Shown here one piece after another: positions 1-48,828 of a stretch of DNA of 48,828 bases (position 1 is the first letter of the stretch; every line of letters starts with the position of its first letter). The DNA is taken from positions 1 through 48,828 of the forward strand of contig JASGMW010000003.1 of NCBI GenBank assembly GCA_030156225.1, given 5' to 3'. The stretch is from Methanofollis sp. Its GTDB lineage: Archaea > Halobacteriota > Methanomicrobia > Methanomicrobiales > Methanofollaceae. The position numbers and the translations under genes are program-made. Below the pieces are notes generated by a model. That model was given only the letters and a program-made list of their open reading frames with translations, did no database searches and was not told the origin of the DNA.

Positions 1-491
1 GCGAGGTAGGCCGGGAAGGCCTGGATGCGGTGGGTGAACTTCCCGGTGACCAGGGCGATGGCGCTCGTCCGGGCGGCGCCGGCGTGCATCCGGGCGATCG
101 CCCCGAGTTTGCGGTTGCCGAGCGGCACGCCCGACCTGGCGCAGGAGCCTGAAAAATAAGCGAGCGACGCCACGATCAGGGCGGCGTTCGCGGGTTCGGC
201 CCCGGCGTTCATGGCGGCGCGGACGGCCTTCTCGATCACCGTGTCGAGCGGGAGGTCGGGAGCGGCGGCGTCCACCACCGTCATCCTCCCCATGAGGCTC
301 ATCTCCTCCCCGCCGATCGGGCAGAAGATATCTCCGGCAAGGGAGTTCGCCGCGGCGAAGACCGGGATCACCATGGACCCGTGCCCCTTCGTCGCCGCTT
401 CGAGCTTGTCGTTGGTCATCAGGTCGGGTTCGAACGTCGCCGCCATCGTGGCGGCAAAGATTACCTTGTCTTTCTCGTGTTTATCAGGCAT
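1..491 (-). CDS. Unrecognised protein, C-terminus beyond left edge
   Basis: An open minus-strand frame runs from an ATG at 489-491 off the left edge, so about 163 N-terminal residues are visible. The start is supported by a purine-rich stretch (AGAGGGA) about 7 bases upstream and a TATA-like CTATATG element near 535-545. The sequence begins MPDKHEKDKVIFAATMAATF and continues as an Ala/Gly-rich, apparently soluble protein with short motifs such as CPIGGEE and SGSCARSGV. It has no signal peptide or clear membrane segment. I do not recognise the family. The codon use is like that of its neighbours and the frame is clean, so it is very likely a real gene. Confidence 0.75.
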   Translation of the reverse strand, partial: MPDKHEKDKVIFAATMAATFEPDLMTNDKLEAATKGHGSMVIPVFAAANSLAGDIFCPIGGEEMSLMGRMTVVDAAAPDLPLDTVIEKAVRAAMNAGAEPANAALIVASLAYFSGSCARSGVPLGNRKLGAIARMHAGAARTSAIALVTGKFTHRIQAFPAYL

Positions 492-595
492 GCTCTATCC
501 CTCTGTTTCAATGATCCAGACTGGATACCTTCCGGTACATATAGGTTGGTATCGGGGACCGGGCCCCGTTTTCAACAGGAAATAGAGGTTTTGAT

Positions 596-820
596 CTATG
601 CGGTCTTTTTTGCCGCGGTGTACGCGTCGTACATCGAGGAGAGCCGCACCGGCAGATAGAACGGGATGCTGATCACGAAGGCCGCCGAATATCACCGCAA
701 GCACGAAGAGTACGACGGCCTTGACCGGTGTAGAACTGACCGGGGCCGGGGATGAAGAACAAGAGAACGACGGCGACAGGGGGGATACCAGATCCATCCC
801 GGTTTTGGTGTGCAAAAAAT
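596..820 (-). pseudogene. Decayed small membrane protein (TM2-like)
   Basis: On the minus strand, three adjacent frames together spell a small two-helix membrane protein. One frame gives a hydrophobic stretch ending FFIPGPGQFYTGQ, the next gives KAVVLFVLAVIFGGL, and the third gives FVISIPFYLPVRL followed by SSMYDAYTAAKK and a stop at 596-598. This order (Pro-Gly-x-Gly-Gln-x-Tyr turn, helix, helix, then YDAYxxAKK) is typical of TM2-type small membrane proteins common in methanogens. Two frame changes are needed and no in-frame start is visible, so I read it as a pseudogene. Its decayed 5' end lies in the promoter region of the following ABC operon. A sequencing error is possible, but two indels in 200 bases make decay more likely. 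Confidence 0.55.
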
Positions 821-825
821 ATTCA
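811..825 (+). promoter_or_regulatory. Candidate TATA region for ABC exporter operon
   Basis: An A/T stretch (CAAAAAATATTC) stands out in GC-rich surroundings about 70 bases before the chosen ATG at 891. It would give a leader of roughly 40-50 bases. Weak evidence, from composition and position only. Confidence 0.35.
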
Positions 826-890
826 CCCCCCTGTCTGGCGGCATGCCTCCAATCGGAAACCTGAACTACTCCGGCGAGCATCATTTTCTG

Positions 891-1805
891 ATGCAGGAAC
901 GCACCGCCATCTGTGCACGGGGCCTGACGAAGCGTTTCGGCGGTTTCGAGGCGGTCGGGGCGATCGACTTCGACGTCGCCGAAGGAGAGGCCTTCGGCTT
1001 TCTCGGTCCCAACGGTGCAGGAAAGACCACGACGATGCGGATGATCCAGTGCGCCTCGCCCCGGAGCGGCGGCGACCTCCGGGTCTTCGGGCTGGACCCC
1101 GCAACCAGCCCGCGGGAGATCAAGGCCCTCCTCGGCATCGTGCCCCAGGAGAACAACCTCGATACCGACCTCACCGGCCGCGAGAACCTCGTCTCCTATG
1201 CCAGATACTTCGACATCCCGAAGGCCAGGGCCGAAGACCGGGTGGAAGACCTCCTCGGATTCATGCAGGTACGCGAAAAGGCCGACGTGGTCATCGAGAG
1301 CCTCTCCGGCGGGATGCGGCGGCGTTTGATCCTGGCCCGCGCCCTGGTCAACGACCCGCGGATCCTGATCCTCGACGAGCCCACCACCGGCCTCGACCCG
1401 CAGGCCCGTCACCAGATCTGGGACCGGTTGCGCACGCTCCAGGCGGAGGGGCGGACGATCGTGCTCACCAGCCACTACATGGAGGAGGCCGAACGCCTCT
1501 GCGACCGTCTGGTCATCATGGACGGCGGCCGGATCCTGGCCAGAGGCGCGCCCGCCGACCTGGTCAGGTCGCGGATCGGCCGGTACGTGATCGAGACCGA
1601 ACAGACCGACGCCGTCCGCGCCTGCCTGGATAGGCACGGCATCGGGTACGAGGAGGGGGGCGAGAGCCTTCACGTCCCGGTCGACGACCCGGCGCCGGTC
1701 TCGAAGACGCTTCTCGACGAGTGCGGGGCGATCCGCCTCTCCACCCGGCCTGCAACGCTGGAAGACGTGTTTCTCTCCTTCACGGGACGGAGGCTGCGGG
1801 AATGA
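891..1805 (+). CDS. ABC-2 type exporter, ATP-binding protein (DrrA-like)
   Basis: ATPase subunit of an ABC-2 type exporter of the daunorubicin-resistance (DrrA/CcmA) class, 304 residues from the ATG at 891. Visible motifs: Walker A GPNGAGKTTT near residue 40, a Q-loop PQENN, the signature LSGGMRRR, Walker B ILILDEPTTGLDPQ, and the switch His in LTSHYMEE. The C-terminal part is the usual small extension of this family. An upstream in-frame ATG at 810 would add 27 residues lacking family character, so 891 is preferred. The stop overlaps the start of the permease gene (ATGA), so the two are translationally coupled and form one transporter. The substrate cannot be told from sequence. Confidence 0.93.
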   Translation: MQERTAICARGLTKRFGGFEAVGAIDFDVAEGEAFGFLGPNGAGKTTTMRMIQCASPRSGGDLRVFGLDPATSPREIKALLGIVPQENNLDTDLTGRENLVSYARYFDIPKARAEDRVEDLLGFMQVREKADVVIESLSGGMRRRLILARALVNDPRILILDEPTTGLDPQARHQIWDRLRTLQAEGRTIVLTSHYMEEAERLCDRLVIMDGGRILARGAPADLVRSRIGRYVIETEQTDAVRACLDRHGIGYEEGGESLHVPVDDPAPVSKTLLDECGAIRLSTRPATLEDVFLSFTGRRLRE

Positions 1806-2575
1806 GCGGCGAGAACCTGGGCCGCCGCGCATGGATCGTCTGGCGCCGCAACCTCGACGTGTTCCTCAAGACCTGGCGGGTGAACCTGCTCATGCCGGCG
1901 ATCGAGCCGGTCCTCTACCTTCTCGCCTTCGGTCTGGGCGTCGGAGCGTACATCAGCGATATCGACGGCGTCCCGTACATCCGCTTCATCGCGCCGGCCC
2001 TTGTCGCCATCTCGGTGATGAACGCCTCCTTCTTCGAGTGCACCTACGGGAGTTACGTGCGGATGTACTACCAGAAGACCTTCGACGCCATCGTCGCCAC
2101 GCCCGTGTCGATCGACGAGGTGATCGCCGGCGAGATCCTGTGGGGCGCGACCAGAAGCCTCATCTCCGCATCCCTGATGCTCCTGGTTCTCGTCCTCTTC
2201 GGTGTCGTCGCCCTCCCCTCGTCCCTCCTTCTCATCCCCTTCGCCTTTGCGGCCGGCCTGCTCTTCGCCTCGATCGGGATGTGCTTCACCTCGATCATCC
2301 CGAACATCGAGGCGATCAACTATCCGTCTTTCCTGTTCATCACTCCGATGCTCCTCTTTTCAGGCACGTTTTTTCCCCTCGATGTCCTGCCCGGCGTCCT
2401 GCAGACCTTCGTCCTTGCGGTGCTGCCGCTGGCGCACGTCGTCAACGTCTGCCGGGCCCTCACCCTGATGAGCGGGTGGGAACTCATGGTCCTCGGCCTC
2501 GCCTGGATTGCCGTCGTCACCCCGCCCGTCTTTGCGATCGCACTGCGTTTGATGCGCCGGCGTCTTGTCGTCTGA
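1802..2575 (+). CDS. ABC-2 type exporter, permease
   Basis: Integral membrane partner of the preceding ATPase, 257 residues. It begins MSGENLGRRAWIVWRRNL and has about six hydrophobic segments, with the ABC-2 features of a short cytoplasmic N-terminus before helix 1 and a conserved region around SGTFFPLDVLP near residue 185 before the last helices. The start at 1802 overlaps the ATPase stop codon by the ATGA arrangement. In this family the ATPase and permease normally work as homodimers to export lipids, drugs or polysaccharides; which one applies here is unknown. Confidence 0.92.
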   Translation: MSGENLGRRAWIVWRRNLDVFLKTWRVNLLMPAIEPVLYLLAFGLGVGAYISDIDGVPYIRFIAPALVAISVMNASFFECTYGSYVRMYYQKTFDAIVATPVSIDEVIAGEILWGATRSLISASLMLLVLVLFGVVALPSSLLLIPFAFAAGLLFASIGMCFTSIIPNIEAINYPSFLFITPMLLFSGTFFPLDVLPGVLQTFVLAVLPLAHVVNVCRALTLMSGWELMVLGLAWIAVVTPPVFAIALRLMRRRLVV

Positions 2576-2658
2576 ACGAGGGCGCCCACCTCTTTTTTTC
2601 GGTGCGGATCGATCCGGAGATGGTATCAGGGCGCCCTGAAGAAGCAGATCGAGCTGCG

Positions 2659-3190
2659 ATGGAACGCGGAGACCGGCACCCGGACAGCATCGGATTTTCA
2701 ACGTCCGGGTTCGAGGCGTTGACCGGCGGCATATGTGCGATCGCCATGACGCTTCTCGTCCTCGGGCTTGCGGTTCCGGCCGGAGAACGCGTGAACCTGC
2801 GTGCAGGACGGTTCCCGGACGTAATCCATGATGCGATCGCTTTTTTCATCCTTCACGGGATGGGGGTCTCCCACCAGATATCGACCGCCGGTTTCTGAAC
2901 CGAACCTCTGGCTGCCGATGATCATCCGCCTCATCCCTTCCACCACCTCGTTTTCAGGGGATGGCCATTTTCAGCCGGTGCGGCAGCGTCGTTTCTCCCG
3001 CCGGAACGATTGCGCGGGCGAGGCTGTAGCGGTTTGCACACCCGGCATGTTGCGCAGGGTGGAGGAGTTCGCAGAGGAGTTGTCCCCAGCCCTGGCATAC
3101 GGTCCGTTTCTGATCTCCCTGATCAGCATCTCCGCGTCTGTTTCTCGCCGATGCATGCATATACCCCCACCGGACCGATCATATAGAGGA
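2659..3190 (+). pseudogene. Degraded TMEM175 (DUF1211) potassium-channel-like gene
   Basis: After ATG 2659 the frame reads GFSTSGFEALTGGICAIAMT followed by LLVLGLAVP, which matches the first helix of TMEM175/DUF1211 channels (usual form FxxxRxEALxDGVFAIAMTLLVL). The channel's Arg and Asp are replaced (SGFEALTGG). The frame reaches FFILHGMGVSHQIS, matching the helix 2 region, and stops at 2896-2898. A second frame then carries LWLPMIIRLIPSTTSFSGDG (about 2908-2967), which matches the family's LWLNxxxLxxIxLIPFTTSLxGDY segment. A later stretch, FLISLISISASVSRRC (about 3108-3155), resembles the C-terminal region. Frameshifts, internal loss and altered signature residues show a dead gene. The right boundary is approximate. 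Confidence 0.7.
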
Positions 3191-3316
3191 CGTCCTGTGC
3201 ATTCGGTCGGGTTCTGCGGGACCGAACGGACGATTCGATTGGATTCTCCAATCCGGAGAGGAAACGCCCGTCTGCATTTCAGAATAGAGGGGTATAGAAC
3301 ACCCGGTGAAGCGACA

Positions 3317-3347
3317 ATAACCCCTTTCTTTCCACTGGAGCCGGCGG
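3317..3347 (-). other. Origin-recognition-box (ORB)-like element 1
   Basis: Read on the minus strand, the core is CTCCAGTGGAAAGAAAGGGG followed by TTAT. This fits the archaeal ORB layout: an imperfect TTCCAGTGGAAA dyad, then a short spacer and a run of G (the G-string) on one side, which is the DNA site of Orc1/Cdc6 proteins. A second copy in the same orientation lies about 196 bases to the right, and a third, inverted, lies at 48325-48353. No orc1/cdc6 gene is in this window. Confidence 0.65.
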
Positions 3348-3512
3348 GTGCGGTGCGGGCCGGTCGGATTTCCAGGGTTTATAGAACATTTCGTCCGTGA
3401 AACCCGTGTATCGTCGGAATATGCACGGGGCAGCATAAAAGAGGCGGGGCGTCGCGCCCCAATATCTCCGATATTCCGGATATGGTCCTATAGGGAGGGC
3501 GGATGGCGGTAC

Positions 3513-3547
3513 ATAACCCCATGATTTCCACTGGAGCGGTCGGGTCG
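3513..3547 (-). other. Origin-recognition-box (ORB)-like element 2
   Basis: Same element and orientation as the copy at 3317-3347. On the minus strand it reads CTCCAGTGGAAATCATGGGG then TTAT, with a GC-rich flank of similar pattern (GGAGCGGTCGGG against GGAGCCGGCGGG on the plus strand). The spacer between dyad and G-run differs (TCAT for GAAA) while dyad, G-run and TTAT are kept, as expected for protein-bound sites. Between the two copies are small inverted repeats (GGGGCG-TCG-CGCCCC near 3448-3464) but no long AT-rich unwinding region. Confidence 0.6.
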
Positions 3548-3561
3548 GGGCCACCCGTATC

Positions 3562-3776
3562 GGCATTGCGGCTCGAAATTTCGATCATGTTCCTGCCGGG
3601 GCGTACCTCCCCGTCACCGAACGCCACGCCCACGAGCACGATCACCCTCACCCGGCGGGCACGCCGCTGCCCGATCAGAAGGCGAGCACTCCCATCCCCA
3701 TACCCGCGAGGCGTTCAGGCACGAGCATCCGCACGTCCCCGACACCCCTCACCGTCACCGGCATGAGCGAGGCTGA
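3562..3776 (+). pseudogene. Decayed His-rich C-terminus of a membrane or metal-binding protein
   Basis: One frame reads GAYLPVTERHAHEHDHPHP (about 3598-3654). After a frame change near 3660-3684 it continues EHSHPHTREAFRHEHPHVPD, then TPHRHRHERG and a stop at 3774-3776. The pattern ERHxHEHxH...HxHPHxPDxHHRHxH is a recurrent His-rich tail in some transporters, probably of the DMT/EamA permease kind. No intact upstream helices or start codon remain and a frameshift interrupts the tail. Family assignment is tentative; the His-rich periodicity itself is plain. Confidence 0.45.
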
Positions 3777-3841
3777 TCACCGCTTTGCCGTCCGATTTTT
3801 GCATTCCGGGCCGGTTCCCGCCTTTTCGTCCGGGATACATA

Positions 3842-3852
3842 CCATTATATTC
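3842..3852 (+). promoter_or_regulatory. TATA-like element for aIF1A
   Basis: ATTATATTCTC stands about 65-70 bases before the proposed aIF1A start at 3914 and is one of few A/T-rich stretches in this region. A second candidate, AATATACAA, lies near 3878-3886. Confidence 0.45.
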
Positions 3853-3913
3853 TCTGAGCAGAAAAGGGTGCAGAAGAATATACAATGGCGTGGAGCTGAT
3901 TGCCTGACAAGTT

Positions 3914-4218
3914 ATGGGAGAAAAAACGATAAAGGACCTGGAGAGGAGATCGTACGGGTGCGCCTGCCGAACAAGCGCAACAAAGAGATGTTTGCGAGCG
4001 CCGACCTGATGCTCGGTGCGAATCATATCCGCGTCCGCTGCTTTGACGGGGAGACCAGGGTCGGCAGGATCAAGGGGAAGATTAAAAAGCGGGTCTGGAT
4101 CCGGGAGGGCGACGTCCTGATCGTGGTCCCGTGGGATTTCCAGAAGGAGAAGTGCGATATTATCTACCGTTATACCCGTCCCCAGGTGGACTGGCTCCGC
4201 GGCCACGGCTATCTCTAA
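3914..4218 (+). CDS. eif1A: Translation initiation factor aIF1A, start out of frame with body
   Basis: Archaeal initiation factor 1A, an OB-fold protein that binds the ribosomal A site with aIF1/aIF2. The body from about 3931 is intact and typical (GPGEEIVRVRLPNKRNKEMF, ANHIRVRC, GRIKGKIKKRVWIREGD, then VPWDFQKEKCDI and the usual end WLRGHGYL). The best start is ATG 3914, preceded 13 bases upstream by GGAGCTGAT, an 8-of-9 match to the ideal Shine-Dalgarno. Yet this ATG is in the wrong frame: ATG GGA GAA AAA ACG runs through an A6 tract (3921-3926), and one extra A would give MGEKNDKGPGEEI, a normal N-terminus. No ATG, GTG or TTG start lies in the body frame near here; the first in-frame ATG upstream, at 3763, lies in the remnant of the His-rich gene. 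Either an A was lost (real or assembly error) or slippage restores the frame. Confidence 0.9.
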
Positions 4219-4227
4219 AAGAATACC

Positions 4228-4234
4228 TTTTTTT
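4228..4234. terminator. T-run between convergent genes
   Basis: A T7 run follows the aIF1A stop within the 22-base gap before the convergent pilin-like operon ends. Archaeal terminators are often simple T-runs in the non-template strand; this one serves the plus strand. Confidence 0.45.
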
Positions 4235-4240
4235 CGGTGC

Positions 4241-5047
4241 TCAGAGAGAGAGCACCTGGATCTCGTATTTTTTGATGATCAGATGGTTTACACCGGTGAG
4301 GGTGTAGGTATCTCCGCTCTGTGTCATTCCGAGGGTTCCGGTGAGGTAGTTCTCCCATGCCTTCGAGAAGTTGCCGGCCGGGTCCGCCGGGGTGTAGACG
4401 ACCACAACTGTCTCGCCCGGCAGGTTCTCGATGTGCGGCGGGTCCGTGGGCATGAGTTTCAGCCTGACCTCCCCCATCCCGCTCCTGGCCATGGACCCGG
4501 TGCTGTTCAGGTTGATGAGGTTGATCACCAGCGTTTTTCCGCTGTCGTCATCGGTGTACCACCGCGGTTCGGCGAGCATCGTGGAGCCGCCGGCCTGCGC
4601 CCTGATCACCGCGCCGTTCTCCATGGCGACGACGGCGTCCTGGTCGTCCGCGGTGTACACGAGCATGCCCGGCGAGAAGGGGGAGAGTCCTGCATCTATG
4701 ATTGCATTTGTAGCTGTGTTGTTGATGGTTCCACCGGATTTTATTACACTGATGTTGAACCGTTCCCCGGTCGGGTCGGCGCTCTCCACCGCGAGCACGC
4801 CGCCGCCCACCTGGAGCGACGTCTCCTTGTAGGGCACGTTCTTGTAGCAGAGGGCCTTCACGTCATTCTGGAGCACGACCATCGTCTGCTCCATGTTCCG
4901 CACGTCTGCGTTGCTCTGCTGCTGCAGGAGCATCGGATACCCGTACAGGGTGATGATGGCGATGCCGGCCATCACGATCCCGAAGATGATGATGAACCCG
5001 ATCGCCTCGGATACGCCTTCTTCGTCGGTTCTTGCAGGAATTTTCAT
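4241..5047 (-). CDS. Prepilin-like secreted protein (DUF7289-like)
   Basis: 268 residues. A short acidic N-terminus (MKIPARTDEEGVSEAIGF) leads into one hydrophobic helix to about residue 36, the class III prepilin layout, with an Ala/Gly-rich helix and a conserved VSEAIGFIIIFGIVMAGI pattern as in the archaeal DUF7289 family. The helix is followed by a long extracellular-looking domain with several N-x-S/T sequons and an unpaired Cys near residue 67. Likely role: a minor pilin or pilus-associated surface protein. It is the last gene of a minus-strand operon and follows the neighbouring pilin-like gene with a one-base gap. The family assignment is from recollection of the pattern; the class III signal is visible. 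Confidence 0.8.
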   Translation of the reverse strand: MKIPARTDEEGVSEAIGFIIIFGIVMAGIAIITLYGYPMLLQQQSNADVRNMEQTMVVLQNDVKALCYKNVPYKETSLQVGGGVLAVESADPTGERFNISVIKSGGTINNTATNAIIDAGLSPFSPGMLVYTADDQDAVVAMENGAVIRAQAGGSTMLAEPRWYTDDDSGKTLVINLINLNSTGSMARSGMGEVRLKLMPTDPPHIENLPGETVVVVYTPADPAGNFSKAWENYLTGTLGMTQSGDTYTLTGVNHLIIKKYEIQVLSL

Positions 5048-5048
5048 A

Positions 5049-5495
5049 TTACGACACTCCGCTTGAGTTGTAGACGAGCCGGTTGATCCCGCTCCCGGTC
5101 GTGTTGCCGGTCACGCCCATCGTCGCCCCGATCCCGGCGATGGCGATCCTGTTCGTGGTGGTGCCCCGGGAGATCACTATCACCTGGTCCCCTCCCCTCT
5201 CATCATCCATCTCGACGGCATAGTCCTGGCCGGCCACGTCGTCAGGGATGTCGAACTTCGTCTCGATCGCCCCGTTGCCCGGCGCGATCACGTAGATGTC
5301 CACGATGCGGGTGGAGAGGCCGTTGCCGATGTCCACGAAGGCGTGGTAGGTGAGCTTGTTCGCCGGGCCCTCCATGAAGACAGCGTTCACGGAGAACATC
5401 GTGATCACCAGGAGGACCAGCAGGACGCCGGTGATAATGAGGTACTCCACAAGGTTCTCGACCCCGTCTTCATCAGTAATGGACCGTCGCGTCAT
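5049..5495 (-). CDS. Prepilin-like membrane protein
   Basis: 148 residues. It opens MTRRSITDEDGVENLVEYLI and has one hydrophobic helix (to about residue 40), preceded by the acidic DEDG typical of archaeal prepilin-like proteins, then a beta-rich domain without cysteines. The helix starts with VENLVEYLIITGVLL, which resembles the archaeal flagellin/pilin helix. It overlaps the upstream gene by 23 bases, showing tight translational coupling. Exact role unknown; a pilus subunit or assembly component is the natural guess from the operon. Confidence 0.78.
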   Translation of the reverse strand: MTRRSITDEDGVENLVEYLIITGVLLVLLVITMFSVNAVFMEGPANKLTYHAFVDIGNGLSTRIVDIYVIAPGNGAIETKFDIPDDVAGQDYAVEMDDERGGDQVIVISRGTTTNRIAIAGIGATMGVTGNTTGSGINRLVYNSSGVS

Positions 5496-5853
5496 AGACT
5501 GTCACCCCGTTGTTGAAATGGTAGATCGTTTCGTTGTACGTTTTCCCGGATATGTCGACCTGCTGCACCGAGTAGTTCACGATGGTATTTTTTCTGGCCT
5601 CTTCGAGGGCGATGATGTCCCGCCGCAGGGTCTCGTTGATGGTGGAGTTATACACGTCTCCGGTGTCGACCAGGGTGTGGACCTCTTCGGTGAAGTCCCT
5701 GATATCGCTCTTCGGGAATTCGAGCACGCCCTCGGCGGTCGTCTGGCCCACCAGGGTCGCCTGGTTGATGACGAGCGCCAGGAAGAAGATGGAGACCGCC
5801 ACCAGAAAGCCCATCATCACGATCCACTGTCCGTCGTCGTCTAACCGCGCCAT
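5473..5853 (-). CDS. Prepilin-like membrane protein (DUF7261-like)
   Basis: 126 residues. The start MARLDDDGQWIVMMGFLVAV has the Asp-rich turn, Gly and Gln before a single hydrophobic helix (about residues 9-29), as in archaeal DUF7261 proteins (DRGQLLLVAxLxLAVxFxAL pattern). The rest is a soluble, charged domain with possible coiled-coil character around residues 45-95 and several N-x-S/T sites. It overlaps its upstream neighbour by 13 bases and its downstream neighbour by 23. Probably one component of a secretion/pilus complex encoded by this operon. Confidence 0.78.
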   Translation of the reverse strand: MARLDDDGQWIVMMGFLVAVSIFFLALVINQATLVGQTTAEGVLEFPKSDIRDFTEEVHTLVDTGDVYNSTINETLRRDIIALEEARKNTIVNYSVQQVDISGKTYNETIYHFNNGVTVYDATVHY

Positions 5854-6350
5854 ATCAGCACCTCCACCATCACGACCTGTTTTATCTCTCTGAAATCGCC
5901 CGGCGTTTCGGGCGGCCTGCCGGGGATGGTCACGAGTCTCGTCACCCGCACCGCCTGTTCGTAGCCGGTTCTTCCGCCGTCGGATCCGAACGGCGTCGTA
6001 TTGATCGTGCCGGCGGTGGTGTTGTACGAGACGAACGCCGCGAACCGGAGGGTGTCGTCGGGCCCGTCGGTTGTCCTGCTCCTCAGCAGCGATGTAAAGT
6101 TTCTTTCAAAATCCGTTGCGTTCCAGGTTCTGAGATAGAGCGTGAGATTGCTTTCCTTCATCTCTTCCGTCGGCGTGTCCATCACCAGAAGAACGTCGTT
6201 GCCGAGCACCTCCAGCTGCATGTCGGAGATGTGGGAGTCGCCGGGCGTGTAGATGCTCGTCGTGCCGGCGACGAGGTACACGGTCATCAGGATCACGAAC
6301 GCCGCCGCGATCCCCTCCATCGTGTAGAGCTGGGCGTCGTCGCCTACCAT
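5841..6350 (-). CDS. Prepilin-like membrane protein (DUF7288-like)
   Basis: 169 residues from ATG 6348-6350, which overlaps the end of the upstream gene by 7 bases. The N-terminus MVGDDAQLYTMEGIAAAFVI has the Asp-Ala-Gln-x-Tyr-Thr-x-Glu-Gly motif followed by one helix; the Glu five residues into the helix is a feature of type IV pilins and of the archaeal DUF7288 family. The remainder is an extracellular domain rich in Asn/Thr. A longer reading starting upstream would only add sequence antisense to family expectations, so the shorter start is preferred. Confidence 0.8.
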   Translation of the reverse strand: MVGDDAQLYTMEGIAAAFVILMTVYLVAGTTSIYTPGDSHISDMQLEVLGNDVLLVMDTPTEEMKESNLTLYLRTWNATDFERNFTSLLRSRTTDGPDDTLRFAAFVSYNTTAGTINTTPFGSDGGRTGYEQAVRVTRLVTIPGRPPETPGDFREIKQVVMVEVLIWRG

Positions 6351-7402
6351 ACCGCCACCTCCAGCACGGCGGGTTTGAGGGCAGGGACGGTGACGTTGCT
6401 GTCCGAGGGTGTGTAGTCGAAGGTGCCCTTGATCGTCGTGTTCGTCGCCGGGTACCCGTTGTTGTCGAACGTGAACCTCAGGTCCATCACGCTGGTCTCC
6501 GCCGCCTTCCCGGTGAAAAAGCCCGGTTCGAGCACCAGGGTGAGGTTCTGCGTCACATTGACCGGCAGGGTGCATTCGTTCGGATATCCGTCCACGTAAA
6601 GATGTGAACTGGCATCGGGAGGATCTGGATAAACGTGCGATGGCATAGAACTGGTCGAACTCCACCTCCAGAGGGTGACGCTGTTCAAATTAGCTTTTGG
6701 TGTTGTAGTTCCATTGAAGGTCTTGCTCAGGTCTACCAGAGTTATGGTGATCTCTTCCCCAAAGGGATCGATCCGGTATGCCGGCGGCCGGTCCAGCAGC
6801 TCTGAGAAGTTCAGGCTGACGTTGAACGTCGACGTCGAGCCCGGCGCCGTCGTCGGGTCAGCATAATCACCCAGCACGTCGTCCCTGGAAAAGTTCAGCG
6901 TCGCGAAACTGGCGTTCTTCACCAGCACCGCCCTCCTGATGTACCCGTACTCCCCGGCCGGCGTCCTGTCGCCGAGAGTGCAATTGAAATCGTCCTCCGC
7001 CTTCAGGGTGATATTGAAGGAGTACGGCATATCTGAGAAGAAGAGCCTGTCCCGGTAGAATGCGGGATCCTTCGTCCGGTTGAAAAACCGCGTGATCTTC
7101 GCACTCGAAAGAATATCCGGCGTATCCTTCGAGACCGCAAGCCCCATCCGCTGTATCGCATCGTCCGGCCTGCTCTCCCACCGGGAGCCCGTCCCTCCAC
7201 TGGCATCCTCGAACCATCCCGGATCCTCGGCCAGGATCACCGAGGTGCGGTAGGCGACCCCGTCGTAATCGATCGTGGCGCTCTGGAGTTTGGCCAGCAT
7301 CCCTGGCACCATCCCGGCTGCGACGATGAGGGCGAGACAGAAGATCGTGAAGCCCACCAGAAAATCTATGGACGTCAGCCCTTCATCGTTCGCGGGCGTC
7401 AT
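6344..7402 (-). CDS. Large prepilin-like surface protein (DUF7287-like N-terminus)
   Basis: 352 residues. MTPANDEGLTSIDFLVGFTI opens into a single helix (to about residue 33) ending VPGML, which matches archaeal DUF7287 proteins (TxxDFAxGxxxFLxxxxFVxxFVPGML). The long ectodomain has about fifteen N-x-S/T sequons, suggesting a glycosylated surface protein, and a low-complexity Ser/Pro region near residues 260-275. It overlaps the upstream lipoprotein gene (ATGA) and the downstream gene by 7 bases. It is the largest member of the set and could be the adhesin-like tip or a minor pilin. Confidence 0.8.
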   Translation of the reverse strand: MTPANDEGLTSIDFLVGFTIFCLALIVAAGMVPGMLAKLQSATIDYDGVAYRTSVILAEDPGWFEDASGGTGSRWESRPDDAIQRMGLAVSKDTPDILSSAKITRFFNRTKDPAFYRDRLFFSDMPYSFNITLKAEDDFNCTLGDRTPAGEYGYIRRAVLVKNASFATLNFSRDDVLGDYADPTTAPGSTSTFNVSLNFSELLDRPPAYRIDPFGEEITITLVDLSKTFNGTTTPKANLNSVTLWRWSSTSSMPSHVYPDPPDASSHLYVDGYPNECTLPVNVTQNLTLVLEPGFFTGKAAETSVMDLRFTFDNNGYPATNTTIKGTFDYTPSDSNVTVPALKPAVLEVAVW

Positions 7403-7950
7403 GCGATCCGCTCTCCGGTTCGCGCATCGAACGTCACGGCATCTGGGCGGTCGCCGTGCGACCTGACGACATACGTGCCGTTTTCAAGCAGGAGATCGGT
7501 CTCCTGGCCGAGCCCTTCGATCGTCGCCGCATGACGGCGGTACAGGTCGCCGGGCATCACGATCTCGTCGAAGGAAACGGCGTCGTCCGGCAGGGAGCCG
7601 TTCCATCCAAGCCTCGACCAGGACCCGCGCGCATACACGAGCAGGTGCGGCGCACCGTCCTGGCGCACGCCCAGCACCCACGTGCTCGCGTTCGCGGTCG
7701 GGTTCGCCGCAGTCCCGCTCACCATGACGACCTCCATGCCGGTGACGTTTGCCATGCCCTCCCCTGCGAGCACGTCGAGTTCTTCGAGCGCCGTCCCCAG
7801 GTCAGTCCGCGTATCCCCGACCGGCCGGGTGATCTCCTGGATGCCGGCACTGTGCCGGGCAGGCGTCGAGGTGCAGCCGCAGACGCCGGAAAATGCGAGG
7901 ATACAGCAGATCGCCAGAAGTACCGGGAGAAGGGGCTTCATATCAATCAT
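7399..7950 (-). CDS. Predicted lipoprotein, first gene of pilin-like operon
   Basis: 183 residues from ATG 7950, or 180 from the in-frame ATG at 7941 (MKPLLPVLLAICCILAF). A signal peptide is followed by a lipobox-like VCGC at about residues 24-27 (numbered from 7950), so it is probably lipid-anchored on the outer face. The mature part has no recognised domain. It leads a six-gene operon whose genes overlap or nearly touch. The TATA element at 7967-7978 lies so close that the transcript has a leader of only a few bases, which favours 7941 or a leaderless 7950 start. Function unknown. Confidence 0.75.
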   Translation of the reverse strand: MIDMKPLLPVLLAICCILAFSGVCGCTSTPARHSAGIQEITRPVGDTRTDLGTALEELDVLAGEGMANVTGMEVVMVSGTAANPTANASTWVLGVRQDGAPHLLVYARGSWSRLGWNGSLPDDAVSFDEIVMPGDLYRRHAATIEGLGQETDLLLENGTYVVRSHGDRPDAVTFDARTGERIA

Positions 7951-7966
7951 CTTCTTTAGGAAGATT

Positions 7967-7978
7967 CCTATATATAAC
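7967..7978 (-). promoter_or_regulatory. TATA box of pilin-like operon
   Basis: On the minus strand, TCGTTATATATAGGAATC contains a strong archaeal TATA box. Its centre is about 23-32 bases before the two candidate ATGs (7950 and 7941), so transcription should begin at or just before the start codon. Confidence 0.6.
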
Positions 7979-8150
7979 GATCCATTTTCTATTTCCGGGT
8001 CTTCGCCGTTAGAATGGCGTTTTATCTATCTATCGCCGAATCCATGCCGCCGATCCGATCGCACCGGTACGGGTGCCGCCGCACCGGCGATCCCCGCGTG
8101 CCTGTGCCGCGAGGGTAACACTTTTTTCATATCGGGTATCACCATACCGC

Positions 8151-8759
8151 ATGCAACACCCATCGTACGAGGATGCCATCCGCTTCCACGGGCATCTCTG
8201 TCCGGGCATCACCTTCGGGTACCGTGCCGCCGGGATCGCCATGGACAGGACCGGGTCCGTGCGGGCGCCGGACGAAGAACTGATCACCATCGTCGAGAAC
8301 GACGCCTGCGGCGTGGACGCCTTCCAGGTCGTCACCGGCTGCACCGTCGGGAAGGGAAACCTCATCCTCCGCGACCTCGGCAAGAACGCCTGGACCCTCA
8401 TCAACCGCACCACCGGAAAGGCCGTCAGGATCACGACGCGGCCGGCCTTCTCCATCGACGCGATCGACCCGGATTTCCTGCCGCTGCGGGAGCGGGCGCA
8501 CGGCGACGACGCGACCCCGGAGGACAGAACCGCCTACGAAGAGCATCTCCACGCCGTCTGCAACGAGATCCTGACCAGACCGGCCGACGAGATCTTTTCG
8601 ATCAGTGAGGTGCAGCCCGCGGTTCCGGAGAAGGCGCGGATCTTCAGGTCCCGGATCTGCGCCATCTGCGGCGAGGCGGTCGCCGAGTCCAGAGTGCGCA
8701 TGAAAGACGGCCGGATCGTCTGCATCCCCTGTGCAGGAGAATATACGCGGGGCTGGTGA
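8151..8759 (+). CDS. FmdE-family protein with C-terminal zinc ribbon
   Basis: 202 residues. It matches the formylmethanofuran dehydrogenase subunit E (FmdE/FwdE) family: FHGHLCPGITFGYRAA near residue 12 (the conserved His-Cys region) and NDACGVDAFQVVTGCTVGKG near residue 49. The C-terminus holds a zinc ribbon, CAICGE with a second pair in CIPCAGEY, as in the longer FmdE members. The family is linked to molybdo/tungsto-formylmethanofuran dehydrogenase by name, but the gene stands alone here, far from any fwd/fmd catalytic genes, so its partner is open. The ATG at 8151 is chosen because the family homology starts there; a TATA-like TTTTTTCATATC about 20-25 bases upstream suggests a leaderless message. 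Confidence 0.88.
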   Translation: MQHPSYEDAIRFHGHLCPGITFGYRAAGIAMDRTGSVRAPDEELITIVENDACGVDAFQVVTGCTVGKGNLILRDLGKNAWTLINRTTGKAVRITTRPAFSIDAIDPDFLPLRERAHGDDATPEDRTAYEEHLHAVCNEILTRPADEIFSISEVQPAVPEKARIFRSRICAICGEAVAESRVRMKDGRIVCIPCAGEYTRGW

Positions 8760-8800
8760 CGGGTCCTCTCCGTCTCCTGAATGCTGTTCTCGAAAAAAAG

Positions 8801-10072
8801 TTATTCCTTTTTCCCCTCGCCGAGGGTATGTATCACAAGCCCGGACAGGAGTTTCGGCTCGAACCAGGTCGACTTCGGGGGCATGACTCCGCCCTCGTCG
8901 GCGATGCCCATCACCGTCTCCACGTCGACGGGCTGCATCGAAAACGCCACGGCGAACTCCCCGGAGTCCACCCTCTTCTCCAGATCGGCAAGAGGCCTCG
9001 CCCCGCCGAGATACTGGAGACGCACGTCGCCGCGCGGATCGGTGATCCCGAGCATCCCTTCGAGCACCGTTTTCTGGAGGAACGAGACGTCCAGGGAACC
9101 GATGACGTCTCCGGGGTCCTCGACCCGGGAAGAGAGTTCGTACCACGCCCCGCCGAGGTACATGTGGACGACATGCAGACCCCCGGCCTCCCTGAGGGGC
9201 GGCACCCTGAAGACCGTATCGTCGATCTCGCCGTACGGCCTGACGTCGAAACGCTCCCTCAGGGCCGCGAGGAACGACGCCGCGGTATACGCACCGAGAT
9301 CGGCGACGAGGCGGGAATACCCGTGGATCTTCACCCGTTTGTGGGCGAAGAGGATCGCCATGAACCGGCCGTCCTCCGGTTCGTAGGTCCCGGCCTTCCG
9401 CCGCTCCCCGGCGATCGTGACCGCGGACTTCGCACGATGATGGCCGTCGGCGATGTACGCCGCCGGCACCCTGGCGAAGAGCGCCTCGATGTGGGCGAGG
9501 CGGACCCGGTCGGTGATCCTGAACAGTTCGTGGACGTCGCCCTGCCCGGTCTTGACCACCGCGTCGGGCTCGCCTTCCGGAAGGATCGACTCGATGTAGC
9601 CGAAGATGTCGCCCTCGTCCGGATACAGCACGACCACCAGTCCGGTGTTGGCGTTCGTAGCCTCGATGTGCCTGGTCCGGTCCCGCTCCTTGTCGTAACG
9701 GGTGTGCTCGTGCTTCCTGACGACATCGTCGATGTAGTCGTCCACGTCCAGGCAGGCGACGAGGCCGAGGTAAAGGCTGCCCCCCTGCTTCACCCGGTAG
9801 AGGTACATCGACGGGGCGTCGTCGCGCCGCAGGATCCCCTGCTCCTGCATCTCCTGAAAGTGCTCCCGCGCCTGCACGTAGATCTGCTCGTCGTCCGCGG
9901 GAAGGTCCGGCAGCAGCGCATCGGTACGGCTGACCCGAAGAAACGAAAGCGGATTCTGTCTGATGATTTCCGCCGCCTCGTCTGCCGTCACCACGTCGTA
10001 CGGCACCGAGGCGATCCGCGCGGCATAGGCGCGTTCAGGCCTGAGCCCTGTAAACCGGTATATCTTCACCAT
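8801..10072 (-). CDS. DUF1015 family protein
   Basis: 423 residues from ATG 10072; a GTG three codons upstream is the alternative. Recognised as DUF1015 by its N-terminus (RPERAYAARIASVPYDVV), by NPLSFLRVSRTD, by the charged KHEHTRYDKERDRTRHIEA block near residue 120, and by YIADGHHRAKSA near residue 210, which is the family's hallmark. Family members are soluble and have been discussed as kinase- or phosphatase-like enzymes of serine metabolism; the activity here is not established. A TATA-like ATCATATATTG at about 10117-10128 precedes the gene. It converges on the FmdE-like gene with T-rich sequence between them. Confidence 0.88.
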   Translation of the reverse strand: MVKIYRFTGLRPERAYAARIASVPYDVVTADEAAEIIRQNPLSFLRVSRTDALLPDLPADDEQIYVQAREHFQEMQEQGILRRDDAPSMYLYRVKQGGSLYLGLVACLDVDDYIDDVVRKHEHTRYDKERDRTRHIEATNANTGLVVVLYPDEGDIFGYIESILPEGEPDAVVKTGQGDVHELFRITDRVRLAHIEALFARVPAAYIADGHHRAKSAVTIAGERRKAGTYEPEDGRFMAILFAHKRVKIHGYSRLVADLGAYTAASFLAALRERFDVRPYGEIDDTVFRVPPLREAGGLHVVHMYLGGAWYELSSRVEDPGDVIGSLDVSFLQKTVLEGMLGITDPRGDVRLQYLGGARPLADLEKRVDSGEFAVAFSMQPVDVETVMGIADEGGVMPPKSTWFEPKLLSGLVIHTLGEGKKE

Positions 10073-10151
10073 GAGGATCACATACCATGTATGCGGGTAG
10101 TAGTTTCGTCGGAGTCAATATATGATCTCCCGCGGAAATAGATGAGAAGAG

Positions 10152-10616
10152 ATGGCAGAGCCGGGGTTTTTGCTTCGAAAGGCGATGGCGGAAGATGTTC
10201 CGGCGATCGCCGCCATCGAGAAGGAGTCCTTCGTCGACCCCTGGAACGAGGAGATCTTTCAGCAGGCACTCGATTACTGGGCCGACTCGTTCTTTGTTGC
10301 GATTGTCGACGGCAGGGTCGCCGGGTTCATCGTTGGCGGGCTTGAAAATACGGGCGAGGCGATCTACGGACATATCTGCAATTTCGCGGTCGGAAAAGCG
10401 TTTCGGAAGCGGGGCATCGGGATGCTCCTCGTCCGCCGGGCCGAGCAGCAGTTCGCCATCCACCTTGCCGAAGGGGTGCAGCTCGAGGTCAGGGTCTCCA
10501 ACACGCCTGCGCAGGCGTTCTACCGGAAAAAAGGTTATGAACCGGTCTTCACCGTCGGCGGCTACTATGCCAACGGCGAGGACGCCCTGGTGATGATGAA
10601 GTGGTTCAGGTTCTAA
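10152..10616 (+). CDS. rimI: GNAT N-acetyltransferase, RimI-like
   Basis: 154 residues. GNAT fold with the acetyl-CoA loop VGKAFRKRGIGMLLVRRAEQ near residue 78 (the R-x-x-G-x-G/A region) and the closing NTPAQAFYRKKGYEPV near residue 117, which is typical of RimI. It probably acetylates protein N-termini, as archaeal RimI/Ard1 proteins do. The start ATG 10152 is preceded by GATGAGAAGAG. The stop overlaps the stop of the convergent hmgA gene by four bases, so there is no terminator between them. Confidence 0.85.
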   Translation: MAEPGFLLRKAMAEDVPAIAAIEKESFVDPWNEEIFQQALDYWADSFFVAIVDGRVAGFIVGGLENTGEAIYGHICNFAVGKAFRKRGIGMLLVRRAEQQFAIHLAEGVQLEVRVSNTPAQAFYRKKGYEPVFTVGGYYANGEDALVMMKWFRF

Positions 10617-11824
10617 CCCCTGCCGAGTTCTTTGTGGGCCCGGGCGAGGTGGTGTGCGGCGAGGGCGCCGAGCAGGGAGAGCTCGCCGGCGAGCACCCCG
10701 GCCGCGACGATCTCGGCGAAGGCCTTTGCGTTCGCCCCTTCGGGCTCGCCGCCGCCGGCGACGCCGAGGAGGGAGAGGCAGGCCGCCTGCGTGTCGATCA
10801 CGGTGCCGGCGCCGACGGTGCCGACCTGCACCGCTGGAAGGGTGACGGCGACATATGCGCCGCCGTCGTCCGTCGCCTCGATGGTGGTGATGCAGCTGCT
10901 CCCCTCGACGACGTGGGCGATGTCCTGTCCGCAGGCGAGGTACAGGGCGGCAATGATGTTTGCGGCGTGGGCATTGGAGCCGAGGGCGCCGGCCCGCACT
11001 GATCCGATCAGGTTTTTGCGGTAGTTGACCTCGGCGAGGGTTCTGGCGTCGGTCTTGAGGACCGTCTCTATCAGGTCGTTGCTCAGATGCACCCCGGCGA
11101 CGACGCTCCTGCCCCTGCCCTCGATCATGTTGATGGCGGCGGGCTTTTTGTCGGTGCACATGTTGCCGGAGAGGGCGATGAACCGCGCCCCGGTCACCGC
11201 TTCGACGAGGTTGGCGATCTCGGCGGTGGCGATCGTCACCATGTTCATGCCCATGGCGTCTTTGGTGTCATAGGCGCAGCGGAGGAAGACGTTCGTCCCG
11301 ACGATATAGGGGGTGATCGAGAGCAGTTTTCCCCGGGAGGTGGTCAGTTCGGCCGCTGCGGCGAGTTTTGCCGTGTTGGCGACGGCCCAGTCGGCGATCT
11401 CCCGGGCGTGCACGATGTCCCGGGCGGCGAAGACCGGGGCGCGGGTCATGCCGTCCTTGATGATCCTGACGTCGGCCCCGCCGGCCTTCGTGATCGCCGA
11501 GCAGCCGCGGTTGGCCGAGGCCACGAGCGCTCCTTCGGTCGTTGCGAGCGGGAGCCAGTACGTCCCCCGTGCGTATTCGCCCTTCACCGCCAGGGGGCCG
11601 GCGACCCCGACCGGCACCTGGACGGCGCCGATCATGTTCTCGATGTTCCGTTTCACCACCCGGTCGATCCCGATGGAGTAGGTCCCGAGGGCTGCAAGGT
11701 CGGCGCCGGTCTCCCCCTCGACGTACGCACGCCTGACCCGGACCGCCTCGTCGGGCGGCATCTCCTTTTCCAGGTCATAGAGTTTGAGGGTGCCATTTTT
11801 TAGTTTTGCGAGTGGATCATCCAT
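10613..11824 (-). CDS. hmgA: 3-hydroxy-3-methylglutaryl-CoA reductase (class I)
   Basis: 403 residues. NADPH-dependent reduction of HMG-CoA to mevalonate, the committed step toward archaeal isoprenoid ether lipids. Signatures are clear: ENMIGAVQVPVGVAGPLAV (catalytic Glu), ATTEGALVASANRGC, SGNMCTDKKPAAINMIEGRG (catalytic Lys), CGQDIAHVVEG (catalytic Asp), GTVGAGT, and a C-terminal AAHHLARAHKEL (catalytic His). The start is ATG 11822-11824; longer readings have no family character. The divergent neighbour starts only 30 bases away, so at least one promoter must lie inside the neighbouring reading frame. Confidence 0.96.
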   Translation of the reverse strand: MDDPLAKLKNGTLKLYDLEKEMPPDEAVRVRRAYVEGETGADLAALGTYSIGIDRVVKRNIENMIGAVQVPVGVAGPLAVKGEYARGTYWLPLATTEGALVASANRGCSAITKAGGADVRIIKDGMTRAPVFAARDIVHAREIADWAVANTAKLAAAAELTTSRGKLLSITPYIVGTNVFLRCAYDTKDAMGMNMVTIATAEIANLVEAVTGARFIALSGNMCTDKKPAAINMIEGRGRSVVAGVHLSNDLIETVLKTDARTLAEVNYRKNLIGSVRAGALGSNAHAANIIAALYLACGQDIAHVVEGSSCITTIEATDDGGAYVAVTLPAVQVGTVGAGTVIDTQAACLSLLGVAGGGEPEGANAKAFAEIVAAGVLAGELSLLGALAAHHLARAHKELGRG

Positions 11825-11854
11825 GAGAATACTGGTGGGAGAACCGGGATAAAG

Positions 11855-12778
11855 ATGCATGGTGAAGGCGACGAACGCTGGGCGCTCAGGGTGGACCGGA
11901 GGCGTGCTGAGGAGACGAGGCAGGCTCTGATCGGCCGCGGCCTGCTGGACAGGGAGCACCGGCCGCGGTCCGAGGGGGAGAGCCTGCTCCTGCCGCTGAC
12001 CGCCGAGGTCCCCGGGGCGGAGCCGGCAATTTTTGTCCCGTTTCCGCAGCGGGATGACCTGGCGCGCCACGAACTCGTGGGAGGGATCGCGATCATGCAG
12101 GAGGAGGACCGGGCCGCCGCCGAAACGATCCTGGCGTCCCGCCCGTCCCTTCATACAGTGGTGTTCCCGACCGGGCCGGTGGCGGGGGAGTTTCGGACCC
12201 GCGAGTTCCGCGTCCTCGCCGGGGAGCCGACCACCCGGACGGTCGTCACCGAGCATGGCCACCGGTTTGCGGTCGATCTTGCGCACGCATATTTTTCCGC
12301 CCGCCTCTCCACCGAGCGGCAGCGGGTGCGTTCGATGATGGCTGCGGGGGAGCGGGTTTGCGACATGTTCGCAGGGGTGGGGCCGTTTGCGATCTCCCTT
12401 GCCGGCGGCGCTTCTCTCGTCGTCGCCGCCGATCTCAATCCGGCGGCGGTGTCGCTGATGTGCGAGAACATCCGGATGAACCGGTGCAGGAACGTCCTGC
12501 CCGTCCTCGCCGACGCGGCCCATCTGCCGGGCGTCTTCTCCCGCACCTTCGACCGGGTGGTGATGAACCTGCCGATGGAGTCGGCGCATTTTCTTCGGGC
12601 GGCGTTCGCCCTCTGCCGCCCGGGCGGGACGATCCACTATTACGCCCTCCAGGAGGATGAAGGGGCGTATCTGGATCTCATCGGGACGTTTCCGGCGGCG
12701 GCGGTCGCCGAGCGGCGGGTGCGGAGTTATTCGCCGGGCGAGTGGCACGCGGTGTACGATATCGCGGTGGGGGAGTGA
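11855..12778 (+). CDS. trm5: tRNA (guanine37-N1)-methyltransferase, Trm5-like
   Basis: 307 residues. SAM-dependent methyltransferase of the Trm5/TYW2 type, which forms m1G37 in tRNA and prevents frameshifting. Seen in the sequence: a FPTGPVAGEFRTREFRVLAG linker, TVVTEHGHRFAVDLAHAYFS (the conserved pre-motif), SAM-binding motif DMFAGVGPFAISLA near residue 169, acidic motif ADLNPAAVSLMCENI, and the NLP motif in VVMNLPMESAHF near residue 228. It is somewhat shorter than many Trm5 proteins at the N-terminus but the catalytic domain is complete. TYW2-like aminocarboxypropyl transfer cannot be excluded, though NLP favours Trm5. It is divergent from hmgA with a 30-base gap. Confidence 0.9.
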   Translation: MHGEGDERWALRVDRRRAEETRQALIGRGLLDREHRPRSEGESLLLPLTAEVPGAEPAIFVPFPQRDDLARHELVGGIAIMQEEDRAAAETILASRPSLHTVVFPTGPVAGEFRTREFRVLAGEPTTRTVVTEHGHRFAVDLAHAYFSARLSTERQRVRSMMAAGERVCDMFAGVGPFAISLAGGASLVVAADLNPAAVSLMCENIRMNRCRNVLPVLADAAHLPGVFSRTFDRVVMNLPMESAHFLRAAFALCRPGGTIHYYALQEDEGAYLDLIGTFPAAAVAERRVRSYSPGEWHAVYDIAVGE

Positions 12779-12823
12779 GGGGCCTCGGGGCGGTCTGAGT
12801 TGAGATCCCCTGTGGTGACGACG

Positions 12824-12994
12824 ATGAAACAGATTTTCTGTCTTGTGGTTGTGTGCGTGCCGGTAGCGATGGTGCCGTCGGCGGCGGTGGATGCAGATTT
12901 CACCGGATCGGCCCCTCATGGCGTTGCTGCATCAGCCGCACCACCCCCGTACCCGGCTGCATTCCAACCGCACGCTCAAATAAAAACATTTTAA
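12824..12994 (+). CDS. Possible small secreted peptide or gene remnant
   Basis: A 56-codon frame starts at ATG 12824 with a GGTGAC Shine-Dalgarno-like site five bases upstream and reads MKQIFCLVVVCVPVAMVPSA, a plausible signal peptide, followed by an Ala/Pro-rich tail with no recognised fold. The end overlaps the TATA region of the next gene. It may be a real short secreted peptide or the surviving 5' end of a lost secreted protein; the compositionally plain tail favours the second. Confidence 0.3.
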   Translation: MKQIFCLVVVCVPVAMVPSAAVDADFTGSAPHGVAASAAPPPYPAAFQPHAQIKTF

Positions 12995-12997
12995 TAC
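12989..12997 (+). promoter_or_regulatory. TATA box of C69 peptidase gene
   Basis: TTTTAATAC lies with its centre about 27 bases before ATG 13020, and no Shine-Dalgarno precedes that ATG. Transcription should start within a few bases of the ATG, giving a leaderless message. Confidence 0.55.
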
Positions 12998-13019
12998 CTC
13001 TCTTCTGTTTATCTTTCGC

Positions 13020-14834
13020 ATGAATACGTCATTGTCCAGGAAACATTCTGCTCATACGGGAATCTTTCTGGTTCTGGTTATTTTTCTTTTATCTGCACCG
13101 GTATCTGCGTGCACGATCTTTGCGGTGACGCCCGGCGCCTCGGCGGACGGTACGATGTACGTCGGCCACACCAACGACGGCGTCGGTATGGACTGGCGGC
13201 ACATCGACGATATTACCGTGACCTACATCCCCGCGGCAGACCACGCCCCTGGCGAGAAGAGGCCGATCTTCTTCGACCCCAACAGCGGATCTGACGCTGC
13301 TGGAAACAAGAGCGGAAACACTTCCGAATGGGTCATCGGGTATATCGATCAGGTGCCGCACACGTACGGCTACTACACCTCTTCCTACGGCATGATGAAC
13401 GAGCACCAGCTGTTAAGCGCCGAGTGCACCGACTACGCCAAAATCGAACTCGACGCAGAGGAGGGAACAAGGATCTTCTACTCGTCTGAACTATCAAATG
13501 TAGCGCTCGAACGCTGCAAAACCGCACGGGAAGCCGTTGAACTGGTCGGCAACCTCATCGAAACCCATGGCTACTACGGAACCGGTGAAACGCTCATTTT
13601 CGCCGATCCTGAGGAAGCATGGGTCATCGAGATGTGCTCCAGCCCGGCAGGCGTCGGCGGTCTCTGGGCCGCGCAGAAGATACCGGACGGCGGGGTTTTC
13701 GTTGCCGGAAACGAGTTCAGGATCCGCAACGTCCCGGAGGGAGACACCGACATGCTGTACGCGAGCGATCTCTTCAACATCGCAGAGGACTACGGGCTCT
13801 GGTCCCCCTCCGAAGGAACCTTCGACTGGCTGGAGGCGACAAGCTACGGCGAATACTCCCATCCCTACTACTCGATCATGAGGGTCTGGAGCATCCAGAA
13901 CAGACTTGCCCCCTCGCTTGAACTGAGCCCGTACGTTGCGGATTCGTATACGCGCGATCTGCCGTTCACGATCAAGCCCGACGAAAAGGTCAATCTCACC
14001 ACCGCATTGTCTCTCTTCAGAGACCACTATGAGGGAACGGCATTCGATCTAACCGCAGGCATCGCTGCCGGTCCGTTCGGCAATCCGTACCGTGATCTCG
14101 GGCCGGCCGATGCGCACACCGATTTCCAGAACGAATCGCTCATCGAAGTGCGTGCAGGCGCAAACCCGCGGCCGGTCTCCGCGATATTCTGCAGTTACAG
14201 TTATGTCGCAGAGGCGCGATCCGATCTCCCTGACCCGGTCGGCGGCGTGCTCTGGTTCGGTCCTGCGGTGGCGTATGAAACGGTGTACGCACCGATCTAC
14301 GCCGGGTCAGAGAATATTTCGAACTCCTACACGATCGGCAGGAGAACGGTGTACGACCCGGATGCCGCCTACTGGACATTTGATTTCGTCACGAACTGGG
14401 CGATGCTCCGCTACGATACGATGATCGAGGACATTCGGGCGAAGCAGGTCGAGCTGGAATCAGGCTCGATTGCGCAGGTGCAGCAGGTCGACGCAACGGC
14501 GGCCGGCCTCATTGCACAGGGAGATGAAGCCGGTGCACGACGTCTTCTTACCAGCTTCACTGTTGCGAGGGGCGACGAGATCATCGACGAATGGCACGAT
14601 CTGGCAGGGATGCTTGTTGTGAAGTATTCGAACGGCATGATCACCGATCCTGAAACAGAGGACGTGGATGAGAAAGGCTATCCTGGATGGTGGTATCAGG
14701 CGGCCGATTATCAATATGGTCCGAGGGTCTATGCACTCGATCAGCTCCGCGCGACAGAAGGCCTGAACTACACGGGCAAAAATGTGTGGGTGCCGATAAA
14801 CGCCTCGTTTGAAGAAATTCTGGAACTGATCTGA
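13020..14834 (+). CDS. Secreted C69 family dipeptidase-like Ntn hydrolase
   Basis: 604 residues. A signal peptide (hydrophobic residues about 14-30) ends APVSACTIFAV; the Cys at about residue 31 begins the mature protein and is the N-terminal nucleophile expected of the C69 (PepD-like) Ntn hydrolases. Family features follow: GTMYVGHTNDGVGMDW, EWVIGYIDQVPHTYGYYTSS, GMMNEHQL, AREAVELVGNLIE, then FADPEEAWVIEM. The C-terminal ~200 residues match the rest of the family. It probably cleaves dipeptides outside the cell, which is unusual for an autotrophic methanogen. No terminal membrane anchor is visible, so it is secreted or held by partners. It stands alone, with its own promoter and a T-run after it. 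Confidence 0.9.
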   Translation: MNTSLSRKHSAHTGIFLVLVIFLLSAPVSACTIFAVTPGASADGTMYVGHTNDGVGMDWRHIDDITVTYIPAADHAPGEKRPIFFDPNSGSDAAGNKSGNTSEWVIGYIDQVPHTYGYYTSSYGMMNEHQLLSAECTDYAKIELDAEEGTRIFYSSELSNVALERCKTAREAVELVGNLIETHGYYGTGETLIFADPEEAWVIEMCSSPAGVGGLWAAQKIPDGGVFVAGNEFRIRNVPEGDTDMLYASDLFNIAEDYGLWSPSEGTFDWLEATSYGEYSHPYYSIMRVWSIQNRLAPSLELSPYVADSYTRDLPFTIKPDEKVNLTTALSLFRDHYEGTAFDLTAGIAAGPFGNPYRDLGPADAHTDFQNESLIEVRAGANPRPVSAIFCSYSYVAEARSDLPDPVGGVLWFGPAVAYETVYAPIYAGSENISNSYTIGRRTVYDPDAAYWTFDFVTNWAMLRYDTMIEDIRAKQVELESGSIAQVQQVDATAAGLIAQGDEAGARRLLTSFTVARGDEIIDEWHDLAGMLVVKYSNGMITDPETEDVDEKGYPGWWYQAADYQYGPRVYALDQLRATEGLNYTGKNVWVPINASFEEILELI

Positions 14835-14841
14835 ATTATTA

Positions 14842-14848
14842 TTTTTTT
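14842..14848 (+). terminator. T7 run after C69 peptidase
   Basis: ATTATTATTTTTTTG follows the stop codon within eight bases; a T-run of this kind is the usual archaeal intrinsic terminator. Confidence 0.5.
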
Positions 14849-15343
14849 GTTCTGTCGAACTCTGGTTCAGGTCAGGTCGGCGATCAGATATGACGCGTCT
14901 TTTTCCCCCCTGAGAGAGGGAGGGGTTAATCCCCCCTCAGTTCAGGGCCGCGATCTGCCGCACGGCGGTCCTGGTGCTGCTGGTCTCGACAACGTCTGCC
15001 ATGGTGTGTTTCTGCCCGCATGCTCCCGGGCACATGAACGGACACACGCTCCTATTGCTCCGGGAGCCCTCAGCCTGCCTTAACCGCGGGTTCGTTGCCG
15101 TCGCACGGCCAGGGCCGGACATTCAGTCGCATTTTCCGGTACCCGGTGTGTGCATAAGGCGTGCGCGTCCCGCACCGCCGGCGGCACAGACACTACCATA
15201 AGAAATGTTCGGCCCCGTCCAGGGCCATCTTCCGGCTGAACCCACCCGGGATCTCTCCCCCCTCGCAGGGGATCGAGATAGTATTCTACGGCCCGGACAG
15301 AAGGGCTAATCCCCGCGGCCGCACATAACATACTGGAGTTTTT
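14849..15343. other. Gene-free stretch before purE, with a hairpin
   Basis: About 495 bases without a convincing gene. It holds a long GC-rich inverted repeat at 14910-14940 (CTGAG...GGGG-TTAAT-CCCC...CTCAG). A short minus-strand frame ends ACGQKHTMADVVETSSTRTA and stops near 14937; it looks protein-like but has no start context or known family. A purE promoter may lie near 15325-15335 (CACATAACATA). Nothing else is recognisable. Confidence 0.4.
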
Positions 15344-15733
15344 ATGCCCGATGTTGCAGTCATCACAGGTTCGGCTTCCGACAGCGCGATTGCGGAAAAA
15401 GCCGTGAAAGTGCTCGCAGAGTACCGTCTCTCCTGCGACCTGCAGGTGATCTCGGCCCACCGCGATCCCGATCGCCTCGACGAGTACGTCAGAGCATCCG
15501 ACGCGAAGGTCTTCATCGCCATCGCCGGCATGTCCGCGGCCCTCCCGGGCGTCGTCGCCTCGAAAACGAAACGGCCGGTCATCGGGGTGCCGGTCTCCGG
15601 CAAACTGATGGGCGGGCTCGACGCCCTCCTCTCCATCGTCCAGATGCCCGGGGGCGTGCCGGTCGCCTGCGTCGCCGTGGACGGGGGAGAGAACGCAGCG
15701 CACCTTGCCGCCCGCATCCTCGGCGTCGCATGA
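15344..15733 (+). CDS. purE: N5-carboxyaminoimidazole ribonucleotide mutase / AIR carboxylase
   Basis: 129 residues, a compact PurE domain. It carries the family motifs [15 protein letters not shown] near residue 7, [15 protein letters not shown] (the catalytic SAHR) near residue 35, and [19 protein letters not shown] near residue 56, with [20 protein letters not shown] and [10 protein letters not shown] after them. PurE interconverts N5-CAIR (or AIR plus CO2) and CAIR in purine synthesis. It is slightly shorter than bacterial PurE, as in other archaea. The start is set by GGAG seven bases upstream. The stop overlaps the next gene's ATG (ATGA). Confidence 0.95.
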
Positions 15734-16311
15734 CAACCCAGCCGACCCTCAGGAGCGGACCCGTGCTCCTCGCCCCCCTGCGTCCCGAAGATGCCGGGCG
15801 CATCCGTCTCCTTGCAGGAGACACCGCCGTCGCCGATACGGCGGTGCTGATGCCCCACCCCTATCCGGAAGGGGCGGCAAAGAGATGGATCGCAGAGAGC
15901 ACGGCCGGATGGGCGGCCGGATGGGGCGCGGTCTGGAAGATCGTGAAGATCGACGACGACCTCCTCGTAGGAGAGGTCGGGATCACGATGGACCTGGAGA
16001 ATCGGAGCGCCGAACTCGGCTACTGGATCGGGAAGGACTACTGGGGCAACGGCTATGCCACGGCAGGGGCGCGGGCGGCGGTGCGGTTCGGTTTCGACGA
16101 AATGGGAGTCCATCGGATTCACGCCTCCTGCCTCCGGCGCAACCCGGGTTCGGCGCGGGTGCTGGAGCGGGTCGGGCTGCGGTACGAGGGGTGCCTGCGG
16201 GAGCACCTCTTCCACCGGGGGCGGTTCGAGGACCTGCTGCTCTTCGGGGCGGCAAAGGGCGAGGCCCCGAACCATCGAGAGATCCGTGCTGCCGGGAGGC
16301 GCGGACGATGA
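15730..16311 (+). CDS. GNAT N-acetyltransferase, RimJ/RimL-like
   Basis: 193 residues. The N-terminus [19 protein letters not shown], the central [20 protein letters not shown] (acetyl-CoA loop, about residues 97-116) and [20 protein letters not shown] near 137-156 are characteristic of the RimJ/RimL branch (acetyltransf_3). Substrate unknown; could be a ribosomal protein N-terminus or a small molecule. It overlaps purE by four bases, so the two are co-translated, although no functional link is known. The last ~15 residues (basic, RRGR end) are not conserved. Confidence 0.88.
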
Positions 16312-16407
16312 GACGCCCGTCGCCGATACCGCAAAACGTTCCAGAGCCTGAAAACACCGGTCCTGCCGGGGCGGCATAAAAAAGATCGAGAACAGGGCGT
16401 GCTCGCA

Positions 16408-17688
16408 CTATTTTTCCTGTTCCCCGAGGATATCCCGCACCATCTTCACGGCGCACAGGTCGCCGCACATCGAGCAGGTCTCCAGGGCGCCGTCGCGCTC
16501 ATGAATTTTCCGGGCGTGCTCGCCGTACATCGCCGCACCGAACTGCTCGTTCCAGTTGAGCCGCCGGCGGGCCTCGGCCATCTTCAGGTCGGCCCTGGCG
16601 TGGGCGCCCTCGCCGAGGCGGGCGATGTCGCCCACATGGGCGGCGATTTTCGCCACCCGCGTCCCCTCGACGATATCGTCGAGATCCGGCAGGGCGAGAT
16701 GCTCGGCCGGCGAGACCATGCAGAAGAAATCGGCGCCGTGCATGGCGGCGACCGCAAAGCCCATCGCCCCGACGACGTGGTCGTAGCCCGGGGCGACGTC
16801 GGTCACCAGCGGGCCGAGGAGATAGAGGGGCGCCCCGTCGGAGAGCTCTTTGACCATCTGCACATTGTAGCCCACCTGGTCGATGGGCATGTGTCCCGGC
16901 CCCTCGATAAAGCGCTGGACCCCCGCCGCGAGGGCACGCTTCGAAAGGTTCCCGAGCGTCACGTACTCGGTCGCCTTCGCAAGCCGTTCGGCGTCGTACA
17001 GGCATCCCGGCCGCATCCCGTCCCCGAGCGAGACGACCGCGTCGTTCTCCGAGAGGATTTCAAGGAGGTAATCGTACTCGGCGTACAGCGGGTTTTCCTC
17101 TCCGGTCGCCGCCATCATCGCCACATGGAACGCCCCGCCCCGCGAGACGACGCCCATGACCCGCGGGTCGAAGCGGAGGGCCGAGAAGGCGGCCAGGTTC
17201 ACGCCGCAGTGGAGGGTGAGAAAATCGACCCCCTGCCTGCAATGCTCCCTGATCACCGTAAAGAGGAGATCCGGCGTGACGTCCGCCGCATTCCCGGCCC
17301 GCCGCACGGCCTCGTAGATCGGGACCGTGCCCACCGGGGCGTCAAGGGCGAGGATCTCCTTCCGGATCGCCGCCAGGTCGCCCCCGGTGGAGAGATCCAT
17401 CAGGGTGTCGGCACCGTTCTCAAGGGCCGCCCTCGCCTTCCTGATCTCGAAGGGGGGATCGCAGCGCTCGCCCGAGGTGCCGACATTCACGTTCACCTTG
17501 ATCCGACAGCCCTCGCCGACGGCGCAGAGGCGGTGCGGGCGACGGGGATTGGCCGCGACCGTGATCCGCCCCCTCGTGATCGCACGGGCGACCTGACGCG
17601 GCGAGAGCCCTTCGTCCTTCGCCACCGCCCCCACCTCCGGAGGGACGCCTTTGAGGCACTCCTTGATCAGGGTTTGCATAACACTCAT
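16408..17688 (-). CDS. thiC: Phosphomethylpyrimidine synthase ThiC
   Basis: 426 residues if started at ATG 17688, 423 from ATG 17679 (MQTLIKECLKGVP), which is as likely. Radical SAM enzyme turning 5-aminoimidazole ribonucleotide into the HMP phosphate moiety of thiamine. Seen: KVNVNVGTS, TVPIYEAV, DFLTLHCGVN near residue 190, SRGGAFH, SLGDGMRPGC, EGPGHMPIDQV, and the non-canonical C-x2-C-x4-C cluster motif CSMCGDLCAVK about 20 residues from the end. The absence of the long N-terminal domain of plant/bacterial ThiC is normal in archaea. It shares a compact divergent promoter region with the MBL hydrolase gene. Confidence 0.95.
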   Translation of the reverse strand: MSVMQTLIKECLKGVPPEVGAVAKDEGLSPRQVARAITRGRITVAANPRRPHRLCAVGEGCRIKVNVNVGTSGERCDPPFEIRKARAALENGADTLMDLSTGGDLAAIRKEILALDAPVGTVPIYEAVRRAGNAADVTPDLLFTVIREHCRQGVDFLTLHCGVNLAAFSALRFDPRVMGVVSRGGAFHVAMMAATGEENPLYAEYDYLLEILSENDAVVSLGDGMRPGCLYDAERLAKATEYVTLGNLSKRALAAGVQRFIEGPGHMPIDQVGYNVQMVKELSDGAPLYLLGPLVTDVAPGYDHVVGAMGFAVAAMHGADFFCMVSPAEHLALPDLDDIVEGTRVAKIAAHVGDIARLGEGAHARADLKMAEARRRLNWNEQFGAAMYGEHARKIHERDGALETCSMCGDLCAVKMVRDILGEQEK

Positions 17689-17713
17689 CTATCGGGAATC
17701 CTTATTATTCTGC
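17680..17713. promoter_or_regulatory. Overlapping divergent promoters of thiC and MBL gene
   Basis: Only 25-34 bases separate the two starts. On the minus strand AGAATAATAAGG (17701-17711) would place thiC transcription at its own start codon. On the plus strand CATAACACT (about 17679-17687) would start the MBL transcript just before 17714. The two TATA elements lie in or next to the opposite gene's start, so initiation on one side may hinder the other. Confidence 0.4.
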
Positions 17714-18313
17714 ATGCCAGTCGTGTGGTTGCCTGGAGAAGGAAATTTCGCGAACAGTTACATCTTCGGCGGGGTGCTCGTCGATGCCGGGGTAACGCCG
17801 CTGGCGCTGGCCCGGCACGCAGACCGGATCGAGACGATCGTGATCACCCACACGCACTACGATCACATCGCATACCTGAACGAGATCAAAGCGCTCACGC
17901 AGGCCGGGGTCTGCGTCCACGCCTTCGACGCCGACGGACTTTCCGGGGACAAAACCAGCCTCGCGCCCATCTTCGGCGCACGTCCCCCCATGGCCGTCCC
18001 CGACCGCATCCTCAACGGTGGTGAGCGGATCGGCGGCCTGACGGTGATCCATACCCCGGGCCACACCCCGGGCGGCATTTCCCTCTACAGCCCCGATGAA
18101 AAAGTGCTCTTCTGCGGCGACACCGTTTTTCCCGGTGGATCCTTCGGACGGTTTGATTTTCCGGGCGGCGACGTGAAGGCGCTCACGGATTCGATCGACC
18201 GTCTCGCCGCCCTCGACGTGGAGGCGCTCTATCCCGGACACGGCGAGCCGGTCAGGTCCGGCGGGAACCGCCACATCAGGGCGGCGGCCCTCGCCGTACG
18301 AGAAATGTCATGA
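17714..18313 (+). CDS. MBL-fold metallo-hydrolase (glyoxalase II-like)
   Basis: 199 residues. Metallo-beta-lactamase fold with the metal-binding ITHTHYDHIAYL near residue 48, HTPGHTPGGISLYSP near residue 116, FCGDTVFPGGSFGRFDFPGG near residue 134, and LYPGHGEPV near residue 174. These are the ligands of a binuclear zinc/iron centre. GSFGRFDFPG resembles glyoxalase II-like hydrolases of unknown substrate. ATG 17714 is chosen because the fold starts immediately after it; an upstream ATG would add residues that cross the thiC start. The end overlaps the next gene (ATGA). Confidence 0.9.
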   Translation: MPVVWLPGEGNFANSYIFGGVLVDAGVTPLALARHADRIETIVITHTHYDHIAYLNEIKALTQAGVCVHAFDADGLSGDKTSLAPIFGARPPMAVPDRILNGGERIGGLTVIHTPGHTPGGISLYSPDEKVLFCGDTVFPGGSFGRFDFPGGDVKALTDSIDRLAALDVEALYPGHGEPVRSGGNRHIRAAALAVREMS

Positions 18314-18765
18314 AAGGAATCTACTGCCTCGTCCTCGAAAACGACGGGTGCGACCTTGAAGTGGGACGGCTCGGACCGGTCCGCTTCAACGCGGGCCGAC
18401 ACCTCTACGTGGGGTCAGCCCTCGGCCCGGGCGGGCTGCCTGCCCGCGTCGGAAGGCATTTCAGACTGGCCGCCGCAAAAGACCGGCGACCGCGCTGGCA
18501 TATCGACCGCCTCCTCCTCTCGCCGGCATTCGCCCTCGAAGGGGCGGTATGCGGAGCAACCGAAAAGAGACTCGAGTGCCGGCTCGCCAACGCAATCGGC
18601 GGAAAGAGGGTGTCGGGCTTCGGGTGCACCGACTGCACCTGCGATTCGCACCTTTTTTACCGGCAGGACGACCCGTTCGAGGAGATCGCACAGGCATTCG
18701 ACGCCATCGGCATCTCTGCCGTTACCAGAAAGACCAATAAGGGGGAGGGCGATCTCTTCGTATGA
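18310..18765 (+). CDS. DUF123 (GIY-YIG-like) protein
   Basis: 151 residues. It matches the archaeal DUF123 family, a GIY-YIG-related domain: MKGIYCLVLENDG (GIY part), RHLYVGSALGPGGLPARVGR (YVG and the conserved Gly/Arg) near residue 30, RRPRWHIDRLL near residue 58, and the Cys-rich GFGCTDCTCDSHLFY near residue 103. In this family the domain is sometimes fused to endonuclease III; here it is alone. A nucleic-acid role is likely but unproven. It overlaps both neighbours by four bases and so sits in a three-gene operon with the MBL hydrolase and the flavoprotein. Confidence 0.88.
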   Translation: MKGIYCLVLENDGCDLEVGRLGPVRFNAGRHLYVGSALGPGGLPARVGRHFRLAAAKDRRPRWHIDRLLLSPAFALEGAVCGATEKRLECRLANAIGGKRVSGFGCTDCTCDSHLFYRQDDPFEEIAQAFDAIGISAVTRKTNKGEGDLFV

Positions 18766-19313
18766 ATGTGCTCGGCATTTCCGGGAGCATGAGGAAAGAC
18801 GGCAACACCGCTCATCTTGTGGGGTATATCCTCGAAAAAGTGCAGATGGCCGGCATCGAGACCGAATTCATCTCCCTTGCAGACAAAGAGATCAAACCAT
18901 GCACCGGCTGTGAAAAGTGCAAGGAAACAAAATGGTGCGTGATCGAGGGGGACGACTGGAACGCGATCGCCACCAGGATGCTCGAGGCCGAAGTGGTCAT
19001 CCTGGGTTCTCCGACCTATTACTACGACATCAACGGCCAGCTGAAGAACCTCATCGACCGGATGTATTCCTTCTACCACGACAGGAAACTTGCAGGCAGA
19101 AACGCCGTCGCAGTGACGGTCTGCGCCGACAGAGGCTGCGAACGATCGCTCGAAACGATCGAGGGCTTCCTGAACACCCACCAGTACTCATATCTCGGGC
19201 ATGTCTGCGGCAAGGCATGTCTCCCCGGCGAGATCATGACCGACACCCGGGCGGTCAAGAAGGCCGAAGCGGTCGCCCGGAAGATCGTCAACCTCCTGCA
19301 GCCCCACGACTGA
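18762..19313 (+). CDS. Iron-sulfur flavoprotein / NAD(P)H-dependent FMN reductase family
   Basis: 183 residues. Flavodoxin-like fold with the FMN phosphate loop GISGSMRKDGNTAHL near residue 4, a compact cysteine motif CTGCEKCKETKWC near residue 47 (the [4Fe-4S] motif of the methanogen Isf family), and the FMN-contacting LGSPTYYYDINGQLKNLIDR near residue 81. Isf proteins transfer electrons from ferredoxin to oxygen or peroxide in methanogens. It is the third gene in an operon starting at 17714, each overlapping the last by four bases. Confidence 0.9.
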   Translation: MNVLGISGSMRKDGNTAHLVGYILEKVQMAGIETEFISLADKEIKPCTGCEKCKETKWCVIEGDDWNAIATRMLEAEVVILGSPTYYYDINGQLKNLIDRMYSFYHDRKLAGRNAVAVTVCADRGCERSLETIEGFLNTHQYSYLGHVCGKACLPGEIMTDTRAVKKAEAVARKIVNLLQPHD

Positions 19314-19366
19314 AAGGCGGTGCGGGGACGCACCCCTTGATAGGGGTCAAACGCCCACCAAAAGAT

Positions 19367-19666
19367 ATGGAAACTCTCAGGGTTCCCCTCCGGAAAAAAG
19401 AGGCCGAAGGCTTCGTCATCCCTCTCGGCCCTGCAAACCTCGTTCTGGCGAAGACCGATCTCGGACTCGTCGGCTGCGGCGCCGTCGACGTTGCAGCGCT
19501 GGAAAAATTCGGTTATCCGGCCGCAAAGGTCAGACCGGCAGACGGGCCGTCTATCCGGGACGTCGACGACCTGCTCGCCGGCACCGTCGTCGCGGCGAAC
19601 GGGCCGGCATCGAAGCGGGGCATCGTTCCGGGAATGACCGGGAAAGAGGCGCTCGAACTGCTCTGA
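19367..19666 (+). CDS. DUF1805 family protein (YunC-like)
   Basis: 99 residues. DUF1805 proteins are small and of unknown function; this one shows the family's conserved core GPANLVLAKTDLGLVGCGAV near residue 22 and a later NGPASKRGIVPGMTGKEALE. ATG 19367 is preferred since upstream in-frame sequence belongs to the previous gene's other frame. It lies 53 bases after the flavoprotein gene and may be read through from it. A T-run follows. Confidence 0.8.
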   Translation: METLRVPLRKKEAEGFVIPLGPANLVLAKTDLGLVGCGAVDVAALEKFGYPAAKVRPADGPSIRDVDDLLAGTVVAANGPASKRGIVPGMTGKEALELL

Positions 19667-19669
19667 ATC

Positions 19670-19678
19670 TTTTTTTTT
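19670..19678 (+). terminator. T9 run after DUF1805 gene
   Basis: ATCTTTTTTTTTATCG directly follows the stop codon, a typical archaeal terminator in the short gap to the convergent cofH gene. Confidence 0.5.
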
Positions 19679-19722
19679 ATCGGAAACTCTTCGGCGCCCG
19701 CGAAACAGAACCGATCACAGTC

Positions 19723-20805
19723 TCACGGCACGGTCCCGTAGAGGGTCGTCCGCTGTCTGAGCGGGCGGCCGATGTCCCCGGCGATCCGCCGCATCTCGGC
19801 GGGGTCGAGATAATCGGTCCCGGTCGCACCGGCCCCCTTTGAAATGCTCTCCTCGAACATCGTGCCGCCGAGATCGTCGGCGCCGGCCATGAGCGCGATC
19901 TGCGCCATTTTCGTCCCGACCTTCACCCACGACGCCTGAATATGGGCGACGTTGTCGAGGAACAGACGGGAGACGGCGTACATCAGCAGATCCTCGCGCC
20001 CGGTCGCACCGGCCCGCGCCCGGCCGGAGGCATAGATGGGAGTGGTCCACGGAATAAAGGAGAGCGGGACGAACTCGGTGAACCCCCGGGTATCGTCCTG
20101 TATCCCCCTCAGTATCGCAAGGTGGCGGGCTCGGTCGGCTGCGGTCTCGATATGGCCGTACATGATCGTCGCCGTCGTCGGGATGCCCATGCGGTGCGCC
20201 TCCGTGATGATCCTGACCCATTCCTCCGTCCTGATCTTGCCCGGACAGATCTCCTGCCGCACATCGTCCACCAGGATCTCGGCGGCGGTGCCGCAGAGCG
20301 ATCCGAGGCCAGCGTCCTTCATGCGGCCGAGCACCTCTCCGGTCGTCGTCCCGCTCTGCCTGGCGGCATAGGCCACCTCCTGGGGATTCGAGGCGTGGAT
20401 ATGCGCGTCCGGCGCCTCCTCCCTGATCATCCGTATCAGACCGATATAATCATCGGCCGTAAAATCGGGATGGAGTCCGCTCACCGTGCAGATCTCGGTG
20501 ACGCCCCGGTCGCGGGCGGCCTGCAGGCGGGCGATCACCGTTGTGGGATCATGAAAGTACGCCTCCGGATCCCCGGTCTTCCGGCAGAACCCGCAGAAGC
20601 CGCAGGCGTTTATGCAGATGTTCGTCACGTTCAGGTTCTGGTTGCGCACGTAGGTGACCGCATCCCCGGCCCGCTCCTCCCGCGCCCTGTCGGCCGCGGC
20701 GGCGATCGCCCACACCTCGCGGCCCCTGGCGGAGAGAAGGGTCGCCGCCTCCCCCTCGGTCATCCGGTGACCGGCAAGAATATCGTCGAGCAGCGCCTGC
20801 ACCAT
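19723..20805 (-). CDS. cofH: FO synthase subunit CofH, copy A
   Basis: 360 residues. Radical SAM enzyme joining tyrosine to 5-amino-6-ribitylaminouracil, the first step to the deazaflavin FO of coenzyme F420. The radical cluster C-x3-C-x2-C is in TNICINACGFCGFCRKTGDP near residue 60. Other features are ICTVSGLHPDFTADDYIG near 105, IHASNPQEV, GTAAEILVDDVRQEICPGKI, TIMYGHIETAADRARHL, and the end RQRTTLYG. CofH rather than CofG is indicated by the VRNQNLNVTN lead and the length. A second, clearly related gene lies upstream on the same strand. CofG, the partner that completes FO, is not in this window. Confidence 0.92.
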   Translation of the reverse strand: MVQALLDDILAGHRMTEGEAATLLSARGREVWAIAAAADRAREERAGDAVTYVRNQNLNVTNICINACGFCGFCRKTGDPEAYFHDPTTVIARLQAARDRGVTEICTVSGLHPDFTADDYIGLIRMIREEAPDAHIHASNPQEVAYAARQSGTTTGEVLGRMKDAGLGSLCGTAAEILVDDVRQEICPGKIRTEEWVRIITEAHRMGIPTTATIMYGHIETAADRARHLAILRGIQDDTRGFTEFVPLSFIPWTTPIYASGRARAGATGREDLLMYAVSRLFLDNVAHIQASWVKVGTKMAQIALMAGADDLGGTMFEESISKGAGATGTDYLDPAEMRRIAGDIGRPLRQRTTLYGTVP

Positions 20806-20973
20806 TGAGCAGATCTTTCGACACTCATACTATAAAGAAAGACGCACCGGGAATCCACAATCGAAAACACGCTGAAAACCGGCGCCTGCCAGAAACGTTC
20901 GACCTTCATTCCGACCCCCTCCGCACATATGAAACAGCAGGCCGGACCAGCGCAGAAAAAAAGAGAAAACGAC

Positions 20974-22068
20974 TCAGACCCGACCGTACGAGGTCGTCCG
21001 TTGCACGAGCGGGCGGCCGATATCCTCTGCGATCCGCCGCATCTCCGCCGGGTCGAGATAGTCGGCGTCGCCGGCGCCGGCACAGACCGTGACCGCATCG
21101 GCAAACATCGTGCCGCCGAGGTCGTTCGCACCGGCAAGCAGACAGGCCTGCGCCATCTTCGTCCCGACCTTTCCCCACGATGCCTGAATGTTCGGGAAAT
21201 TGTCCAGAAACAAACGGGCGACGGCAATGAGCAGGATATCTTCCCGCCCGGTCGGGCCCGCCCTGGCGATCCCGGCCCGATAGAGCGGGGTGTTCTGGTG
21301 GATATAGGGCAGGGTGACCAGTTCGGTGAAGCCCCGGGTCTCGTCCTGGATCTTCCTGAGGATCCCGAGATGGCGGGCGCGGTCGGCTGCGGTTTCGATA
21401 TGGCCGTACATGATCGTGCCGGACGAGCGGATCCCCATCCGATGCGCCTCCAGAATGATCCTGACCCAGTCGGCCGTCCGCACCTTTCTCGGGCAGATCA
21501 CGTCGCGCACCCCGTCCACCAGGATCTCGGCGGCCGTTCCCTGAAGTGTCCCGATCCCGGCGGCCCGCAGACGTTCCAGAACCTCGACCGTCGAAATGCC
21601 GCTCCGTTTTGCAGCAAAGAGCACCTCCTCAGGGCTGCAGCTGTGGATGTCCACATCAGGAAGGATCTCCCTGACCCAGCCGATCATCTCCTCGTAGGAT
21701 TCCGTGGTGAAGGCCGGGTGGACACCCGAAAGGAAACAGACCTCCGTAACCCCGCGCTCGGCCGCGTGCCGCGCCTGCTCCTGCACCCCGTCTTTGCCGA
21801 GGAGGTAGGCGTCCGGGTCCGTCGCCTTGCGGCCGAACCCGCAGAAGCCGCAGAGGTTCTTGCAGACGTTGGTGATATGGAGATTCTGGTTCAGCACAAA
21901 GGTGACCGCCTCGCCGGCCCTCAGTTCCCGCAGCTCGTCGGCCGCGGCGGCGATCTCCCATACGCGGCGGTCCTGTACACCGAGAAGAGCGACCGCCTCC
22001 TCCTCGGTCATCCGGTGGCCGGCAAAAACGTCGGCAAGCAATGTCCGTATCCTGTCTTTCAGAGTCAT
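20974..22068 (-). CDS. cofH: FO synthase subunit CofH, copy B
   Basis: 364 residues from ATG 22068, which has a perfect AGGAGG Shine-Dalgarno six bases upstream. Radical SAM motif TNVCKNLCGFCGFGRKATDP near residue 68; VCFLSGVHPAFTTESYEEM, GTAAEILVDGVRDVICPRKV, TIMYGHIETAADRARHL and the end RPLVQRTTSYG parallel the gene copy at 19723-20805 throughout. The two differ at specific places (HSCSPEEV for HASNPQEV; a GFG for GFC after the cluster), so this is an old duplication rather than a recent repeat. It starts 20 bases after the signal peptidase stop and so probably shares its transcript. Confidence 0.92.
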   Translation of the reverse strand: MTLKDRIRTLLADVFAGHRMTEEEAVALLGVQDRRVWEIAAAADELRELRAGEAVTFVLNQNLHITNVCKNLCGFCGFGRKATDPDAYLLGKDGVQEQARHAAERGVTEVCFLSGVHPAFTTESYEEMIGWVREILPDVDIHSCSPEEVLFAAKRSGISTVEVLERLRAAGIGTLQGTAAEILVDGVRDVICPRKVRTADWVRIILEAHRMGIRSSGTIMYGHIETAADRARHLGILRKIQDETRGFTELVTLPYIHQNTPLYRAGIARAGPTGREDILLIAVARLFLDNFPNIQASWGKVGTKMAQACLLAGANDLGGTMFADAVTVCAGAGDADYLDPAEMRRIAEDIGRPLVQRTTSYGRV

Positions 22069-22088
22069 CTCCTCCTGATACAATTGCG

Positions 22089-22760
22089 TTATTTCTCTTT
22101 CTTCCGTCTCTCGCTCAGGTAGTCCCAGAGGAACATCAGGGCGATCAGCGCGATCGCCACCTCGACGAGATGGAGCGGGAGGTAGCCGACCAGAGGGATG
22201 GCGAACAGGGCCTTGCCCACGATCCACCCCTTCTTCACCGGCTGGATCTGCCCGAGGCCCTGATAGGTCGCCAGTTGATCTGGAACCCTGTTATTGTCGC
22301 CCCACGTGATATACCCCCCATGGGGCGCCGTATAATTGACCGTACCTCCTTCGAGCGATATCTGAACCGTCTTGTTTGCCTCGACCCACATCATCGCGCG
22401 GTGGATGATCGGATGGACGGAATCGACTCCGTTCGGCCGGTAGATGATCACGTCTCCGTACTCGTTGTATTTCATATAGCCGGACGCCTGCCCGTCCTCA
22501 AAGGTCTGCAGAGCGCCAAAGCGATCGGGCGTCACGACGAAGACCAGGTCGCCGACATGCATGTTCGGGACCATGCTCTCGGACTCGATCGCCACCACCG
22601 CAGGCCAGGTGCCGGAAACAAGGAAGAGCACCAGGGCGATCGCACCGACGACCACCACCGCCCACAGGATATCCCTGGCAATGGAAACCACGGGGTTCTG
22701 GCTCTCTCTGAAGCGACAGATCACATTTTTATCGCTTTTCCGAACCTTATTTTTCACCAT
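22089..22760 (-). CDS. Signal peptidase I (archaeal S26B)
   Basis: 223 residues from ATG 22760. An N-terminal helix (about residues 26-48) precedes the catalytic Ser in AIESESMVPNMHVGDLV near residue 58; the catalytic His is in HPIIHRAMMW and the WGDNNRVPDQ loop carries the conserved Asp of the archaeal/ER type. A second helix near the C-terminus (LHLVEVAIALIALMFLW) is also usual in archaea. It cleaves secretory signal peptides at the outer face of the membrane. TAATTATATCAG at about 22785-22796 is a good TATA box and places the transcript start close to ATG 22760; the upstream ATG at 22775 would lie near or before the start site. Confidence 0.9.
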   Translation of the reverse strand: MVKNKVRKSDKNVICRFRESQNPVVSIARDILWAVVVVGAIALVLFLVSGTWPAVVAIESESMVPNMHVGDLVFVVTPDRFGALQTFEDGQASGYMKYNEYGDVIIYRPNGVDSVHPIIHRAMMWVEANKTVQISLEGGTVNYTAPHGGYITWGDNNRVPDQLATYQGLGQIQPVKKGWIVGKALFAIPLVGYLPLHLVEVAIALIALMFLWDYLSERRKKEK

Positions 22761-22784
22761 CTCTAACGAGATCATGGGTCGAAC

Positions 22785-22796
22785 TGATATAATTAG
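22785..22796 (-). promoter_or_regulatory. TATA box of signal peptidase-cofH operon
   Basis: On the minus strand CTAATTATATCAG stands about 30 bases before ATG 22760 and just after the end of the zinc permease gene. Confidence 0.5.
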
Positions 22797-22821
22797 TTTC
22801 AGTGACCGGGAGGGGTGCGGA

Positions 22822-23640
22822 TCACACCGCCAGAGCACCGGTGCGATTGCGTCGCACCACCATCACCGCCCCATAGACGGCGGCGCTGACCAGGATGATC
22901 GTCGCCCCGGACGGGACGTTGAGAAGATACGAGAGGACGATCCCGCTCATGGTGAAGGCCATCCCGAGGGCGACCGCAAGGACCATCATCCGCCCGAGGC
23001 GGGAGGTGAACTCCCGCGCGATCGCCGCCGGGATCGTCAGCAGCGCGATCACCAGAATGATCCCGACCACCTGGATGAGCATCACCACGGTCAGGGCCAC
23101 GAGGACCAGGAGGAGAAGCGAGATCCGCTCCACCGGCAGGTTCATCACCCTGGCGTACTCCTCGTCGAAGGTGACCGCGAAGAAGTCCCGGAAAAAAAGG
23201 GAGACCACGACGAGGATTACGATCACGAGGGCGCCCATCAGCAGGAGATCCGACCGCGGCACGAGAAGGATGTTCCCGAAGAGATACCCGAGGAGATCAG
23301 GTGCGAAGCCGGGCGAAAGGTAGATAAAAAGGATGCCGAGCGCCATCCCGGTTGCCCACATCGCTCCGATCACCGTTTCGAGATTTTGCCGCCGTCGCAA
23401 GGAAAGTTCCCCCATGCCGAGGGCGACGGCGACGGTGAAGACGGTCGCCGAGAGGAGGGGATCGAGGCCCAGATAGTAGCCGATCCCGATCCCGCCGAAG
23501 GCGGCGTGCGATATACCGCCGGAGAGCGAGACCATCCGCCTGACCACGACATAGGTGCCGATCACCCCGCAGGCGACGCTTGCGAGCAGTCCGGCAACGA
23601 GGGCGTTTCTGAAAAACTCGAGGGCGAAGATCGAGATCAT
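22822..23640 (-). CDS. znuB: Zinc/manganese-type ABC transporter permease (ZnuB-like)
   Basis: 272 residues, a multi-helix ABC-3 permease. [20 protein letters not shown] leads to the conserved [20 protein letters not shown] near residue 32. Later [20 protein letters not shown] and a short [13 protein letters not shown] complete the family pattern. It overlaps the ATPase gene (ATGA at 23637-23640). It moves Zn2+, Mn2+ or Fe2+ inward with the ATPase and the lipoprotein; the metal is not decided by sequence. Confidence 0.92.
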
Positions 23641-24413
23641 GGCCGTTCCTTCTCTTCGTGCTCTCCCAGCACGCGGTGCGGGAGACCGTGGGCGATCAGG
23701 TCCACCGGACAGTGGTACGCACCTTCGAGCATGTCGCCGGTGATCTCCGCCGTCTCGTGGGTGAAGATGCGGCGGTTCAGACAGGCGACCTTTGTCACGC
23801 GCGACGAAAGGACGCCGATGTCGTGGGTGACCAGAAGGACGGTCATCTGCCTGCAAAGCCCGGTGAGCAAATTCAGGAAGTGCTCGCCGGTTGGCGTGTC
23901 GACGTACACCATGGGTTCGTCCAGGATCAGCACCTCAGGATCGCCCACAAGGGCGCGGGCGATGATCGCCCGCTGCTGCTGCCCGCCGGAGAGCGCGCAG
24001 ATCTCCTGTCCGGCCAGATCGGCGATGCCCATCGTCTCCATCGCCCGGTCGGCCGCGGCCAGGTCTTCCTCCCGATACCGGCGGGGAAAACCCCTGATAT
24101 GACCGAGGCGGCCTGAAAGAACCATCTCGCCGACCGTGACCGGGTACGAGAAGTCGAAGGTGCGGTACTGCGGGACATAGCCGATGAGGTGGCGCCGTTC
24201 GAAGGGCGTCCCGCCGAGCACCCTGACCGTCCCTTCGGAGGGGCGGATCAGCCCCAGGATCACCTTCAGGAGGGTGCTCTTCCCGCCGCCGTTCGGACCG
24301 ATGACCGCATAAAAATCGCCTTTTTCAACCCTGAGATCGACGTTTTCCAGCGCAGGGCGGCGGCCGAAGGCCACCGAGACGCCCCGCACGTCAATGACCG
24401 GGTCCCCGCTCAT
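23637..24413 (-). CDS. znuC: Zinc/manganese-type ABC transporter ATPase (ZnuC-like)
   Basis: 258 residues. ABC ATPase with Walker [18 protein letters not shown] near residue 39, Q-loop [20 protein letters not shown] (the family's phrase) near residue 79, signature [15 protein letters not shown], Walker [13 protein letters not shown] and switch His [10 protein letters not shown]. The '[12 protein letters not shown]' stretch is specific to metal ABC-3 ATPases. Overlaps both neighbours by four bases (ATGA), so the three subunits are coupled in the order lipoprotein, ATPase, permease. Confidence 0.93.
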
Positions 24414-25288
24414 GCAGCCCCGCCAAACGCCGCGGCGACATGCTTCATATTCTCCGTATAGTTCGCCTCAAGCGGACTCACCAGCGCGACGCGGCCGCCG
24501 ATCGCATCGGCGATCACCCGGGCGCTTTTCGTGGAATACTCGGGCGAGGCAAAGACGACGGTGATATTGTCCGCCTCCGCCTGCATGATCAGCCGCTCGA
24601 TCCCCTGCGGGCCCGGCTCTTTGCCCTCGTCCTCGATCGGGATCTGGACGAGCCCGTAATCCCTGGCAAAATACGCCCAGGAGGGATGATACACCATGAT
24701 CCGCTCCCCTTTGCGGTCTTCGAGAGAAGCGGCGATCCCGGTGTCGAGGGTCCGGAGGTCGTCGAGATACCGGTCGCGGTTCGCCTCAAAATACGCGGCG
24801 TCGTCGGGATCGATCTCCACAAGGCCGGCACAGATGTTTTCGACCATGACCTCCGCGTTCCGCACCGACAGCCAGACGTGCGGGTCGGTGCCGCCCTCCT
24901 CATCCTCGTCGCCGGTCAGGAAGGTGAGACCGGCCGAACAGTTGACCAGAAGCATCCCCGGGTTCACCCCGACGATCTTATCCATCCACGCGCGCTCGAA
25001 CTCGATACCCGAGCCCACGGCGGCATACATCCGCACGCTTCCGAGGGCCGTGAGCTGCCCGGGCGTCAGTTCGTAGGTATGCGGGCTTGCCCCGGGCGGC
25101 ACGAGCACCATCACGTCCACCTTATCCCCGCCGATCTCCCTGACGAATTCCTCCTGAGGCGGTATCGTCACGGCGACGGATATCCGACCGTCGTCGGCCG
25201 GGATCGCATCATCGCCGAGGCAGCCTGCCATCAGCACAATACAAAACAGGCCGGCCGCGGGCAACAGCCATTGCATCATTCGCATCAT
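24410..25288 (-). CDS. znuA: Metal-binding lipoprotein of ABC importer (ZnuA-like)
   Basis: 292 residues. Signal peptide and lipobox VLMAGCLGDD, with the modified Cys at about residue 23. Metal ligands of the cluster-A1 binding proteins are seen: SPHTYELTP near residue 68, DPHVWLSVRNAEVM near 135, YHPSWAYFARDYGL near 200, and the distal Asp/Glu in a VVFASPEYS region near 246. An acidic loop GDEDEEGGTD just before DPHVW replaces the His-rich loop of many zinc forms. It starts the transporter operon; ATG 25288 is used (a cluster of ATGs follows within 12 bases). Confidence 0.92.
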   Translation of the reverse strand: MMRMMQWLLPAAGLFCIVLMAGCLGDDAIPADDGRISVAVTIPPQEEFVREIGGDKVDVMVLVPPGASPHTYELTPGQLTALGSVRMYAAVGSGIEFERAWMDKIVGVNPGMLLVNCSAGLTFLTGDEDEEGGTDPHVWLSVRNAEVMVENICAGLVEIDPDDAAYFEANRDRYLDDLRTLDTGIAASLEDRKGERIMVYHPSWAYFARDYGLVQIPIEDEGKEPGPQGIERLIMQAEADNITVVFASPEYSTKSARVIADAIGGRVALVSPLEANYTENMKHVAAAFGGAA

Positions 25289-25299
25289 CTCTCACCCAT

Positions 25300-25320
25300 A
25301 ATTTGGTACACATCTAAATT
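25300..25320. promoter_or_regulatory. Candidate operator of the metal importer
   Basis: A 21-base imperfect dyad, AATTT(G)G-TACACATC-TAAATT, sits 12 bases upstream of the znuA-like start and overlaps the TATA-like AAATAATTTAG (about 25316-25326). DtxR/MntR-type repressors bind such AT-rich dyads over the core promoter. The adjacent gene codes for a DtxR-like protein, so this is a natural target. Confidence 0.5.
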
Positions 25321-25357
25321 ATTTCTCCAGGCGGCGCATGGGCACTCATGCCCATCA

Positions 25358-25789
25358 TCAGGCGGCATCCGGACAACAGGAGACGTCGTGCTCGATCGGG
25401 CCGCAGACGCTCTGGACCGGGTGCCCGAAGGACGCGCAGATCTGATCGACGAGGTGCTTCGAGACGCGCCCTTCCAGAACGTTCGCCTCTCTGCACGCCT
25501 CCGCAGGCGTCAGCCCGAAACGGCTCAGGGCCAGCGAGACGACACGATGGCGGCGGACAAGGAACCTGGCATATCTTTCCCCTTTTTCGGTGAGCACAAC
25601 GCCGTAATAGGGCGTATGCTCCAGATACCCCTCGCCCGCGAGGGCAAGAAGCGTCTTCGTGGCCGTCGACGGGGCGACGCCGACACGCCGCGAGATCTCG
25701 GTCGTCCGGGCGCACCCTCCCATGATGCCGACGATCTTCAGGTATTCGGCCTTCCGGTCGGGGAGTTCGAAACCGTTGATCTCCTCCAT
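25358..25789 (-). CDS. DtxR/MntR-family metal-dependent regulator
   Basis: 143 residues from ATG 25789. Winged-helix DNA-binding domain (TTEISRRVGVAPSTATKTLL near residue 29, GEGYLEHTPYYGVVLTEKGE near 53), then the dimerisation/metal region ARFLVRRHRVVSLALSRFGL and EACREANVLEGRVSKHLVDQ near 100. The end SCCPDAA with neighbouring Cys and His residues could serve as extra ligands. The start is fixed by the family's first helix; earlier in-frame Mets run into the polB promoter. It lies just upstream of the importer operon and is almost certainly its metal sensor. Confidence 0.88.
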   Translation of the reverse strand: MEEINGFELPDRKAEYLKIVGIMGGCARTTEISRRVGVAPSTATKTLLALAGEGYLEHTPYYGVVLTEKGERYARFLVRRHRVVSLALSRFGLTPAEACREANVLEGRVSKHLVDQICASFGHPVQSVCGPIEHDVSCCPDAA

Positions 25790-25801
25790 ACTGTATACTG
25801 T
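25789..25801. repeat. Direct repeat TACTGT-A-TACTGT at regulator start
   Basis: TACTGTATACTGT overlaps the ATG of the regulator gene, 15-25 bases downstream of a TATA-like TTAAATTTTA (25815-25824). Its centre GTATAC is palindromic. Placed at the expected transcription start, it may be an autoregulatory site. It does not resemble the dyad at 25300-25320. Confidence 0.35.
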
Positions 25802-25890
25802 GCCGCGCTGCCGGTTAAATTTTACCACACCCCAAACCAGGCCGTCGCCATCCGTAAAGATCAAGAGCCGCGACCGCCAACAGATCACCA

Positions 25891-27303
25891 ATGCTCTGCG
25901 AGGATGAGATCGTCTCACGGTTCTTTGCCACGCGGCTGTTCGTCTCTCCCGAGGTGGTGGCCTACATCAGGGAGCAGGACGACCCCGGACTCATCGACCG
26001 GATCATCGCGGAGACGCCCAGGGGCACCGTCGTCGTCTCGCCCGCCTGCATTCCCGCCCTCAAGAAAGTCAGAGACGGCACCCGTTTTCTCGCGGACCCG
26101 ACCTGCGAGGTGCTCCAGGGGATGGAAAACTCCGCCGAGAGCATCAGGGACTTCGAGGAATACGTCTCCTATTTTCGCAACCGGTTCACCCGCCTCTCCA
26201 CGTTCATGCGGGGGCGGATCCAGCCGGTCCCCATCGAAGCGCTGGTCCGGACCGGACGCTACCAGGAAGAGGCGGTCTCCTTCATCGGGATGGTCTCGAC
26301 CGTGCGGAGCACGGCCAACGGGAACAAGATGGTGGAGATGGAAGACACCACCGGCACGATGCGCGTGCTCTTCAACAAGTCCAGGGAGGGTTTCGCCGAG
26401 GCCGAGAAGATCCTGCCTGACGAGGTGATCGGGGTCAGGGGCAAACTCTCGCAGGACGGAAACATCTTTTTTGCCGACACGCTGGTCCGCCCTGATATCC
26501 CGCTCTCGAACGCGCCGTACCGCTCCGACCGCCCGGGCAGGGCGGTGCTGATCTCAGACATCCACATCGGCTCCAACACCTTCCTCGAAGACGAATGGCG
26601 CCGCTTCGTCGACTGGCTCTCCGCACGGGAAGATATCGGCTACCTGCTCATCGCCGGCGACCTCGTGGACGGGATCGGGATCTATCCGGGTCAGGACAAA
26701 GAGCTCGTGATCAAGAACATTTATCGGCAGTACGAAACGCTCGGCGAAATGCTCTCGGCACTCCCGGACCGGCTGAAGATCGTCATCTCCCCGGGCAACC
26801 ACGACGTGGTGCGGGGTGCCGAACCCCAGCCGGCCATCCCGCCGGCGTTTCGAAACGGATATCCAGAAAACTGTATCTGGGTCGAGAACCCTGCGCTCGT
26901 CTCCCTGCAGGGGGTGCGGGTGCTGATGTACCACGGCCGCTCTTTCGACGACATGATCGGCATGATCCCGGGCGCCTCGTACCGCCACCCCGAAGAGATC
27001 ATGGAAGAGATGCTGAAGCGCCGCCATCTCGCCCCTACGTTCGGGTTGCGAACACCGATCGCACCGGGAAAAAAAGACCCCCTCATTATCGACCCGGTCC
27101 CGGAGGTGCTCCTCACCGGCCACGTCCACATCACCGGGATCAAGCGCTACCGGGGCGTGCTGATGATCAATGCCGGGACCTGGCAGTCGCAGACCGCTTT
27201 CCAGAAGCAGATGAATACCGTGCCGACACCCGCACAGGCAGTCGTCCTCGATCTCCAGAGCCTTGAAGCCGAGATCGTCGATTTTTTGAAGCCCGAAGCC
27301 TGA
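25891..27303 (+). CDS. polB: DNA polymerase D small (exonuclease) subunit DP1
   Basis: 470 residues. Small subunit of archaeal polymerase D, a Mre11-like phosphodiesterase giving 3'-5' proofreading. A helical N-terminal section is followed by an OB-fold (FIGMVSTVRSTANGNKMVEM near residue 130) and the calcineurin-type site: VLISDIHIGSNTFLED near 220, YLLIAGDLVDGIGIYPGQD near 252, VISPGNHDVVRGAEPQPAIP near 297, LMYHGRSFDDMI near 346 and LLTGHVHITGIKRYRG near 408. All metal ligands (D, H, D, N, H, H) are present, so the nuclease should be active. It is divergent from the regulator gene. Confidence 0.95.
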   Translation: MLCEDEIVSRFFATRLFVSPEVVAYIREQDDPGLIDRIIAETPRGTVVVSPACIPALKKVRDGTRFLADPTCEVLQGMENSAESIRDFEEYVSYFRNRFTRLSTFMRGRIQPVPIEALVRTGRYQEEAVSFIGMVSTVRSTANGNKMVEMEDTTGTMRVLFNKSREGFAEAEKILPDEVIGVRGKLSQDGNIFFADTLVRPDIPLSNAPYRSDRPGRAVLISDIHIGSNTFLEDEWRRFVDWLSAREDIGYLLIAGDLVDGIGIYPGQDKELVIKNIYRQYETLGEMLSALPDRLKIVISPGNHDVVRGAEPQPAIPPAFRNGYPENCIWVENPALVSLQGVRVLMYHGRSFDDMIGMIPGASYRHPEEIMEEMLKRRHLAPTFGLRTPIAPGKKDPLIIDPVPEVLLTGHVHITGIKRYRGVLMINAGTWQSQTAFQKQMNTVPTPAQAVVLDLQSLEAEIVDFLKPEA

Positions 27304-27459
27304 ACAGGCAGCGCCCGCCCGCTCCTACCCGGGCGAGGAGGGAGATGCCGACCGGTTCATGCAAATCGCTCTATTTTTATTATTGAAGCGGCACATAGAT
27401 AGAGAATTAAAAAGTCGGGATCTGGTGTTGTCAATCAATTCCCGGAGGAAAGAAAAAAC

Positions 27460-29502
<2,043 letters not shown>

Positions 29503-29512
29503 TTTTTTTTTT
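29503..29512 (+). terminator. T10 run after hppA
   Basis: An uninterrupted T10 follows the stop codon directly, the strongest T-run terminator in the window. Confidence 0.6.
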
Positions 29513-29925
29513 GGTACGCTCGAGCCCATGTAGCATCGGGTACCAGAAACAGGTACGAATGCCACATTCCGAAACTTTCGCACTCCAGGGTCTGTAAAAA
29601 TCCTGTTCTGGAGGGGCGGCGGGGCAGAACCCTCCATCATCAAGAGAGAGGAGGAGAGATCAGAATCCCTCATCATGCTCTTATCTTCCCTTCCCGGACC
29701 AATCATTGCGCGGGGGTCCGGGGGCTGAAGTATAATGGGGAAGGCAGGTGTGTCCTGGCGCAGCTCACAGGATCATGAAGATAGATCAACCGTCGTATGA
29801 GGGTTTCAACAAAGCCCACTCCAGATAAAACGGCGCGCTGCTCCGATAGGAACCTGTGCCGGAATATCCGGCGGTTTCTGGATAAGTCAGAGGGTTAATA
29901 AACTTTTTTTGTCATAAATCAGATA
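29513..29925. other. Gene-free stretch upstream of DUF2162-CobN cluster
   Basis: About 410 bases without a gene I can support. It holds several short inverted repeats and GC-rich blocks (for instance GGGGGTCCGGGGGC near 29713) and, at its right end, a TATA-like GGTTAATAAAC (about 29895-29905) 20-30 bases before ATG 29926, which would give a leaderless message. A short element TTTCAACAAAGC near 29807 recurs near 39041. Confidence 0.4.
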
Positions 29926-30642
29926 ATGCAGCAACTTGCCCTCTTCCTCACAGGCGGAACCCTGATCGGGATCGGCATCCTGGCGATGAAATCCGGCCTC
30001 GGATGCGGTCTTTCTGGCCTGAACCACAGAGAGATGATCGGATTCGCCGCAATATACGGCATCGTCGCCTTTATCGTCGGTCTGATTGCAGCCGCCATCT
30101 CGCCCGAAGTGACCGACATGGTGATCGGCGCCGGTCTTTTCATGCATCTGATCATTGCGGCGGGGCTGGTATATTTCGGGATACAAACACGCAAGGCATG
30201 GTTGTCAGGGAAAGAAGACATCTCCCGGCGAACATACCTCTGGTTTTCCGTCCCCTGTCCGGCATGCATGACAGCCACCTTTCTCGCCTGTATCGTCCTC
30301 ACCGATGCCTCCGGGATCTCCGGCATCGCCGTCAGCGGAATCGTAGCCCTGCTCCTTTTTGCCGGCATCACAATCTCGGCTCTCGGCATCTCATGGGCCG
30401 GAACAAGGAGCGGATGGAAAAATCCATCCACCCTCGGGAGCGCCATGATCATGCTCGGCCTCTTCTACATGCTCTGTCCCCTCTTCATCCCGGCATACAT
30501 CGAAGCGCAACAGATTGAAGGCGAGATTACCATGGCATCCCCGGCAAACACATGGGTCGGACTGCTGGCCCTCTGCATCCCGGTCGGTGCAGGCTTCCTG
30601 ATCAACAGACTGACCCGGGCGCGGACAGGGGGGATGAGGTGA
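29926..30642 (+). CDS. DUF2162 family membrane protein
   Basis: 238 residues, six or seven hydrophobic helices. Recognised as DUF2162, a putative transporter of methanogens: LAMKSGLGCGLSGLN near residue 20, WFSVPCPACMTATFLACI near residue 105 (two Cys in a Pro-Cys-Pro-Ala-Cys turn within a helix), and YMLCPLFIPAYIEA near residue 180. The CPAC pair inside the membrane could bind metal or be redox active. It overlaps the start of the ExbB-like gene, so the set is co-translated. Function unproven; the cluster points to uptake of a metal or metal complex. Confidence 0.85.
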   Translation: MQQLALFLTGGTLIGIGILAMKSGLGCGLSGLNHREMIGFAAIYGIVAFIVGLIAAAISPEVTDMVIGAGLFMHLIIAAGLVYFGIQTRKAWLSGKEDISRRTYLWFSVPCPACMTATFLACIVLTDASGISGIAVSGIVALLLFAGITISALGISWAGTRSGWKNPSTLGSAMIMLGLFYMLCPLFIPAYIEAQQIEGEITMASPANTWVGLLALCIPVGAGFLINRLTRARTGGMR

Positions 30643-31259
30643 TGGAGGTCGCCGCATCCATCATGGAGATGTTGTTCGTCCTCTCCGAAGCGCTCCTGTA
30701 TCCGGCCATCCTGATCCTGATCGCCCTTGTCGTATGGGTGCTGTTGATGCTTGGCCAGGCAATCTCTGAATATTCCGGCAGGATCAGAGATTTCAACCAG
30801 ATCAGGGAGGCGGCCGCACAGGCCCATCACCTGATAGCGACCAATAACCCGGCCGGTGCCGCAGAGGCGTTTGGCGCAGTTCCCCTGAACGTGATGGTCA
30901 GGCATTTCATCACCGACATCAGCGCGTTCTTCGGGGACACCAGGTTTTCTCTCGAAGCAGAAAAACTGCTTCAGGACTATGAACTTATCATCGGAAAAGA
31001 ACTCGACTGCCTGAAGATTCTTACCAAGACCGCACCGATGCTCGGTCTGATGGGAACGCTCATACCGCTCGGGCCGGGACTGATGGGGCTTTCCGAAGGC
31101 AATATCCAGGCACTGGCATCCAACCTTGTCGTCGCATTCAGCACCACCGTGCTGGGACTGCTGGTGGGTGGGATCTCCTATGCCGTCATGGTGATCCGGC
31201 GCCGCTGGTATTACCAGGACTTCTCGGATATGGAATACATCGTAGAGGCGGTTGAATGA
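30642..31259 (+). CDS. MotA/TolQ/ExbB-type proton channel protein
   Basis: 205 residues. A first helix near residues 13-40, a cytoplasmic middle (about 45-120), then two helices: the family signature LTKTAPMLGLMGTLIPLGPG near 124 and LVVAFSTTVLGLLVGGISYA near 162. In bacteria such proteins pair with ExbD/TolR to power outer-membrane receptors by proton or sodium flow. Archaea have no outer membrane, so the energy must drive something else here. The next gene (DUF2149) takes the place of ExbD. The ATG shares one base with the preceding TGA, and its stop overlaps the next ATG. Confidence 0.9.
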   Translation: MEVAASIMEMLFVLSEALLYPAILILIALVVWVLLMLGQAISEYSGRIRDFNQIREAAAQAHHLIATNNPAGAAEAFGAVPLNVMVRHFITDISAFFGDTRFSLEAEKLLQDYELIIGKELDCLKILTKTAPMLGLMGTLIPLGPGLMGLSEGNIQALASNLVVAFSTTVLGLLVGGISYAVMVIRRRWYYQDFSDMEYIVEAVE

Positions 31260-31630
31260 AAGAGAGACGGCGACTGTATCTCTCCACAGAGGACGACGAC
31301 GACCCTCTTGCAGGCATGGCCAATCTTTTCGACGTTGCAATGGTCTTTGCCGTCGCCCTCCTCGTCGCGTTGGTGCTCTCCTTCAATGTGCCCGAGATGC
31401 TTGACGATCAATCCAGCGTCACACTCGTGAAAAACCCCGGCGCGCCCGACATGCAGATCATCGTCAAAGACCGGTACGAGATCAAGGTGTTGAATATGAC
31501 CGAACAGGTGGCCGGCGGACAGGGCAAGAAACTGGGCACCGCCTATCGGCTGGAAAACGGGCAGGTCATCTATGTGCCCAACGACAATAGATCCATAGAG
31601 TCTGAGGGAGAGGGCAGGCCCACCCAATAA
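31256..31630 (+). CDS. DUF2149 family protein, ExbD-like partner
   Basis: 124 residues. One membrane helix (about residues 23-43) after a short acidic, cytoplasmic N-terminus (STEDDDDPLAGMANLFDVAM), then a soluble outer part. This is the ExbD/TolR topology, and DUF2149 commonly follows an ExbB-like gene in methanogens. The Asp just before or at the start of the helix (FDVAMVFAVAL) is where ExbD has its ion-carrying Asp. The outer part keeps a GTAYRLENGQVIYVP strand pair. It overlaps the ExbB-like gene by four bases. Confidence 0.85.
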   Translation: MKERRRLYLSTEDDDDPLAGMANLFDVAMVFAVALLVALVLSFNVPEMLDDQSSVTLVKNPGAPDMQIIVKDRYEIKVLNMTEQVAGGQGKKLGTAYRLENGQVIYVPNDNRSIESEGEGRPTQ

Positions 31631-31833
31631 AAAACGCCACAAATCGTGAAAATTCGAGATATCTCCAACAATAACGTCATTATAGCCCAAAAAAACCCTT
31701 TTTTCTCAATAAGGACATTATATTCGCTTCAATTCGGAATCCTTATATTAAAACAATAAAAAGTGATATAGTTAAAAATTAGTTTATTAGCCGGCCCGCC
31801 CGGACGGGCACCCCCGGCCAGAGAGGCAGATAA
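31631..31833 (+). promoter_or_regulatory. AT-rich gap and structured leader before CobN-like gene
   Basis: 203 bases between DUF2149 and the large gene. The first 150 are strikingly AT-rich (several TATA-like sites such as ACATTATATTC near 31717 and GTGATATAG near 31763), so the large gene may have its own promoter. The last 40 bases before the ATG are GC-rich and fold into a hairpin (GCCGG...CCCG-tccg-CGGGC...CCGGC region, about 31792-31820). A purine-rich AGAGAGGCAG follows as ribosome site. A metal-responsive leader is possible but unsupported by a known motif. Confidence 0.4.
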
Positions 31834-34800
31834 ATGGAAAAAAACCGATTGAAGCGGCTTTATGCCCTGACAATCGTCGTCGTCCTGTGCGTCATGCCGG
31901 CGGCGGCGATCGATTCGAGCACGAACATCACAACAGAAAACCAGACGGCACCGGAAGACGCACCGGAAATTATACCGGAAGACGCACCGGTCGCCGTCAT
32001 AGATGAGGAAACGCCGCACACATCGCCCGACACAAACGCGACGGAACGCCATCGGCTCGCGATCGTGGCCGGGGGGCCGTGCAACCTGAGCGAACTGAAC
32101 GAGGCCGCCCTGGACGCACCGGTGGACGTCACGGTGCTGAACGGAACCGAAGCGCTCCTCTACAACTTTTCCGCGGAACGCCTCATCTTCGCGGCGTCCG
32201 TGAACGACGCGGTGATCAAACAGATCGCGGCCACGATGGACCCGACAGCGCCCCTGGTGGTGTACGACACTCCTGCCGGCACCGAACTCGGAACCCTGGC
32301 AGATACATCAACCGCAGCCCGCTGGACAGAAGGCGGCACAGAAAACTTCCGCGCCCTGATGATCTATCTGGACACAACCTCTGCCGGGAACGCCACGCAG
32401 ACAGAGTGCCCGGACAACCGCACCCTTGCGATCGTCACCGGCGACACGGCCCGGCAGGCAGCGGTTGCCAACGTCAGTGCAACGGCCTCTCTGAAGATCG
32501 CACTTTTCAACGAGACAGAGGCACAACAACACGATTTCGCCGAGGATAGCCTGATCTTTGCAGCATCGGACGACGACACCCTTGAACAGATCGCCGACAC
32601 GGTCGCCGACAACGCCACCCTTCTGGTCTGCGAACAGGAAGGTGACTCAACGGTCGGCACACCTGCCGGCGACCTTCTGGAAAAATATTGGCTGTACGGC
32701 GGCGAAGAAAACCTGTTCAACATGGTTCTGGCACTGGAAAACGAATATTATGGCACAAACCACACGCTTGCCGATCCCCTCCCGCCGGGAGAGCGGCCGA
32801 AGATCGCCTATGTCTTCTCCCGGACCTCCGAGTTCTCAAGCATGCGCGCCATCGCCGAAGAGAAAGACGTTCAGGCCCGGATGAACGTCACCGTGTACCT
32901 CGGCAGGTCCAATGAAAACCTCTCCTTCGACCTCTCGGCTCAGGACGTCGTCCTGCTCTCAAATATCGATGCCGGCGTCATTGAGGATCTCTCGAACACT
33001 GTCGAGGCGGCCAGAGACAACGGCGCGACGATCATCTCGATGGGACCGCTGGCCCAGAGTTACAACCTCCACACTCTCTCCCCGGAGAGCAATGAGAGCA
33101 AAAAAATTGAAGAATACCTGGAATACCCCTCCGAACACAACCACCGAAGCCTCGCCCTCTACATGGGGGCGACCTTCTGCAACCTCACCTGCGAGGCAGA
33201 AGATCCCGAAACCCGCCCGGTCTACGGGATATACCACCCAGCCGCTCCGGAGATCTTCTCCAGCGTGACCGCATATCTCGACTGGTACGCCGGCACCGGC
33301 AGATACGACCCGGCCAATCCGACCGTCGGGATCATGACCGGCGACTACAAGTACTTCGCCAGGGACGGCCCGATGCTTGACGCCCTCATCGATTCCTTCG
33401 AGAACAGGAGTGTCAACGTCATCCTCGGCACCTACCACTACAAGGATCCGGTCAATATCGGCTATTTCATGCAAAACGGGACGGTGCTGATCGACACGGC
33501 AATCGTCATATCCAAGGGAAGCAGGCTCGATTATTCAGATCCAGACCGCGGTATCGAGAACCTGAAGACCCTCGACGTCCCGGTGCTGAACGCCGTCAGG
33601 CTCTTCTACGACGTCAACGAGACGACATGGCGCCAGAGCCCCCACGGTGTCGGCCCCGAGCAGACCTACCAGCTCGCCGCCGCCGAACTCGACGGGATCA
33701 TCGAGCCGATCGTATTCGCCGGAAAAGAACCGGATCCGGTGACCGGCGAGCTCTGCTACAAGCCCTTCGAGGACCAGACGGCATGGCTCACCGATCGGGC
33801 GATCGGCTGGATGAACCTCCACCGCACTGCCAATGCCGACAAAAAGGTGATCATCCCCTATTACTGTTCTGAAGCAGGGAAGGCCTTCATCGGTGCAGAT
33901 ATCGATTATTACCTCGACGCCCAGGCAAGCCTCGCAAATCTCCTTGCAGGAATGAAAGAACGGGGATACGACCTCGGCGGCAGGGCGGTGCCGGACGCGG
34001 ACGAGCTGGCAGATCTGATGGTCGAGTACGGCCACAACTACGGAAAGTGGGCCTCTGATGAACTGGAGGAGTGCGTGCAGAACGGCGACGCCATCCTCAT
34101 CCCGGAAGCGCAGTATCTTGCCTGGTTCAACGAACTTCCGGCAGATAAAAAGGCCGAGGTGCGGGACGTATGGGGCGAACCTCCCGGCGACATTATGGTG
34201 TACGAAAACGGAGGCGAAAAATTCCTGGTGATCCCGACAATCCGTTTCGGCAACGTCATGCTCGCCCCGGACCCGATGTCGGGCCTGGACCAGGACGTCG
34301 ACGTGATGTACAGGGATTCGTCGATCCCGCCGACACACCAGTGCATCGCCTTCTATCTGTACATGGACCGCGTCTACAACGCCGACGCGATCTTCTCGAT
34401 CTTCAGCGCCATCCCGACAATGCCGGGAAAGGAGTGCGGCCTCGCCTGTACCGACTGGGGAGCGATCCTGAGCGGGGATATGCCGCACATCCATGTCCTG
34501 CCGATGGATGCCGAGGGCATATTCGACCACAGGAGAGCGAACATGGCCATCGTCGACTTCATGACGCCGACGATCGTTCCCTCGGGCTTATATGGTGATT
34601 TTGCAGATCTCGAAGACGCCATCGACAATTATCAGACGGTCGTGGATGAGGCCGTGAAAGCGCAATATAAATCCCAGATCATTGTCAGCGTGAAGAATCT
34701 CAGCCTCGACAGCGCACTGGATGTCAATGCGTCCGTTTTCGTCGAGGACGATGACGCATTCGAGGCCTTCCTGCCAGATCTCGAATCGTATCTCACCTCC

Positions 34801-36789
34801 ATGAAGACGTCCTGCATGCCCTATGGATCGCACACGCTCGGCGAAGTGCCCGAAGGCGAGCCCCTTGCCGCCATGCTCAAAGGGATGATCGATCCCGACT
34901 ACAGCGAACACGTGGCAGCAGCCGGTGGCGACGATGAGAGCGGGCTTGAAATCCTCTGTCTCGTCGTCAACGGAACGGCTCCGGCAGACGCACAGGCAGA
35001 TGTGCTCGGCACGACGACGGCCGATATCTCTAACGATCTCGCCCTCGGCCTGGACTACCTCGACCGGATCAACGGCTGCACGGTCGAGATCCCGCGTATC
35101 CTTGACGCACTTGAGGCCAGGTACATTCCGCCCGGGCCGAACGGCGACCCCATACGCAACCCGGACGCCCTTCCCACGGGACGGAACCTCCACACCTTCG
35201 ACGACCGGGAGATCCCCACCGCCGCCGCCTGGAACGTGGGCACGGATCTGGGAGACGAACTGATCGCCCGGTATATCGAGGATCACGGCGAGTATCCCGG
35301 AAAGATTTCTTTCCTCCTCTGGTCGATCGAGACCTCCAGACATCAGGGAACAATGGAGTCGGAGATCTTCTGGATGCTCGGTGTCAGGCCGGTCTGGGAC
35401 AGTCGCAACCGCGTCAAAGACGTCGAGCTGATCCCGTCTTCAGAGCTCGGCCGCCCGCGGGTCGATGTGCTGGTGGTCTGTTCTGGGAGTTACCGGGACA
35501 TGTATGCCAGCAGACTCGAACTGATCGACAAAGCCGTCAGGCTTGCGGCAGAGGCCGACGACGGTGCAATGCCGAATTACGTGAAGATCAACACAGAGGA
35601 CACCTACCAGAGCCTGATCGCATCTGGTTACGATGAGGAAACAGCGCGGACCCTCTCCCTCGCCCGCATCTTCTGTCCGCCGCCGGGTTCGTACTCGCCA
35701 GGAATCGAGCACGCCATCGGCGCTTCTGATACCTGGGACAACACCTCAGCCATCGCCGATTACTATATCGACCGGATGGGCTACATCTACAGCGGGGGCA
35801 TCTGGGGCGAACAGTACGCCGACGTCTTCAGAGATAACCTGGAAGACGTGAGCGCATGCGTATTTTCCAGAACGTCAAACGTCTACGGCTGTCTCGAACA
35901 CCCGATGGTCGCCGCGTACTTCGGCGGGCTGAACCTGGCGATCAAGGAGGTCACCGGTCGGAGCGTGGACATGTACATCAACAATCTCAGGTCCGCACAG
36001 GACCAGAAACTGGAGACCCTGGGCGAATTTCTGAGCAAAGACCTCTACTCCCGCTATCTGAACCCCACATGGATAGAAGGCATGATGGGGCACGGGTATG
36101 ACGGCAGCAGGTACTTCGTCTCTCTTGTCGAAAACACCTGGATCTGGGATGTGACCATGCCCGATCTGATCAGCGAAGGAATGTGGGACGATATCTACGA
36201 GACCTATGTTCTTGATTCCAACAACCTCGGGCTCTCTGAATTTTTCGACGAACAGAACCCCTATGCCCTCCAGTCGATCGAAGCGCGGCTGCTCGACGCC
36301 GCCAGAAAGGGCTACTGGAATCCGGATGACGGGGCGTTACAGCAGCTCGCAGACGATTTTCAGCGATCCGTCGATATCAACGGCGTGACCTGCTGCCACC
36401 ACACCTGCGGCAACCTCGACCTTTCGAACTACATTCAGGGCATGATGAAGACCGCGGCCCCGGACGGTTCGGATGATAGCGGGGGTGAACCGCCGGCGCA
36501 GGTCGTGAGCGAATCCGCGGCGAAGACACCATCGGCATCTGAAGACGGACCGAGCGGCGACCATGCCGCCGCCAATTCAACGGCCACGAGTGGATACGGC
36601 CAGAACCAACAGATGCCGGCCGCTCCGCAGATTGCCCCCCCCGATGCCGGCGTCTCCGGACACGTGATGGAGGAGATGAACTATGAGAACCAGGAAAGCG
36701 GCGCGACCACCATCCCCATTATTCCGATCCTGATCGTGGCAATCGTGATCGGCGCAGTTTTCGCCGGGATCTGGTGGAAGAGGACGTAG
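31834..36789 (+). CDS. cobN: Secreted, membrane-anchored CobN-like chelatase
   Basis: 1651 residues. Related to the large subunit of cobaltochelatase (CobN) and Mg-chelatase (ChlH/BchH). An N-terminal signal peptide (about residues 7-26), many N-x-S/T sequons, a Ser/Pro/Gly-rich spacer (about 1540-1625) and one C-terminal helix ending WWKRT put the enzyme on the outer face of the membrane. Residues about 73-440 hold three related modules absent from ordinary CobN; the CobN body fills the rest (for instance RNLHTFDDREIPTAAAWNVG near 1114, then NPTWIEGMMGHGYDGSRYF). A Cys/His motif CCHHTC at residues 1520-1525 could bind metal. No CobS/CobT or ChlI/ChlD ATPase is nearby, so it may act in uptake or metal exchange outside the cell, powered by the ExbB-like pair. 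Confidence 0.9.
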   Translation: MEKNRLKRLYALTIVVVLCVMPAAAIDSSTNITTENQTAPEDAPEIIPEDAPVAVIDEETPHTSPDTNATERHRLAIVAGGPCNLSELNEAALDAPVDVTVLNGTEALLYNFSAERLIFAASVNDAVIKQIAATMDPTAPLVVYDTPAGTELGTLADTSTAARWTEGGTENFRALMIYLDTTSAGNATQTECPDNRTLAIVTGDTARQAAVANVSATASLKIALFNETEAQQHDFAEDSLIFAASDDDTLEQIADTVADNATLLVCEQEGDSTVGTPAGDLLEKYWLYGGEENLFNMVLALENEYYGTNHTLADPLPPGERPKIAYVFSRTSEFSSMRAIAEEKDVQARMNVTVYLGRSNENLSFDLSAQDVVLLSNIDAGVIEDLSNTVEAARDNGATIISMGPLAQSYNLHTLSPESNESKKIEEYLEYPSEHNHRSLALYMGATFCNLTCEAEDPETRPVYGIYHPAAPEIFSSVTAYLDWYAGTGRYDPANPTVGIMTGDYKYFARDGPMLDALIDSFENRSVNVILGTYHYKDPVNIGYFMQNGTVLIDTAIVISKGSRLDYSDPDRGIENLKTLDVPVLNAVRLFYDVNETTWRQSPHGVGPEQTYQLAAAELDGIIEPIVFAGKEPDPVTGELCYKPFEDQTAWLTDRAIGWMNLHRTANADKKVIIPYYCSEAGKAFIGADIDYYLDAQASLANLLAGMKERGYDLGGRAVPDADELADLMVEYGHNYGKWASDELEECVQNGDAILIPEAQYLAWFNELPADKKAEVRDVWGEPPGDIMVYENGGEKFLVIPTIRFGNVMLAPDPMSGLDQDVDVMYRDSSIPPTHQCIAFYLYMDRVYNADAIFSIFSAIPTMPGKECGLACTDWGAILSGDMPHIHVLPMDAEGIFDHRRANMAIVDFMTPTIVPSGLYGDFADLEDAIDNYQTVVDEAVKAQYKSQIIVSVKNLSLDSALDVNASVFVEDDDAFEAFLPDLESYLTSMKTSCMPYGSHTLGEVPEGEPLAAMLKGMIDPDYSEHVAAAGGDDESGLEILCLVVNGTAPADAQADVLGTTTADISNDLALGLDYLDRINGCTVEIPRILDALEARYIPPGPNGDPIRNPDALPTGRNLHTFDDREIPTAAAWNVGTDLGDELIARYIEDHGEYPGKISFLLWSIETSRHQGTMESEIFWMLGVRPVWDSRNRVKDVELIPSSELGRPRVDVLVVCSGSYRDMYASRLELIDKAVRLAAEADDGAMPNYVKINTEDTYQSLIASGYDEETARTLSLARIFCPPPGSYSPGIEHAIGASDTWDNTSAIADYYIDRMGYIYSGGIWGEQYADVFRDNLEDVSACVFSRTSNVYGCLEHPMVAAYFGGLNLAIKEVTGRSVDMYINNLRSAQDQKLETLGEFLSKDLYSRYLNPTWIEGMMGHGYDGSRYFVSLVENTWIWDVTMPDLISEGMWDDIYETYVLDSNNLGLSEFFDEQNPYALQSIEARLLDAARKGYWNPDDGALQQLADDFQRSVDINGVTCCHHTCGNLDLSNYIQGMMKTAAPDGSDDSGGEPPAQVVSESAAKTPSASEDGPSGDHAAANSTATSGYGQNQQMPAAPQIAPPDAGVSGHVMEEMNYENQESGATTIPIIPILIVAIVIGAVFAGIWWKRT

Positions 36790-36811
36790 GGGCCATCCCC
36801 TATCATTTTTT
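36789..36811 (+). terminator. Hairpin plus T-run after CobN-like gene
   Basis: GGGGCCATCCCC directly at the stop codon, followed by TATCATTTTTTATT, forms a short stem and T-run. Confidence 0.5.
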
Positions 36812-36921
36812 ATTCTCACCCGCAGCCGTCCCGTACTCCCCACAGCCCAGGGTCATCATATTCATGTGGGATCAGCGCCGATCTATCCATCGCAGGACAA
36901 AACCTGTGGAGATGCGGAACC

Positions 36922-37866
36922 ATGCTGAAGATTTTCAAAACCCGACAGAATGAAGCGGGGGCATTTATCGAGGAACTCGACACGGTCGAACCCGGGGCAT
37001 GGATCGTCTGCACCGCGCCGGACGAGGCCGAGATCGGCCGTGCCGCCGGGATCATCGGGATCGTCCCGGAGGACCTGCGGGCGGCCCTCGACGAGGAGGA
37101 GCGTCCGCGTATGGAGACGGAAGAGGGAAGAACCCTTATCCTGATCGACGTCCCCATCAGGATCGCGGGAGAACCCGCGGGAACCTACTCGACGATCCCG
37201 CTCGGGATTGCAATCAGCGACGACTATATCCTCACCATCTGCCTCCAGGAAAGCCTGATCCTGCAGGACTTCATCGCCGGCAAGGTGAAGACCTTTTACA
37301 CCTTTAAAAAGACGCGGTTCCTCTTCCAGATACTCTATCGAAACGCTTCCTATTACCTGAACTTCCTCAGACAGATCGACAAACGATCGACCGAGATCGA
37401 AAAGCAGCTCCACCTTTCCCTGCGAAACGAGGAGTTGATCCTCCTCCTCAACCTGGATAAGTCGCTGGTCTATTTTTCGACCTCGCTGAAGAGCAACGAG
37501 GTGGTGCTTGAGAAGATCCTCAGGTTCAAGCCCGTCCGGATGTTTCCGGAGGACGAGGATCTCCTCGAAGACGTCATCATCGAGAACAAACAGGCGATCG
37601 AGATGGCGAACATCTACTCGAACATTCTTTCCGGCACGATGAACGCCTTCGCCTCGATCATCTCGAACAACCTGAACATCGTGATGAAGTTCCTCGCCTC
37701 GGTGACGATCGTGCTCGCCGTGCCGACGATGATCGCGAGTTTTTTCGGGATGAACGTGGGCATCCCGCTCAGCGACAATCCGATCGCCTTTGCAATCATC
37801 GTCGGGATTTCGATGGTGATTTCCGTCGTCCTCGTGCTGGTCCTGATGAAAAAAAGGATGCTGTGA
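36922..37866 (+). CDS. corA: CorA-family Mg2+/Co2+ transporter
   Basis: 314 residues. A soluble alpha/beta N-terminal domain, a long helical stalk (about 140-255), then two C-terminal helices with the invariant loop GMN in SFFGMNVGIP near residue 276 and a basic tail MKKRML. CorA channels let Mg2+ and Co2+ into the cell. The start ATG 36922 follows GGAGATGCGGAACC. Placed after the CobN-like gene but with a terminator between them, it may or may not belong functionally; a cobalt link is attractive. Confidence 0.92.
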   Translation: MLKIFKTRQNEAGAFIEELDTVEPGAWIVCTAPDEAEIGRAAGIIGIVPEDLRAALDEEERPRMETEEGRTLILIDVPIRIAGEPAGTYSTIPLGIAISDDYILTICLQESLILQDFIAGKVKTFYTFKKTRFLFQILYRNASYYLNFLRQIDKRSTEIEKQLHLSLRNEELILLLNLDKSLVYFSTSLKSNEVVLEKILRFKPVRMFPEDEDLLEDVIIENKQAIEMANIYSNILSGTMNAFASIISNNLNIVMKFLASVTIVLAVPTMIASFFGMNVGIPLSDNPIAFAIIVGISMVISVVLVLVLMKKRML

Positions 37867-38239
37867 ATTGACGTTGACCATATCTTACATGCACAACAGA
37901 CCTCATCTCACGCGTTCAGTTTTTACCGGGGCCTCTGACCCGCGGGATCGGATTCATCCTCATACTCTTCGTTGCGGATTGTCCCATCCCTGCTCCCAAT
38001 CGTGTTTGCGGGGGGTCAGGAGGCAGGCGCTCACTGTTCCCCGGCAAGGGCGCACCTGACCGCGTGGAGGAGTTCGGCGCATTCGGCAGGAGTACACCCA
38101 CCTTTTCCGACATAAAAACCCGACGACCGGCGCGGCCGGCGGCAGGGAGAGGGGCACCCGGGTTTCTTCGGCCCCATCGAGGCTTGTGGGGAGGGGGGGC
38201 CTTGAAAGATATATCTCCACACCGTGTCTACAGGGCAAT
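37867..38239. other. Gene-free stretch before marC
   Basis: About 370 bases. A minus-strand fragment reads GKGGCTPAECAELLHAVRCA and stops near 38031; it looks protein-like but has no intact gene around it, so it may be a remnant. At the right end GAAAGATATATCTCC (about 38202-38216) is a good TATA box 25-30 bases before ATG 38240, implying a leaderless marC transcript. Confidence 0.4.
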
Positions 38240-38827
38240 ATGCAGGACCTGCTGGCATCCCTCCTCTACGCCTTCACCACGCTCTTTGTCATCCTCGACC
38301 CGCTGCTCTCGGTCCCGATCTTCGTATCGCTCACGGCCGGCAGCCTGCCAGAGGAGAAGGCGAGACAGGCCGGGATCGCCGTCGCCGTAGCAGCGGCCCT
38401 CCTGTACCTCTTCCTGATCTTCGGACTGTTCATCTTCGATCTCCTGGGAATCACGCTCGCGAGTTTCGAGGTGGCGGGAGGCATCCTCCTCTTCATCCTC
38501 GGCCTCCAGGAGTCCCTCGGGATCGAGTTCGGACACGAGGACAGAGAGCGGCGGTCGATGGCCGGGGTGGTCATCGGCACCCCTCTCCTCTGCGGGCCAG
38601 GAGCGATCACAACGGTCGTCCTCCTTTCCACGAAGATCGGGGTGGTCATCACCGGCGTCGCCATCGGGCTCTGCCTCGGCGTGACCTGGCTCATCCTCAG
38701 ATACGCCGCTCAGATCCAGCGGCTCCTTGGAGAGACGGTCACCGACATCATGGGCAAGGTGCTCGGGATGCTGCTCGCGGCGATCGCCGTGAAGATCATC
38801 GCGGACGGGATCGTGGGGTTGTTCTGA
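38240..38827 (+). CDS. MarC-family membrane protein
   Basis: 195 residues, six hydrophobic helices. The N-terminal FVILDPLLSVPIFVSLTAGS near residue 15 and GTPLLCGPGAITTVVLLST near residue 112 are the two conserved loops of the MarC (UPF0056) family. Function is unknown despite the old link to antibiotic resistance. ATG 38240 is chosen because the family starts there and the TATA box at about 38205-38215 excludes a longer form. Confidence 0.9.
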   Translation: MQDLLASLLYAFTTLFVILDPLLSVPIFVSLTAGSLPEEKARQAGIAVAVAAALLYLFLIFGLFIFDLLGITLASFEVAGGILLFILGLQESLGIEFGHEDRERRSMAGVVIGTPLLCGPGAITTVVLLSTKIGVVITGVAIGLCLGVTWLILRYAAQIQRLLGETVTDIMGKVLGMLLAAIAVKIIADGIVGLF

Positions 38828-39306
38828 AAGAGGATTCCCTGAAACCCCTGAGGCGGTCGGAAACCATCGTCTGTGGTCCGGACCGTCAGTCACAGATTCG
38901 GAACCTCTTTTTACTCGTTCACCGGGTGTTCACTTCCTGCTCCGGATCGATCGGATCTGCAAAAGTGCGCGATTCCTATTCGTTTCCATCGCCGCACGGG
39001 GGAGAGACCGGGAGGGCGCGACCCTGCCGGTACAGGCTTTCAACAAAGCAGAATATTTCTTCCTATTATAAGACACCAATAATATAATAGACATAAATAT
39101 TCCAACAAATAGATCAAAATCGGAAATATAAAATCGAAACCCATATATCATAATACTGCATGATCGATCGTAGATACAATGTCGGGAACCTCCTGGCCAT
39201 CCGTTGTCTCTTCGGTCTCCGGCGTGGCGCATAAAACCAGGCGCTCGCCGTCAAAGACACCAGGGGAACCAGATGATATCGACATTCCTATCGAGAGATG
39301 TAAATC
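38828..39306. other. Gene-free, AT-rich stretch before chemoreceptor gene
   Basis: About 480 bases. The left half is GC-rich with no supportable frame. From about 39050 to 39165 the sequence turns very AT-rich (ATAATATAATAGACATAAATA and more), with several overlapping TATA-like sites that could serve the chemoreceptor gene through a long leader. The element TTTCAACAAAGC (near 39041) matches one near 29807. Confidence 0.4.
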
Positions 39307-41202
39307 ATGAAAGCAAAAGATATGCCGTTTGGCGGAAACACAGATGAATACGCAGAATCGAAAGAGAGAACATGTTTTTCTGAGATCGTGGTGCAGGGCA
39401 TCGACTGCATACCCATTCCCATCCAGATCATCGATCCCGGGTACCGGGTTCTCTACATGAACAGGGCCGCAGCAGAGTTGTTCGGTAAAAGCGAGGAAGA
39501 ATGCCTTGGAAAGCATTGCTATGATCTGTATAACACCGGGACCTGCAGATCAGGAAGCTGTCCCTGTAGAACGGCGATAGAGACAGGAAGTACCGGCAAT
39601 GCCGATCTCGTCCTCGGAAACGGCAGGACGGTCAACGCCACGAGCGTGGCCTTCAGGAATGCAAACGGAGAGATCGCCGGTGCGGTCGAGTACTTTTTGA
39701 ATCGTACCGATCAAAACGTTCAGAACCTCCTTCAGGAGTGCAACGCCGTCCTCCAGAGGACCGCACAGAACGACTATACGAAACGAGTCGAAGGGCACTG
39801 CGAAGAGGGGATCTACGCCGGGATCGCGGCGGCGATCAACACCGTTCAGGACCGTCTCTTCCACGTCGAGAGCATCGCAATCAATATCGGGAGAGGCGAC
39901 CTCTCCGAGCTGAAGGATCTCAAGGCCCTCGGAAAACGTTCGGAAAACGACCATCTGGTCCCGGCCTTCGTCGCGATGATGGAGGCGATCCAGAGACTCG
40001 TGAGCGATGCAGAGTTGCTTGCAGAGGCCGGCAGGGACGGAAACCTCTCTGTCCGCACCGACGCCTCGAAGCATAACGGCGAGTTCGCAAAGGTCGTGGA
40101 AGGCATCGACCGGTTGATGGACGCGGTGGTCGGCCCCATCGAGGAGGCGATGCGGGTCTCAGGCCAGTTCGCCGCGGGCAACTACACCGTCAGGTTTTCC
40201 GACGAAATCGCCGTCGCAGGCAGTTTCCTGAAATTCAAGGAGTCTTTGAACGAAATGGCAGAGAAGACGTCTGCCGTCATCACGCAGATCAAGCACGCCG
40301 CGGACCAGGTGCAGTCGGGCGTCTTCGACGCCAGCAAGGGGTCGGACGAGATCGCCAGAGCAGCCGAACAGGTGGCCATCACAAGCCAGAAATGCGCCGA
40401 TCTCAACCACGAGCTCCTCACCCAGATGGAAGATATCAGCCGCCGCATCAGCGATTTCTCGGCCTCGAACGAGGAGGTGGCAAGCACCTCGCAGGAGGTC
40501 CTCGCGCACACTCTCGAGGTGACAAAGCAGGGTTCGGAGGCGAAAAAACTCGGCAACCAGGCGAACGCCAAGATGGCCCTCGTACAGGAGATCGCAGAGG
40601 AGAGCGTAAAGGGCATCACCGATCTGACCGAGGAGATGCACGAGATCAACAAGATCATCAAGCTGATCACCGACATCTCGAACCAGACCAACCTCCTCGC
40701 CCTCAACGCCGCGATCGAAGCGGCCCGGGCCGGCGAACACGGCCGTGGCTTTGCCGTCGTCGCCGGTGAGGTCAGGAACCTTGCAGGGGAGTCGAAGAGG
40801 GCGACCAACGATATCGAGAACCTCATCACCTCCATCCAGGCAAAGAGCGCAAAGACCGCAACGGCGATCGGGTCGGCCCACAAGGAGATCACCACCGGGG
40901 TCGCCAGCGTCACCCGGACGATCGAGGCCCTCAACAGCATGGTGAGCGGGGCCGAACAGGCGACCACCGAGATCGGCGAGATTGCACGGGCCATCGAGGA
41001 CCAGGCGAACACGAGCAACGCCATCGTCCAGATCGTCGACGAGGGCACGAAGCTGACGAAGGAGACAATGAAACAGGTGAGCGACCTTGCGGCCCTGGCC
41101 GAGGAGACGAGCGCCTCGACCGAGGAGATCGGGAGCGTCACCCATCAGCTCGACTCCATGGCCGGAGATCTGAAGGACACCATGAAGCAGTTCAGGGTGT
41201 AG
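39307..41202 (+). CDS. Soluble methyl-accepting chemotaxis protein with Cys-rich PAS domain
   Basis: 631 residues, with no membrane helix, so a cytoplasmic receptor. Residues about 25-135 form a PAS domain with unusual cysteines: C34, C66, C71, C80, C85 and C87 ([13 protein letters not shown]), a plausible iron-sulfur, heme or redox site. Then come HAMP-like linker repeats (about 170-320), and a signalling domain whose tip reads [20 protein letters not shown] followed by [20 protein letters not shown] near residue 455, the CheA/CheW contact region. A CheW gene follows after five bases. No CheA, CheY, CheR or archaellum genes are in the window. Confidence 0.92.
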
Positions 41203-41207
41203 GCATC

Positions 41208-41672
41208 ATGGAAATCATAGATGTCGTCGAGTTCGAGATCGGGGGCACCCACTATGCCTTCGATATCGGCCTCGCACGAGAGATCGTCGAGATGGTCCCG
41301 ATCACGCCGGTGCCGTGCGCGGCACCCCACATCGCCGGGATCATCAATCTCAGGGGCGACGTCACCACCATCTTCAACCTCAACCGGCTTCTCGGCCTTG
41401 CAGAGAGGGAGGACGCCGCGCGCGCAAAGATCATCGTCCTCGTCCCGGAGGCGGCAAACGGATCGAACAACGGCATCATCGTCGACGATGTCCACTCGGT
41501 GCTGGGGGTCGGAAAAGACGATGTCGTCCAGATGGACGACAGCCTCGCGAAGGAAGCGTACGTCAAGGGGATCATCAAGATGAAGGCGGAGGAAAAGGGG
41601 GCGAAGGCCCGGACACAAGACCTGATCATCTGGATCGATCTCCAGAAAATCCTCCTCAACCTGGCGGGCTGA
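41208..41672 (+). CDS. cheW: CheW-like adaptor protein
   Basis: 154 residues. CheW fold: an N-terminal FEIGGTHYAFDIGLAREIVE, the conserved PHIAGIINLRGDVTTIFNLN near residue 40 (the receptor/CheA-binding signature), and a second sub-barrel with GIIVDDVHSVLGVGKDDV near 88. It couples receptors to the kinase CheA. It lies five bases after the chemoreceptor gene and is surely co-transcribed; the two probably form a dedicated input module. Confidence 0.92.
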   Translation: MEIIDVVEFEIGGTHYAFDIGLAREIVEMVPITPVPCAAPHIAGIINLRGDVTTIFNLNRLLGLAEREDAARAKIIVLVPEAANGSNNGIIVDDVHSVLGVGKDDVVQMDDSLAKEAYVKGIIKMKAEEKGAKARTQDLIIWIDLQKILLNLAG

Positions 41673-41883
41673 ACCGTAGAAACACAGCGAAAAGAAACGG
41701 AGTAAACCGGCCGCAAAAAAGAGAGAACCAGTCCTCCGACGCCAGAAAAAGGGTTTCTTCAGAGTCGATTCCAAACATAACGATAATATGAAAAATGAAT
41801 AGTCACATCCGACCCGGCTAACCAGGGAAAACCGATTATTTCAGCATACCTACCGACTCAGCCTGCACACCACAGATCACAGG

Positions 41884-43617
41884 ATGGACACGGGTACAAA
41901 AATGAAAATGCTCACGCATGTCGTTCTTGTTACGATCATCGTCGCTTCAGCCCTGATCGGCGGTGTCATCCTCACCTCAGACCTTCTCCTCATCCAGAAC
42001 CTGGAAGACTCGGAACGCGCTGTCATGACGGTATCGTGCAATCTGGTGAATCACACCATCCAGCACGAAATCGATATGCTGGCAGCCACCTGCCGGGACT
42101 GGGCGATGTGGGACGATACCTATTTCTTTGTTCTGAAACCGGATCAGGCGTACATCGATTCCAATCTCGTCGATCAGACCTACATCAATAACGGCCTCGA
42201 CTGTTTCCTCATCGTGGACACCGCCGAGACACTGGTCTACGGCAAAATCTTCGATGCCGAAAAACAGACCGCCGTTCCGATTCCGGATAGCCTCTTCGCC
42301 CGGATCGAAGAGTTGCTCCGGAAGCAGCGCACTACCGTTGATTCGTGGACCGTCGGGGGGATCATCACACTCCCCGAAGGGCCGATGATCGTCGCCGCAG
42401 AGCCCGTACAGCGCAGCACGGGCGAGGGGCCGGCCGTCGGAACCCTGATCATGGGGCGTTACATCGACGATGAATGGATCGGAGACGTCTCGGACAGCAC
42501 CCTCGTGTCGGTCACGCTCCAGACCGCCGGAAATACCTCCATCTACAGCGGCCTTTCCCCGGGTGAAAATAAAGGCGAAGGGCCATCATCCCTGGTTACC
42601 ATCGCACCCTCGGAAAACGGGACGATCTTTTCAGGGATCATCGCCGTCGCCGACATCTATGGAAGACCCGCATTCACCACCAGAGTCGACCTCGCGCGCG
42701 ACCTCTATCGCCAGGGTTTCGGTGCCATCTACTCTTCCATTCTCATTATTATCGGGATCTGCGCGGCGATAGGCATGATCCTCATCTTCTCCCTCAACAG
42801 GGCCATCATATTACCTCTCGAAACGATGAGCGGCATGGTCACCTCCATCAGGAACGATCAGGACTATTCCCGCCGTATACCTGAAGAAGGAATCACCGAG
42901 ATAAAGGTTCTTTCAACGTCGATGAACACCCTGTTTTCATCTCTCCAGTCCTTAACCGAACTACAAAAAGAATCAGAAGCGCGTCTCCGCGAGTCGGAAG
43001 AAAAATATCATACGCTCTTTGAATCGACGAACGACGGCATTTTCATTCTCAGAGATCGTCGCTTTGAGGACTGCAACACCCGCGCCCTCGAAGTATTCGG
43101 GCGTACAAAGGAAGAGATGATGGGAGAGCGCATCGAGAGGTTCTCTCCTGAATATCAGCCTGACGGACAGTGTTCCATCGACGCCGCCAGCGAATATCTG
43201 CAGAGAGCATATGCAGGCGAGTCCCTCACTTACACCTGGGAGTACCTGACCCCGGAGGGTACGCACCGGAGCGCCGAGATCACGGTGAAGAGGCTAGACC
43301 TGCACTCAGGGGCGCACCTGCTCGTCATCGCCCGTGATGTCACCAGACAGATCGAGATGGAGAGGCTCAAGACCGAAGCATTCGGCCAGATAGAGCAAAA
43401 CCTTGAGCAGCTTGCCGTCCTGAACGACGAGATCAGAAATCCGCTCCAGGTGATCCAGGCGATCGTCGAGATGGACCCCTGCAAAGAGACGAAAACCGTC
43501 CTGACACAGGTCAAGATTATCAACGACCTCATTAATCAACTTGACCGCGGCTATATCGAATCGGAAAAAGTCAGGGAATTCCTCAGGAAACACTACGATA
43601 TCGGCGGGAAAAAATAG
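41884..43617 (+). CDS. CHASE4-like/HAMP/PAS sensor with kinase-like tail lacking His and ATPase
   Basis: 577 residues. Helix 1 (about 10-35), an outer sensor domain with the CHASE4-type DMLAATCRDWAMWDDTYFF near residue 60, helix 2 (about 278-303), HAMP (304-360), then PAS (YHTLFESTNDGIFILRDRRF near 377). The tail reads LAVLNDEIRNPLQVIQAIVE near residue 511. This is a histidine-kinase H-box in which the phospho-His position is Asp (D515), followed by INQLDRGYIESEKVREFLRK and the end; no ATPase domain follows. The tail form is common in methanogens and the protein may act through protein contacts instead of phosphotransfer. It begins 211 bases after cheW. Confidence 0.88.
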   Translation: MDTGTKMKMLTHVVLVTIIVASALIGGVILTSDLLLIQNLEDSERAVMTVSCNLVNHTIQHEIDMLAATCRDWAMWDDTYFFVLKPDQAYIDSNLVDQTYINNGLDCFLIVDTAETLVYGKIFDAEKQTAVPIPDSLFARIEELLRKQRTTVDSWTVGGIITLPEGPMIVAAEPVQRSTGEGPAVGTLIMGRYIDDEWIGDVSDSTLVSVTLQTAGNTSIYSGLSPGENKGEGPSSLVTIAPSENGTIFSGIIAVADIYGRPAFTTRVDLARDLYRQGFGAIYSSILIIIGICAAIGMILIFSLNRAIILPLETMSGMVTSIRNDQDYSRRIPEEGITEIKVLSTSMNTLFSSLQSLTELQKESEARLRESEEKYHTLFESTNDGIFILRDRRFEDCNTRALEVFGRTKEEMMGERIERFSPEYQPDGQCSIDAASEYLQRAYAGESLTYTWEYLTPEGTHRSAEITVKRLDLHSGAHLLVIARDVTRQIEMERLKTEAFGQIEQNLEQLAVLNDEIRNPLQVIQAIVEMDPCKETKTVLTQVKIINDLINQLDRGYIESEKVREFLRKHYDIGGKK

Positions 43618-43624
43618 ATATTAT

Positions 43625-43638
43625 GTCTCCGTAGAGAC
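43625..43638 (+). terminator. Small hairpin after sensor gene
   Basis: GTCTC-CGTA-GAGAC is a perfect five-pair stem just after the stop, in the gap to the convergent pdxT gene; a TTCTTTTTATAG stretch lies 40 bases further on. Confidence 0.35.
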
Positions 43639-43694
43639 ACTCACCGATCCGGAAGGGATCTCCAGAACCCTTCTTTTTATAGAGATTTCGATTT

Positions 43695-44264
43695 TCAGAG
43701 ACGTTCCAGGAACAGCCGGTGAAGGCGCAGGTCGCCGGAAAGTTCCGGGTGGAAAGAGAGCGCGATATGTTTTCCCTGCCGTACGGCAACGATTCCCCGG
43801 GGTATTTCCGCCAGCACCTCGACGCCCGGGCCCGCGGCCGCCGCGATCGGCGCCCTGATGAAGACCGCATGGAAGGGGGACGCAAGCCCGGTCACCTCGA
43901 TATCGGCCTCGAACGAGTCGCGCTGCCGGCCGAAGGCGTTCCTCTCCACCGCGATATCGACGATGCCGAGGGGCTCGACGCGCGCGTCGTCGATCGTCGA
44001 GGCGACGAGGACCATCCCGGCGCAGGTCGCAAAGATCCCGCCCTCAAAGGAGAGAATCGCGTCCCGCATCCCTTTTTCAGCGATCAGGCGGGCGATCGTC
44101 GTCGACTCCCCGCCTGGAATCGCAAGGGCGTCGCAGCCGGCGAGGTCGGCCGCGGAGCGGACCTCCACCACCTCGCCTCCGCCGCCGAGGGCCGTCGAAA
44201 ACGCATTCACGTGCTCGGAAACATCCCCCTGAAGCGCGAGAACGCCGACCTTCTTACCAGCCAC
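43695..44264 (-). CDS. pdxT: Pyridoxal 5'-phosphate synthase glutaminase PdxT
   Basis: 189 residues, starting at GTG 44264 with a GAGGAGAGG site upstream. Class I glutamine amidotransferase with [30 protein letters not shown], the nucleophile C81 in [13 protein letters not shown], and the His-x-Glu pair in [10 protein letters not shown] near residues 172-174. It supplies ammonia to PdxS for PLP formation from ribose 5-phosphate and glyceraldehyde 3-phosphate. It overlaps the pdxS end by 11 bases. Confidence 0.95.
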
Positions 44265-45150
44265 GTTCCTGAAGCCTCTCCTCCCCTTTCAGCTCGTGGA
44301 CGTCCAGGCCCTTCATCGGGTCGCCGATGCCGCGGCTCACCTCGGCGATCACCTTCGCGTCGGTGTAGTGGTGGACAGCCTCGACGACCGCTCTGGCCAT
44401 CTTGTCGGGATTCGACGACTTGAAAATACCCGAGCCGACGAAGACGCCGTCCGCTCCCATCTGCATCATCAGTGCGGCGTCGCAGGGGGTGGCGATCCCG
44501 CCGGCCGAAAAGTTGACGACCGGGAGACGGCCCATCCGCGCCGTCTCGGCGAGGACCTCGTATGGCGCCTCGATCGCGCGGGCGCGGGCCCGGAGCTCCT
44601 GCTCGTCCATGCCGGCAATCTCGCGGATCTCGCCCATGATCGCATGCATGTGCCTGACTGCCTCGACGACGTTGCCGGTGCCGGCCTCGCCTTTCGTCCG
44701 GATCATCGCGGCGCCCTCGTTGATGCGGCGGAGGGCCTCGCCGAGGTTCCGTGCGCCGCAGACAAACGGGACGGTGAACCTGCTCTTTTCGACGTGGTAC
44801 TGCTCGTCTGCAGGGGTGAGCACCTCGCTCTCGTCGATCATGTCGACGCCGAGCGCCTCGAGGACCTGGGCCTCGACATAATGGCCGATCCTCACCTTGC
44901 CCATCACCGGGATGGAGACGGCGTCGATGATCTCGATGACCCTCTCGGGATCGGCCATCCGCGCCACGCCCCCTGCCTTCCTGATGTCCGCAGGAACGCG
45001 CTCGAGGGCCATCACCGCGACGGCGCCCGCGCTCTCGGCGATCCGCGCCTGTTCGGCGTTCACCACATCCATGATGACGCCGCCCTTCTGCATGGACGCG
45101 AAGCCCCGCTTCAGGAGCTCGGTGCCGTACCTCAGTTCCTCAAGTTTCAT
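44254..45150 (-). CDS. pdxS: Pyridoxal 5'-phosphate synthase lyase PdxS
   Basis: 298 residues, (beta/alpha)8 barrel of the SNZ/PDX1 family. Seen: [40 protein letters not shown], the catalytic Lys in [16 protein letters not shown] near residue 80, [17 protein letters not shown] near 103, [20 protein letters not shown] near 152, and [20 protein letters not shown] near 213. It forms the dodecameric synthase with PdxT. The gene begins 20 bases after cbiB. Confidence 0.96.
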
Positions 45151-45170
45151 TATTCCTACCTATAGGACGG

Positions 45171-46091
45171 TCATGCCAATAAAAATAGTGCGATGATGGC
45201 AGATGCCGAAAATATCAGCGTTATTCCACGAACGGAAGCAATTATATCGTTTCCTCCGTCCTCAAGGCTCCGGTCCCCGGGCCCGATCGCATAGACGCCC
45301 CGCTTGCAGAACCGCACCCCGACACCGCCGGCGATCACCGCCATCGGCCAGCCGCCATTGTAGCCAGGCCGCTTTTTTCGATCGGAAAGAAGCGCCTGCC
45401 ATGCAGGAGCGAACCGTCCCTTCAGAGAGAAATAGATGAGGCCGAAGAGGGCCGCGAGCCTGGCGGGAACGAGGTTCGCCAGATCGTCGGCCCTGGCAGC
45501 GCACCAGCCGAGCCTGATCCGATCGTCGGTATAGCCGAGCATGGCGTCCATGCAGTTGATCGCACGGTAGAAGGCGGCCGCTGTCAGTCCGAGGCCGAAC
45601 GGGGCGAAGACCGAAAACCAGAAGAGCGGGGCGACGATCGAGTCGGAAAGGTTCTCGGCCACCGACTCGTAGGCCGCGGACCTGATCTCCTCTGCGGAAA
45701 GATCCGACGTGTCCCTGGAGACGAGCATGCCGGCGGCCCTTCGCCCCTCCTCCAGACCGCCACCTGCAAGGGCCGTCTCGACGGACGCGGCGTGCTCTTC
45801 CAGGGAACGCCATGCAAAGACCGCCTTGAGGAGGAAGGGCGCGAGGACGACGAGCAGAAGGGGCGGGGCATCGTGCTCGACGACAGAGAACGGCGCGGCA
45901 AAGAGACAGGCGGAGATCGCCCATAAAAGCGCGCCGATCGGCTTCTGGAGCGCCGCAGGATAGCGCTCCGGCCTGCCCCACCAGCCCACAAACCTGCCGA
46001 AAAGGGAGACCGGGTGAAACGGCGTGTGCGGGTCGCCCCAGAGCCGGTCGATGACGAGTGCAAGAGCCAGGGTCAGCGCCGCAAGAACCAT
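45171..46091 (-). CDS. cbiB: Adenosylcobinamide-phosphate synthase CbiB
   Basis: 306 residues, integral membrane protein. CbiB (CobD) attaches the aminopropanol arm to the corrin ring in cobalamin synthesis. Family features: ALVIDRLWGDPHTPFHPVSL at the start, AAGMLVSRDTSDLSAEEIRS near 120, SVAENLSDSIVAPLFWFSVF near 143, YRAINCMDAMLGYTDDR near 174 and KKRPGYNGGWPMAVIAGGVG near 242. It overlaps the upstream DUF7524 gene by 19 bases. Cobalamin-type cofactors are needed for methyl transfer in all methanogens. Confidence 0.94.
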   Translation of the reverse strand: MVLAALTLALALVIDRLWGDPHTPFHPVSLFGRFVGWWGRPERYPAALQKPIGALLWAISACLFAAPFSVVEHDAPPLLLVVLAPFLLKAVFAWRSLEEHAASVETALAGGGLEEGRRAAGMLVSRDTSDLSAEEIRSAAYESVAENLSDSIVAPLFWFSVFAPFGLGLTAAAFYRAINCMDAMLGYTDDRIRLGWCAARADDLANLVPARLAALFGLIYFSLKGRFAPAWQALLSDRKKRPGYNGGWPMAVIAGGVGVRFCKRGVYAIGPGDRSLEDGGNDIIASVRGITLIFSASAIIALFLLA

Positions 46092-46585
46092 GCGGCAAAC
46101 ACCCCGGCGATCAGTACGACGAATGCCGCCGCCTCGAAGAGGACGATCCCCGTGCCGACGTAGACGATAAAGAGCAGGGCGGCGACGGTGATGATGGCAA
46201 AGGGCACAACCGGAAGACCCGGACTCCCGGGAGGGATCGGGGGCTCCGGGATCTCTTCCTCGGGCGCGGGGCGTTCCCTGACAAAGACCCTCAAAAACGA
46301 GCGGTTCGTGCCGTAACCCGTGATCGCCGCGATCTCGAAGGTTCCGGGAAAAACATCGCTCCAGACGGACACCGACACGTCGGCTGAACGCTCAAGATAG
46401 AGATTTTCGTGGAAAAAATCCGTAAAACGTCCTGCGTCGGCGGCGGAAAGCGTGAGATGGAGGGGAGAGCCCTCGTTGATCAGTCTGAGGACAAGGGTGT
46501 CCCCGGCCGAGACCTCGACCGACTCCGGCAGGTCGATCGAATTTATAGCGCGTGTATTGAACCGTATCTCACAGAGAACGTCCAT
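46073..46585 (-). CDS. DUF7524-like membrane-anchored protein
   Basis: 170 residues from ATG 46585. A beta-rich N-terminal domain (residues 1-105, no signal peptide), a Pro/Glu linker EEEIPEPPIPPGSPGLPVVP, then two C-terminal helices. The order soluble domain, proline-rich hinge and helix pair fits archaeal DUF7524-type proteins; the name is from memory and uncertain. It sits between the Trm112-like gene (two-base gap) and cbiB (19-base overlap) in an operon. Function unknown. Confidence 0.72.
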   Translation of the reverse strand: MDVLCEIRFNTRAINSIDLPESVEVSAGDTLVLRLINEGSPLHLTLSAADAGRFTDFFHENLYLERSADVSVSVWSDVFPGTFEIAAITGYGTNRSFLRVFVRERPAPEEEIPEPPIPPGSPGLPVVPFAIITVAALLFIVYVGTGIVLFEAAAFVVLIAGVFAAWFLRR

Positions 46586-46587
46586 AT

Positions 46588-46770
46588 TTAATCCGTATCG
46601 GTCTGAGGAAGAAGGTTCGGTATGCCCTCCCTGATGGGATACGCGACGCCGCAGGCCCCGCACCAGAGCGAGCCTTCGACGATGTCGTCATCGGTTTCTT
46701 CGTCAACGCGCAGCTCGAGATCGCCCTTGCAGACCGGGCAGCAGAGAATGTCGAGGAGAGAGCGCTTCAC
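46588..46770 (-). CDS. Trm112-like zinc-ribbon protein
   Basis: 60 residues. MKRSLLDILCCPVCKGDLEL and WCGACGVAYPIREGIPNLLP give a four-Cys zinc ribbon ending in the IREGIPNLLP phrase typical of Trm112/UPF0434. Trm112 proteins stabilise and activate several methyltransferases that act on RNA and translation factors. It overlaps the purA stop by four bases. The Trm5-like enzyme at 11.9 kb does not need Trm112, so its partner is elsewhere. Confidence 0.85.
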   Translation of the reverse strand: MKRSLLDILCCPVCKGDLELRVDEETDDDIVEGSLWCGACGVAYPIREGIPNLLPQTDTD

Positions 46771-47777
46771 AGTTCATCCCTCAGGTCGATGATCTGGGTG
46801 AGCTCGGGTCCGGTGGAGACCAGGCCGATCGGAGCACCGATATCCTTCTCGGCCTGTTCGAGAAAGGCAACCGCCTTCTCGGTCAGGCCGTCGTACGAGG
46901 TCGCGCCGAAGCACGCCGGGTCCACGTGGTCGATGCCGGTGATCGCCGCAATGGTGCAGCCGTTGATCATCGCGGAGTAGCGCGCCATCTTCCCGTCCCA
47001 CCCGCCGATCCTCCGAAGGCGGTGCGTGACCGTGCCGAATTCCTGAAAGCCAAGGACGTTCGACTGATCGGCCGACATCTCGGTCTGGAACGGACCCTCA
47101 CCGACCCTGGTCGGGTACGCCTTGAAGACGACGACGACATCGTCGATCCTGGTCGGGCCCACGCCGTTATCCGCGGCGATCTGGGAGGCCGAGGTGTCCT
47201 TGCTCGTCACGAAGGGATAGGTCCCGTAATACAGGGAGATCCCGAAGCCCTGCGTTCCCTCGAGGAGGACGTTGTCGCCGACGTCGATCGCCTCGTTGAT
47301 CTCGGCGGCGACGTCGATGATATATGGGGCCAGTTCAGGCACGTCCTTTGCCTGGCGGGAGGTGCGGAGGACGCGGTCGGAGTTCGCCGGGCCGCATCCG
47401 GTCCCGGTCGACCCGATTTTCTTCGAAAGATGGTCGCTCGCCCTGTCGCGGGCGATATGATCCTCCTCGATCACGCCGCAACGCCCGTCCACGAACGTCC
47501 TGTCGCCGACGTTCAACAGATTGACCTCGCGGAGAAAGACCCGCGGGTCGACCAGGACGCCGCTTCCTATACAGAGCCGTGCATCCGGGTACACGAATCC
47601 GGACGGGATCATCCGGACGCCGTAGTTTTTGTCGCCGACCGTCACCGTGTGTCCGGCGTTCGGGCCCACGCCGCCCCTGGAGATGATCGATGGGTGATCC
47701 TGGTGGGCAATATGGGCCACAATCTTTCCCTTTCCTTCATCCCCGAAAAATCCGCCGACAATAATCGTACACGCCAT
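46767..47777 (-). CDS. purA: Adenylosuccinate synthase
   Basis: 336 residues from ATG 47777 (MACTIIVGGFFGDEGKGKIV, the GTP/IMP P-loop with catalytic Asp13). It forms adenylosuccinate from IMP, Asp and GTP. Other motifs: GGVGPNAGHTV (catalytic His) near residue 36, STGTGCGPANSDR near 122, LLEGTQGFGISLYYGTYPFV near 172, and TSKDTSASQIAADNGVGPTR near 192. The form is shorter than bacterial PurA (about 430), as in other methanogens. An upstream in-frame ATG at 47807 is less likely. TATACTTTTATC near 47810-47822 is a plausible TATA box. Confidence 0.95.
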   Translation of the reverse strand: MACTIIVGGFFGDEGKGKIVAHIAHQDHPSIISRGGVGPNAGHTVTVGDKNYGVRMIPSGFVYPDARLCIGSGVLVDPRVFLREVNLLNVGDRTFVDGRCGVIEEDHIARDRASDHLSKKIGSTGTGCGPANSDRVLRTSRQAKDVPELAPYIIDVAAEINEAIDVGDNVLLEGTQGFGISLYYGTYPFVTSKDTSASQIAADNGVGPTRIDDVVVVFKAYPTRVGEGPFQTEMSADQSNVLGFQEFGTVTHRLRRIGGWDGKMARYSAMINGCTIAAITGIDHVDPACFGATSYDGLTEKAVAFLEQAEKDIGAPIGLVSTGPELTQIIDLRDEL

Positions 47778-47841
47778 TGCTATATCATGTAATTTGGGGT
47801 GATACATGATGATAAAAGTATATCATCCGATTTTTTGCTCC

Positions 47842-48156
47842 TCACTCAGTCTCGCAGATCTCTTTTTTTCCCGGGAAAAGACGGCACCTGATGTTCCTGA
47901 AATACGAGATATGGAGAAGCATATGCACGACCACCAGGATGACGAACGCAAATCCGGCGACACTGTGGACGTCCACCCACTCGCTCCTGGTGACGCCGAG
48001 AAAGGCGTTCAGGTTCACAACCCCGGTGCCGGCATGACCCCATCCTCCGCTCCCCGAAGGGAGGAAAAAAAAGAGGATCAACGATGATAGGACAACGATC
48101 ACGAACGCAACGAGCATCGCAAGGTCTACGATCGCATCCACCTGGCTCTTCCGCAT
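47842..48156 (-). CDS. DUF4405-like small membrane protein
   Basis: 104 residues. Three helices: residues about 10-32, a middle region, and about 65-88. The sequence LGVTRSEWVDVHSVAGFAFV then ILVVVHMLLHISYF puts three His in and next to the last helix, the spacing of bis-His heme b proteins, and matches the DUF4405 family. A GGTATAATTAGG element (about 48178-48189) lies 25-30 bases upstream, so the message is close to leaderless. A redox role at the membrane is inferred only. Confidence 0.75.
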   Translation of the reverse strand: MRKSQVDAIVDLAMLVAFVIVVLSSLILFFFLPSGSGGWGHAGTGVVNLNAFLGVTRSEWVDVHSVAGFAFVILVVVHMLLHISYFRNIRCRLFPGKKEICETE

Positions 48157-48441
48157 ATATGAGGAAGAGGGGCATCGGCCTAATTATACCATTCGCCATG
48201 CCGAAAACCCCCCCTGGAATCTGCAGACGGACCTGCCGGACAATCCGACGTGAAAACTGTTTAACCCCATATAATACGAAGAAACAGACGTATCCGCGCA
48301 GGATCGGATCGTACAAACCTATCGCCGGTTCCAGTGGAAATAAAGGGGTTATACGGACGCTGTCTGTCAGACGGCAGGCGAGCGCGGCCGGGCCGGACCC
48401 GCGGGATCGATTCAGGTAAAAAGCAGGGAGACCGGGGGGCC
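48157..48441. other. Intergenic stretch with ORB-like element
   Basis: 285 bases between the aminotransferase end and the DUF4405 gene. It contains the DUF4405 promoter at its left, a partial element ACTGTTTAACCCCATATAAT near 48256, and the ORB-like element at 48325-48353. No coding frame with family character. Confidence 0.5.
48325..48353 (+). other. Origin-recognition-box (ORB)-like element 3
   Basis: On the plus strand GTTCCAGTGGAAATAAAGGG followed by GTTAT. It is the third and best copy of the element seen twice at 3317-3547, here in the opposite orientation on the map: the dyad TTCCAGTGGAA is perfect but for its centre, and it is followed by AATAAAGGGG. Being single, it may be a distant Orc1/Cdc6 binding site or part of an origin lying outside the window. 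Confidence 0.6.
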
Positions 48442-48828
48442 TCAGGTCAGACCGGCAACGAAGATCCCCATCCGTTCGACGGCGACAGAGAGGTTCTCGC
48501 GGCTCGTCGCATAGGAGCAGCGGATATGTCCTTTCCCCGACTCCCCGAAGGCGCGGCCCGGGACAACGGCGACTTTCTGCTCCTTCAGGAGTTGTTCTGC
48601 AAACTCCTCGTCGGAAAGACCGGTCGCCTCGATCGAGGGAAAGGCGTAGAAGGCGCCCTGCGGCAGGTGACAGGGAAGACCGATCCGGTTGAGCCCCTCC
48701 ACAAAGAGGTTGCGGCGGAAGCGGTACTCCCGCACCATCTCGTTCTTGTTCTCCTCGGCCTGCCTGAGCGCCGCATGGGCGGCGATCTGACCCATCACCG
48801 GGGCGCAGAGCATCACGTACTGGTGGAT
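48442..48828 (-). CDS. Class I/II aminotransferase, C-terminal part
   Basis: The last 128 residues of a PLP-dependent aminotransferase of fold type I run from the right edge to a stop at 48442. Seen: VREYRFRRNLFVEGLNRIGL, CHLPQGAFYAFPSIEATGLS (the family's P-x-G-A-F-Y-x-F) and VAVVPGRAFGESGKGHIRCS (the conserved Arg that binds the substrate carboxylate). This fits aspartate/alanine-type or MalY-like aminotransferases; the substrate cannot be set because the PLP-Lys part is missing. Confidence 0.9.
   Translation of the reverse strand: MHQYVMLCAPVMGQIAAHAALRQAEENKNEMVREYRFRRNLFVEGLNRIGLPCHLPQGAFYAFPSIEATGLSDEEFAEQLLKEQKVAVVPGRAFGESGKGHIRCSYATSRENLSVAVERMGIFVAGLT

Follow-up and report, generated by a model that had tools for sequence, protein, structure and literature searches.

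In Escherichia coli, datA and DARS are DnaA-box loci outside oriC, and datA dampens initiation by holding the initiator. To our knowledge, little is known about limits on initiation in archaea, or about the action of Orc1 on genes away from the origin, outside haloarchaea and Sulfolobales. Downstream of cdc6E in Haloarcula hispanica, the oriC2D element contains 11 origin recognition boxes (ORBs) within 722 bp; it is without origin activity and controls oriC2 negatively, probably by titration of Cdc6E (PMC3936714). ORBs have also been reported in the DP1 gene of Thermococcales. In Saccharolobus islandicus, the Orc1-family protein Orc1-2 is a transcription regulator of the DNA-damage response (PMC9738581). 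Haloarchaeal titration, dormant haloarchaeal origins, the DP1 boxes and the Orc1-2 regulator are what we found in the literature on ORBs located outside origins, on those near hel308 and on those of Methanomicrobiales, a search of partial coverage in which absence is no proof of novelty.

Here we describe a pair of ORBs in a Methanofollis sp. draft genome. The stretch of DNA analysed, referred to as the window, is 48,828 bp long and comprises the entire contig C31 (JASGMW010000003.1). Two perfect ORBs are located in it between the remnants of a cupin and an EamA transporter gene, with the following surroundings:

891 to 1805, plus strand: ABC-2 transporter ATPase (Pfam PF00005), whose orthologue is likewise a neighbour of the distal ORB in the Methanoculleus family
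1802 to 2575, plus strand: ABC-2 transporter permease (Pfam PF01061)
2659 to 2962, plus strand: remnant of a TMEM175-type channel gene, in fragments that match the intact gene of locus L061
2963 to 3126, minus strand: remnant of a cupin gene that is intact in other Methanofollis
3317 to 3339, minus strand: ORB copy 1, TCCAGTGGAAAGAAAGGGGTTAT, composed of TCCAGTGGAAA-GAAA-GGGGTTAT; 32.5 of 38 bits with a matrix of origin ORBs
3513 to 3535, minus strand: ORB copy 2, TCCAGTGGAAATCATGGGGTTAT, composed of TCCAGTGGAAA-TCAT-GGGGTTAT; 27.0 bits with the same matrix
3598 to 3767, plus strand: remnant of an EamA transporter gene (C-terminal pieces), with intact relatives
3949 to 4218, plus strand: conserved part of the aIF1A coding region, a neighbour by rearrangement that is not found here in most relatives
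48330 to 48352, plus strand: third exact ORB, which forms the outer box of the true origin at orc1 and is separated by 3.13 kb from the orc1-side box once C31 and C85 are joined
48730 to 48828, no strand: overlap with the start of contig C85, an exact match of 99 bases; the reading frame of an aminotransferase is continuous across the joint

The first two copies are exact, face the same direction and are 196 bases apart from start to start, as the original prediction had described them. Both carry the TCCAGTGGAAA core and the G-string at the fixed spacing without a single change, and the same motif is present in the orc1-linked origin of this genome and rare elsewhere. Because a rare motif is thus common to the pair and to the cognate origin at orc1, their predicted identity as ORBs with a G-string is strongly supported: the pair consists of real ORBs, rare and cognate to the local Orc1. 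From the sequence, occupation of these distal boxes by Orc1 would be expected. The four spacer bases of the two copies differ, so the pair is not a fresh duplication.

We scanned the whole 1.79-Mb draft assembly with the ORB pattern, allowing for up to three mismatches. Five matches were obtained, three of them in the window, where 0.01 are expected by chance, together with C85:2730 (minus strand) and C85:3145 (plus strand), while the backwards pattern used as a control gave none. A shorter 20-base pattern picked up a sixth box with one mismatch at about C85:2822-2825 (minus strand), which brings the genome total to six, and the predicted target list of Orc1 comprises about five to seven sites per genome. 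The many random copies that a genome-wide count might have revealed were not seen. With three matches against 0.01 in the window and five against none in the genome, and with no evidence found in its favour, chance similarity has a negligible probability as an explanation of the pair and was rejected. A weak ORB-like match at positions 22677-22699 of the window (14.8 of 38 bits) is the sole other one above 10 bits and probably a chance occurrence. No unusual fold was detected at the site (z 0.01), and a comparison with Rfam revealed no structured or non-coding RNA in the window or at distal-ORB loci, remote tRNAs aside.

The ORB at position 48330, absent from the original prediction, belongs to the origin itself. 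The window ends with the same 99 bases with which C85 begins, an overlap that probably corresponds to the assembly k-mer and at which the draft genome can be joined. C85 carries the orc1/cdc6 gene (C85:1493-2602, minus strand; TIGR02928, 448.7 bits; joined coordinates 50108-51391), which, owing to this overlap, can be placed about 47 kb from the pair (47-48 kb in the joined C31 and C85). The earlier statement that no orc1/cdc6 is nearby therefore holds within the window only. Upstream of orc1, boxes at C85:2730 (minus strand), about 2822-2825 (minus strand) and 3145 (plus strand) are arranged around a stretch of 39% GC. An inverted outer box at 3.09-3.13 kb is shared by all ten further Methanofollis genomes in which the two boxes are on a single contig, indicating that copy 48330 is a standing outer part of the origin. 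The layout of the Methanofollis origin is fixed (loci L056-L068): there is an outer inverted ORB some 3.1 kb away, beyond orc1, an orc1-side box with a core-variant box (mostly TCCASTCGAAA) at a distance of exactly 92 bp, and an inverted box 0.4-1.2 kb out. In Methanoculleus, the origin shows two outer boxes 218 bp apart (L237, L238).

The site was found in four Methanofollis species (G003, G000, G005 and G011), in each case at the ABC-2/cupin locus and with one or two ORBs. A tree of six proteins, G003,(G000,(G005,G011)), recovers with a support of 1.0 exactly the clade carrying the site, within which the distance to the origin ranges from 16 to 199 kb. Eight of the twelve Methanofollis lack the distal site; they keep the cupin gene with the adjoining ABC-2 genes and have no ORB there, and the site is thus not essential. 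The intact gene order is seen in G005: ABC-2 ATPase, permease, TMEM175-type channel, ion channel, cupin (minus strand), ORB, EamA (plus strand) and aIF1A. Here a single perfect ORB lies 187 kb from the origin in a gap of 204 bp between the divergent cupin and EamA starts, at distances of 113 and 70 bp, respectively. Comparison with intact relatives made the TMEM175, cupin and EamA remnants of the window recognizable, in agreement with the prediction that the elements lie between pseudogenes. Between positions 3178 and 3637 the window no longer aligns with G005, yet both of its boxes are perfect. In G011, the single ORB is 199 kb from the origin, again in a 204-bp gap, and carries two core changes; since 2 of the 10 substitutions in this gap fall into the box, constraint has been lost in this species. 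G003 harbors a same-strand pair 164 bp apart, 16 kb from the origin, in a gap of 214 bp that separates two genes converging with their 3′ ends and has no flanking promoter. A helical phasing of the pair was rejected, as the spacing of 196 bp in the window genome and 164 bp in G003 is not fixed. We also rejected aIF1A as a relevant neighbour: the pair does lie just before this gene in the window, but in G001-G004, G006, G007 and G009 aIF1A is found elsewhere, without an ORB around it in stretches of up to 16 kb.

A counterpart of the site exists in the Methanoculleus family. Using the 20-base ORB and counting copies with one mismatch, we found a distal ORB in 21 of the 23 genomes searched, G014 and G019 being those without one. 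Where origin and distal box are on one contig, they are separated by 0.54-0.98 Mb. In all 22 loci fetched from this family, the ORB lies 5′ of the adjoining orthologous ABC-2 operon. A SET-domain and a pilin-like gene converge on the ORB in most Methanoculleus loci and likewise in L285 of the sister genus; L284 of that genus has the pilin-like gene. The ORB is kept in L228, where both genes are gone, and in L288, which has lost the pilin-like gene. With 20 loci aligned, no other 20-mer within the 400 bp is as conserved as the ORB (0.955 versus a mean of 0.733), a pattern that clearly points to purifying selection on the distal ORB of this family. Some of the distal matches in L229-L233 and L236 are located inside coding sequence. 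A rough estimate for genomes of 2.5 Mb puts the chance that two unrelated distal ORBs fall within 6 kb of one and the same operon at about 0.5%, which makes common descent or function of the sites in the two genera likely. Homology of the sites is likely but falls short of proof, as the ABC-2 operon is found on opposite sides of the ORB in Methanofollis and Methanoculleus.

Based on these observations, we tentatively propose, at a probability somewhat short of even, that the pair is an accessory, origin-distal docking site for Orc1 with a titration-like role, and not an origin. The boxes would be recognized by the Orc1 protein whose gene, like its origin, is found just past the right end of the window, 47-48 kb from the pair. 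Most likely, they would keep Orc1 from the origin and thereby dampen initiation, presumably by affecting the availability of the initiator and not transcription. We prefer titration because the boxes are often without a promoter, can outlive their neighbours, show no fixed distance or polarity to the origin, and have a precedent in the Haloarcula hispanica cluster. Boxes have survived the loss of one or both flanking genes in the Methanoculleus family (L288, L228) and the decay of both in the window, and they are found between convergent gene ends in G003, with no promoter on either flank, and in most Methanoculleus loci. Against this reading stand the eight Methanofollis genomes without the site, the loss of constraint in G011, and the number of boxes, one or two per site compared with eleven in the haloarchaeal titrator; the sequestering power of one or two boxes would be small unless Orc1 is scarce.

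Like oriC2D, the distal sites consist of ORBs outside an origin proper and without origin anatomy. Unlike oriC2D with its 11 boxes adjoining cdc6 (PMC3936714), they comprise 1-2 boxes, and 16 kb to 0.98 Mb separate them from orc1. Titration regions of the oriC2D type have many ORBs (3 to 11) clustered next to cdc6, whereas the pair has 2 boxes 47 kb from orc1; the box at 48330, located across orc1, is the closer positional analogue of oriC2D. The sites share with datA and DARS that an initiator-binding locus is placed away from the origin and is itself no origin, but initiator and sites are unrelated to Orc1 and ORB, and the origin distance of the distal ORBs is not conserved, which makes a timing role less likely. 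The DP1 boxes of Thermococcales are also found outside the canonical origin region, but inside a replication gene, whereas the pair is intergenic and does not adjoin replication genes. A fork-polar role was rejected, since the boxes, judged by position and strand, face away from the origin in G000, G003, G039, G071, G095, G049 and G087 and toward it in G005, G011 and G044; a fixed-distance or timing role was rejected in view of distances from 16 kb to 0.98 Mb.

The original prediction, whose interpretation is borne out in part, had offered a secondary origin, a vestigial one or a local control site as alternatives. That the pair is a second origin, be it secondary or dormant, is very unlikely. 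Two ORBs with G-strings would suit an origin, and the dormant origins of Haloferax mediterranei resemble the site as ORB-bearing loci other than the main origin (PMC4595724). These have their own cdc6 with adjoining inverted ORBs (PMC4595724), however, whereas the boxes of the pair form a direct repeat and the nearest orc1/cdc6 gene is 47 kb away on C85. Instead of an AT-rich unwinding region between inverted ORBs, the gap between the two boxes has 59.5% GC, compared with 39% inside the real origin, and G005, G011 and Methanoculleus carry a single box. GC skew was too noisy to help: the stretches of G005 and G039 that were plotted show no clear change at 324 kb and 633 kb, respectively, but the signal is weak, and noisy already where G005 has its main origin. 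A relic is a different matter: the boxes of this genome could be leftovers, now without function, of a once useful site in a stretch that is decaying. The decayed flanking genes, the restriction of the site to one of three Methanofollis clades and the degenerating copy of G011 would agree with this, and in this genome a vestigial site is conceivable. We nevertheless consider it unlikely, since both copies are perfect amid non-coding DNA that has diverged beyond alignment with G005, their unlike spacers speak against a fresh duplication, and G003 has kept a same-strand pair as well; moreover, the Methanoculleus equivalent is clearly under purifying selection.

Orc1 bound to the boxes could alternatively act as a switch for nearby genes (cupin, EamA transporter, ABC-2 operon), a role that is possible at the divergent promoters of G005; the position expected of an operator is seen there and in G011. 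The association of distal ORBs with the ABC-2 operon in both genera points in the same direction, as does a clearly gene-linked ORB elsewhere in the order, which in Methanofollis and Methanoculleus lies 4-5 bp before the hel308 ATG and is independent of origin distance. Orc1-2 of Sulfolobales shows that a protein of this family can act at promoters, though Orc1-2 of S. islandicus is a non-initiator paralogue recognizing a different site, ANTTTC, and not the ORB (PMC9738581). Yet a box adjoining, and conserved with, the promoter of a live gene is not what we found at the pair: cupin and EamA are dead in the window while both boxes are intact, and local control is improbable at the convergent 3′ ends of G003 and most of the Methanoculleus family. 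For the pair, we therefore judge this switch to be rather improbable. Promoter control by an ORB is a strong idea for hel308 and a weak one for the pair.

Returning to docking, the value of the finding lies in the class of sites revealed and not in the pair as an origin. The pair belongs to a little-noticed class of conserved origin-distant ORBs with a possible role in adjusting the initiator or genes in the vicinity, and two classes of ORBs are conserved away from the origin, one at the ABC-2 locus and one in the hel308 leader. The latter is present in this genome at the following position:

L006:10892-10914 (contig C85): hel308-leader ORB

Across the order, an ORB closely precedes the hel308 start codon in the majority of loci that we examined (L342, L343, L237, L238 and others). 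The distance from its end to the ATG is 4 bp at each of nine Methanofollis loci and at almost every Methanoculleus locus. Many loci of Methanoregula, Methanolinea and other Methanomicrobiales show it at 4-20 bp, and some loci are without it. It is present although the gene is located about 22 kb from the origin (G002) or on another contig (G006). Judging from this position, control of the replication-repair helicase Hel308 by Orc1 is possible. It is conceivable, though we would not rate it as probable, that Methanomicrobiales keep a few non-origin ORBs under selection, comprising the hel308-leader box and one or two sites for docking, placed at the ABC-2 locus or in gaps elsewhere with no fixed distance to the origin, as an archaeal counterpart of the extra-oriC DnaA-box system (datA/DARS and DnaA-controlled genes). 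If so, the hel308-leader ORB would couple a fork-repair helicase to the initiator.

Further non-origin ORBs were observed in other Methanomicrobiales. Two distal ORBs of the same direction, spaced by 70 bp and flanked by convergent genes, are present in genus g13 (G027, G070), which belongs to another family (L348:6671 and 6741; L349:3058 and 3128); ABC-2, SET and hel308 genes are not nearby. Two Methanospirillum-like genomes have a distal ORB upstream of grpE-dnaK, which on its other side is bordered by the 3′ end of a gene for 650 amino acids (L275:6165, L280:6600). Finally, the sequence TCCAGTGGAAGGAAAGGGGTATAAAAG, an ORB fused to a TATA-like box and without a match in Rfam, is common to three genomes (L276:6142, L277:6620, L278:6100), in which more conserved bases follow downstream and the gene contexts differ.

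Follow-up and report, generated by a model that had tools for sequence, protein, structure and literature searches.

HmuS of Bacteroides thetaiotaomicron is a membrane-bound heme de-chelatase, in whose head four parallel strands are linked by helical crossovers and followed by two helices that close the domain (PMC12583661). The heme is located between head and neck, with Met79 of the head and His254 as ligands, and His538 is the catalytic residue (PMC12583661). This histidine of the HFGxHG motif is described as conserved across the chelatase superfamily. Of the partner proteins, HmuU belongs to the ExbB family and HmuV is a DUF2149 protein (PMC10434189). The CobN-like proteins BtuS1 and BtuS2 of B. 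fragilis have been linked to iron from heme (PMC6460266), and in Methanosarcina barkeri two CobN-like BtuS proteins are up on pyrite and Fe(II)/cysteine compared with Fe(II)/sulfide (PMC10846266). The latter response hints at iron supply; the likeness of all these BtuS proteins to the protein analysed here is one of description only, as CobN-like proteins.

The protein analysed here is encoded in a 48,828-nucleotide stretch (the window) of a draft Methanofollis genome (assembly GCA_030156225.1, contig JASGMW010000003.1; 88.45% complete). For comparison, 78 named loci were used. They were drawn from the top 80 among 542 confirmed candidates, ranked by their likeness to the alignment of the window protein.

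A CobN-like protein beside an ExbB-type membrane unit

The window protein, from a methane-producing archaeon, is related to the class I chelatases (CobN/ChlH/HmuS), enzymes that insert metals into heme-like rings or remove them. It contains the core of this superfamily at full length, with PF02514 matching residues 427-1500 (profile positions 2-1088 of 1090, E 9.5e-299, 994 bits). A Pfam scan of the 1651 residues found no other family, and the part before residue 427 was unmatched. The predicted signal sequence and C-terminal anchor (Table 1) are in line with the surface location assumed in the initial annotation, and the protein is most likely membrane-anchored and outward-facing on the cell surface. 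These hydrophobic N- and C-terminal segments also distinguish it from the cobaltochelatase CobN, which is cytoplasmic and has neither signal nor anchor. A second, ordinary cytoplasmic-type CobN is present in the same genome (L001 at G000:C60, 1229-1238 aa). L001 and the CobN of PDB entry 7c6o share PF02514 with the window protein, and the CobN head superposes with M1; unlike the window protein, they have a single head, no signal or anchor was seen, and HVGTHGNLEFLPGK is intact.

Table 1. Features of the locus, in window positions.
Feature	Residues	Position	Strand	Basis or remark
DUF2162 predicted transporter, HmuT-like position		29926..30642	+	PF09930 E 2.2e-45
MotA/TolQ/ExbB family proton-channel protein, HmuU-like		30552..31259	+	PF01618 E 1.5e-9
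DUF2149 protein, HmuV-like		31256..31630	+	PF09919 E 1.1e-32
CobN/HmuS-like surface protein (predicted)	1651 aa	31834..36789	+	translation; uninterrupted frame
Signal sequence (predicted)	about 1-26	31834..31911	+	hydrophobic peak at residues 6-32 after basic start
Outer head M1 (h3)	73-185	32050..32388	+	profile i-E 6e-4; AlphaFold2; superposition on 7c6o
Outer head M2 (h2)	197-306	32422..32751	+	profile i-E 4e-10; AlphaFold2
Neck-proximal head M3 (h1)	323-449	32800..33180	+	profile i-E 2e-37; aligned to HmuS head
Neck (domain II)	about 464-664	33223..33825	+	HmuS alignment/superposition
HxGxHG chelatase motif position	853-867	34390..34434	+	two residues missing; His538 replaced by Phe857
CCHHTCGN motif	1520-1527	36391..36414	+	common to surface relatives
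C-terminal transmembrane anchor (predicted)	about 1621-1648	36694..36777	+	hydropathy; basic tail behind

The genes are arranged in the order DUF2162, ExbB, DUF2149, CobN-like, so that two neighbours typical of HmuS-type genes, the ExbB-family HmuU and the DUF2149 protein HmuV, stand beside the window protein. This layout equals that of the Bacteroidota hmuTUV-S genes, provided that HmuT corresponds to DUF2162, which was matched by position only; no paper using the name DUF2162 was found in our literature search. The partners HmuY and HmuR were absent among the ten window ORFs scanned. Each of the three membrane-unit genes is found in 31 of the 78 related loci (best 80 of 542 candidates), mostly upstream of the CobN-like gene and on the same strand, and among the loci lacking them, many lie on short contigs. 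Within the genus of the window, DUF2149 occurs in only two of 12 genomes. An H+-pyrophosphatase gene (27460-29502) lies upstream of the set, as it does in three Methanoculleus loci, and a CorA-type transporter gene (36922-37866) follows immediately downstream, with a match in only one of the 78 loci (L033; best 80 of 542). Between 29400 and 32000, eight terminator-like sites were counted against 2.2 expected from shuffles; a promoter scan gave three hits, near the expected 1.8, and an Rfam search of the window gave no match.

HmuS is the best PDB match of the window protein (9d26 and 9p4s; sequence E 7.2e-136 for 9d26) and also its best Foldseek match (E 3e-14). Both proteins have the order head, neck, body, are membrane-bound (predicted for the window protein) and are encoded alongside ExbB-family and DUF2149 genes, while HmuS has one head and the window protein three. 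At the positions of the heme ligands, Met79 corresponds to Ile378 in h1 and His254 to Lys561 in the neck. In the LSLDHxxEFMGG motif, Met1358 stands for His1209 and Ala1361 for Glu1212, with His1356 two residues off. The methionine-rich domain IV insertion of HmuS is absent, with at most 8 Met per 100 residues. As neither the residues Met79, His254, His538 and His1209 nor the methionine-rich insertion are found, membership of the HmuS family, whose activity is NADH-dependent iron removal from heme, was rejected. The HFGxHG histidine marks activity rather than homology, and because it is gone, the window protein is regarded as homologous to the superfamily and not claimed as an active chelatase. 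A coherent subfamily of surface CobNs without HxGxHG has FxIF...MPGKE and YGxL[DE]H..V..YFGG (residues 853-867 and 1351-1366 of the window protein). A decaying pseudogene is ruled out by the uninterrupted frame and by the occurrence of the altered motifs throughout a coherent set of relatives.

Near the membrane anchor, the window protein carries CCHHTC where HmuS has C-x4-C, two of the cysteines being kept in HmuS. Of 392 genomes from the phylum, 93 contain the string CCHHTCG, with as many as nine occurrences in one genome (G393) and copies often a few kilobases apart; the reversed string occurred in no genome among the matches listed. The motif may be a metal site.

Three tandem copies of the chelatase head

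The initial annotation had described three N-terminal modules on one plan between 32050 and 33160, and the segments it quoted are located there (position 32050 is residue 73, position 33160 residue 443). A profile HMM of 165 positions, built from 21 one-head surface CobNs with the window protein excluded, matched three times in tandem, at residues 58-196, 185-320 and 318-464, with i-E values of 6e-4, 4e-10 and 2e-37 and with most of the profile covered each time. The scores of M1 (8.1 bits) and M2 (23.1 bits) exceeded the maxima of 2000 shuffles (6.5 and 6.2 bits, respectively). In pairwise Smith-Waterman alignments, the scores of M1-M2 (132) and M1-M3 (60) were reached by none of 2000 shuffles, while that of M2-M3 (42) was reached by 40 and is weak as a sole pairwise alignment.

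AlphaFold2 models point in the same direction. For residues 66-680, modelled with 31 relatives, a mean pLDDT of 87.3 and a pTM of 0.62 were obtained, with uncertain placement between the heads. The element order E-H-E-E-H-E-H-H, with short extra helices, occurs three times, from E74-79 to H169-184, from E197-202 to H290-306 and from E323-328 to H434-449; judged by this succession of strands and helices, the modules are like the HmuS head as described. Folded alone (pLDDT 86.1, pTM 0.81), M1 superposes best on residues 3-128 of CobN 7c6o (Z 11.2, rmsd 2.9, 109 aligned), followed by ChlH heads (Z 10.0-10.6), which agrees with the proposed Rossmann-like alpha/beta character. The margin is modest, because the best unrelated match, a receiver domain with Z 9.9, is only 1.3 Z units lower. 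Foldseek with M1 alone gave nothing at E <= 0.001, and HmuS was absent for M1 among the matches listed in both the Foldseek and the superposition searches. A profile of outer heads only (24 rows) found no significant relative among PDB sequences, the best hit being an unrelated phosphatase (E 0.14), with ChlH at 2.9. M3 together with the neck superposes on residues 30-350 of heme-bound HmuS (3.5 A over 311 residues).

The HMM matches and the repeated element order rule out three unrelated folds, the outcome that would have spoken against the proposed repeat. M1, M2 and M3 stand in tandem as copies of the head found in class I chelatases (domain I of CobN, ChlH and HmuS). Hence, the repeat holds as proposed in that the three modules are tandem copies, yet the extra modules number two: M3 is the ordinary chelatase head beside the neck, and M1 and M2 are additions.

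Head number was determined for 82 surface proteins that are complete and contain the CCHH string, namely the window protein and 81 from the named loci. The set leaves out 5'-open proteins, ORFs below 900 aa, L094 with its masked letters, surface proteins that came from the order-level search and any protein lacking the CCHH string; the profile used for counting includes the window heads, so that its E-values for the window protein are circular. One head was counted in 49 proteins, two in 25, three in seven and five in one (best 80 of 542). The cytoplasmic-type CobNs from the order-level search, 19 of them complete, have one head in 18 cases, with none found in the remaining one. The expected contrast with ordinary CobN, having at most one such unit, is thereby borne out, but multiplied heads are not unique to the window protein: the same build is seen in further archaeal surface CobN-like proteins that carry CCHHTC, and 33 of the 82, including the window protein, carry two to five heads (best 80 of 542). 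Two-head proteins account for 25 of these 33 and have representatives among ANME, Methanosarcinales, Methanothrix-type and Methanomicrobiales loci. A head of the window h3 type was found elsewhere only in L105 from Methanogenium, the core of which is of the other type (best 80 of 542; see below).

The N-terminal slot is filled differently in other relatives. In proteins whose long N-termini have no extra heads, PQQ_2 beta-propellers occupy it in L084 and L067 and CarboxypepD_reg/SdrD_B-type repeats in L083 and L106. A weak match to DUF4430, below the cut-off of Pfam, was also obtained in the N-terminal region of L067, and the N-termini of L091 and L108 resemble, by eye, the repeats of L083 and L106. 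In Methanoculleus and Methanocalculus proteins (L005-L007, L033, L035, L037), an acidic T/P/E-rich stretch replaces M1, and in L004 and L034 the N-terminus simply begins later.

In a careful tree of 53 heads, a 99/86 branch separates the outer from the neck-proximal ones, with one exception, the outer head L050_1597 on the neck-proximal side. From this split, the two-head form is old. The h3 heads of the window protein and of Methanogenium L105 group together (100/97) within a 13-row set of Methanomicrobiales outer heads (100/97). An AU test spoke against window h2 and h3 being sisters on their own (p 0.0127), in a test picked after inspection of the tree. The outer heads may have arisen in two rounds, in which an old two-head stage (h2 and h1) would have been followed, in Methanomicrobiales, by a further copying of h2 to give h3. 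The copies of the five-head protein, L046 of Methanolobus psychrotolerans, group with those of L070 and L092 in one 10-row set (99% SH-aLRT), and this expansion is separate from that of the window protein.

Exchange of head, neck and body as a cassette

The surface proteins fall into two core types. HFGxHG is present in the first (L105, L008, L009 and many others) and absent from the second (the window protein, L004-L007, L033-L038 and others). The h1 clades of the 53-head tree match these types: window h1 groups with h1 of Methanoculleus and related proteins (8 rows, 100/99), and h1 of L105, L008 and L009 forms another clade (100/100).

The protein L008 was compared with Methanoculleus L033, which has the other core type. 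Identity between the two is high in the signal (92%), the linker (97%), M2 (70%) and the tail (85%), and low in h1 (23%), the neck (37%) and the body (46-52%). L008 was also scanned in 30-residue windows against L033 and L105. Residues 1-195 are 70-96% identical to L033 and 20-56% to L105; residues 256-540 show the reverse, with 13-46% to L033 and 56-86% to L105; from about residue 1441 onwards, identity is again higher to L033 (73-93%) than to L105 (26-63%). The first switch lies at about residues 190-245, so that it falls within the later half of h2 and not exactly at the h2/h1 border, and the second at about residues 1410-1450, just ahead of CCHH at 1456. Judged by these identities, L008 is an HFGxHG-type core within a Methanoculleus shell. 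Misassembly as the source of the mosaic is ruled out, as the L008 genome (G004) is a single contig. L008, L105 and L009 also have h2 heads that cluster (90/100), as expected if part of h2 moved with the cassette.

A similar division is seen between the window and L105. The neighbouring DUF2162, ExbB and DUF2149 proteins are 74, 73 and 78% identical, and of the CobN-like proteins M1 (51%) and the tail end (about 60%) exceed h1 (23%) and the body (45-46%). According to these patterns, the linker, the outer heads (at least their N-terminal part) and the tail follow organism and operon, and h1, neck and body follow core type. The sequence comparisons thus show that h1, neck and body have been exchanged as a cassette among surface CobNs.

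Role of the outer heads

The outer heads have few conserved positions. Among 14 relatives of the same type, 3 of 120 columns are invariant in M2 versus 244 of 850 in the body. The residues that are nearly invariant in these heads, namely F, S, G, W and N, look structural. N-glycosylation sequons are frequent, with four per outer head, or 3.3 per 100 residues, a number reached by 29 and 23 of 2000 shuffles; their density is 6.8 per 100 residues in the linker and 0.5 in the body. Fast divergence, sequons and structural-looking invariants fit poorly to a conserved ligand site and fit to an exposed spacer or docking array, for which we also count the PQQ_2 and CarboxypepD_reg modules in the same N-terminal slot. 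Low conservation and sequons would, however, be in keeping with drift, too, or with an array of ligand-binding lobes that evolves fast.

An overall explanation, to which we incline by a little, combines tandem heads of two-round origin, an outer spacer and docking array and a surface protein of the carrier type. The protein would capture a tetrapyrrole-type ligand outside the cell, in a cleft formed by h1 and the neck. The ligand, or metal from it, would be handed to the DUF2162-ExbB-DUF2149 membrane unit, driven by the proton gradient. The outer heads would serve as a glycosylated spacer and docking array and not as further ligand sites; this array may set the reach and fit to the membrane unit and the cell wall, with a partner that would be lineage-specific. 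Because the HxGxHG histidine is gone, the proteins of the window lineage are more likely binders or carriers than metal-removing enzymes.

The initial annotation had left open whether the modules bind ligand or form a stalk. The stalk is the better fit to the present comparisons, and the ligand-binding part finds less support in view of the few invariant positions, the many sequons, the separate inheritance and the absence of the HmuS ligand residues. The ligand-binding reading takes the outer heads as extra lobes that clasp a tetrapyrrole and concentrate it or pass it on towards the h1-neck cleft. In its favour, the head of HmuS contributes Met79 to holding the heme, which sits against the neck on its other side (PMC12583661), and all copies of the five-head L046 have, by eye, a similar D-M stretch near the place of Met79. 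The residue aligned with Met79 in the window protein is, however, Ile378 in h1 and, by eye, Val in M1 and Asp in M2; moreover, the outer heads have no neck partner and few invariant residues and are inherited apart from the core, which leaves this reading unlikely. That M1 and M2 pair into a two-lobed unit resembling a periplasmic binding protein, with a second cleft beside that of h1 and neck, is suggested by their common fold in the AlphaFold2 models. We consider such a pair quite improbable, as a single outer head is usual (two heads in total in 25 of 33 multi-head proteins, best 80 of 542), the relative placement of M1 and M2 has low confidence, and a structure search with heads and neck, dominated by the neck, gave no match covering the pair among the matches listed.

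Extra heads could also be the product of nearly neutral tandem duplication, kept because they are harmless. The fast divergence of the outer heads, the variation of copy number between relatives and the restriction of the window-type h3 to the window protein and L105 (best 80 of 542) would all be expected from it. Against it stand the age and wide distribution of the two-head form, from ANME to Methanomicrobiales loci, the frames that remain open, and the W, G and N of the YW.GG.EN motif, which are kept in the outer heads; neutrality is therefore rather unlikely as well.

With regard to archaea, the HmuS authors state that the use of the homologues is unclear and that complete hmu operons are lacking (PMC12583661). 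The unit resembling HmuT, HmuU and HmuV beside a surface protein, in the window and in 31 of the 78 loci (best 80 of 542), indicates that an hmu-like core exists in archaea. Our literature search, at title and abstract level with subscription journals mostly missing, found nothing on repeated chelatase heads or on core exchange in archaeal surface CobNs. The comparisons made here show chelatase heads, as read from their sequences, being gained and swapped as building blocks among surface relatives.

A further reaching possibility, which we consider less likely than not, is that archaea with a single membrane use an ExbB-driven uptake resembling hmuTUV-S, in which a shell holds a swappable ligand cassette and, in the lineage with the lost histidine, a carrier has its array of heads as a docking tower. 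If this is true, the signal, linker, outer-head array, tail and anchor would form an organism-specific shell, and h1, neck and body a ligand-specific cassette, which paralogues exchange in the manner of a cartridge. Whether such proteins can carry instead of demetallating finds a natural test in the lineage that lacks the histidine, and the repeated heads together with the exchanged core offer a direct route to separate the parts that choose the ligand from those that serve attachment.
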